Source of the DNA: an uncultured bacterium
GTDB taxonomy: Bacteria > Patescibacteriota > Dojkabacteria > SC72
Direction of reading: 5' to 3'
DNA: 36,686 nt
Assembly: GCA_903906305.1 (NCBI GenBank)
Contig: CAIVJR010000009.1
Coordinates: 1 to 36,686, forward strand
The notes under the pieces were generated by a model that made no database searches, was not told where the DNA came from, and saw nothing but the letters and a program-made list of their open reading frames with translations. Numbering within the stretch: position 1 is the first letter of the stretch; each line of letters begins with the position of its first letter. The position numbers were made by a program, and so were the translations under genes. Below, piece by piece: positions 1 through 36,686 of this stretch.

Positions 1-231
1 GAAATTCTAAAAGAATATATTTATATATATGATATTAACGATGATCAGACACAATGGTTTGAGAAAGTTAAAGTATTGGCAAGTAAATTAGGGTATGAGA
101 AGGTAGGGGATGTAGCTATGGTTATTAGAGTAGCATTAACACATAGGACAAAGAGTCCAGATCTATATCAAGTAATGAAGGTATTAGGTAAGGAAAAAGT
201 AATACAGAGATTGGAGAAATACATAGGGTAG
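1..231 (+). CDS. gltX: Glutamyl-tRNA synthetase, C-terminal fragment (5' end outside window)
   Basis: The open frame runs from base 1 to TAG at 229-231 and gives 76 residues. It looks like the end of the anticodon-binding domain of a bacterial class I glutamyl-tRNA synthetase: a tryptophan-containing helix, then [13 protein letters not shown] (compare the family pattern RVALTGR..SP.L) and a final [11 protein letters not shown] helix. The full enzyme attaches glutamate to tRNA-Glu and, in bacteria without GlnRS, also to tRNA-Gln before amidation by GatCAB. The catalytic domain lies outside the window. A tRNA-Gln gene begins 22 nt downstream, which fits the non-discriminating role, although that role cannot be shown from this fragment. 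Confidence 0.85.
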
Positions 232-235
232 GTGA

Positions 236-241
236 TATAAT
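236..241 (+). promoter_or_regulatory. -10 box for tRNA-Gln
   Basis: A perfect TATAAT lies 12 nt before the mature tRNA 5' end, just after the gltX stop. A convincing -35 box is not visible. It suggests that the tRNA has its own start site as well as possible read-through from gltX. Confidence 0.55.
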
Positions 242-253
242 CATGGCTGTTAT

Positions 254-324
254 TGCCGGATCGTCTAATGGTAGGACGATTGCCTCTGGAGCAGTTAATC
301 ATAGTTCGAATCTATGTCCGGCAA
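254..324 (+). tRNA. tRNA-Gln (anticodon CUG)
   Basis: A full cloverleaf can be folded by eye. The acceptor TGCCGGA (254-260) pairs with TCCGGCA (317-323); 324 is the discriminator A. The D stem is GTCT/GGAC. The anticodon stem ATTGC/GCAGT holds the loop CTCTGGA, whose anticodon CTG reads glutamine CAG. The T arm has the usual TTCGAAT loop. CCA is not encoded, so a CCA-adding enzyme is required. Confidence 0.93.
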
Positions 325-369
325 TATGATATACTGAACAAATATATATTACTTGCTGTCCCGAATAGT

Positions 370-1227
370 ATGAATCTCAAACAATTTGATAACCTCGGTC
401 TAGATATTCAAGGGAAAGTAGTAAGACATGATGGAAGAAGAATTCAAACATATTCTATTGGTAGTGGTGAAAATGTAATTCTTTGCTTACCTCCATTTCC
501 TCATTCAGGAATAATATATTCCCTGTTTATGCTCAAAAATGTTAATCCAAATACTAGGCTTTTAACCTTTGACATTCCAGGATGGATAGGACATTCAGAA
601 TCAAATCATGGTATGGAGAGAGACCCTATTGAGGAAATGACAGAGATAGCGGAAAGTGTGTTAAATGAATATGGCATTAATGATTTTAATCTTTTAGGTT
701 ATTCTTTTGGTGGGGCTGTTGCTATACATTTGGCAAACAAAGATAGAAATAGAATAAAAAGAATGGCCTTGGTGTCTACCATAGTTAATAGCGAGTTAAC
801 TAAAGGTTCTAAGGACTCTAATGCATTAGATATTGTTCAAAAAATGAAATTACATTTTTTTATGAAGTACTATCTAAAGTATAGATTTAGTTTGTACTTT
901 AAACCACTTACTAATGCAGGTGTACCTAGGGAATTTCTTAAAATGTATGAAGATATGATTAATACGGTATCTACAAAGTATGTATTAGAGAGCCTAAGAG
1001 AGCTTTTTCTTGGAGACAGGAGAGAGGAATTGAGGAATATTGCTGACATTCCTATGTTGGTCATAAATTCAAAAAATGAAACAGGATATTTTAGGAAACA
1101 GGCAGGATGTATTAGGCATATTCTTGGGGATGAGAGATCATTATATATGGAAGGCAATCATGAAGACTTCTTGTTATATCCTAATGGCGAAACAGTAAAG
1201 CAGGTTATTAGATTCTTAAGAGTATAA
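370..1227 (+). CDS. Alpha/beta hydrolase fold protein
   Basis: This is a 285-residue soluble alpha/beta hydrolase of unknown substrate. The frame is open back to 253, but that part overlaps the tRNA-Gln gene, so I start at ATG 370 (MNLKQF). The nucleophile elbow GYSFGG carries the catalytic serine after strand NDFNLLGYS. The oxyanion region is probably LPPFPHSG. The late strand PMLVINS is where the acid normally sits, and EGNHEDF supplies the likely catalytic histidine. A lid-like insertion with many basic and aromatic residues lies between. It has no signal peptide. It may be an esterase, lipase or C-C hydrolase; the neighbours do not narrow this. Confidence 0.82.
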   Translation: MNLKQFDNLGLDIQGKVVRHDGRRIQTYSIGSGENVILCLPPFPHSGIIYSLFMLKNVNPNTRLLTFDIPGWIGHSESNHGMERDPIEEMTEIAESVLNEYGINDFNLLGYSFGGAVAIHLANKDRNRIKRMALVSTIVNSELTKGSKDSNALDIVQKMKLHFFMKYYLKYRFSLYFKPLTNAGVPREFLKMYEDMINTVSTKYVLESLRELFLGDRREELRNIADIPMLVINSKNETGYFRKQAGCIRHILGDERSLYMEGNHEDFLLYPNGETVKQVIRFLRV

Positions 1228-1244
1228 GTTATTAAAATAAAATA

Positions 1245-2111
1245 ATGAGTTTGAAGGTAATATTCTGTATGGTAAATAGAGGAAGATTCTGTGATACCAC
1301 AGTAGAGGTTGTTACCAAAATGATTAATGAAAGTGAAAATATCATTTGTATATTTGGAGAATCAGATAGTAGTGATAAGGATATTTCTTTGGACGGAAGA
1401 AAAGTTCTAAAGGATATAATAAAGGCCTCGGGTCGATCAGACTATTCCCAAATTACCGCAAAAAATCAAAACGTTGGTATGAATGCATTAATTTTTGGGG
1501 ATATGAAAACAGAATTCTCGGCTTGGAAGTGTATAAATAGAAACAATCTCAAACATCCACAAAGTATCTCTGAAAGATATATGCATCATAGGATGCATGC
1601 AAAAATAGAATTGGGAAAGAAATTGTCTGAAGATATGGGGGTAGCATATATAAATATTCTAGCCCAGCACCAATCCGCATTTGTTAGACCATTGAGTAGG
1701 TTTAAACAGGCAAGGGAAATTCTAAAATTAGCACACAATAGCGATAAAATAGATACTATGACTTTGGTTGCCAGGGATCAGAATTCATTTCTTCCAGGGG
1801 AGGGTTTTCTTGAACATCAGTTAAGAAAGAAATATGGCATGCATGATTTAACCCATGGTATGAAATCAACATACAATGTTATGAATTTAGAAAATGATTA
1901 TGGTGATTTTGCTCATAGGTTTGTTAGGACTATATATAGCAATTGGATTGGTAGGATAGCAGCGAAATTAGTTACAAATACCGATAAGATTGAATCATTA
2001 TTGGTAGAGAAAGAGGTATTGGATAAATATGATACTAAGGCAATAGATGTGATAATACCTTCTATGGATCATGATTTAGTAGGGGTGGAAATTACAAAAA
2101 AAAGAGAATAA
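1245..2111 (+). CDS. Putative endonuclease/exonuclease/phosphatase (EEP)-fold protein
   Basis: This 288-residue protein starts 17 nt after the hydrolase without a Shine-Dalgarno sequence. I do not recognise a named family, but the order of motifs resembles the EEP (DNase I-like) fold. There is an N-terminal strand with Asn (IFCMVNRG), then ENIICIFGESD where the family has pDIi.lQE. NILAQHQSAF followed by RFKQAREIL resembles the ntHl...R..Q..il segment, and TLVARDQNSF resembles lvGDfN. The C-terminal SMDHDLVGVEI resembles the closing SDH.pv motif. Such enzymes cleave phosphodiesters or phosphomonoesters with a metal ion. Several motif residues deviate, so it could be divergent or inactive. No signal peptide is seen. 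Confidence 0.5.
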   Translation: MSLKVIFCMVNRGRFCDTTVEVVTKMINESENIICIFGESDSSDKDISLDGRKVLKDIIKASGRSDYSQITAKNQNVGMNALIFGDMKTEFSAWKCINRNNLKHPQSISERYMHHRMHAKIELGKKLSEDMGVAYINILAQHQSAFVRPLSRFKQAREILKLAHNSDKIDTMTLVARDQNSFLPGEGFLEHQLRKKYGMHDLTHGMKSTYNVMNLENDYGDFAHRFVRTIYSNWIGRIAAKLVTNTDKIESLLVEKEVLDKYDTKAIDVIIPSMDHDLVGVEITKKRE

Positions 2112-2168
2112 TTCTCTCTATATTTCTATTAGATTAACATTTGTTCTTTTATCCTATAAAATAGCTAT

Positions 2169-2861
2169 ATGGATAATAGCCTAATTTCAATTGAAAAAGA
2201 GAAACAAGATTCTATATTGCCCTCTCATCAGGCTCTGATTGATTTGTATTGGCCAGCAATTGCGAATAGCTCAGAAGAAATTACTGATAAGATATTGCTT
2301 ACAAGTACTGACTTCAAGGGTTCCACTCTATATCCAGAGGGTATTAATATGAGCCTATGGCATATAGAACCTACCTCAAAATTATGTATTGTTGCTAATT
2401 CTGGGAACATATCATTGGTTGGGGGATTGTGGGGGAGTGGGGATAGGAGAGAGACAATGATATTTAATGTAGGAATAGATTCGCAATGTCCTAGGATGCC
2501 GATATCAATGGATATCAAGCGTGGTAGCAAAACACAGATAAGTGTTCAGGAGCTTCTCTTTAATTGGGCAATACATTTTGAAAAAAATAAAGCAAAGGAA
2601 ACACAAAAAACGGATGATATAAATCAAAGTCTATCTGAGAAGGCATTTCTTCAATTAATAAAATATGATACAGGGGTTAAGGTTACGGATGCGTGGCATA
2701 ATAGATTAGAGCTTAGGAATCCTCAGATGTATTTGTCTTATCGAGCAATGAATCACTATTTAACAAAATTCTGGGATTTTGATAAGGGCTTATTGATAGG
2801 ATGGTTGGACAAGAATCTTAAGGTTGTAGAGGGGCAATTACCAAGAATCGATGGATTCTAG
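2169..2861 (+). CDS. Hypothetical protein
   Basis: The 230-residue product is not recognised. It has no signal peptide or membrane helix. The central part contains beta-strand-like stretches and glycines (LVGGLWGSG), and the C-terminal half is more helical and aromatic. ATG 2169 follows a TATAAA-like sequence by about 10 nt and no Shine-Dalgarno is seen. The gene is convergent with the next one, and the stops overlap in the palindrome CTAG, so TAG on each strand is read from the same four bases. Confidence 0.6.
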   Translation: MDNSLISIEKEKQDSILPSHQALIDLYWPAIANSSEEITDKILLTSTDFKGSTLYPEGINMSLWHIEPTSKLCIVANSGNISLVGGLWGSGDRRETMIFNVGIDSQCPRMPISMDIKRGSKTQISVQELLFNWAIHFEKNKAKETQKTDDINQSLSEKAFLQLIKYDTGVKVTDAWHNRLELRNPQMYLSYRAMNHYLTKFWDFDKGLLIGWLDKNLKVVEGQLPRIDGF

Positions 2862-3382
2862 TCAGGCTCTGTGATCTCTTCAATAAATACGTCCGGTGGA
2901 ACATATGCACTTGGGGTATTAGATGTATCCGTAGAAATGTCAGCATCCGATACTGGAGTATTAGATTCAATATCAAAAGATGATACTTGACCACCATTTT
3001 CAATCATATAGCCCTGCTTTTTTCCTAAGTTCTCAACCAATAAAATATTCTCTCCAAATCCGATAAAGTTAAATTGGTCAGTTGGAACAACACCTTCAAT
3101 CCCTTGTTCGATCAAATAGTTTTGTGCTACATCTTCTATCTTCCCAACAAATTTTCCTGGATCAGTATATGCATTTACTTGGATAGGAAGCTGAATTGCC
3201 ACATATGGGTATTTCGGATCGCATGTATCATAAAAACCGTAAGTATAGAGTGGGGTTATGATAATAATCTTGTTTGATCCAACGTTAACTTCTACGTCGT
3301 CATAATCTAGTTCTAAATGTATTCTAGCTTTAAGAGGTGTTTCTAAATTTTCTGGTTCATAAACCTTATCATGAAAATCCAT
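2858..3382 (-). CDS. Hypothetical protein with acidic low-complexity C-terminus
   Basis: The 174-residue product is not recognised. The first two thirds look like a compact alpha/beta domain with beta strands such as NKIIIITPLYTYGF. The last 45 residues are rich in Ser, Thr, Asp, Glu and Pro and are probably disordered. It has no signal peptide or membrane helix. It lies 11 nt downstream of the pepF stop on the same strand and may be transcribed with it. The stop overlaps that of the convergent gene. Confidence 0.6.
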   Translation of the reverse strand: MDFHDKVYEPENLETPLKARIHLELDYDDVEVNVGSNKIIIITPLYTYGFYDTCDPKYPYVAIQLPIQVNAYTDPGKFVGKIEDVAQNYLIEQGIEGVVPTDQFNFIGFGENILLVENLGKKQGYMIENGGQVSSFDIESNTPVSDADISTDTSNTPSAYVPPDVFIEEITEPD

Positions 3383-3393
3383 ATTATTAATAA

Positions 3394-5157
3394 TTACAAC
3401 TTATTTAATAACGTTTTAATCTCTTCAATTCCGTTCTCCCAGAACTCTTTCTTAGTAATATCTATTCCAATATCCTTAAACAACTCCTTAGGTGATTGTG
3501 TAGAACCAGATTCTAAGAACCTCTTAACATATACTATATTCTTTTTATCATCCTTAACCATCTTCTGTAAAGCCTTGGATATCAATAATCCACTAGCATA
3601 TGAATATACGTAGAAGAATCTTCTAAAATGACTAATATATATCCATCCATTTCTCATACCCTCATCTTCTTCAACAGTATCTCCTAGGTATGACTTCATA
3701 TGTTTACAGAACAGATCAGAAATATATTCTTTTGTTAAGAACCCTTTTTCTCTAAAATCATGATGTAATTCAGTCTCAAAATTATAGAAAGCTACCTGTC
3801 TAAATATGGTAGAGGCATTCTCATTCATATTCATATCGAGTATTGCTTGCTTTACTGTTTGATCTGTTGTTGTTCTTAATATCTCCTCTAGTACAAAACC
3901 TTCAAAAAAAGTGCTAGCTACTTCAGCTAAAGAAATAGGGTGCCCACAGTTTATTGCATTCTGTTTTTCATTTGATAGCTCTGCATGAATACCATGACCA
4001 CTTTCATGAGCCATAGTGAGAACATCTCCCAATTGATTCTGAAAGTTCAAAAGCATATATGTAGGAAGGTTTTTGTTTACTGAAATACAAAAAGCACCTC
4101 CAGACTTTCCTTTCTCTGGAGATACATCGTATTGTCCGTTTTGAAAGTATTGGTTGATAGTTTGTCCAAAGAATGGATCCAAATTATTGAAAACTTTCTC
4201 AACTAGATTCTTTGATTGTTCAAATGTATATTTTTGATTTGCCCCTTGAAGTGGAATATTTCTTTCATAGTAGCCTAATTTCTTTAATCCGAGTAACTTA
4301 GCCTTCTTTGCGTAGTATTCTCTCGAAATATTGAAGTTATCTGTAACGGTCTTTACAAGGGTGTCTACTACTTCTGAATCAATATCATCAGCAATATGGG
4401 TTGCGAGATCTGCTCTGGGAAGTTTACGATAATCATCAGTGATTTTTTTAGTTTCTAAAATTGAATTAATTTCAAATTCTGCTATTTCTGCATATTTAGA
4501 GTTAATTCGATTGAATTCTTTTGCGGCAACATCTCTGACTTTCTTATTTAAAGAATGATGATATTGTGTAATGTCATTGTAACTAATTTCTATCTCTTTT
4601 AATTCTTCATTAAGTACCGTAGCTTTCTGTTTATTTAAAAGCTCAGTTAGCATCTTTTTCCAATTAGAATGAGATGTCTTTGAAGTTAAACTAAAAACAT
4701 TTTCTTCTTTTTCAGATAGCAAATATTTTGATATTAGGAATTCTTGTTCCAAATGGTGCTTGTAGGGTTTTAGACCTTCATATTCTAAAAAAGATTTTTG
4801 TTTTGATGAAGGTATTCGGGATATTGTTAAACTAAAAAATTGTATTTCATTTTCTAACTTCGTATATAGCTCATCTATTTGATTTAGTCTTGCCTTTATA
4901 TCTGGATTAGATTGATCCAAATAGTTTCTCAACATGAAGTAATATATTGGTTTCTCACATATTCCAGTAGTAGCTTGTAGCTTTTCGTATTCATCTAATG
5001 CCTTAGCTAAGACTGCTGGATCTTTTGTATATTCTTTGTTAATTTTCCATTTTTTAACAAAGGTATGTACGTTCTTCGTAGCGAGATCTATATCCTTTTG
5101 GATTTGAGGATCTGTTTCTGATTTATAGAGTAGTTTTAGATTCCATTTGGTTATCAT
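3394..5157 (-). CDS. pepF: Oligoendopeptidase F (peptidase family M3)
   Basis: This cytoplasmic zinc metallopeptidase of 587 residues degrades short peptides and is close to the usual PepF length of about 600. The active-site motif is HESGH at residues 384-388, in the context TMAHESGHGIHAEL. Downstream SLAEVASTFFEGF carries the third metal ligand Glu. An N-terminal helical domain and a C-terminal region rich in Tyr (FFYVYSYASG) match family M3B. ATG at 5157 lies only 5 nt from a perfect TATAAT (5163-5168, minus strand), so the mRNA is probably leaderless. The substrate is inferred from the family only. Confidence 0.93.
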   Translation of the reverse strand: MITKWNLKLLYKSETDPQIQKDIDLATKNVHTFVKKWKINKEYTKDPAVLAKALDEYEKLQATTGICEKPIYYFMLRNYLDQSNPDIKARLNQIDELYTKLENEIQFFSLTISRIPSSKQKSFLEYEGLKPYKHHLEQEFLISKYLLSEKEENVFSLTSKTSHSNWKKMLTELLNKQKATVLNEELKEIEISYNDITQYHHSLNKKVRDVAAKEFNRINSKYAEIAEFEINSILETKKITDDYRKLPRADLATHIADDIDSEVVDTLVKTVTDNFNISREYYAKKAKLLGLKKLGYYERNIPLQGANQKYTFEQSKNLVEKVFNNLDPFFGQTINQYFQNGQYDVSPEKGKSGGAFCISVNKNLPTYMLLNFQNQLGDVLTMAHESGHGIHAELSNEKQNAINCGHPISLAEVASTFFEGFVLEEILRTTTDQTVKQAILDMNMNENASTIFRQVAFYNFETELHHDFREKGFLTKEYISDLFCKHMKSYLGDTVEEDEGMRNGWIYISHFRRFFYVYSYASGLLISKALQKMVKDDKKNIVYVKRFLESGSTQSPKELFKDIGIDITKKEFWENGIEEIKTLLNKL

Positions 5158-5162
5158 ATTAC

Positions 5163-5168
5163 ATTATA
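5163..5168 (-). promoter_or_regulatory. -10 box, leaderless pepF
   Basis: TATAAT on the minus strand is separated from the pepF ATG by 5 nt (GTAAT), so transcription should start at or next to the start codon. Confidence 0.6.
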
Positions 5169-5195
5169 CCTTAATGAAGATACTATGGGAAAGTA

Positions 5196-5225
5196 TTGAC
5201 AGAATATAGAGAGGGGAGTGATAAT
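5196..5225 (+). promoter_or_regulatory. Promoter for structured RNA A
   Basis: A perfect -35 TTGACA (5196-5201), an 18-nt spacer and -10 GATAAT (5220-5225, preceded by T) predict a start near 5232. It is divergent from pepF and has one of the few strong -35 boxes in the window. Confidence 0.6.
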
Positions 5226-5267
5226 GTGGATGTAATAGCCATAGGTTATGAAAAGGGAGGGCTCAAT

Positions 5268-5288
5268 ATGAGTTTAACTATTTCCTAA
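5268..5288 (+). CDS. Possible 6-residue leader ORF at the 5' end of RNA A
   Basis: ATG 5268 through TAA 5288 encodes MSLTIS. The purine run GGGAGGG (5255-5261) is well placed as a ribosome site. The ORF ends before the first strong helix. It may be a leader peptide or simply chance; no composition points to a sensed amino acid. Confidence 0.2.
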   Translation: MSLTIS

Positions 5289-5664
5289 AATAAACTGGCG
5301 GGAATTACCCTAGTCTTGTAGCTAGAAATGACTAGGCCTTACGTGGCACCACGTCAAGAGCTTTGTTCTGTGTGGTCGTCGGCGCGACTCACAAATAAAG
5401 TAAAAGGTGCAGAGGAGTGCTTGGTACTTTCGCTATCTGAAGATTTTTTTAACTTAAAAAACTCAGATTCCAACCACTCCTCTCAAGAACTACTCAAATA
5501 TTTGTGTAAATCAATTTCAAAGCTTGTGAATAATCCCAAGGTCCAGTCTTCTTTAACGGAGGATTGACAGAAGATATGTCTGGAGTAATAATATACATGT
5601 TCGTATTGGTTCAGCTTGCAAATTATGAAGCTGGATAGGTTTTCCCCTAACCAAGGAGGTTAAT

Positions 5665-5772
5665 ATGTGGGAAAATAGATTTTTGTTAGTGGCTCGTCGC
5701 TCTTTGAATACCGTGGATCCGTTTGCCAAAATTTTCTTCGTGCAACCTCGCTGCTCTTTCTCCTTCAGCTAG
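5665..5772 (+). CDS. Possible 35-residue ORF inside RNA A, with masked ribosome site
   Basis: ATG 5665 to TAG 5770-5772 encodes 35 residues beginning MWENRFLLVARRS, rich in Arg, Phe and Ser. An ideal AAGGAGG (5653-5659) precedes it by 5 nt. That site lies in the loop and 3' arm of the hairpin TAACC/GGTTA, itself flanked by TTTTCCC/GGGAAAA. The stop codon falls within the next helix (AGCTAG, 5767-5772). The function is unknown. The overlap with paired segments makes structural rather than coding conservation equally likely. Confidence 0.25.
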   Translation: MWENRFLLVARRSLNTVDPFAKIFFVQPRCSFSFS

Positions 5773-5975
5773 CCCATGGTCCAGGCCGATGTGCCTCTAG
5801 CTAAAACGGAGAAATGTAAGTGAACCAATAGGGTTAATCAGAGTCTAGAAAGCTTATAAGCTTTCGCCATATGGACGGGTGTGCAGGGTTTGTGTGACCT
5901 TTTGGTCCTCATTTTATACCTGCGCCCCGTTCATGAATTTCATATTCTCGTCTTTTTAATCCCATATCTTTGATA

Positions 5976-5981
5976 TATAAT
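5976..5981 (+). promoter_or_regulatory. -10 box before element B
   Basis: TATAAT follows the presumed end of RNA A by about 20 nt. The -35 region is only T-rich. A transcript starting near 5988 would contain the hairpins of element B. Read-through from A is also possible. Confidence 0.35.
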
Positions 5982-5987
5982 CAATCA

Positions 5988-6150
5988 TGTTTGAAACACT
6001 TCAATATCTTTCATATGAAGGAGGTGATTCAATGGGGATTACAACAGCAAATTCATGTATTCTGTGAATTGATGACAATCACTTGCTGTTGTAAAGAGGA
6101 AAAGAAAAATATGGATAAATATCCAATCCTATCTCTTTTCCTCTTCCCCT
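5988..6150 (+). ncRNA. Structured segment B: two perfect 12-bp hairpins
   Basis: The first hairpin pairs TTACAACAGCAA (6039-6050) with TTGCTGTTGTAA (6083-6094) and contains an inner ATTCA/TGAAT (6051-6055/6065-6069). The second begins immediately: AAGAGGAAAAGA (6094-6105) pairs with TCTTTTCCTCTT (6134-6145), capped by TGGAT/ATCCA. Two consecutive perfect 12-bp stems are very unlikely by chance. There is no U tract after the second arm, so it is not a classical terminator. The strand is inferred from the neighbouring RNAs. It may be a leader, a small RNA or part of a longer transcript. Confidence 0.5.
6032..6067 (+). CDS. Possible 11-residue leader peptide in segment B
   Basis: The sequence AAGGAGGTGAT (6018-6028), a near-perfect complement of the 16S rRNA 3' end, precedes ATG 6032 by 3 nt. 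The ORF encodes MGITTANSCIL and ends at TGA 6065-6067. The codons form the 5' arm and loop of the 12-bp hairpin 6039-6094, so a translating ribosome would open it. This is the geometry of an attenuator, but no downstream gene follows directly. Expression is unproven. Confidence 0.35.
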   Translation: MGITTANSCIL

Positions 6151-6180
6151 AAACTCTTTAATATCCCATAGTTATGTTTG

Positions 6181-6186
6181 TATAAT
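6181..6186 (+). promoter_or_regulatory. -10 box before element C
   Basis: TATAAT lies about 14 nt before the outer helix of segment C. The upstream region has no good -35 box. Confidence 0.35.
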
Positions 6187-6192
6187 ACCGTT

Positions 6193-6405
6193 GTAATTGA
6201 TTCTCTACGGAAGAAATGGAGATGTCACTCTTGTTTGAAAAAATAGAATAATTTCGGTTTCGCAAATCGAGCCCAAAAACACTATTTATTTCGCTATAAA
6301 ACACACGTAGAGAATACAAGCAACAAAGATGGGGAGTCCTATGAGAATCTAGATGAAAATCTAAACACAATTCACTCTACTTACATAACACTCCCCATCT
6401 GAACA
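6193..6405 (+). ncRNA. Structured segment C
   Basis: Three nested or consecutive helices are visible. A perfect 10-bp helix joins ATTCTCTACG (6200-6209) with CGTAGAGAAT (6306-6315) and encloses CGGTTT/AAATCG (6255-6260/6264-6269), which has a plus-strand G-U pair. A perfect 11-bp helix then pairs AGATGGGGAGT (6327-6337) with ACTCCCCATCT (6390-6400) and encloses TAGAT-GAAA-ATCTA (6350-6363), a stem with a GNRA-type tetraloop. There is no U tract after the last stem. A 70-residue minus-strand frame covers the same bases but has no coding character. The family is not recognised. Confidence 0.45.
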
Positions 6406-6427
6406 CCTCTTTCATATTAGAATATTA

Positions 6428-6457
6428 TTGACAATTTCTTTCTTAACAACCTATATT
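6428..6457 (+). promoter_or_regulatory. Promoter for small RNA D
   Basis: TTGACA (6428-6433), an 18-nt spacer and TATATT (6452-6457, within a TATATTATATA tract) predict a start at about 6464, immediately before the terminal helix of RNA D. Confidence 0.65.
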
Positions 6458-6463
6458 ATATAT

Positions 6464-6688
6464 GAAGTCTAGCTGGATTTTTTTTGCTACTCTTCGATGG
6501 AAAGAATAGGGGATAAGAAAGGAGGCCATATTGGTCAAGAATGTATAACTTCCTTTATTTGAAATCTTGCCGTCACCGACATCTTGCCATTGGGAGTAAT
6601 GCCCAGTTTAGAATTGAAACCTATTCTGGTAGCTAGACATAGGATAGAGTCCTAACCATTTACCATGTGGACTCTATCCTTTTTCTCT
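6464..6688 (+). ncRNA. Small structured RNA D with its own promoter and terminator
   Basis: About 225 nt between a sigma70-like promoter and a Rho-independent terminator. The 3' segment GTAGCTAGAC (6629-6638) pairs with two 5' pieces, GCTAC (6486-6490) and GTCTA (6467-6471), leaving a bulge with eight T. Next come AGAATAGG/CCTATTCT (6503-6510/6620-6627), AAAGGA/TCCTTT (6518-6523/6551-6556) and GGCC/GGTC (6524-6527/6533-6536). The closed terminal helix and length are compatible with a 6S-like or other housekeeping small RNA. The large asymmetric bulge argues against a standard 6S fold, and no SRP, tmRNA or RNase P signature is present. Conditional action on ileS through read-through is possible but not shown. 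Confidence 0.6.
6641..6685 (+). terminator. Rho-independent terminator of RNA D
   Basis: AGGATAGAGTCC (6641-6652) pairs perfectly with GGACTCTATCCT (6669-6680), and TTTTT follows. This is the clearest terminator in the noncoding region and separates D from the ileS leader. Confidence 0.85.
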
Positions 6689-6704
6689 TTCATTAAATAT
6701 CTGA

Positions 6705-6710
6705 TATAAT
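6705..6710 (+). promoter_or_regulatory. -10 box for the ileS T-box leader
   Basis: TATAAT lies directly after the RNA D terminator. The start would be near 6717, giving a leader of about 225 nt before the ileS ATG. The -35 region is weak. Confidence 0.55.
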
Positions 6711-6716
6711 CATCCT

Positions 6717-6923
6717 TAATACGTTAATCCAGTAATCACTGGGGAGTAGTAGAAAGAAAATATTTCTTTAAACAGAAATATTAGTAGAATCTACCGTATG
6801 TAAACGAAATATACACAAATGAGAAATAAATAGGGTGGTACCGCGTACTCAATGTTCGCCCCTTTCTAAAGATTAGTATATATTAATAGATATATACCAG
6901 TTTTTAGAGAGGGGCTTTTTGTT
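6717..6923 (+). promoter_or_regulatory. T-box riboswitch (tRNA-Ile sensing leader) of ileS
   Basis: The T-box sequence AGGGTGGTACCGCG (6832-6845) matches the family consensus AGGGUGGNACCGCG. Its AGGG can pair with CCCT (6860-6863) as antiterminator, in competition with the terminator 6858-6870/6903-6915. T-box leaders bind a specific tRNA and allow transcription when it is uncharged. Upstream are hairpins 6729-6733/6738-6742 and 6759-6767/6774-6782 flanked by GTAG/CTAC, then a stem III candidate GTATGT/ATATAC (6796-6801/6809-6814). The internal loop holds AGTA-like and GAATC segments, so ATC at 6789-6791 is the best isoleucine specifier candidate; ATC in the loop 6734-6737 is the alternative. 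Stem I is much shorter than in Firmicutes. Confidence 0.9.
6858..6923 (+). terminator. T-box-controlled terminator of ileS
   Basis: GCCCCTTTCTAAA (6858-6870) pairs with TTTAGAGAGGGGC (6903-6915) over 13 bp with one G-U, followed by TTTTTGTTT. It overlaps the antiterminator arm of the T-box. Confidence 0.85.
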
Positions 6924-6942
6924 TAAATTAACGAATACAAAT

Positions 6943-9855
6943 ATGGAAGATATAAAGATAAAGAAAAATGAAATGATGCCTAATTTCCCTAAAACAGAGG
7001 GAGATATATTAGCATTCTGGAAGGAAAACAATATTTTTCAAAAATCCATAGATCAAAGAGATAAGTCTAATCCATTTACTTTCTACGATGGACCAATAAC
7101 CTCAAACAACAAGCCACACTACGGACATGCACTAACAATGGTAATCAAAGATGTAGTACCAAGGTACAAAACAATGAAAGGATATCATGTAGATAGAAGC
7201 CTCGGTTGGGATTGCCAAGGGATACCTGTGGAATATGAAGTAGAGAAAACATTGGGTTTTGAACAAAAGGAAGATATTGAAAAATTCGGCATAGAGAAGT
7301 TCAATCAAATGTGCCGAGAATCAGTACAGAAATACCAAGGCGAGATATTTGCATTAACTGAAAGAATGGGAAGATGGATAAACAAAGATGAAGAATATGC
7401 AACAATGGATCCAGCGTACATTGAAAGTGTTTGGTGGTCATTAAGTGAGCTTTACAAAAAAGGTCTTCTCTACCAAGGGTACAAAGTAGTTCCTTACTCA
7501 ACTCGAGCAGGAACCACACTTTCTAACTCAGAGGTAGCACTTGGAGGATACAAAGCCATAGTGGATCCAGCTGTAACAGTAAGTTTGAAACTAAAAGACA
7601 GTGATACCTACCTCCTCATATGGACTACAACTCCATGGACCTTACCCGGAAACCTTTTGGTAGCAGTTGGAAATGATTTCGAATATGTAGAAGTAGAACA
7701 CAAAGGAAAAAAATATATCGTTGGAAAAGGACTCTTGGAAAAGGTATTTGGTGAAGATTACAAAGTATTAAATGAAATGCTAGGTAAAGATTTAGTCGGG
7801 AAAGAGTATGAACCATTGTATCCATACTATGCACAAAAGAGTAGCGAAGGTTGCTTTAGAGTAGTACATGCTGAACATGTAACTCTCGAAGATGGAACAG
7901 GTTTGGTACACCAAGCACCATATGGAGAAGAAGACTTCGCATTGATGACAGGTATGGGCATTGAGATGTTTGACTATCTTGATGATCAAGGAAATATGAA
8001 AGATGAGATTACTCAATTTGCAGGAATGTTCTACAAGAAGGCAAACAAATATGTAATGCAAGACTTAGAAGAGAGAGGATTACTCTTTGCACATGAGGAT
8101 CATGAACACCAAATGCCAATGTGTTGGAGAACTGAAACGCCATTGATATACAAACCAATTAAGAGTTGGTATGTAAGAGTTTCAGAAATTAGAAAGAGAA
8201 TGACAGAAGAGAACAACGAGATTAACTGGATACCAGAACATATTAAAGATGGAAGATTTGGAAATTGGTTGGCAGATGCACGAGATTGGGCTTTAAGTAG
8301 AAATAGATATTGGGGAACTCCACTTCCTGCTTGGATATGTGATAAATGTGGTGCTACAGAAGTACTAGGATCATTTGCTGAGATTAAAGACAGATCTGGA
8401 GTAGAATTAACCGATCCGCATAAACCATTCGTGGACGAAGTGAAATATGCATGTTCAAAGTGCGACGGAGAAATGCACAGAGTAACTGATGTCATTGATG
8501 TTTGGTATGATTCAGGATCTATGCCATTTGCTAGGTTCCACTATCCATTTGAAAATAAAGAGAAATTTGATAACAAATATCCTGCAGAGTTCATTGCAGA
8601 GGGAGTAGATCAAACTCGAGGTTGGTTCTACACATTACATGTATTAGGTACTGCACTCTTTGACCAAAAAGCATTTAAAAATGTAGTAGTAAATGGATTA
8701 GCCCTAGCGTCAGATGGATCAAAAATGTCTAAAAGTAAACGAAATTACACTGATATCAATATAGTCATAGATCAGCTAGGAGCAGATTCAATGAGACTCT
8801 ACTTCTTAAGTTCTCCAATTGTTCATGGAGAAGAGGTAATCTTTAATGAAAAATTCTTGAAAGAGATAATGACTTCGGTAATGCTTCCATATTGGAATTC
8901 TGTTAAGTACCTTTTAAGCTACCAGAGTGAGTCAAAATTGAAGAATGTAGAAGAACTTGATTTAAGTAATGTTATGGATAAATGGATTGTAGCGAGGCTT
9001 CACAAGACAATAGGGGATGTTACAACAAATATGGATGCATATGATTTACAACCAGCTACAAAGAGTATCTTTGATTTAATAGATGATCTTTCAAAGTGGT
9101 ATATCAGAAGATCAAGAGAACGATTTGTAAACGGTGATGTTAATGCTTTGGATACATTGCGATATGTATTGGTAGAAATATCCAAACTATTAGCCCCATT
9201 TGCACCATTCCTTGCAGAATCTGCATATCAGACATTAACAGAAGGGAATGCTAAAGAGTCAGTTCATTTAGAAGATTATTCTGAGGGAGAAAGCGAATTA
9301 CTTAATGATACATTACTTTCTGATATGAAAAAGGTGAGAGAGATTTGCTCTCTTGGCTTGACTATTCGTGACACAAGAAGGATCAAAGTAAGACAGCCGT
9401 TAGCAAAAGCATTTGTTTCAATTTCAGACCCAGCTATGCAGGAAATCATACAAGGGGAGTTGAATGTTAAAGAGATAGAATATGTTGAAAAGCCTAAATT
9501 GGGCCGTCCTCAATTTGAAGAAGAATATGTTGTTACATCTGCATCAGAACCTACTCAGGCAGTGTTTATTACTTTAGATATAAAGATATCAGAGGAATTG
9601 AAAGAGGAGGGTTTGTTAAATGAATTAACAAGAGGATTACAAGTAGCTAGAAAAGAGAGTGGATGCCAGGTAGGTCAGGCTATATCTGTAAAATATCAGA
9701 CTGAAAGCAAAGAAATTGAAGAACTCATATCTTGCCATCTTGAAGAACTTGAAAAAGTAGTTTTAGCTAAATCATTTGAAAAAGTAGCAACTTTGGAGAA
9801 TGGCATAAAGCTCAAACTAGCAGAAGTTGAAGTCTTTGTAGAGATAATAAAATAG
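6943..9855 (+). CDS. ileS: Isoleucyl-tRNA synthetase, type 2 (eukaryote-like)
   Basis: This enzyme activates isoleucine and charges tRNA-Ile, with editing of valine. I start at ATG 6943 (970 residues); the in-frame TTG at 6919 falls inside the terminator U tract. The HIGH motif is HYGH at residues 59-62, within KDVVPRYKTMKGYHVDRS, and KMSKS is at 594-598 in GSKMSKSKRNY. Both contexts match IleRS2, the type usually less sensitive to mupirocin. The editing domain follows WTTTPWTLPGNLLVAV. Cysteine pairs in CDKCGA and ACSKCDGE suggest a zinc knuckle. The anticodon-binding domain and a C-terminal extension complete the protein. Its expression is probably set by the upstream T-box. Confidence 0.97.
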   Translation: MEDIKIKKNEMMPNFPKTEGDILAFWKENNIFQKSIDQRDKSNPFTFYDGPITSNNKPHYGHALTMVIKDVVPRYKTMKGYHVDRSLGWDCQGIPVEYEVEKTLGFEQKEDIEKFGIEKFNQMCRESVQKYQGEIFALTERMGRWINKDEEYATMDPAYIESVWWSLSELYKKGLLYQGYKVVPYSTRAGTTLSNSEVALGGYKAIVDPAVTVSLKLKDSDTYLLIWTTTPWTLPGNLLVAVGNDFEYVEVEHKGKKYIVGKGLLEKVFGEDYKVLNEMLGKDLVGKEYEPLYPYYAQKSSEGCFRVVHAEHVTLEDGTGLVHQAPYGEEDFALMTGMGIEMFDYLDDQGNMKDEITQFAGMFYKKANKYVMQDLEERGLLFAHEDHEHQMPMCWRTETPLIYKPIKSWYVRVSEIRKRMTEENNEINWIPEHIKDGRFGNWLADARDWALSRNRYWGTPLPAWICDKCGATEVLGSFAEIKDRSGVELTDPHKPFVDEVKYACSKCDGEMHRVTDVIDVWYDSGSMPFARFHYPFENKEKFDNKYPAEFIAEGVDQTRGWFYTLHVLGTALFDQKAFKNVVVNGLALASDGSKMSKSKRNYTDINIVIDQLGADSMRLYFLSSPIVHGEEVIFNEKFLKEIMTSVMLPYWNSVKYLLSYQSESKLKNVEELDLSNVMDKWIVARLHKTIGDVTTNMDAYDLQPATKSIFDLIDDLSKWYIRRSRERFVNGDVNALDTLRYVLVEISKLLAPFAPFLAESAYQTLTEGNAKESVHLEDYSEGESELLNDTLLSDMKKVREICSLGLTIRDTRRIKVRQPLAKAFVSISDPAMQEIIQGELNVKEIEYVEKPKLGRPQFEEEYVVTSASEPTQAVFITLDIKISEELKEEGLLNELTRGLQVARKESGCQVGQAISVKYQTESKEIEELISCHLEELEKVVLAKSFEKVATLENGIKLKLAEVEVFVEIIK

Positions 9856-9868
9856 GATTCTAATTGAA

Positions 9869-10393
9869 TTAGTATTCAGAAAGCGAGACCTTAAGTCCTG
9901 TAATCTTTGCAAACTGTTCATTTGCTTGATCCATTGTTTTGTCTGAAGAAATGGCTAATTCACCAACAATATTCTTAACCGCTTCTTCAAGCTGTTTTTC
10001 AATACTGGTTGGAATTAATCTCCCTTCTTTTTCTCTTTGTTTTCTAATGAAGTTACAATACTGAATAATCTCCATAGTAGATTTAATATCAGATTTGCCC
10101 TCTAATTCCTTAAACATATTCAACATAATGTTGAAATCTGTAACCTTAGGGTTCTTAGAAGGAGATTTCTTCAATATCTTAATCTCTTCTGTAATCTGTT
10201 TAACAGACATAACCTCTCGAATACCCAAGGAATCAATATTATCTACAGGAGTAGAAATACTTAATGGATTTGTAATTAACTCAAATTCAAAATATTTTTT
10301 AATTTCCCCATTAAATTCAATATCTTTTTGACCCTTAACCTTACCTGCACCATGTGATGGATAGAAAACTTTTGATCCGACTTTAAGTTGCAT
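9869..10393 (-). CDS. carD: CarD-family RNA-polymerase-binding regulator
   Basis: The 174-residue protein begins with a CarD/TRCF RNA-polymerase-interaction domain: GSKVFYPSHGAGKVKG, then FEFELI and PVDNIDSLGIREV. This Tudor-like domain binds the RNA polymerase beta subunit. The rest is helical, as in the CarD DNA-binding part, which stabilises open promoter complexes in Mycobacterium and Thermus. It is convergent with ileS (13 nt between stops) and divergent from yvcK. A TATAAT lies about 35 nt before the ATG, so this gene has a short leader. Given the many minimal promoters in the window, a CarD activator is a plausible general factor. Confidence 0.85.
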   Translation of the reverse strand: MQLKVGSKVFYPSHGAGKVKGQKDIEFNGEIKKYFEFELITNPLSISTPVDNIDSLGIREVMSVKQITEEIKILKKSPSKNPKVTDFNIMLNMFKELEGKSDIKSTMEIIQYCNFIRKQREKEGRLIPTSIEKQLEEAVKNIVGELAISSDKTMDQANEQFAKITGLKVSLSEY

Positions 10394-10441
10394 AATAGAG
10401 GAATGTTGTTATATTAACATGCCATTATACCACGAAAGTGC

Positions 10442-10447
10442 TATACT
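10442..10447 (+). promoter_or_regulatory. -10 box, leaderless yvcK
   Basis: TATACT is separated from ATG 10457 by 9 nt, so the predicted start is at or next to the start codon. Confidence 0.55.
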
Positions 10448-10456
10448 TTCCTTAAT

Positions 10457-11482
10457 ATGAATATAGTAGTTATAGGGGGTGGCACAGGCTCCACAGTAGT
10501 ACTAGAAGGCCTAAAGAAATACAGAGAACTTCATCTTAGTGTAATCGTTGGTATGATGGACGATGGCGGAAGCAATGCTGTCGTAAGAGATGAATTGGGA
10601 TTACTTCCACTAAGTGATGTAAGAAAATCAATACTAGCTCTATCTGAAGATAACGAAAGCAATTACCTTAGGAGACTTCTTACTTACAGGTATTCAGGAT
10701 GTGATAACCTAAATGGACATACCCTAGGGAATCTTCTCATGATAGCTATGTCAGACATTTTAGGTTCTGAAATAGAAGCTATAGATACACTCTCTCAAAT
10801 GTTTGGAGTCAGAGGAAGCGTTATCCCAGTAACATTGGATGATGTAAGACTTGTTGCAGAGTATGATGATGGGACCAAAATTGTAGGAGAACACTATATT
10901 GATGAACCAGAGAAGGATATTAACATTGTAAAATTCTATCTCAATGGAAAAGCTCAAGCATTCCCAAGAGCAATACAAGCCATAAAAGAAGCAGACTATA
11001 TTATCCTTGGCCCTGGCGATTTATATACTACATTACTCCCAAATCTACTTGTAGATGGTATAGGTAAGGCTATGAAAAAATCTCATGCGAAGATAGTATA
11101 TATATCAAATTTGATGACAAAGATAGGACAGACAAGACACAAGAGTGTGAAGGATATTGTAAATATAATTGAGGGATACATTGGAAGAAATCTTGACTAT
11201 GTATTGCTTAATAGCGGAAGGATACCCAAAGAAGCATTTCAAAGATATATTGAAGATGGAGAGAACTTAATTAAGGATGATATCGATGAAAGTAAAGGAC
11301 ATACTATTATCAGAAAAGATTTAGTAGCAAATGATGATATTAAGCAAGAAAAAGGAGATATATTAAAACGAAGTTTTGTTAGACATGATTCGCGAAAGGT
11401 AGGAAAAGCCTTGTATCGTATATTCACGAAAAGTCCTCTAGGAAGATTTTTTAGAAATATTTTTGGCCAATATATTGATTAG
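10457..11482 (+). CDS. yvcK: YvcK/CofD-like gluconeogenesis factor
   Basis: The 341-residue protein belongs to the YvcK branch of the CofD-like superfamily. YvcK binds UDP-sugars and in Bacillus affects growth on gluconeogenic carbon, cell shape and peptidoglycan synthesis. Family hallmarks are visible: IGGGTGSTVVLEGLK at the N-terminus, VGMMDDGGSNAVVRDELG, DVRKSILALS, GHTLGNLLMIA and LGPGDLYTTLLPNLLVDG. These form a Rossmann-like nucleotide-binding domain. The last 45 bases overlap the convergent FkbM gene. No signal peptide is present, so it acts in the cytoplasm. Confidence 0.93.
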   Translation: MNIVVIGGGTGSTVVLEGLKKYRELHLSVIVGMMDDGGSNAVVRDELGLLPLSDVRKSILALSEDNESNYLRRLLTYRYSGCDNLNGHTLGNLLMIAMSDILGSEIEAIDTLSQMFGVRGSVIPVTLDDVRLVAEYDDGTKIVGEHYIDEPEKDINIVKFYLNGKAQAFPRAIQAIKEADYIILGPGDLYTTLLPNLLVDGIGKAMKKSHAKIVYISNLMTKIGQTRHKSVKDIVNIIEGYIGRNLDYVLLNSGRIPKEAFQRYIEDGENLIKDDIDESKGHTIIRKDLVANDDIKQEKGDILKRSFVRHDSRKVGKALYRIFTKSPLGRFFRNIFGQYID

Positions 11483-12145
11483 AGTAGTACCATACTCATC
11501 AGTCTTTGTTACAGTTTCAAACCCATTCTCATTTAGAAGACTTATTATATTCTTTGAATTGCCACCGTTAATAGGGTGATATTCAATAAGGATATTTTTT
11601 ATGTATTTTAATTTGTCTGCATCAATCAGTTCTTTTAAAACTTCAGTTTCCGCTCCCTCAATATCCATTTTTAATATATCAATCCCTTCGGTTATATATT
11701 TACTTAATTGCTCGCATTTAACACTAATAGGGGTAGATTTCTGTTCGCCATTCCATGCATCTTTATTAAAACTACCCGTTGAGAAAGCATCAATACCAGA
11801 GCTATCTATGTAGAAGGTTCTAATCTCATTCTTACTTCCTAATGCGATATTGTGTAATTCCACATTAGTCAGATCATTGCATTCTATATTTTCTTGAAGT
11901 ATTGGGAATATATTTGAATTAGGTTCAAATGCAACTATTCTGGAATTAGGATATTTAATCTTGAAGTACAGAACGGAAAGACCTATGTGTGCACCAAGAT
12001 CAAATATAGTTGGTGACGTAACCCCGGGGTTAATTGTAACATTGTAAATTTCTTTGTTGAAAATTTCATCTTTTAGAATATTGAATTCTTCCTTATTGGT
12101 ATACCTAATCTCATATCCTTGTATTTTTGAAAACATTGTTTGCAT
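11438..12145 (-). CDS. FkbM-family SAM-dependent methyltransferase
   Basis: The 235-residue protein has SAM motif I FDLGAHIGLSVLYF, an acidic strand end AFEPNSNIFPILQENI that should hold the ribose, and the FkbM signature DILKMDIEGAETEVLKEL. FkbM enzymes are O-methyltransferases, often acting on sugars or polyketides; the substrate here is unknown. The start is ATG 12145; an ATG three codons later is an alternative. The 3' end overlaps yvcK by 45 bp on the other strand. The terminator at 12163-12188 belongs to the gene upstream, so this gene probably has its own promoter. Confidence 0.88.
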   Translation of the reverse strand: MQTMFSKIQGYEIRYTNKEEFNILKDEIFNKEIYNVTINPGVTSPTIFDLGAHIGLSVLYFKIKYPNSRIVAFEPNSNIFPILQENIECNDLTNVELHNIALGSKNEIRTFYIDSSGIDAFSTGSFNKDAWNGEQKSTPISVKCEQLSKYITEGIDILKMDIEGAETEVLKELIDADKLKYIKNILIEYHPINGGNSKNIISLLNENGFETVTKTDEYGTTLINILAKNISKKSS

Positions 12146-12162
12146 AGTGGAAGTTTAACAAA

Positions 12163-12188
12163 AAAGCCCTGGTGTTATCCAGGGCTTT
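12163..12188 (-). terminator. Rho-independent terminator of the lysozyme-like gene
   Basis: AAAGCCCTGG pairs with CCAGGGCTTT around a 6-nt loop. On the minus strand it is followed by six T, 7 nt after the stop at 12195. Confidence 0.85.
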
Positions 12189-12194
12189 AAGAAA

Positions 12195-12755
12195 TTACAT
12201 AGCTTCAATCTTATTCATTACACCCTGTACCTTTGCAGCCCAATGATCGGCTGAAGGAGGACAATATGAGTAAGATATACTTCTTGGAGTTGTCATACCT
12301 TTCGCATAGTACTTTGAAATACCCTTAGATACTGTCCATATACCATCCTCCCAACTTGAGAATCCGGATTTACCCCATCCCCATGCGTTGTAAGGTCTAA
12401 ATGTATTCTTACCACCCTCAGATTCAATTACAGATATAGCTGCAACAATGTTGTAGTCTATACCGTATGTATCTGCAGCAGCAACAAATTCTTTAGCATA
12501 ATCAGCAAGAGGAGCAGCTCTTTGACTTAAATATGCTTTAATTTTTGCAACTCTAATATCAGCAACTTCATTTGTAGTGATTTCTGCACTATCAACAGAG
12601 ATATACTCTGTACTTACAGCAGATACCTGACCTTGGTCAGCTAAGACTAAGTTTACAGGCATTTTATCACTTATAATATTGGCTACTAGGCCAATACCTA
12701 AAACACTAGCTATTACGCTCAATGTCTTTCTACCTTTTATAAATGACGTTTTCAT
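12195..12755 (-). CDS. Exported lysozyme-like (glucosaminidase/transglycosylase-fold) protein
   Basis: The 186-residue protein has a positively charged N-terminus and a hydrophobic segment at about residues 11-29, consistent with a signal peptide or anchor. The C-terminal half resembles the lysozyme-like fold: NIVAAISVIESEGG (candidate catalytic Glu111), PYNAWGWG, a segment around FSSWEDGIWTVSKGI and YCPPSADHWAAKV. This pattern occurs in putative endo-beta-N-acetylglucosaminidases that cut peptidoglycan. The ORF lacks LysM or other binding modules. A minus-strand TATAAT at 12798-12803 gives a leader of about 40 nt, and a clear terminator follows. Exact bond specificity is unknown. Confidence 0.8.
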   Translation of the reverse strand: MKTSFIKGRKTLSVIASVLGIGLVANIISDKMPVNLVLADQGQVSAVSTEYISVDSAEITTNEVADIRVAKIKAYLSQRAAPLADYAKEFVAAADTYGIDYNIVAAISVIESEGGKNTFRPYNAWGWGKSGFSSWEDGIWTVSKGISKYYAKGMTTPRSISYSYCPPSADHWAAKVQGVMNKIEAM

Positions 12756-12850
12756 AATAGTCTATTTCAAGTTAATACCTATTTCTAGGTAAGCTATATT
12801 ATACCACAAGAACCCTATAGTAATCAAAATAGCAATCTCGCAATGTGTGG

Positions 12851-12856
12851 TATATT
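12851..12856 (+). promoter_or_regulatory. -10 box, leaderless capA-like gene
   Basis: TATATT lies 8 nt before ATG 12865. This supports that ATG over the in-frame GTG at 12847, which would be upstream of the transcription start. Confidence 0.55.
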
Positions 12857-12864
12857 ATTTACTA

Positions 12865-14535
12865 ATGAAATCCATAGTCATTAACGACATAAAGTATAAA
12901 AGACCTCCTAAGGGAAGAATCTCAATGTATGCAGCTATACTTGCTCTGTTCCTATCCTTCTTGTTCTTGTATATTCAGAACTTCAATACAGTAAATACTT
13001 TAATTGGTTTTAGAACTCCTAAGATTAGATATGACACATATACCGTAGCATTCGAGGGTAATGTACCAGAGGAATATAAAGTATTAGCTAAGGATAATGT
13101 TAAAGATATGGTATTTAACAAGAAGGAAAGATTTAAGTTTGTGGATAGTAAAGCAGATATAACCATACAATCTGAGAAAACAGACAGTAATGTGGAAGTG
13201 CTTAGCGAAACCTTAATACCTGTAGGACATCTGTATTCATTAAAAACAGCTACAGATGAAGAGGATATCAAGAATATGAATGTATATGTCTTAAGTGATA
13301 CATATATTAATTTCCTTAAGGATCAATATGGTATTACGGCACAGAAGATAGAAAGTGTAGAGGCTTTGGTAGCTAAGATGAAGGAATCTGATAGCAATGT
13401 TGGATTGATTACATATGATAGTCTGAACTTTAGTATGAAGATATTGAAGGTAGGAGATCAATATTACTTAGATAACCATGATGCGGGTATACATATTCGT
13501 TTCTATGCTACTTTAGCTGAAGGGGTGGATTCTTTTGCTTTGGATATATTGAAAAAGAATATATCAACAGATAGTAAGGTTACAGATACGGCAAGTCTTT
13601 TGAAGTTGAATATGTCTGGAGTAGTAGCAATATCTAGAGATTTAGGTTCTAAAATGAACTCCCTTCAAAACTATGATTATCCTGCGGAAAAGTTAGGCCC
13701 ATTTCTTTCTGATGCTGATTTAACTCATATTTCTAACGAGGTCTCATTTGTTGACGGATGTGTTGTGGCTGCGGGTATGAGGTTTTGTGCTAGAGATCAA
13801 TATATGGAGAGTATAACTGCAAGTGGAGTAGATATTGTTGAATTAACAGGAAACCATAATAATGACTATGGTAGTGCAAATAATGGGAGATCCATAGAGA
13901 TGTATAAGGCATTGGGTATGGATTATTTTGGTGGTGGATTAAACAATGAGGATGCTTCTAAGATATTGTATAAAGAGGTTGATGGTACCAAAATCGCCTT
14001 TATTGGCTACAATTGGTATGATACCACATACAAATCTGGAGCTATAGCTTGGAGTGACAAACCTGGCGCTAATGAGTATTCGGAAGAAAAAATGAAGGCT
14101 AATATTGCGGAAGCGAAAGCTAATGCGGATGTAGTTATTGTTGATTTTCAATTCCAAGAGTGTTATTGCTATCCTGAGGGTGATGTTGTTTATCCAATTT
14201 GTTACAAACCTCTTGGTAATCCAGATCAGAAGGGTGTGTTTAGAAAGGCTATTGATTTAGGTGCTACTATTGTTCTTGGTACACAGGCTCATCAACCTCA
14301 AACCTATGAATTGTATGGTGATGGTGTCATCTACTATGGTTTGGGTAATTTGTATTTTGATCAATGGAATTGGATTGGTACTAGACAGGCTATGATTCTT
14401 ACTCACTATTTTGATGATGGGAAGTATATTAATACTAAGCTTACACCAATATATATGGATAGGAGTATGCAACCTGATATAGCTACTGAGGCGCAGGCTG
14501 GTCAGTTATTGAAATCTCTCAAGGACGCGAGATAG
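12865..14535 (+). CDS. Membrane-anchored CapA-family (PGA_cap metallophosphatase-like) protein
   Basis: The 556-residue protein has an N-terminal membrane helix at about residues 17-35 (AAILALFLSFLFLYI), which places the rest outside the membrane. Residues 40-230 form an alpha/beta region with features of a periplasmic-binding-protein-like domain (VEALVAKMKESDSNVGLITYD). The C-terminal part is CapA-like: ISRDLGSK, LTHISNEVSFVDGC, DIVELTGNHNNDYG, KIAFIGYN, VVIVDFQFQE, LGTQAHQPQ and YGLGNLYFDQ. CapA proteins have a calcineurin-like fold and take part in poly-gamma-glutamate or capsule formation; no capB or capC is nearby, so the role is open. The 3' end overlaps the convergent gene by 30 bp. 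Confidence 0.85.
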   Translation: MKSIVINDIKYKRPPKGRISMYAAILALFLSFLFLYIQNFNTVNTLIGFRTPKIRYDTYTVAFEGNVPEEYKVLAKDNVKDMVFNKKERFKFVDSKADITIQSEKTDSNVEVLSETLIPVGHLYSLKTATDEEDIKNMNVYVLSDTYINFLKDQYGITAQKIESVEALVAKMKESDSNVGLITYDSLNFSMKILKVGDQYYLDNHDAGIHIRFYATLAEGVDSFALDILKKNISTDSKVTDTASLLKLNMSGVVAISRDLGSKMNSLQNYDYPAEKLGPFLSDADLTHISNEVSFVDGCVVAAGMRFCARDQYMESITASGVDIVELTGNHNNDYGSANNGRSIEMYKALGMDYFGGGLNNEDASKILYKEVDGTKIAFIGYNWYDTTYKSGAIAWSDKPGANEYSEEKMKANIAEAKANADVVIVDFQFQECYCYPEGDVVYPICYKPLGNPDQKGVFRKAIDLGATIVLGTQAHQPQTYELYGDGVIYYGLGNLYFDQWNWIGTRQAMILTHYFDDGKYINTKLTPIYMDRSMQPDIATEAQAGQLLKSLKDAR

Positions 14536-15189
14536 ATAGCCTAAGGTATGTTGAAGGTGGTGTAGATAAGTTTTTGATACATTATCAAAAGCATATATAC
14601 TAAATGAATTCTTATCTTCTAAAATCTTTCTGAAGTCATTATTTACAGTTAGTATTTTTTCAAGATATTTTTGTGGTGTAAGCCTTTTTTCTAAAAAAGC
14701 TTGAAGTAAAGTATCTCCAGAGCCATCCTGCATAACAGATTTTTGATTCATATACTTTGGAAGACAGAGAACGGTGGCATGGTTTCGTTCTATTTTGGAT
14801 TGTAAAATTTCGGATTCTGGATTGTAGGTGACATCAATTGGTTTGTAACAGATGTGAAAATCAGTTCCCTTCATATCTTCATAATCTGTAGAAATGGTGA
14901 TTGGAATACCAAGTCTTTGCATATATACAAAGAACAAAGCTTCGTAAATATCTCCATGCTTTGAAGTTATTTCTTCTTCGTATGCTTTTCCCCTGTCTAT
15001 TTCTAAATCGTTTAATCTTTGTAATTTTTCTAAAACAGTTCCGAATGAAGCGGTTTCCCCAATTGTGCTTAAGCGATGTTCTGCAATGCTGATAGCCGTA
15101 TTTAATAGAATATCTTTAGGATTTTCTTCTACACTTTGTTGTTCTACTGGTTCTTTTATTGTTGTGTACATAGTTTGTTGTTTCTTCAT
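14506..15189 (-). CDS. Hypothetical protein, start codon within a hairpin
   Basis: The 227-residue product is not recognised. The centre (DIYEALFFVYMQRLGI, then MKGTDFHICYKPIDVTYNP) has a strand order and acidic residues that recall PD-(D/E)XK nuclease folds, but the lysine is missing, so this is weak. The rest is helical. No signal peptide is seen. ATG 15189 forms the last bases of a 13-bp hairpin (15187-15220); an alternative ATG six codons later starts MYTTIKEP. The gene probably shares a transcript with the 100-residue gene 43 nt upstream and overlaps the convergent capA-like gene by 30 bp. Confidence 0.6.
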   Translation of the reverse strand: MKKQQTMYTTIKEPVEQQSVEENPKDILLNTAISIAEHRLSTIGETASFGTVLEKLQRLNDLEIDRGKAYEEEITSKHGDIYEALFFVYMQRLGIPITISTDYEDMKGTDFHICYKPIDVTYNPESEILQSKIERNHATVLCLPKYMNQKSVMQDGSGDTLLQAFLEKRLTPQKYLEKILTVNNDFRKILEDKNSFSIYAFDNVSKTYLHHLQHTLGYLSRVLERFQ

Positions 15190-15220
15190 CGAGGACGAGT
15201 TTGGATTCTCGTCCCCGATG
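15187..15220 (-). promoter_or_regulatory. Hairpin covering the start codon of the 14506-15189 gene
   Basis: In the minus-strand RNA CATCGGGGACGAG pairs with CTCGTCCTCGATG over 13 bp with one G-U pair and an 8-nt loop. The final ATG of the 3' arm is the annotated start codon. No U tract follows, so a terminator is unlikely. In the plus strand the wobble would be an A-C mismatch, which supports function in the minus-strand RNA. Translation control or coupling is inferred. Confidence 0.55.
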
Positions 15221-15232
15221 TCTTACAAGCTG

Positions 15233-15535
15233 TTATATCAGAGCAAACTGAAATTCGACCTTGTTCTTCAATAGCAGCTTTTTGTTCTTATCTTTTGAAT
15301 AATTACGAAACAATGTTTTGAGATTTTCAATCTCTTCCATATTGTTCGTAGTTGGAACTGCATCTTCTATGCGAATCTCGTTTTCAAATACTTCAATTGC
15401 GAAGTTTTGGTGACGCGATATTTTGGCCGCATATAAGAGTATTTCCAGAAGGAAGGTGTCTTTGAGAAGAAATTCTTTCACCTCTTTTTGTGAGGTAAAT
15501 ACAACTTTCATACTAGTTGTTACTGGTTTTTCCAC
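15233..15535 (-). CDS. Small hypothetical protein, GTG start
   Basis: The 100-residue protein starts at GTG 15535 with AAGGAG about 8 nt upstream. This is one of few genes in the window with a classical Shine-Dalgarno, which supports the start. Sequence is mixed alpha/beta with a lysine-rich C-terminus (SKDKNKKLLLKNKVEF). No family is recognised and there is no membrane segment. It lies upstream of the hairpin-controlled gene on the same strand, so the two are probably co-transcribed. Confidence 0.6.
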   Translation of the reverse strand: MEKPVTTSMKVVFTSQKEVKEFLLKDTFLLEILLYAAKISRHQNFAIEVFENEIRIEDAVPTTNNMEEIENLKTLFRNYSKDKNKKLLLKNKVEFQFALI

Positions 15536-15596
15536 GACGTCTTCTCCTTTTTAAGAGCGATTTGTAAGAAGCCCCATTATACAACCTATAATATAT

Positions 15597-16361
15597 TTAT
15601 TTCAATCTATAATATTCAAATAGATATTGTCCCGCTATACCAGCATATTTACCAAAGTATTCTGTATACCATTTAGAAATATCTTCATTCTTAGTATATG
15701 GAACTTGGTATATATCCTTAGCTATGTTGTACATCCATCTATCTATTGGTACTGTATCTAAATATCCAAGTGAGTAGAGTAATATACAATCTGCAACCTT
15801 TGGACCTATACCTGGCATATCTATTAATACCTTTCTAATATCTTCCTTCTTGTTTGGTAATTGAATATCTGCGAGTAACTTAGATGTTTCCTTTAAGTAT
15901 GGTGCCCTATACCCAATACTAGCCTTTTTAAGGTCCTCTATGGGGGCTAAGGCTAATGATTTGGGTGTAGGGAAGGTATTGTGGTTAGTACCGAGAATTG
16001 GTGTTCCATACATCTGAGAAAGTACTCTAATACTTTTTCTAATGGATGGAATATTTTTGTTTGTAGCTAATATATATGAGGTAGTTGTTAGAAGGAAATC
16101 TTGTTTTAATACAGTGATATTTTTAATATGTTTTATTGCTTCATCTATATGTTTATCCTTATTAATCTCCTTCTTAATACTTTCATAGTCTAGATTATTA
16201 CCTAGATATTCATCCATATCTACATTCTCATTTATCTGGGTTATCTTTCCATTATCAATGATTATGAGGCCATTATGGGTAAAACCGTAGTATTTGTTAT
16301 CAATATAGTCCCAGTTAAAGGCTTGACCACCTAAGAGAGTTGTTTGAAGGTTTAGGTTCAT
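15597..16361 (-). CDS. ogg: 8-oxoguanine DNA glycosylase, OGG1 type
   Basis: The 254-residue HhH-GPD enzyme removes 8-oxoguanine and cleaves the abasic site. The N-terminal OGG domain has LLGGQAFNW (residues 9-17), matching the LxGGQsFrW motif. The helix-hairpin-helix DMPGIGPKVADC carries the catalytic lysine K188, and VPIDRWM carries the catalytic aspartate D207. Their 19-residue spacing equals that of human OGG1 K249/D268. The protein is shorter than human OGG1, as is usual in bacteria and archaea. ATG 16361 follows TATAAT by 5 nt, so the mRNA is probably leaderless. Confidence 0.92.
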   Translation of the reverse strand: MNLNLQTTLLGGQAFNWDYIDNKYYGFTHNGLIIIDNGKITQINENVDMDEYLGNNLDYESIKKEINKDKHIDEAIKHIKNITVLKQDFLLTTTSYILATNKNIPSIRKSIRVLSQMYGTPILGTNHNTFPTPKSLALAPIEDLKKASIGYRAPYLKETSKLLADIQLPNKKEDIRKVLIDMPGIGPKVADCILLYSLGYLDTVPIDRWMYNIAKDIYQVPYTKNEDISKWYTEYFGKYAGIAGQYLFEYYRLK

Positions 16362-16366
16362 GATTG

Positions 16367-16372
16367 ATTATA
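16367..16372 (-). promoter_or_regulatory. -10 box, leaderless ogg
   Basis: TATAAT on the minus strand ends 5 nt before the ATG. It lies just before the stop of the upstream HEAT gene, so ogg has its own start despite the tight spacing. Confidence 0.6.
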
Positions 16373-16376
16373 CATC

Positions 16377-17501
16377 CTACTTAATGTCATGGTTTTTGTT
16401 ATATGACTTTATTAATTCATTTCGAATATATCTTGCAACTTTCCTAACATCTGGATCATCATCTTCTAAAAGTAGATTCATGACAGCTAATCCTTCTTTG
16501 GTATTATGATAGTTTGGATTGTACAGTTGCCAATACATATCTAGTTTCCAATCGCTTAGGTAATTACGTGCTAGATCTCTGTTTAATTTCGTTTGGGATA
16601 CACTTGCCTTGAAAAGTGCTTTTGCAAAAGGAATATGCACAGAAGAAAAAGATTTAGCACAAACGTAGTTACTTTCAAAAGCCAACCAAAATTCTTTTCC
16701 ATTAATCATGTGGTTAAAGAGAAATTGTTGAACTTCTCGATCTTTTCTAACTAAGCTTCTGTTTTCAAAAAGTAAATATGTTAATCCAATATGAATCTCG
16801 GGATATTTTTTTACAGAGAATTTTACAAACTTATCAAAAACCTGTTTGGGAGTAGTGGTATCTGATACCAATGCTCTTAATGTTCCCATCCATTCTTTCC
16901 TAACATTCTTCGATCTATCTGTAACCATCTTCGTTACAACGTTTTCCATCAAATCACCATAATTATTTACATCTTCTCGACTAATTAACTCAACAGCCAT
17001 CCCTCTATTTTTAAATTTTTTGCTTGTTCGAAATTCTTCGATTATCGGCATGAGATATTTACCATATTTATGATGTACTTTTATTCTCTCAAATGCTAAA
17101 GAACTTACATATGGGTTTTCATCATTTAATGACTTCCTAATGAGGGGTAAGATCCTTGGATCTAGTGGGGTATATTTAAATCCAACTTGAAAGATACCAT
17201 TTAATGCTTCTTTTCGTACTCCGGGATGTTCGTCATCCATTGAGGGAATGAATATATCTATAGTTGGTACTTGCTCTGTATTCGTATCTTCATATTGCTT
17301 TGATGTCCACCACCTTGTTAGTGCTCTAACCGCATCTATTCGGACTTGTGGGTGAGGATGAGTTAAATATTCTTCTGGCATAGAATTTGTAGCAATTGCT
17401 ATCTTATCTAAAGCCTCTTGTAGAGTTAAAAAGTTGATAGATTCGTCCAATTGGGAAAGTATATTTTCAATTTCTATGGCAGAATTATCTGTTGGTTCCA
17501 T
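16377..17501 (-). CDS. HEAT-repeat protein
   Basis: The 374-residue protein is built of alpha-helical pairs of the HEAT type. Repeat signatures include HPHPQVRIDAVRAL, DEHPGVRKEALNGIFQVG, DENPYVSSLAFERI, DRSKNVRKEWMGTLRAL and DDDPDVRKVARYI. Such superhelices usually bind proteins or nucleic acid. I choose ATG 17501 rather than the in-frame TTG two codons before, since TATAAT ends 5 nt upstream of this ATG. It lies head to tail with ogg (15 nt gap). AlkD-type DNA glycosylases also have HEAT-like folds, but I do not see their characteristic residues, so a repair role is only suggested by position. Confidence 0.75.
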   Translation of the reverse strand: MEPTDNSAIEIENILSQLDESINFLTLQEALDKIAIATNSMPEEYLTHPHPQVRIDAVRALTRWWTSKQYEDTNTEQVPTIDIFIPSMDDEHPGVRKEALNGIFQVGFKYTPLDPRILPLIRKSLNDENPYVSSLAFERIKVHHKYGKYLMPIIEEFRTSKKFKNRGMAVELISREDVNNYGDLMENVVTKMVTDRSKNVRKEWMGTLRALVSDTTTPKQVFDKFVKFSVKKYPEIHIGLTYLLFENRSLVRKDREVQQFLFNHMINGKEFWLAFESNYVCAKSFSSVHIPFAKALFKASVSQTKLNRDLARNYLSDWKLDMYWQLYNPNYHNTKEGLAVMNLLLEDDDPDVRKVARYIRNELIKSYNKNHDIK

Positions 17502-17506
17502 TGTCA

Positions 17507-17512
17507 ATTATA
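17507..17512 (-). promoter_or_regulatory. -10 box, leaderless HEAT gene
   Basis: TATAAT on the minus strand ends 5 nt before ATG 17501. Confidence 0.6.
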
Positions 17513-17539
17513 CAACATAGTTATATATTATAAGTTATC

Positions 17540-18724
17540 ATGTCAGAACGAGATCCTGAATTACAACCAAACTCCAGTGATATTATATATTCTTCATTCG
17601 ACCAAGCCGAAATTGAAGAAAAGTATCATTGTAAAATAGATATGGATAGAGCTGAGCAAGTTCTTTCTGCTGCGCTTTCTGAATATACAGATCCTGAATT
17701 GGGCTTTTTTAAAGAAAAGAATCAAGCCGAAGAAGAATTTATAAATTTCCTTATTCAGAGAGGAGAAACAAAACAATTCATAACAACATTTGTCTTTTTA
17801 GCAAGCATGATAACCTTTGGATCGGATAGTCAGATATTCTACGATACTCTTGTAAGAAAGATAGGGCAGTACGAAACATATCGTTGGCTTTTTGTTCCTG
17901 AAGAGGTTTGTAAGAGTAAATTGTCTAGGAAGAAGAAAAAATGGGAGAAAATAAATGGAGGAACCACTCTTTTCCCTGAGATTTTTATCACAGATCAAAT
18001 GTACAATGAACCAGAAGCTAATGGATTCTTCCCTCACGATGAAGACGCATTAGATTTCAACAAGGAATGGGAGAAGTATATTGAACCACATGGCCGACAG
18101 GGAGATGCAATGATTGGTTGGTATCATAATTGTTGTATTTTACATAAAAGTTATCATGACAATATTTTTGAATATTTTAATGCACATAATAATGATGCAG
18201 AGGAGATTCATAAAGCATTGATTTTTAAACCAGGGGGAAAAACATCAAATAAAGAGTTCAAAAGATTTGAAAAAAAATTAGCTTCCCTATTTCTTCAATG
18301 GGTTGGGAGGTACGAGCTATATCCACTAAGTAATCTAGATGAATTTGGGTTACCTATCGATCTCCATTTGTGTCGAATTGCTATTCAAACGGGAATTATT
18401 GATTGTCAGATCGACCTTCCTAGGAAAACTCTTGCCTATGAGGTATTTTGGCCGGTTGTAAACCATTTGTGTAAAAAGAATAAAGAGAAAGGATGGAGAC
18501 CTGCTGCTGTGTCAGAAGCTCTGTGGGTTATTGGGAGTAGAGGATGTACTCCAGATCAAACCGCATTGGCACCATATTATACCTGTCCATTAAAAACAAA
18601 ATGTAAGGGTGCTATAAGAAAATTAGATAATGATGATGCTTTTTATCCTAGCCTTGAAACAATTAAAAAAAATAAAAAGATTAATGTATGGGGAGATTAC
18701 AAAGAACTTCCATCTGGGAGTTGA
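17540..18724 (+). CDS. Putative helix-hairpin-helix DNA-glycosylase-related protein
   Basis: The 394-residue protein is not a member I can name, but its C-terminal half resembles HhH-GPD base-excision enzymes. GLPIDLHLCRIAIQTGIID (from residue 270) has the form P-[VI]-D-x-H-x-x-R...G that carries the catalytic Asp (D274). ALWVIGSRGC...TCPLKTKC (328-355) resembles the C-terminal cysteine cluster of Nth and MutY. Only three cysteines (336, 349, 355) fit instead of four in C-x6-C-x2-C-x5-C, and no lysine sits 19 residues before D274, so it may be monofunctional or only structurally related. The N-terminus is helical and charged. The gene is divergent from the HEAT/ogg pair and ends with TGA. Confidence 0.45.
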   Translation: MSERDPELQPNSSDIIYSSFDQAEIEEKYHCKIDMDRAEQVLSAALSEYTDPELGFFKEKNQAEEEFINFLIQRGETKQFITTFVFLASMITFGSDSQIFYDTLVRKIGQYETYRWLFVPEEVCKSKLSRKKKKWEKINGGTTLFPEIFITDQMYNEPEANGFFPHDEDALDFNKEWEKYIEPHGRQGDAMIGWYHNCCILHKSYHDNIFEYFNAHNNDAEEIHKALIFKPGGKTSNKEFKRFEKKLASLFLQWVGRYELYPLSNLDEFGLPIDLHLCRIAIQTGIIDCQIDLPRKTLAYEVFWPVVNHLCKKNKEKGWRPAAVSEALWVIGSRGCTPDQTALAPYYTCPLKTKCKGAIRKLDNDDAFYPSLETIKKNKKINVWGDYKELPSGS

Positions 18725-18783
18725 TGTAAATAATTATTAGTTATAAGATAGAACAAGCCCCGATATACTTTAAATAGAAAAAT

Positions 18784-19920
18784 ATGCCAGAAAAGTTCTA
18801 TATTGAACAAGCAGAACAAATATTTCCAGTAGAGCGATATAATAACTTGCGTGAATTCATTGAGACAGCATCTCCAGATGTTATGCGTACCGCTTATTTC
18901 CATGTTCCTACAGAATTGTTTTATGAGGTAGAGAACATTCGTCCATATAATCAACAACAGATCGCGGATTTAGCAGAAAGCATAAAAGCCGAGGGACAGT
19001 TGCAGGCAGGGATTGCAGACTTATGTACTAATGATGATGGTACTTTTCAGCTCAGGATAATTGCAGGGAAGCATAGAAAAAAGGCGATAGAGAAAATAAA
19101 TTTTGAAAAAGAACCCGGAGAACCTGTTACCTTCTTCGAAGTGAGACTTTTTGACAAGCAATTGTCTGCTCGCGAAATTATTAATATTCAAATGGCAGAA
19201 AACTTACAAGAAAAGATGACTCCTGCTCAAGACGCAGTAGTTATAGAATCTATGTGGCAAGAGTATATGGTAAACAAGGGTTTCGAAAAAGAGGTTGCCA
19301 AGGTTAAAGAATTCGCAGCTCAAATAAGTAGAAGTGTAGATGTGGTTAAGGATGCAATCAAATATATAACTGAAATTGATGAAAAAGTTCAGAAGTTGGT
19401 TGATAATAAAATAATCCCATATTCAATGGCTTTGTTGTTATGTGGAATTTCAAAAGAAGAAAGAGGTTTTGGCGTTTCAGATCAACTTAGATATGCCCAA
19501 ACATTCTTTATGAAAAAATTCACAGTAAAGCAAGCAAGAGAATATTTAAAAAATCGAAAAATGAAAGTGGATGAAAGTAAAATGGAACTTGAGCAAGAAA
19601 GCGCCCAGCTTACTTTTGAGGAAAATGAAGATGAAGCTATTCTTAAAGATCATATTCTAAGTTTGCATTATGCTTCAGGAATGAAGGTGAGGGAAAATGC
19701 GCTTTGGTTTGTAAAGGCTGTCCGAATGATTAAATTACTAAATAATGAAGAAATCGAAGCGAAGTTCTCGGCAGGTATTCAGAAAACGATGGGAAATTTA
19801 GGTTTTTCAATTATTGATTTCAAAAAAGATTTAGAACCTTTAATTTCAGATGAAGATTATCAATTTGTTTTTGGGGAAAATAAAGGAACTGTACTGGATT
19901 TAGAATTCAAAAAGGAGTAA
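18784..19920 (+). CDS. ParB/Spo0J-like nuclease-domain protein
   Basis: The 378-residue protein has an N-terminal ParB/sulfiredoxin-like domain: IRPYNQQQIADLAESIKAEG, then IIAGKHRKKAI in place of the GERRxRA box, and IQMAENLQEKMTPAQDA, the classical ENLxRxxLxPxExA region. A helix-turn-helix-like helical segment follows (VAKVKEFAAQISRSVDVVKDAI), then a charged helical C-terminus. ParB proteins bind CTP and DNA and work in partitioning, and related proteins act as regulators. No parA lies in the window, so it may be an orphan. It follows the glycosylase-related gene by 59 nt, with TATACT about 20 nt before ATG. Confidence 0.8.
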   Translation: MPEKFYIEQAEQIFPVERYNNLREFIETASPDVMRTAYFHVPTELFYEVENIRPYNQQQIADLAESIKAEGQLQAGIADLCTNDDGTFQLRIIAGKHRKKAIEKINFEKEPGEPVTFFEVRLFDKQLSAREIINIQMAENLQEKMTPAQDAVVIESMWQEYMVNKGFEKEVAKVKEFAAQISRSVDVVKDAIKYITEIDEKVQKLVDNKIIPYSMALLLCGISKEERGFGVSDQLRYAQTFFMKKFTVKQAREYLKNRKMKVDESKMELEQESAQLTFEENEDEAILKDHILSLHYASGMKVRENALWFVKAVRMIKLLNNEEIEAKFSAGIQKTMGNLGFSIIDFKKDLEPLISDEDYQFVFGENKGTVLDLEFKKE

Positions 19921-19960
19921 AAATCTATATTTTTATTCCCATTTCATATATCATATAAAT

Positions 19961-20395
19961 ATGAAATCATTAATCATCTATGACTCCTTCTTTGGTAATA
20001 CCAAATTACTTGCTGAAACCATCGGTAAAGAATTCGGCAATGATACCAAAGTCCTACATGTTTCTGATTTCAAACAAGAAGATCTAAAAGGAATCAGCCT
20101 ATTAATTGTTGGTAGCCCAATCTTAGGTTGGAGACCATCAGAAAAAACAACAGCCTTCCTTATGAGTTTTGGTAAGGACCAGTTAAAAGGTATTAGAGTA
20201 GCAACCTTCGATACAAGAGTTAAACTATTCTTCCATGGTGATGCAACCAAGAAAATGTCCGAAATGCTTTCAAATCTAGGAGCTGAAGTCATAGTTGAAC
20301 CCAACTGGTTCATAGTGACTGGTAAGGAAGGACCTTTAGCAGAAGGCGAACTAGAAAGAGCAAAAGAGTGGGCTAACCAGATAAAGGACCTCTAA
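19961..20395 (+). CDS. Flavodoxin-family protein
   Basis: The 144-residue protein has the flavodoxin fold. MKSLIIYDSFFGNTKLLAETI is the first strand and the FMN-phosphate loop (S-x-x-G-N-T), followed by LLIVGSPILGWRPSEKT and a later VATFDTRVK strand. It is short, with no iron-sulfur or metallo-beta-lactamase domain attached, so it should be a small electron carrier or FMN-binding protein. Redox partner unknown. ATG 19961 follows an AT-rich promoter-like tract. Confidence 0.85.
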   Translation: MKSLIIYDSFFGNTKLLAETIGKEFGNDTKVLHVSDFKQEDLKGISLLIVGSPILGWRPSEKTTAFLMSFGKDQLKGIRVATFDTRVKLFFHGDATKKMSEMLSNLGAEVIVEPNWFIVTGKEGPLAEGELERAKEWANQIKDL

Positions 20396-20444
20396 TCATC
20401 TTCCATTGCATAACATATTAGAATCTAATACAATATCCCCTGTT

Positions 20445-21206
20445 ATGAAAAACGAAACAATAATAGAAGTAAAAAATTTAGTAAAGAAATATGGAGATTT
20501 TACCGCGGTAAAAGGTATCTCATTTGAGGTATATGAAGGAGAAATCTTCGGTCTTCTTGGACCTAATGGAGCAGGTAAAACTACAACATTTGAGATAATG
20601 GAAACACTCAAGGATGAAACTGATGGTGATGTCATAATCTCTGGATATTCCATAAACAAGGAAGCAGAGAAGATAAAGACTATTATCGGAGTTCAACTTC
20701 AAGCGGCTGGATTCCCTGAAAGATTAACACTTAGAGAACTCATAGATCTGTTTGCATCTTTGTATGATGTAAAAGTAGATTCCATTGAGCTATTAAAGAA
20801 AGTACAACTAGGAGACAAGGTTAAATCATATGTAAAAGATCTTTCCGGTGGACAAAAACAACGATTCTCCATAGCTACAACATTGGTAAATAAACCAGAG
20901 GTCATATTTCTTGATGAACCTTCTACTGGTTTAGATCCACAGGCAAGATTAAACCTTTGGGGATTAATTAGGGAGATTAGAGATAGTGGTACAACAGTAG
21001 TCATAACTACTCACTTCATGGATGAGGCCGAATTGCTTTGTGACAGAGTAGCTGTAATGGATGAAGGAAATATATTACAGATTGGTACTCCCGATGAATT
21101 GATAAATACACTTTTGAAGAAGGGTTTCAAACGAGAGAAGCTAGAAAAATTAGCTACATTAGAAGACGTATTTTTAGATTTAACAGGTAAAGCATTAAGA
21201 GAATAA
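20445..21206 (+). CDS. ABC-2 type transporter, ATP-binding subunit
   Basis: The 253-residue ATPase powers the permease encoded 1 nt downstream. Walker A is GPNGAGKTTT, the signature is LSGGQKQRFSIA, Walker B is VIFLDEPSTGLDP, and the H-loop is VVITTHFMDEAE. The DrrA/CcmA-like arrangement is typical of drug, lipid or polysaccharide exporters. I prefer ATG 20445 (MKNETIIEV) to an in-frame TTG at 20406, since conserved sequence begins only there. The direction of transport is probably export, from family. Confidence 0.95.
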   Translation: MKNETIIEVKNLVKKYGDFTAVKGISFEVYEGEIFGLLGPNGAGKTTTFEIMETLKDETDGDVIISGYSINKEAEKIKTIIGVQLQAAGFPERLTLRELIDLFASLYDVKVDSIELLKKVQLGDKVKSYVKDLSGGQKQRFSIATTLVNKPEVIFLDEPSTGLDPQARLNLWGLIREIRDSGTTVVITTHFMDEAELLCDRVAVMDEGNILQIGTPDELINTLLKKGFKREKLEKLATLEDVFLDLTGKALRE

Positions 21207-21207
21207 T

Positions 21208-22341
21208 ATGGTAAACAAAAAAGATATTAAAAAACCAAGACAATTTGTAGCATTTCTAGCCATGACTAAGGCTAGTGTATTGATGTCATTAAGAAATCCT
21301 ACATCATTGTTCTTTAATTTCCTCTTTCCATTCATATTCATTACCATATTCGGGTTATTAAACTGGGAGAATGCAAAATTTGATCTTGTTGTTAAACCTA
21401 ATTCAATGAAGACTGGGATAGTGTATGAGGCATTACAAAAGGTTGATGCTTTAAATTTGGTTACAGACAAGAGTGAGGCGGATATTCAAGATGGGTTAAA
21501 GAAAGGGCAGGTGGCCGTAGCTTTGGATATTCAGGAATCTGGATCTGTAAATATTGCTCCTGGTGTGGATATGCCAGTATATGATGTTCATCTAGAGAGT
21601 TCTGCTGGGGCTCCACAAGCGGCTAACTCCATTACTTCCATTGTTAATGCTGTGATTGGTCAGATTAATACTAGCGTGACTCAGAATGCTCCTAAAATTG
21701 TGAATGAAACATTCAGTGTAATAGAGGGACGAAAATATAGTCAGATAGATTTTATACTTCCAGGGCAGTTAGCTTTTGCACTTTTGACTAATGCATTATT
21801 CGGGATTTCATTTACCTTGATGATGTTCAAGAAGAATTTAATATTGAAGAGATATTTTGCGACTCCTGTTAAAAAGATTAATATTCTGGGTGCGGAAGTT
21901 ACAAGCAAAGCCTTGATAGCTATCTTCCAGTCTGCAATTATTATTGCGTTCGGGTATTTCTTATTTGATTTTACACTTGCCAATGGTTGGGTTACAGTAT
22001 TTAGTATGTTAACCCTTTCCTTGGTTGGAATTTTTGTATTTCTGTCATTGGGCTTGTTAATTGTATCGATTGCTAAGAATGAGGATTCACTAACTCCTTT
22101 AGCTCAATTATTTATGATGCCTCAGTTATTCCTCTCGGGAGCTTTCTTCCCAATTGAAAACTTCCCTAAATTTATTCAACCTATTGCTCATGTTCTACCT
22201 ATGACTTTACTGAATGAAGCTTTTAAGAAGGTTGCATTTGAGGGTGTTGCTTTGAGTGCTACATTACCACAGATAGGGGGATTGTTAGCATGGGGAGTTG
22301 GTATATATATCCTTGTATTGATATTGTTTAAGTGGGAATAG
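21208..22341 (+). CDS. ABC-2 type transporter, permease subunit
   Basis: The 377-residue membrane protein begins 1 nt after the ATPase stop. A first helix at about residues 27-48 (PTSLFFNFLFPFIFITIFGLL) is followed by a large extracytoplasmic domain. From about residue 180 come five hydrophobic helices, including LAFALLTNALFGISFTLMMF and the conserved loop MPQLFLSGAFFPIENFP with VLPMTLLNEAFK, a hallmark of ABC-2 permeases. Two copies should join two ATPases. The substrate cannot be told. Confidence 0.92.
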   Translation: MVNKKDIKKPRQFVAFLAMTKASVLMSLRNPTSLFFNFLFPFIFITIFGLLNWENAKFDLVVKPNSMKTGIVYEALQKVDALNLVTDKSEADIQDGLKKGQVAVALDIQESGSVNIAPGVDMPVYDVHLESSAGAPQAANSITSIVNAVIGQINTSVTQNAPKIVNETFSVIEGRKYSQIDFILPGQLAFALLTNALFGISFTLMMFKKNLILKRYFATPVKKINILGAEVTSKALIAIFQSAIIIAFGYFLFDFTLANGWVTVFSMLTLSLVGIFVFLSLGLLIVSIAKNEDSLTPLAQLFMMPQLFLSGAFFPIENFPKFIQPIAHVLPMTLLNEAFKKVAFEGVALSATLPQIGGLLAWGVGIYILVLILFKWE

Positions 22342-22347
22342 TTCTCC

Positions 22348-22650
22348 TTAACCTCTCTTTTCTCCACATCCTGTTTCTGGATATTCTTCACAGAGTGCTC
22401 TAGACCATTCTGTATAGAAATGACACATTTGTTTTTCATCAGTAGAATATGGGATTTCAAGTATAGCCCATATATGGTTTTCTTGAATTATTTCTGGTTC
22501 TAATCCAAACAATGCAGCTATATTGGGATCGGTGATTATGGATATATCCTTAAATTCTGAATCTTCCTTATCAATTAACACTGATAGTACTTCAAGATAT
22601 TCAGGGGAGAGGGTACAGGAGATATACCGTGGGTTTGGAATATCTGTCAC
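22348..22650 (-). CDS. Small hypothetical protein
   Basis: The 100-residue product is soluble and acidic and has no recognised family. It starts with GTG at 22650 (MTDIPNPRY) and ends 6 nt from the convergent permease stop. Composition, with few repeats and ordinary codon use, makes it a plausible gene. No Shine-Dalgarno is visible. Cysteines in the C-terminal part (MCHF, ALCEE, TGCGE) could bind a metal, which is speculative. Confidence 0.5.
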   Translation of the reverse strand: MTDIPNPRYISCTLSPEYLEVLSVLIDKEDSEFKDISIITDPNIAALFGLEPEIIQENHIWAILEIPYSTDEKQMCHFYTEWSRALCEEYPETGCGEKRG

Positions 22651-22731
22651 TATTTGTTTTGTAGTATTTTGATATCCATATTTCTAACAGTACAGGTAAG
22701 GGAGTGGGGTGTCAATGAAGAGAAAAGTTTG

Positions 22732-22737
22732 TATAAT
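22732..22737 (+). promoter_or_regulatory. -10 box, leaderless PQ-loop gene
   Basis: TATAAT ends 7 nt before ATG 22745. It favours this ATG over upstream in-frame starts at 22709 and 22715. Confidence 0.5.
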
Positions 22738-22744
22738 GGAATCT

Positions 22745-23320
22745 ATGAAATCTATAGTAGCAATCATAGCTATTGTTATAGCAATAGTAGGATATATTCC
22801 ATATATTAGGGACTGTATAAAAGGTACGACCAAGCCTCATGTTATTAGTTGGTTTACATGGGCATTAGTGTCATTTATTGCATTTGGAATTCAGTTGCTA
22901 AACAAGGGTGGGGATGGATCATATATCAATCTCGTAATGGGAATTTTATGTACTATTGTATTTTTCTTTGGGCTGAAAAATGGTACTAAGAACATTACTA
23001 AAACAGACTGGGTGGCTTTTAGTTTAGCTATTGTAGCTATCATTCTATGGTTAATTGTTAAACAACCTTTGATATCTATTATACTTGTCGTATTTATTGA
23101 TTTTATGTCCTTCCTTCCTACATTGTTAAAGGGTTGGAGGAAACCTTGGTCTGAAACAATCGTTACATTTGGTGTAAGTGCTATAAAGAATGGGTTATCT
23201 ATATATGCTTTGAGTACATATTCTCTAGTAAACATATTATTCCCTGCATATAGCTTTATAGCTTGTACATACTTTGTAATAGTATTAATACTAAGAAGAA
23301 AAATCGTTAAAAAAGAATAG
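22745..23320 (+). CDS. PQ-loop/SWEET-like membrane protein
   Basis: The protein is about 191 residues with roughly seven hydrophobic helices. Its start GYIPYIRDCIKGTTKPHVISW resembles the PQ-loop type region of SemiSWEET-like small transporters, and DFMSFLPTLLKGWRKPW looks like a second copy of the same motif. Such proteins move sugars or amino acids. The frame is open back to GTG 22709. ATG 22745 is chosen because it is 7 nt after TATAAT and directly begins the first helix. Substrate unknown. Confidence 0.7.
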   Translation: MKSIVAIIAIVIAIVGYIPYIRDCIKGTTKPHVISWFTWALVSFIAFGIQLLNKGGDGSYINLVMGILCTIVFFFGLKNGTKNITKTDWVAFSLAIVAIILWLIVKQPLISIILVVFIDFMSFLPTLLKGWRKPWSETIVTFGVSAIKNGLSIYALSTYSLVNILFPAYSFIACTYFVIVLILRRKIVKKE

Positions 23321-23326
23321 TTCTTT

Positions 23327-23373
23327 AGGGTGCCCGATATATCTTCTTTCGAAGAAAATATCGGGACACCCCT
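23327..23373 (+). terminator. Long hairpin between convergent genes
   Basis: GGGTG, CCCGATAT and TCTTC (from 23328) pair with GAAGA, ATATCGGG and CACCC around a TTTC loop, with small mismatches. It fills the 56-nt space between the convergent PQ-loop and MFS genes. There is no strong U tract next to it on either strand, so it may act as a bidirectional or 3'-end-stabilising hairpin. Confidence 0.55.
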
Positions 23374-23376
23374 CAT

Positions 23377-24576
23377 TCATTTACCAAATACATTTTTTAT
23401 ATATATCTTCGGTTTAAAGAAGATAGCTAAAAGAGATATAACTCCAAGCACTGTAAATGCTATGAATACTCCCTTAGTATCTACCAACAAACCGACAACA
23501 GGATTAAACACTGTTAACATAAGGCGACGTGCCATACTAACAAATGAAAGAACGGTTGCTCTTTGATCACAGGATATCTCCATATTAATCTCTTTAGACA
23601 TCAGACTACTTACTTGTAATCCTAATCCTCCCGCAAAGACCAATACGAAGAATACGCCTACAATGCTATGTAGCACTCCTCCGAGTATGAATCCTAAGCC
23701 TACTATTACTGCAATGAGAGTAAGTACTTTTTGAGGACTCATCTTCTTGAATAGCTTTTCTGCTATCTTTATCAATGCAATCTCGGCTACCAACAGCGCG
23801 ATTCTGTATACACCAAGCATGTCCTCGGGTACAGATAACACTATTAGCGCCTTTTGGTATAGCCATATTACAAAGTAACTTGTAGAGGCTAGGATACCAG
23901 TGTAGATAACCAATTTTCTTAAATTGAGACTATTCTTTAGTATCCTGAATGCTTCTACCATAGTATCTTTGTAATTGGGTTTCAATGATTCCTTTTTAAA
24001 ACCATTAGTTCCTTGTACAAACAGACCAAGTAATATAATGGCGATAATATTCGGAATCACACCCAATCTAAAGAGTTGCTGTACTGAGAATATTCTGCTA
24101 GCCCATATGCTAATCCCTGCAGCTAAGATCATTCCAATCATATTCAGTGTTCTAGCGGTTACGGTTATCTCTCTAAAGCTATCTTCTAAATGATATTTTT
24201 TAGAGATATCGTACATCCACGCTTCCTCTGAACCTGATATGAAGGCTATGCCTAAGGCAAAGATGAATTCGGATAGGGCAAATATCCATATATTAGGAAC
24301 CAATGTATATACAAATGTCCCTAGGGCAGTAAATGCATACCCAATCAATACTGATTTCTTTTTTCCTCTAACATCTCCATATACTCCTGTTGGTATCTCT
24401 AGTAAAAAGATACATAGGGTGAACCAACTTTGTAGGGACTGTGTTTGAGTTTGGTTTAATCCACCCCAGCCTTGGAAAAAGACTAAAAGTAGGGGACCAA
24501 TTAACTCTACACCCAATATGAATTCTACGATCAGAAATACATTTATTTCTTTCGGCCAAGCAAATTTTTTTTTCAT
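23377..24576 (-). CDS. Major facilitator superfamily transporter
   Basis: The 399-residue protein has about twelve hydrophobic helices. EIPTGVYGDVRGKKKSVLIGYAFT, between helices 2 and 3, is the MFS A-motif (G-x-x-x-D-R/K-x-G-r-k). The related later segment LLVDTKGVF lies in the second half. The start MKKKFAW at 24576 follows AAGGAG by 7 nt; the frame is open to 24621 but that start lacks a ribosome site. The sequence type resembles drug-efflux-like members. Substrate unknown. Confidence 0.87.
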   Translation of the reverse strand: MKKKFAWPKEINVFLIVEFILGVELIGPLLLVFFQGWGGLNQTQTQSLQSWFTLCIFLLEIPTGVYGDVRGKKKSVLIGYAFTALGTFVYTLVPNIWIFALSEFIFALGIAFISGSEEAWMYDISKKYHLEDSFREITVTARTLNMIGMILAAGISIWASRIFSVQQLFRLGVIPNIIAIILLGLFVQGTNGFKKESLKPNYKDTMVEAFRILKNSLNLRKLVIYTGILASTSYFVIWLYQKALIVLSVPEDMLGVYRIALLVAEIALIKIAEKLFKKMSPQKVLTLIAVIVGLGFILGGVLHSIVGVFFVLVFAGGLGLQVSSLMSKEINMEISCDQRATVLSFVSMARRLMLTVFNPVVGLLVDTKGVFIAFTVLGVISLLAIFFKPKIYIKNVFGK

Positions 24577-24688
24577 TTCGTTTCTCCTTTTTAAAATATG
24601 TATTTGGTTATTAATGAACAATACCTACAAATATTAAAATTTGTGGGTGTATAACTTCCAAATACAATTAGCTTTTAAAAGGGAAAAT

Positions 24689-24711
24689 AAAAAACCTCCA
24701 GTATTTGGAGG
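24689..24711 (-). terminator. Terminator of the 36-residue gene
   Basis: On the minus strand CCTCCA pairs with TGGAGG around a 5-nt loop and TTTTTT follows. It lies 27 nt after the stop of the small gene. Confidence 0.8.
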
Positions 24712-24737
24712 CTATTCACTGACAATTTGGTTAGGAA

Positions 24738-24848
24738 TTATGCAATAGATAGGTCTCCAATATAGTGTGTTGCGTGTAGAACGTAACCACACATAGATGG
24801 CTTGGTTGGAGTGAACTTATTAATTTGTCTATCGTTTATGTTTTGCAT
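24738..24848 (-). CDS. Small protein gene, 36 residues
   Basis: ATG 24848 to TAA 24738 encodes 36 residues beginning MQNINDRQINKF and ending HYIGDLSIA. No family is recognised. It lacks a membrane segment. Three features support it as a gene: TATAAT (24858-24863) ends 9 nt before ATG, the spacing seen at other genes here; there is no competing ORF; and a clean terminator follows. The alternative is a small noncoding RNA of about 150 nt between that promoter and terminator. Confidence 0.5.
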   Translation of the reverse strand: MQNINDRQINKFTPTKPSMCGYVLHATHYIGDLSIA

Positions 24849-24857
24849 AATGGGGAG

Positions 24858-24863
24858 ATTATA
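24858..24863 (-). promoter_or_regulatory. -10 box of the 36-residue gene
   Basis: TATAAT on the minus strand lies 9 nt before ATG 24848. Confidence 0.5.
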
Positions 24864-24915
24864 TACTCATTTGAAAGAGGAATGCAAGAGGATTGCATAA
24901 TTTAAGCACACGACC

Positions 24916-24921
24916 TATAAT
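24916..24921 (+). promoter_or_regulatory. -10 box, leaderless 24929 gene
   Basis: TATAAT ends 7 nt before ATG 24929. Confidence 0.55.
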
Positions 24922-24928
24922 TCATACT

Positions 24929-25309
24929 ATGGATCCAATAAAAGAAACAACTGTAGAGAGTAGCGTCCTGAATAACATTGATTTGATTATTAGTCTAGAT
25001 CAAAATATTGTGCCAGAGTCACTGGCAGAAAGATTAAAATATTCATACGATGGCTTGACTGATGGTACTTCAAGAGAGGTATATCTTGATACTGAAACAG
25101 GTGATACTTATGTAAGTGGGAACTCAATGGGGGCGAGAGAGTATGTTCTTACTTATAGGATTATTACAACAAAGGTTGGAGAATATAAGGTACTCGCTTA
25201 TCATGGAGGTTCTGGATATATGGGATCTAAGTATTTCTTTAATGGTATAGAAACAAATAGTCATACATTTTACCAAATCCTGGCTGCACAGAAAGTACTT
25301 CCTTCGTAG
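24929..25309 (+). CDS. Hypothetical protein
   Basis: The 126-residue soluble product is not recognised. It looks like an alpha/beta domain with strands around REVYLDTETGDTYVS and EYVLTYRIITT and an aromatic, glycine-rich C-terminus (YHGGSGYMGSKYFFNG). ATG 24929 (MDPIKETT) lies 7 nt after TATAAT and is preferred over an in-frame upstream start at 24893. It is transcribed away from the 36-residue gene. Confidence 0.6.
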   Translation: MDPIKETTVESSVLNNIDLIISLDQNIVPESLAERLKYSYDGLTDGTSREVYLDTETGDTYVSGNSMGAREYVLTYRIITTKVGEYKVLAYHGGSGYMGSKYFFNGIETNSHTFYQILAAQKVLPS

Positions 25310-25380
25310 AGTAGCCAATACCTTGTTTCATTTAGTTAAGCATAAAAGGGAATAATAAACATTTTTTGCACATTGCAATA

Positions 25381-25539
25381 TTAAATTTTTATTCCTCTCT
25401 TCTTTATTTCTTCTAATATCTTTCCTTCTAACTTTCTACATTGACAGTTTCTAGCATGTTCTACATGCCATTGTACTCTTTGATCTAATGTCGGATTTTT
25501 AGGCATTCTATTAGCTAAATGCCATTCTTTATTTATCAT
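25381..25539 (-). CDS. 52-residue protein with His/Cys metal-site candidate
   Basis: ATG 25539 to TAA 25381 encodes 52 residues starting MINKEWHLANRMPKNP. WHVEHARNCQCR gives an H-x2-H-x3-C-x-C arrangement (H25, H28, C32, C34) that could bind zinc, and a helical Lys/Glu C-terminus follows. Short proteins with the layout EWH..NRMPKN...QR..WH..H...C.C are, to my memory, widespread in CPR genomes and lack a function. The start lies 1 nt after the stop of the winged-helix gene, so the two are translated from one transcript. Confidence 0.7.
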   Translation of the reverse strand: MINKEWHLANRMPKNPTLDQRVQWHVEHARNCQCRKLEGKILEEIKKRGIKI

Positions 25540-25540
25540 A

Positions 25541-25768
25541 TTATTTGTATTTTAATAATCTAAATAATCCTTTTTCTGGTTTGTATACTGTATCTGGATA
25601 TTTCTCTATTAACTTCCATACACATCCATTAATTGTTTTAGGATGAAATGATGGATATGAGGTTTGAATCATAGTTAATAGCTCTGACCAATGTATTCCT
25701 TCTGGATTGTTTTCTAGTATTTCTAATATCTTTGTATATATTTGTCCTGTGATTGTTGGTTTATTCAT
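25541..25768 (-). CDS. Small winged-helix DNA-binding protein
   Basis: The 75-residue protein looks like a single winged helix: helix QIYTKILEILENN, HWSELLTMIQTSY, recognition-helix region HPKTINGCVWKLIEKYP, and a wing VYKPEKGLFRLLKY. It may be a small regulator, and autoregulation is possible. TATAAT (25776-25781) ends 7 nt before ATG, so it is probably leaderless. The 52-residue metal-site protein follows directly, which suggests a two-gene unit. Confidence 0.7.
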   Translation of the reverse strand: MNKPTITGQIYTKILEILENNPEGIHWSELLTMIQTSYPSFHPKTINGCVWKLIEKYPDTVYKPEKGLFRLLKYK

Positions 25769-25775
25769 ATATTTA

Positions 25776-25781
25776 ATTATA
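25776..25781 (-). promoter_or_regulatory. -10 box, leaderless winged-helix gene
   Basis: TATAAT on the minus strand ends 7 nt before ATG 25768. Confidence 0.6.
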
Positions 25782-25885
25782 GAAGAAAGGAAAAATATGA
25801 CAATGGGGATAAAATGGTTTCCTTCAGGATATACGTAGAAACTAATAATTTCAGACTAAGATTGATTTATCAGTAATAAATAAGA

Positions 25886-25891
25886 TAGTAT
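25886..25891 (+). promoter_or_regulatory. -10 box, leaderless HAD-like gene
   Basis: TAGTAT ends 6 nt before ATG 25898. Confidence 0.45.
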
Positions 25892-25897
25892 TTAAGT

Positions 25898-26326
25898 ATG
25901 TATGAACACATATATTTTGATTTAGATGATACTTTAGTAAAAGATAACCCTGTTACTGGTAAATCAGAATTACTTGCTTCTGGATTAGAAAAGTATAACG
26001 AATTAGTAAAAGAATCTCCTAATGCTATTAAAATCCTTTTAACTAATAGAAATAGTGATGATATTAAATTTCCAGAAGTATATTCTTTTGATGAAATAGT
26101 AGGAAGGAATAATATGGAAGAATATATAGATATACATATTCATGATGTGAGTATTTCTAATTTGCTATCCTTTAAAAATAGCTATCTTTTCTTAAGAGGA
26201 AAATCTTTGTATAAGAGAAAACAAACACCAAAACTCCTGTATATATTCCTAAGAAGTGTAATTAAGAATGAGGAGATATATGTATTAGATGATGATAGAA
26301 GAGTTTCGGGGATGTTTAGTAAGTAA
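25898..26326 (+). CDS. HAD-like phosphatase-fold protein
   Basis: The 142-residue protein is a compact HAD-superfamily member. Motif I is YFDLDDTLV (nucleophile and acid Asp), motif II is ILLTNRN, and the motif IV region is YVLDDDRRVSG. The motif III lysine is probably in the KRKQTPK segment. There is no large cap domain, so substrates may be macromolecular or phosphorylated small molecules. ATG 25898 follows TAGTAT by 6 nt. Confidence 0.75.
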   Translation: MYEHIYFDLDDTLVKDNPVTGKSELLASGLEKYNELVKESPNAIKILLTNRNSDDIKFPEVYSFDEIVGRNNMEEYIDIHIHDVSISNLLSFKNSYLFLRGKSLYKRKQTPKLLYIFLRSVIKNEEIYVLDDDRRVSGMFSK

Positions 26327-26377
26327 AAATAAACATCTTTGCTGTATAATTTACTAATAATATCTCAAAACATCCAT

Positions 26378-27115
26378 ATGGAACTAAAAGATAAAGTTGT
26401 AATAGTAACAGGTTCTTCAAGTGGTATAGGTAAGGCAATAGCTGAATTCTTCCTAAAGAATGGTGCTGTTGTATATGGCTTTTCAAGACGTAATTCAGAT
26501 TTTAATAATGATAATTTCCATTGGATTGAATGTGATCTTCTTAATGAGGAATCAATTAAGAATGGAGTGTCTCAGATTTCAGATTCTCATATAGATATAT
26601 TGATTAATAATGCGGGATATTTAGAACAGTGTGATTCATTGAATTTCTCTAAGGAAGTTTTTGAAAAAACATTTCAATTGAATATGATAGCTCCTGTGTT
26701 AATGGTTCAGAATATTCTTCCTAAATTAAAAGGTTCTGTGGTTATTAATATTAGTTCTATATCTGATAGATTAGGGGATAATATGTATGCTTTGTATTGT
26801 AGTTCTAAAGCGGCTTTAAATATATATTTTGATTCTATATCTACTAAGTACAAGGATTTTAAAATATATTCCATACTTCCTGATTATGTAGATACTCCTA
26901 TGTTAAGAAAGGATATGGAGGGTAAGGATTTTAAATGGGATAGTATATTAAAGACTTCAGATATTGTTGATACTGTTAAATTGGTATTAGATAGTGATTT
27001 ACCTAATAATGCTAGGATAGCGGTTATTAATAACCATATGATTGAGGATGTAGAACCTATTGAGAAATTATTTGTGTATAACAGTGATAGTAAGAAGATG
27101 GAGAAGGGGAAGTAG
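26378..27115 (+). CDS. Short-chain dehydrogenase/reductase
   Basis: The 245-residue NAD(P)-dependent oxidoreductase has the SDR signature VTGSSSGIGKAIAEFF for cofactor binding, NNAG (INNAGYLEQ), the catalytic serine in VINISSISD and YALYCSSKAAL with the Y-x3-K pair (YCSSK as printed follows YAL; Y and K are four apart). FSRRN after the second strand suggests a preference for NADP. I start at ATG 26378 (MELKDKVV) instead of the open upstream extension. Substrate unknown. Confidence 0.9.
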   Translation: MELKDKVVIVTGSSSGIGKAIAEFFLKNGAVVYGFSRRNSDFNNDNFHWIECDLLNEESIKNGVSQISDSHIDILINNAGYLEQCDSLNFSKEVFEKTFQLNMIAPVLMVQNILPKLKGSVVINISSISDRLGDNMYALYCSSKAALNIYFDSISTKYKDFKIYSILPDYVDTPMLRKDMEGKDFKWDSILKTSDIVDTVKLVLDSDLPNNARIAVINNHMIEDVEPIEKLFVYNSDSKKMEKGK

Positions 27116-27144
27116 CCAATAGCTATATCTTTCAAATTGTAAAA

Positions 27145-27603
27145 CTATATTTTTTTTAGCATAGTTATTTCATAATCTTCAAAACCACTTTGTTCATATA
27201 CCTTAATAGCGTCTTTGTTTTTTGAGAAAGCAATTAATTTCAAATATTTAATACCTTTCTCTTTCGCAAAACTTTCCACTTCCTGTATTAATTTTGTTCC
27301 AATGCCCATGTGTCTATACTGAGCTAAAACTACGATATCTGAAATATAGATAGCAGGTATGTCATTCATTATGAGTTCTTCATTTTTATTGACTATGTTG
27401 AATGAAACAAAACCAACAATTTTATTGTTTTCTTCTGCTACTAAAATTTCTCCATTCTTAATATCTATCAATAGATTTTCTATTGATTCTTGGTCTGTAA
27501 GACAATCCGCATCAAATTGGAATTCATACTGTTTAAGTTCTGCAATGCATGTTTTTATCTCAGATTCATCTTTTGAATCATACTTACGAATTTGTATTTC
27601 CAT
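27145..27603 (-). CDS. GNAT-family N-acetyltransferase
   Basis: The 152-residue protein has the GNAT fold. VAEENNKIVGFVSF is the beta3-beta4 region. IYISDIVVLAQYRHMGIGTKLIQ holds motif A, R/Q-x-x-G-x-G/A (YRHMGIGTKL), for acetyl-CoA pyrophosphate. A later AFSKNKDAIKVYEQSGF is the typical motif B. It transfers an acetyl group from acetyl-CoA to an amine that cannot be predicted. It is convergent with the SDR gene. Confidence 0.9.
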   Translation of the reverse strand: MEIQIRKYDSKDESEIKTCIAELKQYEFQFDADCLTDQESIENLLIDIKNGEILVAEENNKIVGFVSFNIVNKNEELIMNDIPAIYISDIVVLAQYRHMGIGTKLIQEVESFAKEKGIKYLKLIAFSKNKDAIKVYEQSGFEDYEITMLKKI

Positions 27604-27660
27604 ATTAAAGTTTTGCCAATTTAATACTTCATTCTACAATAACGGGGGAAAAAGAAAATG

Positions 27661-27732
27661 CTCCCCGAGTAGGATTCGAACCTACAACCGAACGGTTAAC
27701 AGCCGTTTGCTCTACCATTGAGCTATCGAGGA
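27661..27732 (-). tRNA. tRNA-Asn (anticodon GUU)
   Basis: On the minus strand TCCTCGA pairs with TCGGGGA (one G-U), followed by discriminator G. The D arm is AGCTCAATGGTAGAGC. The anticodon stem AACGG/CCGTT holds loop CTGTTAA with anticodon GTT for asparagine. The T arm GTAGG-TTCGAAT-CCTAC is perfect. CCA is not encoded. Confidence 0.95.
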
Positions 27733-27784
27733 ATATCAACTCCTGACTATTATATCCACTCAATCCCCATTCTGCAATACATAA

Positions 27785-30700
27785 CTATACTTCTGAAGCC
27801 TGAACAGTAACACTAACATCCTGAGTATCAAAACAACTAGTACTAGTTGGCATAACCAATCTAAGATGGAAGCCCTTAGAACTACCAGAACCCAAACCAG
27901 AGAACAACCTTTGATATGAAGTAGAAAGATCACTGTAATTGGTTGGAGGAGCACTACAATCACTATCAGTAGCATTACAAGCCTGTAACTTGTATTGATT
28001 GTAACCATTACTACCAGCCAACGTCCAAACACAACTACTAATGGAATTCTTACCCTTAATATTCACATCAACACTATTAGGTCCCCCATTCGTAACAGTT
28101 TGCACATCCCCAACTGGAGGCATGTCTGTAGAATAGGTAGTCTTAGAACCAAAAGCTTCAATAGTACCAAAAGAAACCTCACCATCAGATACAGAGATGG
28201 ATATAACATAGAGGGGGATCTTCCAAGCCATATACCGTATAGTAGCTGCAGCATTAGCTCCGGTACCAGTACCAACACTAAAACCATCTGCCGTTATACC
28301 AGTAATCTGTGTAGTAGCATTAGCCGTGCCTAAGAAATACTGAGAGGCCGTACCAGCCAGTGTAGCAGGCTTATGTACACCACCAACTGCGGTTGCAGCC
28401 TTAACCCATATGAGATCGGATTCGTACCCAGTAGCGATAGTTTCACTATGTGCAAGTGTAGTACCAGTATATGATCCTACCTTAAAATTATCTCCAGCCT
28501 TAAACGCAAACCAGAAATTAATCGTGGCTGAAGCATTTACCGCAATATCGGTTCCAACCTGGAAACTATTCGTTCCAAACCTTTGTATGAAGTTAGCTGC
28601 ATCCGCAGTACCTAGGAAGTAGCTCGAGGAATCATCAGGATGTACAGAAGTACGAAGCATACCCGCAGAGTTTGTGGAGGTACCATATTTTTTTACAACA
28701 ACCAAATCAGGAGTAAATGGCAATACTATATCCCTATCATCAATACCACTGCCATAGTAAGCACCAATGGCAAAATCAGAAGCCCCACGATTATCTACTG
28801 GATCATATGCATTTCCAAATGCCTGCCATTGATATATAACAGTATTGGTATTTACTGCAGCACTACCGCCAATATCAAAACTCCCATCATTAAGCGAAAT
28901 TATGGCATCTGCAAAGTTAGCAGTAGTTGCACCTAAGTAAGCAGAAGTATTACCACCCATTAAGCTAGTTCTGAACACCTGGAGTCCGGTGGAGTTTCCC
29001 TTAATGAGTACTAGGTCAGGTTTAAATCCAATATTATTTATGGTTTGTTTTGTACCATTCCCAGTATATGAGCCTTGTGCCATTCTAAATGTCCCCGAAC
29101 CAGATGGGGCAGTAGCACCACCAAAAGCAGTGTAGTAGTAGGTATCTCCAGTAGCATTAACTAGTACACTTGTCCCAAGCTTAAAACCATCCGTCTCCAA
29201 GCTCTTAATCATATTTACTAAGTTTGCTGTAGCAGAAAAATAGCTAGAGTTATTTCCATATGATTGGGTAAGGTTCATGAATCCATAGGTGTTGTTTGCA
29301 GTAGCATTAGTACCATTCTTCGTTATGACTAAATTGGGTTTAAAACCAACACCAGATATAACGGTATTATCAGTACTATTCCCAGTATATGATCCTTGCT
29401 TAAAGAAGTTAGCTTTCTCTTTGAATGCAAAGTAGAAGAAAGTTCCCCCAGCTACACTGTTTGTTGTACCAACGGTGAATCCTGTGCTACTTAACGCGCT
29501 TATGTATGCACCAGTAGTATTTTTAACAGTGTTAATGTAAAAAATACTGTGATTATTTGCTCCTAAAGCTGTCGTTTTGTAATTGGCAAGTACAGCTTCA
29601 TTATTTTTCACACTAACATAGTCGGGTTGGAATCCAGTGGTAATATTCTGAGCAGCACCAGTTCCTGTGTATACACCAAGACAAAAATATCCTGTAGAAC
29701 TACAATCTGAGCCAGCGAACGCCGTCCATGTATATGTGACATTTTCAAGATTTAAACTTACAACAGCTCCATCTGCAGTTGCAGAAAAATATCCTAAAAC
29801 ATTGTCTCGCATGGCAGAAGTTTTAAATATGGTTGGAATATTTGCTGTATCCGATTTGATTATGACCATCTCTGGGGCAAAGCCTAAGCCTGATATTGAG
29901 AATTGATTTCCTGTACCAACGTATGAGCCCGTTTGTATTTGAAGCGTTTGTGAATTTGTAGTCACACTACTAATACCACTGTATCCGCTATATCCATTTG
30001 GATTTGATGCCTTTACTCTGTACCAATATTGTTGATTAGCATTAAGCATATTGTCTGCAATTGAAAGCCCAGAGGTTGTTGCTACATATTTGTATAGACC
30101 TGGTGTACCAGATCTATCCATTGCACGTTCTACAATGTAATAGTCTGCCCCAGATGCGGCAGCCCAAGAAACTATTGTACCTGTGGTAGTTGTACCCGAG
30201 AACGTTGGAGTACCCGGATCTCCCGGTAGATTAGTAGGTGGTGCATAGTATGGGATTCTCCAAGCCATATATCGTATAGTTGCTGCAGCATTAGCTCCTG
30301 TACCAATTCCAACACTAAAACCATCTTCAGTAATTCCTGTAATCTGTGTAGTAGCATTTGCGGTAGCCAAGAAGTATTGGGAAGCCGTACCAGAGAGAGT
30401 CGAGGGTTTGGTTATACCTCCAACGGCAGTAGCAGGTTTTGTCCATATGAGGTTGGATTGAAATCCGGAAGCAATGGTTTCACTATGTGCAAGCGTAGTA
30501 CCAGTATATGATCCAACCTTAAAGTTATCTCCAGTCTTAAATGCGAACCAAAAATATGTTATCGCTGATGTATTTACATTTACACCTGTTCCAACCTGGA
30601 AACCGTCTGGTCTAAGAGTTTGTATTAAATTGGCAGCGTCAGCTGTAGCTTCAAAGTAACTAGTAAAATCTCCTGAATGAGAAGATGTTTTTATTACCGC

Positions 30701-32215
30701 AGATCCAGTATTTGTTATGGACTTCATAACAACAAAATCAGGTGCAAAGGGGAGATTGGAAATATTACGATCATCAATTCCGCTTCCATATGTTGCTCCA
30801 ATGGCAAAATCTGAAGCCCCAGCATTGTCCAGTGGATCATATGCATTTCCAAAAGCTTGCCATTGGTAGGTATTACCACTTGCATTGGTGTTGAGACTTG
30901 CACCAACATCGAAACTATCTTCATTTAGTGACAGAATACCTCCGTAGTAATTGGCTGTAGCACCTGTTGCGTATGCAGTACTATCTAAAGCCATGAGCTT
31001 GGTTCTAAATACCATTATCTGCGCTGCGTTGTTTTTTATGATTACTAAATCAGGTGCAAATCCAATATTCTCAATTGTTTGAACACTTCCATTTCCGGTA
31101 TATGTTCCTTGAGCCATTTTGAATGTTCCTGAGGAGGAAACAGAAGCTCCATTAAAGGCGAGATAGTAGTAGGTGTTTGAAGCAGTATTTATTTGTACTG
31201 CAGTGCCTAATTTAAAGCCATCAGTTTCCAGTCCTTTTATGTAATTCACAATGTTCGCAGTAGCGGCACCTATGTAGCTGGAGCTATTTCCATATGATTC
31301 AATCTGATTCATCACTGGAGCTGTACTTGCAGCTGTTGCATTGGTTCCATTTTTTACGATAACAAAGTCAGGAGCGAATCCGACTCCAGATATGACAGTG
31401 TTGTCTGTGGTATTTCCAGTGTATGATCCTTGTTTAAAGAAATTAGCAGATTCCTTAAACGCTACATAGTAAAATGTTCCTCCTCCTGCATTGTCTGTTG
31501 TACCTACAGTAAATCCAGTTGCATTCAAAGAGTTAATATACCCACTTGCACTTTTTACTGTTGCACTTAACCAAAGTGTTTCGGTATTACTTCCAAGTGC
31601 AGTAGTTTTGTAATGTGCTCCAACTGCGGTATCTCTTTTTACCATTACGAAATCTGGTTGAAATCCTGTGGTTATATTTTGTGTAGCCGCTGCGTTTCCA
31701 GTATATGTTCCTACACAGAAAGTACTAGTTGCTGATTCACAATCTGAACCGGTAAATGCAACCCATGTATATCGCACATTTGCTATATTTATGTTTGCAC
31801 TATTTCTAAGTGTAAACCCATCATTATCTAGTTTAAATTGATCGGATTCGGATACTGTAAATCCATCTGCATCAAGTGTTAATCTAATATCTCTGTTATC
31901 TACTGTTGCTGAGAAGTATGCCATATTTGTAGTAGGCATTGCAGTTGTTTTAAATACTGCTGCGGTATTTGCAGTATCGGATTTTATGATTACGAATTCA
32001 GGAGAAAAACCTAATCCTGTGATAGCTTGGTTTCTTCCATTTCCAACGTAGTAACCTGTTTGCATAGCTACATTTGCAGCTTTTGCATCCTTGGCTAATT
32101 TTGTATTGGTTAGATTGTATATGAGTGAGGGAACTCCGTAGAGTACGACAAGTAGGGCGAATGCTAAAGAAAGAGTTTTTCTAGTAATATGTGACTTTTT
32201 TATGGCAGATAGCAT
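27785..32215 (-). CDS. Giant exported repeat protein with 12 repeats around an Fn3 domain
   Basis: This 1476-residue surface or secreted protein has a basic start and hydrophobic helix (residues 16-36), with AKA-A near 43-47 as a possible signal cleavage site. Six repeats of about 90-100 residues follow (about 51-154, 165-255, 260-355, 365-456, 468-559, 563-654). Each begins G.Y.G, passes through GF.PdfViiK, and ends DGF.vG...Y.w.AF. A fibronectin type III domain lies at about 660-755. Then the same six repeats recur in the same order (about 759-833, 844-931, 936-1032, 1042-1133, 1147-1238, 1241-1332). A cysteine-containing C-terminal domain (1335-1476) closes the protein. No sortase motif or C-terminal anchor is seen. 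Function may be adhesion, inferred only. Confidence 0.85.
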   Translation of the reverse strand: MLSAIKKSHITRKTLSLAFALLVVLYGVPSLIYNLTNTKLAKDAKAANVAMQTGYYVGNGRNQAITGLGFSPEFVIIKSDTANTAAVFKTTAMPTTNMAYFSATVDNRDIRLTLDADGFTVSESDQFKLDNDGFTLRNSANINIANVRYTWVAFTGSDCESATSTFCVGTYTGNAAATQNITTGFQPDFVMVKRDTAVGAHYKTTALGSNTETLWLSATVKSASGYINSLNATGFTVGTTDNAGGGTFYYVAFKESANFFKQGSYTGNTTDNTVISGVGFAPDFVIVKNGTNATAASTAPVMNQIESYGNSSSYIGAATANIVNYIKGLETDGFKLGTAVQINTASNTYYYLAFNGASVSSSGTFKMAQGTYTGNGSVQTIENIGFAPDLVIIKNNAAQIMVFRTKLMALDSTAYATGATANYYGGILSLNEDSFDVGASLNTNASGNTYQWQAFGNAYDPLDNAGASDFAIGATYGSGIDDRNISNLPFAPDFVVMKSITNTGSAVIKTSSHSGDFTSYFEATADAANLIQTLRPDGFQVGTGVNVNTSAITYFWFAFKTGDNFKVGSYTGTTLAHSETIASGFQSNLIWTKPATAVGGITKPSTLSGTASQYFLATANATTQITGITEDGFSVGIGTGANAAATIRYMAWRIPYYAPPTNLPGDPGTPTFSGTTTTGTIVSWAAASGADYYIVERAMDRSGTPGLYKYVATTSGLSIADNMLNANQQYWYRVKASNPNGYSGYSGISSVTTNSQTLQIQTGSYVGTGNQFSISGLGFAPEMVIIKSDTANIPTIFKTSAMRDNVLGYFSATADGAVVSLNLENVTYTWTAFAGSDCSSTGYFCLGVYTGTGAAQNITTGFQPDYVSVKNNEAVLANYKTTALGANNHSIFYINTVKNTTGAYISALSSTGFTVGTTNSVAGGTFFYFAFKEKANFFKQGSYTGNSTDNTVISGVGFKPNLVITKNGTNATANNTYGFMNLTQSYGNNSSYFSATANLVNMIKSLETDGFKLGTSVLVNATGDTYYYTAFGGATAPSGSGTFRMAQGSYTGNGTKQTINNIGFKPDLVLIKGNSTGLQVFRTSLMGGNTSAYLGATTANFADAIISLNDGSFDIGGSAAVNTNTVIYQWQAFGNAYDPVDNRGASDFAIGAYYGSGIDDRDIVLPFTPDLVVVKKYGTSTNSAGMLRTSVHPDDSSSYFLGTADAANFIQRFGTNSFQVGTDIAVNASATINFWFAFKAGDNFKVGSYTGTTLAHSETIATGYESDLIWVKAATAVGGVHKPATLAGTASQYFLGTANATTQITGITADGFSVGTGTGANAAATIRYMAWKIPLYVISISVSDGEVSFGTIEAFGSKTTYSTDMPPVGDVQTVTNGGPNSVDVNIKGKNSISSCVWTLAGSNGYNQYKLQACNATDSDCSAPPTNYSDLSTSYQRLFSGLGSGSSKGFHLRLVMPTSTSCFDTQDVSVTVQASEV
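28190..32065 (-). repeat. Internal duplication: two copies of a six-repeat block
   Basis: The block encoding residues about 51-654 (30254-32065) and that encoding about 759-1332 (28220-29941) match repeat by repeat. The best pairs are repeats 3, 5 and 6. Repeat 6 of each copy is nearly identical (SQYFLATANATTQITGI versus SQYFLGTANATTQITGI). Repeat 1 of the second copy lacks about 30 residues. Nucleotide identity is still visible, for example in the segments starting near 28240 and 30280. Confidence 0.8.
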
Positions 32216-32223
32216 GACCTTTA

Positions 32224-32229
32224 ATTATA
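32224..32229 (-). promoter_or_regulatory. -10 box, leaderless giant repeat gene
   Basis: TATAAT on the minus strand ends 8 nt before ATG 32215. TAAAGGT lies between and could be a weak ribosome site only if transcription began earlier. Confidence 0.5.
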
Positions 32230-32277
32230 TACAATCAAGAGAGTAATGGGAAAGAAAAAAGTGGAAATAGTGAATGT

Positions 32278-32778
32278 TTATTTTTCAATATGTTTATTCA
32301 TATCGCTTAATATTGTATCCGTATTAGCTTCAGTATATGGAACATATTCTACACTAACAGATGTTCCATCTGAGATAGTAATATCTCTATGCATATCTAT
32401 TGGAATATCCCCAATGGGGCCATTTCCTTTTCTAGCACTAACATAGGATACCTTTACAAGAGCAATAGCCTGATCTACATTTTTCAAATCTTCCTGACCT
32501 AGCTCTTTCTCCCATATATTACTGTTCTCATCTTTACAATATAGCTTTGCAAGGCTTTGAATAGGAGCTTGTGGACTTACTAAGGTAGAAATTGTAGCAA
32601 CATATCTAGAGCCTCTAAACGTCCAATTGGGTAATGGTTTTTCAACATAATAATCTTTATTCTCAAGACTTACTTTGTTAAAAAATTCTCCATATGTTCT
32701 AGCCAAGTACTCGGTATTCATATCTATTTGAATAGTTTGATCTGAAGGATCACCCATAGATGTTTCTGTGGCTATCAT
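32278..32778 (-). CDS. Hypothetical protein, paralogue of 32806-33345
   Basis: The 166-residue soluble product has no recognised family. Its second half, NIWEKELGQ, VDQAIALVKVSYVSAR, VSVEYVPYTEANTDTILSDMNKHIEK, aligns by eye with that of the gene upstream (NVWDLKISG, LIDAIARIHFIMNSTR, VSFLPYDMPGSSNAESILPYLHDKLDKK). The shared plan is a strand, a helix, a strand and a C-terminal helix. It has no signal peptide. An A+T-rich TATAAAT precedes ATG 32778 directly. Confidence 0.6.
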   Translation of the reverse strand: MIATETSMGDPSDQTIQIDMNTEYLARTYGEFFNKVSLENKDYYVEKPLPNWTFRGSRYVATISTLVSPQAPIQSLAKLYCKDENSNIWEKELGQEDLKNVDQAIALVKVSYVSARKGNGPIGDIPIDMHRDITISDGTSVSVEYVPYTEANTDTILSDMNKHIEK

Positions 32779-32805
32779 ATTTATATTTATTTAAGAAATT
32801 ATATA

Positions 32806-33345
32806 TTACTTCTTTATCTTCTTATCCAGTTTATCATGCAAATATGGAAGTATTGATTCAGCATTCGAACTCCCAGGCATATCATATGGTAGGAAACTAA
32901 CCTTGAGAAGTATCCTTCCATCTATTTTTGCATAGGAATCATATACTCTAGTAGAATTCATTATAAAGTGAATTCTAGCGATAGCGTCTATAAGAGAAGC
33001 TAAATTGGGATCTTTTGAGCCAGAGATTTTTAAATCCCAAACATTTGTGCTTGAATCTAAGCTTTCAAGTATAACAAGGTTCTCTTGATTATTATGTAGA
33101 AGATTTCCTGGGAAATCACCTGTAGTGGCAAAAAGTCTCTCGTTGCTTTCTTCATTCTCTCCCTTATCTTCAATAAGATATACAGCATCCCCATTACGTG
33201 ATAACGAGAAGCAATCTCCAAACATATCCATAAGGTCTCCTGCGTTCTCAATAGTATTATGAGCAGATACTTCTGGTTGTATGTTATTTGTTGGTTCTGA
33301 ATTTGGCTCCTGTGATTCTGTTTGTGGTTCTAGTGGATCTGGCAT
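32806..33345 (-). CDS. Hypothetical protein, paralogue of 32278-32778
   Basis: The 179-residue product has an N-terminal low-complexity region rich in Pro, Glu, Gln and Ser (residues 1-35), followed by the same type of alpha/beta domain as the downstream gene. The two are on the same strand, 27 nt apart, so probably one transcript arose by tandem duplication. It has no membrane segment. Function unknown. Confidence 0.6.
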   Translation of the reverse strand: MPDPLEPQTESQEPNSEPTNNIQPEVSAHNTIENAGDLMDMFGDCFSLSRNGDAVYLIEDKGENEESNERLFATTGDFPGNLLHNNQENLVILESLDSSTNVWDLKISGSKDPNLASLIDAIARIHFIMNSTRVYDSYAKIDGRILLKVSFLPYDMPGSSNAESILPYLHDKLDKKIKK

Positions 33346-33431
33346 AAATATATATAACCCTAAAATTATATTTTACTCTTCTCTGTATTAAATATATCAT
33401 TAAATATATATAACTTGTAAGGGTAAAGAAT

Positions 33432-34034
33432 ATGGACAAAAAGATCATACAAGTATCATTTGTAGGAATGGATCCTACGGAGGCATTAAAGAAATATACA
33501 TTAGAAAAGATTCTGAAGAAGGAAAATCTTTTAGAAGAAGCTACAAAGGTAGAAGTAGTATTAAAAGAACAAACATACAGTAGAGGTATAGAGAATGATT
33601 TTAGAGTGAACATGGATGTATATCTTCCAAAAGCATTGGTTAGAGTAGAGGAGAGTGGTCCAGAGATGTATGCAAATATTGATAAGGCAACAGATGTACT
33701 CTTTAGAAGATTAAAAAGATACAACGATCAAAAAGCACATTGGGAGGGTCAAGAATCATGGAGAGTACTAGAAGCAGAGGTAGCTCAACAGACACTCTCT
33801 GATGGGCCTGAGATCGATTTAGAAGACTATTCTGACTATGTACCCAAGATAGCCAAAAGAAAGATAGCAGATGATATGTCTCCATTAGAAGAGGGAGAAG
33901 CTATCGAAAGAATGGAACTGATGGGATATGATCAATACCTATTTAGAAGTAAGAATACAAACAAAATATCAATGATATATAGAAGAAAGCATGGAGGATA
34001 TGGTTTGGTGGAACCACCTGATGATCTAGCTTAA
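33432..34034 (+). CDS. hpf: Ribosome hibernation promoting factor, long form
   Basis: The 200-residue protein is a long HPF that binds the 30S decoding region in its N-terminal domain and dimerises ribosomes to 100S through its C-terminal domain. Residues 1-100 (IQVSFVGMDPTEALKKYTLEKI, YANIDKATDVLFRRLKRYNDQKA) match the S30AE domain. The C-terminal MSPLEEGEAIERMELMGYDQYLFRSK followed by MIYRRKHGGYGLVEP matches the dimerisation domain. The middle linker is acidic. The gene is divergent from the 32806-33345 gene, and a strong terminator follows. Confidence 0.93.
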   Translation: MDKKIIQVSFVGMDPTEALKKYTLEKILKKENLLEEATKVEVVLKEQTYSRGIENDFRVNMDVYLPKALVRVEESGPEMYANIDKATDVLFRRLKRYNDQKAHWEGQESWRVLEAEVAQQTLSDGPEIDLEDYSDYVPKIAKRKIADDMSPLEEGEAIERMELMGYDQYLFRSKNTNKISMIYRRKHGGYGLVEPPDDLA

Positions 34035-34047
34035 TATGTATTAACAA

Positions 34048-34077
34048 AAAAGGAGGCCCAAAGCCTCCTTTTCTTTT
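34048..34077 (+). terminator. Terminator of hpf
   Basis: AAAAGGAGGC pairs with GCCTCCTTTT around CCAAA, with further T after it. It may also end the convergent minus-strand gene at 34094, since A-rich flanks give T on the other strand. Confidence 0.85.
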
Positions 34078-34093
34078 ACATCTATCAATATAT

Positions 34094-34948
34094 TTACTTA
34101 GCTGTTAAGTTTTTAAATATATTTGCTGTAGTACTAAACAATCCATACTTTGGTTTGCTTGTAGAATTATCCTGTACCTTGTAATCAGCTTTCTTTCCAG
34201 ACAACCAAGTAGCCTTGTTGTTGGATACCTGTTGTTGAACATAGAAAGTTGTAGTTTGAGCCTTGTATGTATCAAAGTCTAATTTAGCACCAGACTCTAA
34301 TGCTGCTGTCTCTGTTGGGAACATCTGAGCACTGTATTGGTTGAAGAAGCTCTTCAAGTCATCATCGGTATATGTAATGGTAGGTGTAAGAAGCTTCGTA
34401 GTTAAGATATCTAACTCTATTTCTTTCTTAAGTTCAACATCTGTTAAGTTGTTTGCTGTTAACGCTGCTTCATATTGCTCTTGTCCACCAAGACTTGTAA
34501 TGATCTGATCAACTTGAGATTTAATCTCTTCGTCAGATGCTGTTACTTTAGCTTTCTTAGCTTCCAATTTGATTATTTCATTCTCAATCAACTGTGTTGC
34601 TGCTGTTTGTCCATATGCTTGTTGTAGAAGTTTGTTCCACTCTGATTTGGATATTCTTGTACCATCAACGATAGCGACACTGTAGTCATTGTTAAGGTAT
34701 TGAACACCAAGGTCAATTAATGCGAATGAACCAACTACTATCAATACAAGTCCTACAATCTTTAAGACTGTCTTTGAAGTTTTTGATTCCTTCAATTGAG
34801 CAAATATCTTCTTAAAGTCAGGCATCTTTACCTTAATCTTAATGTTTGAAGGATTTGATTTTTTTACAACAAATTTGACCTTTGCAGGTGCTATTGGGGC
34901 TTTTGTTTGAGGCTTTTTAGGGGAACTCTTTTTCTTATCTTTAGACAT
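34094..34948 (-). CDS. Membrane-anchored SurA-N-like foldase protein
   Basis: The 284-residue protein has a basic, Pro/Lys-rich cytoplasmic N-terminus (1-57), a membrane helix at about 61-79 (VLKIVGLVLIVVGSFALI) and an outer part. The segment AIVDGTRISKSEWNKLLQQAYG, then QLIENEIIKLEAKKAKVTASDEEI and LGGQEQYEAALTANNLTDVELKKEIELDI follow the SurA/PrsA/trigger-factor-like chaperone N-domain. I see no PPIase (parvulin) domain after it. It probably helps fold exported proteins, by family analogy. Separate from the M23 gene by 70 nt, with the same orientation. Confidence 0.78.
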   Translation of the reverse strand: MSKDKKKSSPKKPQTKAPIAPAKVKFVVKKSNPSNIKIKVKMPDFKKIFAQLKESKTSKTVLKIVGLVLIVVGSFALIDLGVQYLNNDYSVAIVDGTRISKSEWNKLLQQAYGQTAATQLIENEIIKLEAKKAKVTASDEEIKSQVDQIITSLGGQEQYEAALTANNLTDVELKKEIELDILTTKLLTPTITYTDDDLKSFFNQYSAQMFPTETAALESGAKLDFDTYKAQTTTFYVQQQVSNNKATWLSGKKADYKVQDNSTSKPKYGLFSTTANIFKNLTAK

Positions 34949-35018
34949 TGATGAACATATCTATGAATTTATTAACCTCTAGTTTAGCAGAATATCCTGT
35001 AAGTGGAAAGGGGGAGAG

Positions 35019-36296
35019 TTATCTTAGGTGAACATATATACTTCGCTTGCCATCACTTTGTACAACAATTGCATAGTTTTGCTGACAATTTGAGTCGTAC
35101 CCTCGGTACAAAGTTCCACCATATGCAGAAAGTACTGGTGCATTTGCTGCTCCATTTGGTCTTGAAAGATCAATTGCTCTTCCACTATGGTAATCTTGGG
35201 TCATAATTACGGTTCCTGCTATTGGAACTTGATACATGTTTGATCTTACATATGGATAGTTCCATCCATCTGAAGGACTAATAATTCCAGAACCTTCTCC
35301 CCATACTAAGTATCCTGCGAAAGGATCTACACTAGCTGTAAATGTCCCTGAAGTTCGAGTATCAATTCCAAAATGAAGATGAGCACCAGTTGAACATTTT
35401 CCTGACCCAGGGTATACATATCCAATTATTGAACCTCTCGCAACTGGGCCGCTATTAACAATTTCTCCCATATGGGCATTAATCCAGGTGATGATAGCGG
35501 CATCTAATTGAGCCTGTAATGTCTTGTTTTGTCTCAAAGCTGAGAGTAAAGAAGCAGATTTCGCTTGTGATTGTGCTAAAAGACTATTTTTTTCTGCAAT
35601 TTGTGCTTCCAGACTTTTATTCTGTGCCGCTAAATCAGATCTCTCAGCTAATATCCCATTCTGTTTGGTAACTAAATCCGCTTTTTGTACTGAAAGCGCA
35701 TCTTCCTCCCTCTTTAACTCGGTTGCCTTTTGAGCATAGTCTTCTAATGAAGCAATATCTTGTGCACGGGTTACTATTAAATATTTGGTTTTCCTTAATA
35801 TATTTGAGAAACTTTTTGAATCTAAGAACAGATCAAATGTGCTTAGAAATGAATATTTGTATGATTCTGCAATTCTTTGATTTACAGTACCTTCTAAGAC
35901 AGAAATTTCTTGTTTTAGTAATGACACGGAATCTTCCTTATCCTGAATATCTTGTTCTAATATTTTAATTTCAATATCATGAGCTGCGATCTCAATTTCA
36001 AGAGATTTTATTAAGTTTTGTGTCTGTGTTACCTGATTAGAAATATATGTGATCTTGTCTTCAAGGGTTAATTGCTTGTATTGCTCTTCATTAAGCTGGT
36101 TTTGTAAAGTACCTTGTTCTTTTTGTAGTTGAGTGAATTGTTCAAGGAGATAGTTGTAACACTGAACTTCGGACATATATCCGGGGCAAGTAGTAGCAGC
36201 TGATACGGGTTTATCCTTATACACCATCAAACCAATGAAAAAGGTAACTAACAATATCGTAACCAAGGTTGTTGGTACTAACTTTTTAATATTCAT
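35019..36296 (-). CDS. Coiled-coil murein hydrolase with apparently permuted M23 domain
   Basis: The 425-residue protein has a signal peptide or anchor (residues 7-33, ending VSAA) and a coiled coil at about 47-265, as in EnvC, PcsB and CwlO, the FtsEX-controlled hydrolases. The M23 (LytM) parts come in reversed order. AHMGEIVNSGPVARGSIIG and STGAHLHFGID (H306, H308), normally the end of the domain, occupy 274-330; MTQDYHSGRAIDL (H370, D376), APVLSAYGGTL and SIYVHLR, normally its beginning, occupy 360-425. The ORF ends at YVHLR, exactly where the first piece would continue. All metal-ligand motifs are present, but H-x5-D replaces the usual H-x3-D. It lies 2 nt after ftsX. Confidence 0.82.
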   Translation of the reverse strand: MNIKKLVPTTLVTILLVTFFIGLMVYKDKPVSAATTCPGYMSEVQCYNYLLEQFTQLQKEQGTLQNQLNEEQYKQLTLEDKITYISNQVTQTQNLIKSLEIEIAAHDIEIKILEQDIQDKEDSVSLLKQEISVLEGTVNQRIAESYKYSFLSTFDLFLDSKSFSNILRKTKYLIVTRAQDIASLEDYAQKATELKREEDALSVQKADLVTKQNGILAERSDLAAQNKSLEAQIAEKNSLLAQSQAKSASLLSALRQNKTLQAQLDAAIITWINAHMGEIVNSGPVARGSIIGYVYPGSGKCSTGAHLHFGIDTRTSGTFTASVDPFAGYLVWGEGSGIISPSDGWNYPYVRSNMYQVPIAGTVIMTQDYHSGRAIDLSRPNGAANAPVLSAYGGTLYRGYDSNCQQNYAIVVQSDGKRSIYVHLR

Positions 36297-36298
36297 AT

Positions 36299-36686
36299 CT
36301 ATTTCAAATATCTCTTCACTGCGCTAAAACTACTAACTACACCAAGAAGGGCACCAAATACTAAGTGAGACACATAGTATATGGGAATGAAGATGACGTT
36401 AGGAGTTCTAAGGAAATTAAGACCAAAATCAGAAAGCATTTGATTTAACCATGTAGCAAAATCTGTACCTTGGGCATAGAGAACAGTGGCATACCAAGGG
36501 ATTATTATTAGTGTAGCAGCTAAGAAACCACCTACGAGGCCATAGAAAGCACCTTCCAATATGAATGGTGTCTTTATGAATGAATTAGTAGAACCAACCA
36601 AGTTCATGATCTGAATCTCATCTTTATGTGCGTTGATATTGAAACCAATGGTAATTCTAATTAAGAAGAAGGATATAACTAGTAGG
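36299..36686 (-). CDS. ftsX: Cell-division permease-like protein FtsX, C-terminal part (5' end outside window)
   Basis: The minus-strand frame is open to the window edge and ends at TAG 36299. An internal ATG at 36607 is not the start: the upstream frame continues LLVISFFLIRITIGFNINAHKDEIQIMNLVG. EIQIMNLVGSTNSFIKTPF is the FtsX motif EIeIMkLVGAt..FIr.PF at the cytoplasmic side of a membrane helix. Two further hydrophobic segments follow (GLVGGFLAATLIIIPW and IYYVSHLVFGALLGVV). FtsX with the ATPase FtsE controls murein hydrolases across the membrane. Its partner hydrolase is encoded 2 nt downstream. ftsE should lie beyond the window end. Confidence 0.9.
   Translation of the reverse strand, partial: LLVISFFLIRITIGFNINAHKDEIQIMNLVGSTNSFIKTPFILEGAFYGLVGGFLAATLIIIPWYATVLYAQGTDFATWLNQMLSDFGLNFLRTPNVIFIPIYYVSHLVFGALLGVVSSFSAVKRYLK

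Follow-up and report, generated by a model that had tools for sequence, protein, structure and literature searches.

The longest gap between genes in a bacterium of the WS6/Dojkabacteria lineage is, on balance, likely to hold a genus-restricted row of about five co-oriented small structured RNA genes with mini-ORFs, lying upstream of the ileS T-box. The first two of these putative genes, A1 and A2, take up the region 5232-5957, for which a single large ornate RNA had originally been predicted; from its sequence, the region is probably two modules, of ~270 nt (A1) and ~360 nt (A2), rather than one RNA of 725 nt. The promoters, the enrichment of short ORFs led by a SD, the conservation of two further units (B and C), and the differing unit sets of the sister species are evident at the level of sequence.

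The gap upstream of ileS and its proposed units

The window, the whole stretch of DNA analyzed (36,686 nt), comes from a 787-kb genome, ~94% of which is covered by predicted ORFs; among named genomes, a Patescibacteria MAG and WS6 bacterium GW2011_GWC2_36_7 stand nearest to it, the second evidently being sister species G002, whose contig number and coordinates it shares. The gap (5158-6918) is flanked by a gene for a M3 peptidase and by ileS, with a T-box ahead of the latter. At 1,761 nt it is more than twofold longer than the second longest gap in the genome (762 nt), and G+C content in the reported region rises up to 0.43-0.48 in 200-nt windows versus 0.32 for the genome. Elsewhere in the window, 27785-32215 on the minus strand encodes a protein of 1,476 aa in which seven stretches match DUF7483.

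As proposed here, A1, A2, A3, B and C would stand head to tail between the peptidase gene and the ileS T-box, all facing ileS. Each would consist of a promoter or promoter-like site, a 5' mini-ORF, a folded body often with a long-range closing helix, and a terminal hairpin. Each unit may be transcribed on its own between approximately placed ends, with ribosomes engaging a mini-ORF whose start region is predicted to be partly folded away, and the folded body would be the selected product, a small regulatory, possibly dual-function, RNA. The predicted features are listed below, with z-scores for folding relative to shuffles; every one of the five folds more strongly than shuffles do.

5196..5225, plus strand: promoter P1 (TTGACA-18-GATAAT), 11/12 match, taken to serve A1
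5226..5510, plus strand: unit A1, ~270 nt, approximate ends, z -3.7
5268-5288, plus strand: A1 mini-ORF MSLTIS, SD at 5255
5411-5424/5470-5483, plus strand: A1 terminal hairpin (inverted repeat)
5564..5592, plus strand: promoter P2 (TTGACA-17-AATAAT), 11/12, inside the reported RNA
5593..5957, plus strand: unit A2, ~360 nt, z -3.8, with helix 5604-5613/5821-5830 and arm 5871-5887/5919-5934
5665-5772, plus strand: A2 mini-ORF, 35 codons, SD at 5653
5976-5981, plus strand: TATAAT of unit A3, a promoter by inspection only
5976..6160, plus strand: unit A3, z -5.6, hairpins 6039-6050/6083-6094 and 6094-6105/6134-6145
6032-6067, plus strand: A3 mini-ORF MGITTANSCIL, SD at 6018
6158..6410, plus strand: unit B, z -5.2, closing helix and terminal hairpin 6327-6343/6384-6400, conserved in sister species G002
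6158-6186, plus strand: unit B promoter, 10/12
6216-6251, plus strand: B mini-ORF, weaker SD
6428..6692, plus strand: unit C, z -3.7, closing helix and hairpin 6635-6652/6669-6686 with a T-run, conserved in G002
6428-6457, plus strand: unit C promoter, 11/12
6531-6548, plus strand: C mini-ORF, TTG start, 5 codons, SD at 6519
6715..6915, plus strand: ileS T-box leader, terminator 6858-6883/6890-6915 (inverted repeat), adjoining the array and separate from it

Before the T-box, the plus strand of the gap has three promoters that match at 11/12 or better, and the minus strand has none (shuffle mean 0.024). The TTGACA promoter claimed in the original prediction is among them as P1; P2 is a near copy of it, the two forming a direct repeat with a spacing of 368 nt. 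On the minus strand of the gap, one scan found no promoter of at least 10/12 and another none of at least 11/12, while a separate promoter scan gave one 10/12 site (5191-5163), which faces the peptidase gene. The plus strand, taken as sense in the original prediction from G-U pairs, is favored by the promoters and by the SD and start signals. Folding, however, was rejected as proof of strand, as both strands of 5232-5957 fold more strongly than shuffles and equally well (z -4.9 for the plus and -5.0 for the reverse strand).

Short ORFs (5-35 codons) with a SD and a start codon number four on the plus strand (in A1, A2, A3 and C) and zero on the minus strand, with a shuffle mean of 0.21 (P about 0.0005); on either strand, none of the other long gaps listed has more than one such signal. 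The encoded peptides are not conserved. In G002 a 3-nt indel leaves the start, frame and stop of the B ORF (6216-6251) intact while the peptide is altered, and the five-codon TTG ORF of C is kept with three codons changed. One unit in G010, from another genus, has AAAGGAGG followed by a 21-codon ORF. Folded mRNAs with a small ORF and a partly hidden ribosome site could also encode short peptides silenced by antisense RNA, in the style of a type I toxin-antitoxin system. As most of the ORFs are just 5-11 codons long, with peptides that vary, and the minus strand of the gap is without a strong promoter, we regard that possibility as highly improbable.

The orientation of the units raises another alternative, a cascade of leader-peptide attenuators in which ribosomes on the mini-ORFs would set read-through at the hairpins and stacked promoters would feed ileS. 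All units face ileS with SD-led mini-ORFs preceding hairpins, and the T-box shows that ileS is under leader control. However, the T-box has a promoter-like TATAAT of its own, several family members have the T-box without the array, the mini-ORFs show no notable excess of Ile codons, and the C hairpin with its T-run would halt read-through; a cascade of this kind is rather unlikely. Amino-acid operon attenuator leaders share the SD, short ORF and hairpins with the units, but the units have no gene directly behind each, no Rfam leader match, and no clear run of a single codon. The T-box leader RNA is the next element downstream of the array, in the same direction and also structured. It matches RF00230 at 6715-6866 with 48.9 bits (E 3e-9), far short of the Rfam gathering score (93), and is therefore overlooked by a default scan; the T-box model has no match inside the reported feature. 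Unlike A, the T-box is conserved family-wide.

The reported region and known RNA families

Several elements of the original prediction for 5232-5957 were recovered. The perfect 10-bp helix 5604-5613/5821-5830 (TATTGGTTCA/TGAACCAATA) is present, with a pairing probability of ~0.95 for 9 of its 10 pairs. As 6% of shuffles hold a 10-bp perfect inverted repeat at a distance of 150-260 nt, this helix alone is weak evidence; in the G002 counterpart 7 of 10 aligned positions, read by inspection, are able to pair, yet the helix is not energetically favored there. The terminal arm 5871-5887/5919-5934 is found in the sequence and in the MFE fold, with no T-run directly after it. The frames tested have no Pfam or PHROGs match and no significant NCBIfam match, in keeping with the claim that the region lacks a credible gene. 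Protein genes were ruled out for A, where the frames tested lack a family match and no frame inside 5232-5957 is conserved in the sister species.

A single multidomain noncoding RNA of ~725 nt, starting at P1, ending at the arm 5871-5934, and representing a new large ornate class, would be in line with a strong P1 whose stretch is kept in G001 and G002 and with the folding of the whole. The lack of a good terminator between A1 and A2 also makes a single P1 transcript across both possible. No canonical terminator was scored across 5000-7000; a clear terminator is seen in unit C only, and read-through between units may occur. Yet P2 (5564-5592) lies inside the supposed RNA, each half is similar to a free-standing unit of a different sister species, and the plan of promoter and mini-ORF repeats in A3, B and C. 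Given the internal promoter and the separate halves, a GOLLD/ROOL/OLE-type RNA spanning the region is unlikely, and two modules are preferred. Region A does share with GOLLD, ROOL and OLE (PMC12286853) the lack of a long ORF, many helices, and long-range pairing, but it differs from them in having no covariance-model match, in its two modules (~270 and 360 nt), and in its restriction to one genus.

The original prediction of no known family also held up, as the region has no Rfam covariance-model match at the gathering score, nor under permissive filters when E values as high as 10 are allowed; the models for GOLLD, ROOL, OLE, HEARO and group II introns gave no match in either search. Known RNA families were rejected for the gap, as even at permissive filters the downstream T-box was the sole Rfam match. 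The region had further been said to be neither RNase P nor tmRNA. Accordingly, no RNase P model matches here, and that identity was rejected with the host gene found on contig C7 (G000:C7:48323-48625); ARAGORN detected no tmRNA in the window or genome, and RF00023 has no match in the region.

Replacement of tmRNA by the reported RNA was rejected as well. Neither tmRNA nor SmpB was found in the host assembly, G000. The relatives have tmRNA, in G001 on a different contig from ileS, and their tmRNA/SmpB region includes genes that, from reading the sequences, we take to be dnaA- and dnaN-like; these and most other neighbors are absent from G000. Since these genes are missing too, the missing tmRNA and SmpB are attributed to an assembly gap. 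G000 is rated 99.4% complete, though this region is missing from the assembly. Contig C7 also has a DUF3800-IX RNA (RF02968; L106 204-275, minus strand) with 56.3 bits, above the gathering score.

Comparison with sister species

At the place of the array, G001 has a single unit, and in G002 a first unit right at P1 is followed by B, C and an extra unit, D (units in both species were read by eye). Unit D (L002, reverse complement 1957-2195) has no counterpart in the window. In local alignments compared with dinucleotide shuffles, A1 scores as similar to the sole G001 unit at P=0.004, and A2 to the first unit of G002 at P=0.014; the cross pairs are negative (P=0.64 and 0.21). As P rises to 0.06 and 0.18, respectively, with stricter gap costs, homology of A1 and A2 with these units is suggestive, not proved. 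The covariation alignments for A1 and A2 hold two heavily diverged sequences each. Among 59 relatives, class-wide, the body of A has no significant match in the sister species, where the promoter stretch alone aligns, and other genera yield two short matches.

Units B and C are together 76% identical to their G002 counterparts. In C, 0 of 52 pairs are broken, with one double change and four single changes, and most differences lie in loops; B shows much the same, except for three pairs lost in one gap. Based on two sequences, these patterns fit selection on structure without proving it. Among 32 family genomes, B and C were found in G002 only, and no convincing relative beyond the genus emerged. 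B and C (6158-6692) are better candidates for a new RNA family than the reported A region.

The variability of the gap could also mean that it tolerates drifting leftover DNA from decayed genes or insertions, with an A region devoid of function. The gap does vary among family members, that of G011 holding an unrelated protein-like frame, and A evolves very fast. Against such an origin are the enrichment of promoters and SD signals, the folding z-scores, the conservation of B and C, the lack of protein relatives, and the lack of matches to A in phage or plasmid records; the core patterns of B and C were likewise not found in viral contigs. We therefore consider leftover DNA very unlikely, and the array of small RNA genes remains the preferred explanation.

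Possible function and turnover of the array

Units of the array are perhaps dual-function sRNAs or mini-mRNAs. Like the units, RNAIII of Staphylococcus aureus is rich in hairpins and contains a long-range helix. By way of working, the array appears to most resemble dual-function sRNAs, although membership in the named families, when tested, was not found. With dual-function sRNAs like RNAIII, SgrS/SgrT of enteric bacteria (PMC4021124) and VcdRP of Vibrio cholerae (PMC8672173), the units share a promoter of their own, a size of a few hundred nt, a SD-led small ORF, and a folded noncoding body. For A1 and A2 the promoters would be P1 and P2, as read from the DNA, and the small ORFs are predicted ones. 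The units differ from those sRNAs in having no Rfam match, non-conserved peptides, and several members in a row. A search of the accessible literature on small RNAs in this lineage returned nothing relevant.

The gap may tentatively be seen as a site of rapid RNA-gene turnover, though this is a less probable reading. Within a single genus, species would acquire, duplicate, remodel and lose cassettes made up of a promoter, a mini-ORF, a folded RNA and a hairpin. Selection would maintain the act of translating the mini-ORF rather than the peptide made, and this would be a modular RNA array of a new kind.

In a streamlined CPR genome that is ~94% coding, the longest gap is given to a putative row of folded RNAs without a family match. 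If expressed, these would be genus-specific RNA genes in bacteria with little known RNA regulation. As the sets of units differ between sister species, one could follow directly how RNA genes arise and disappear.
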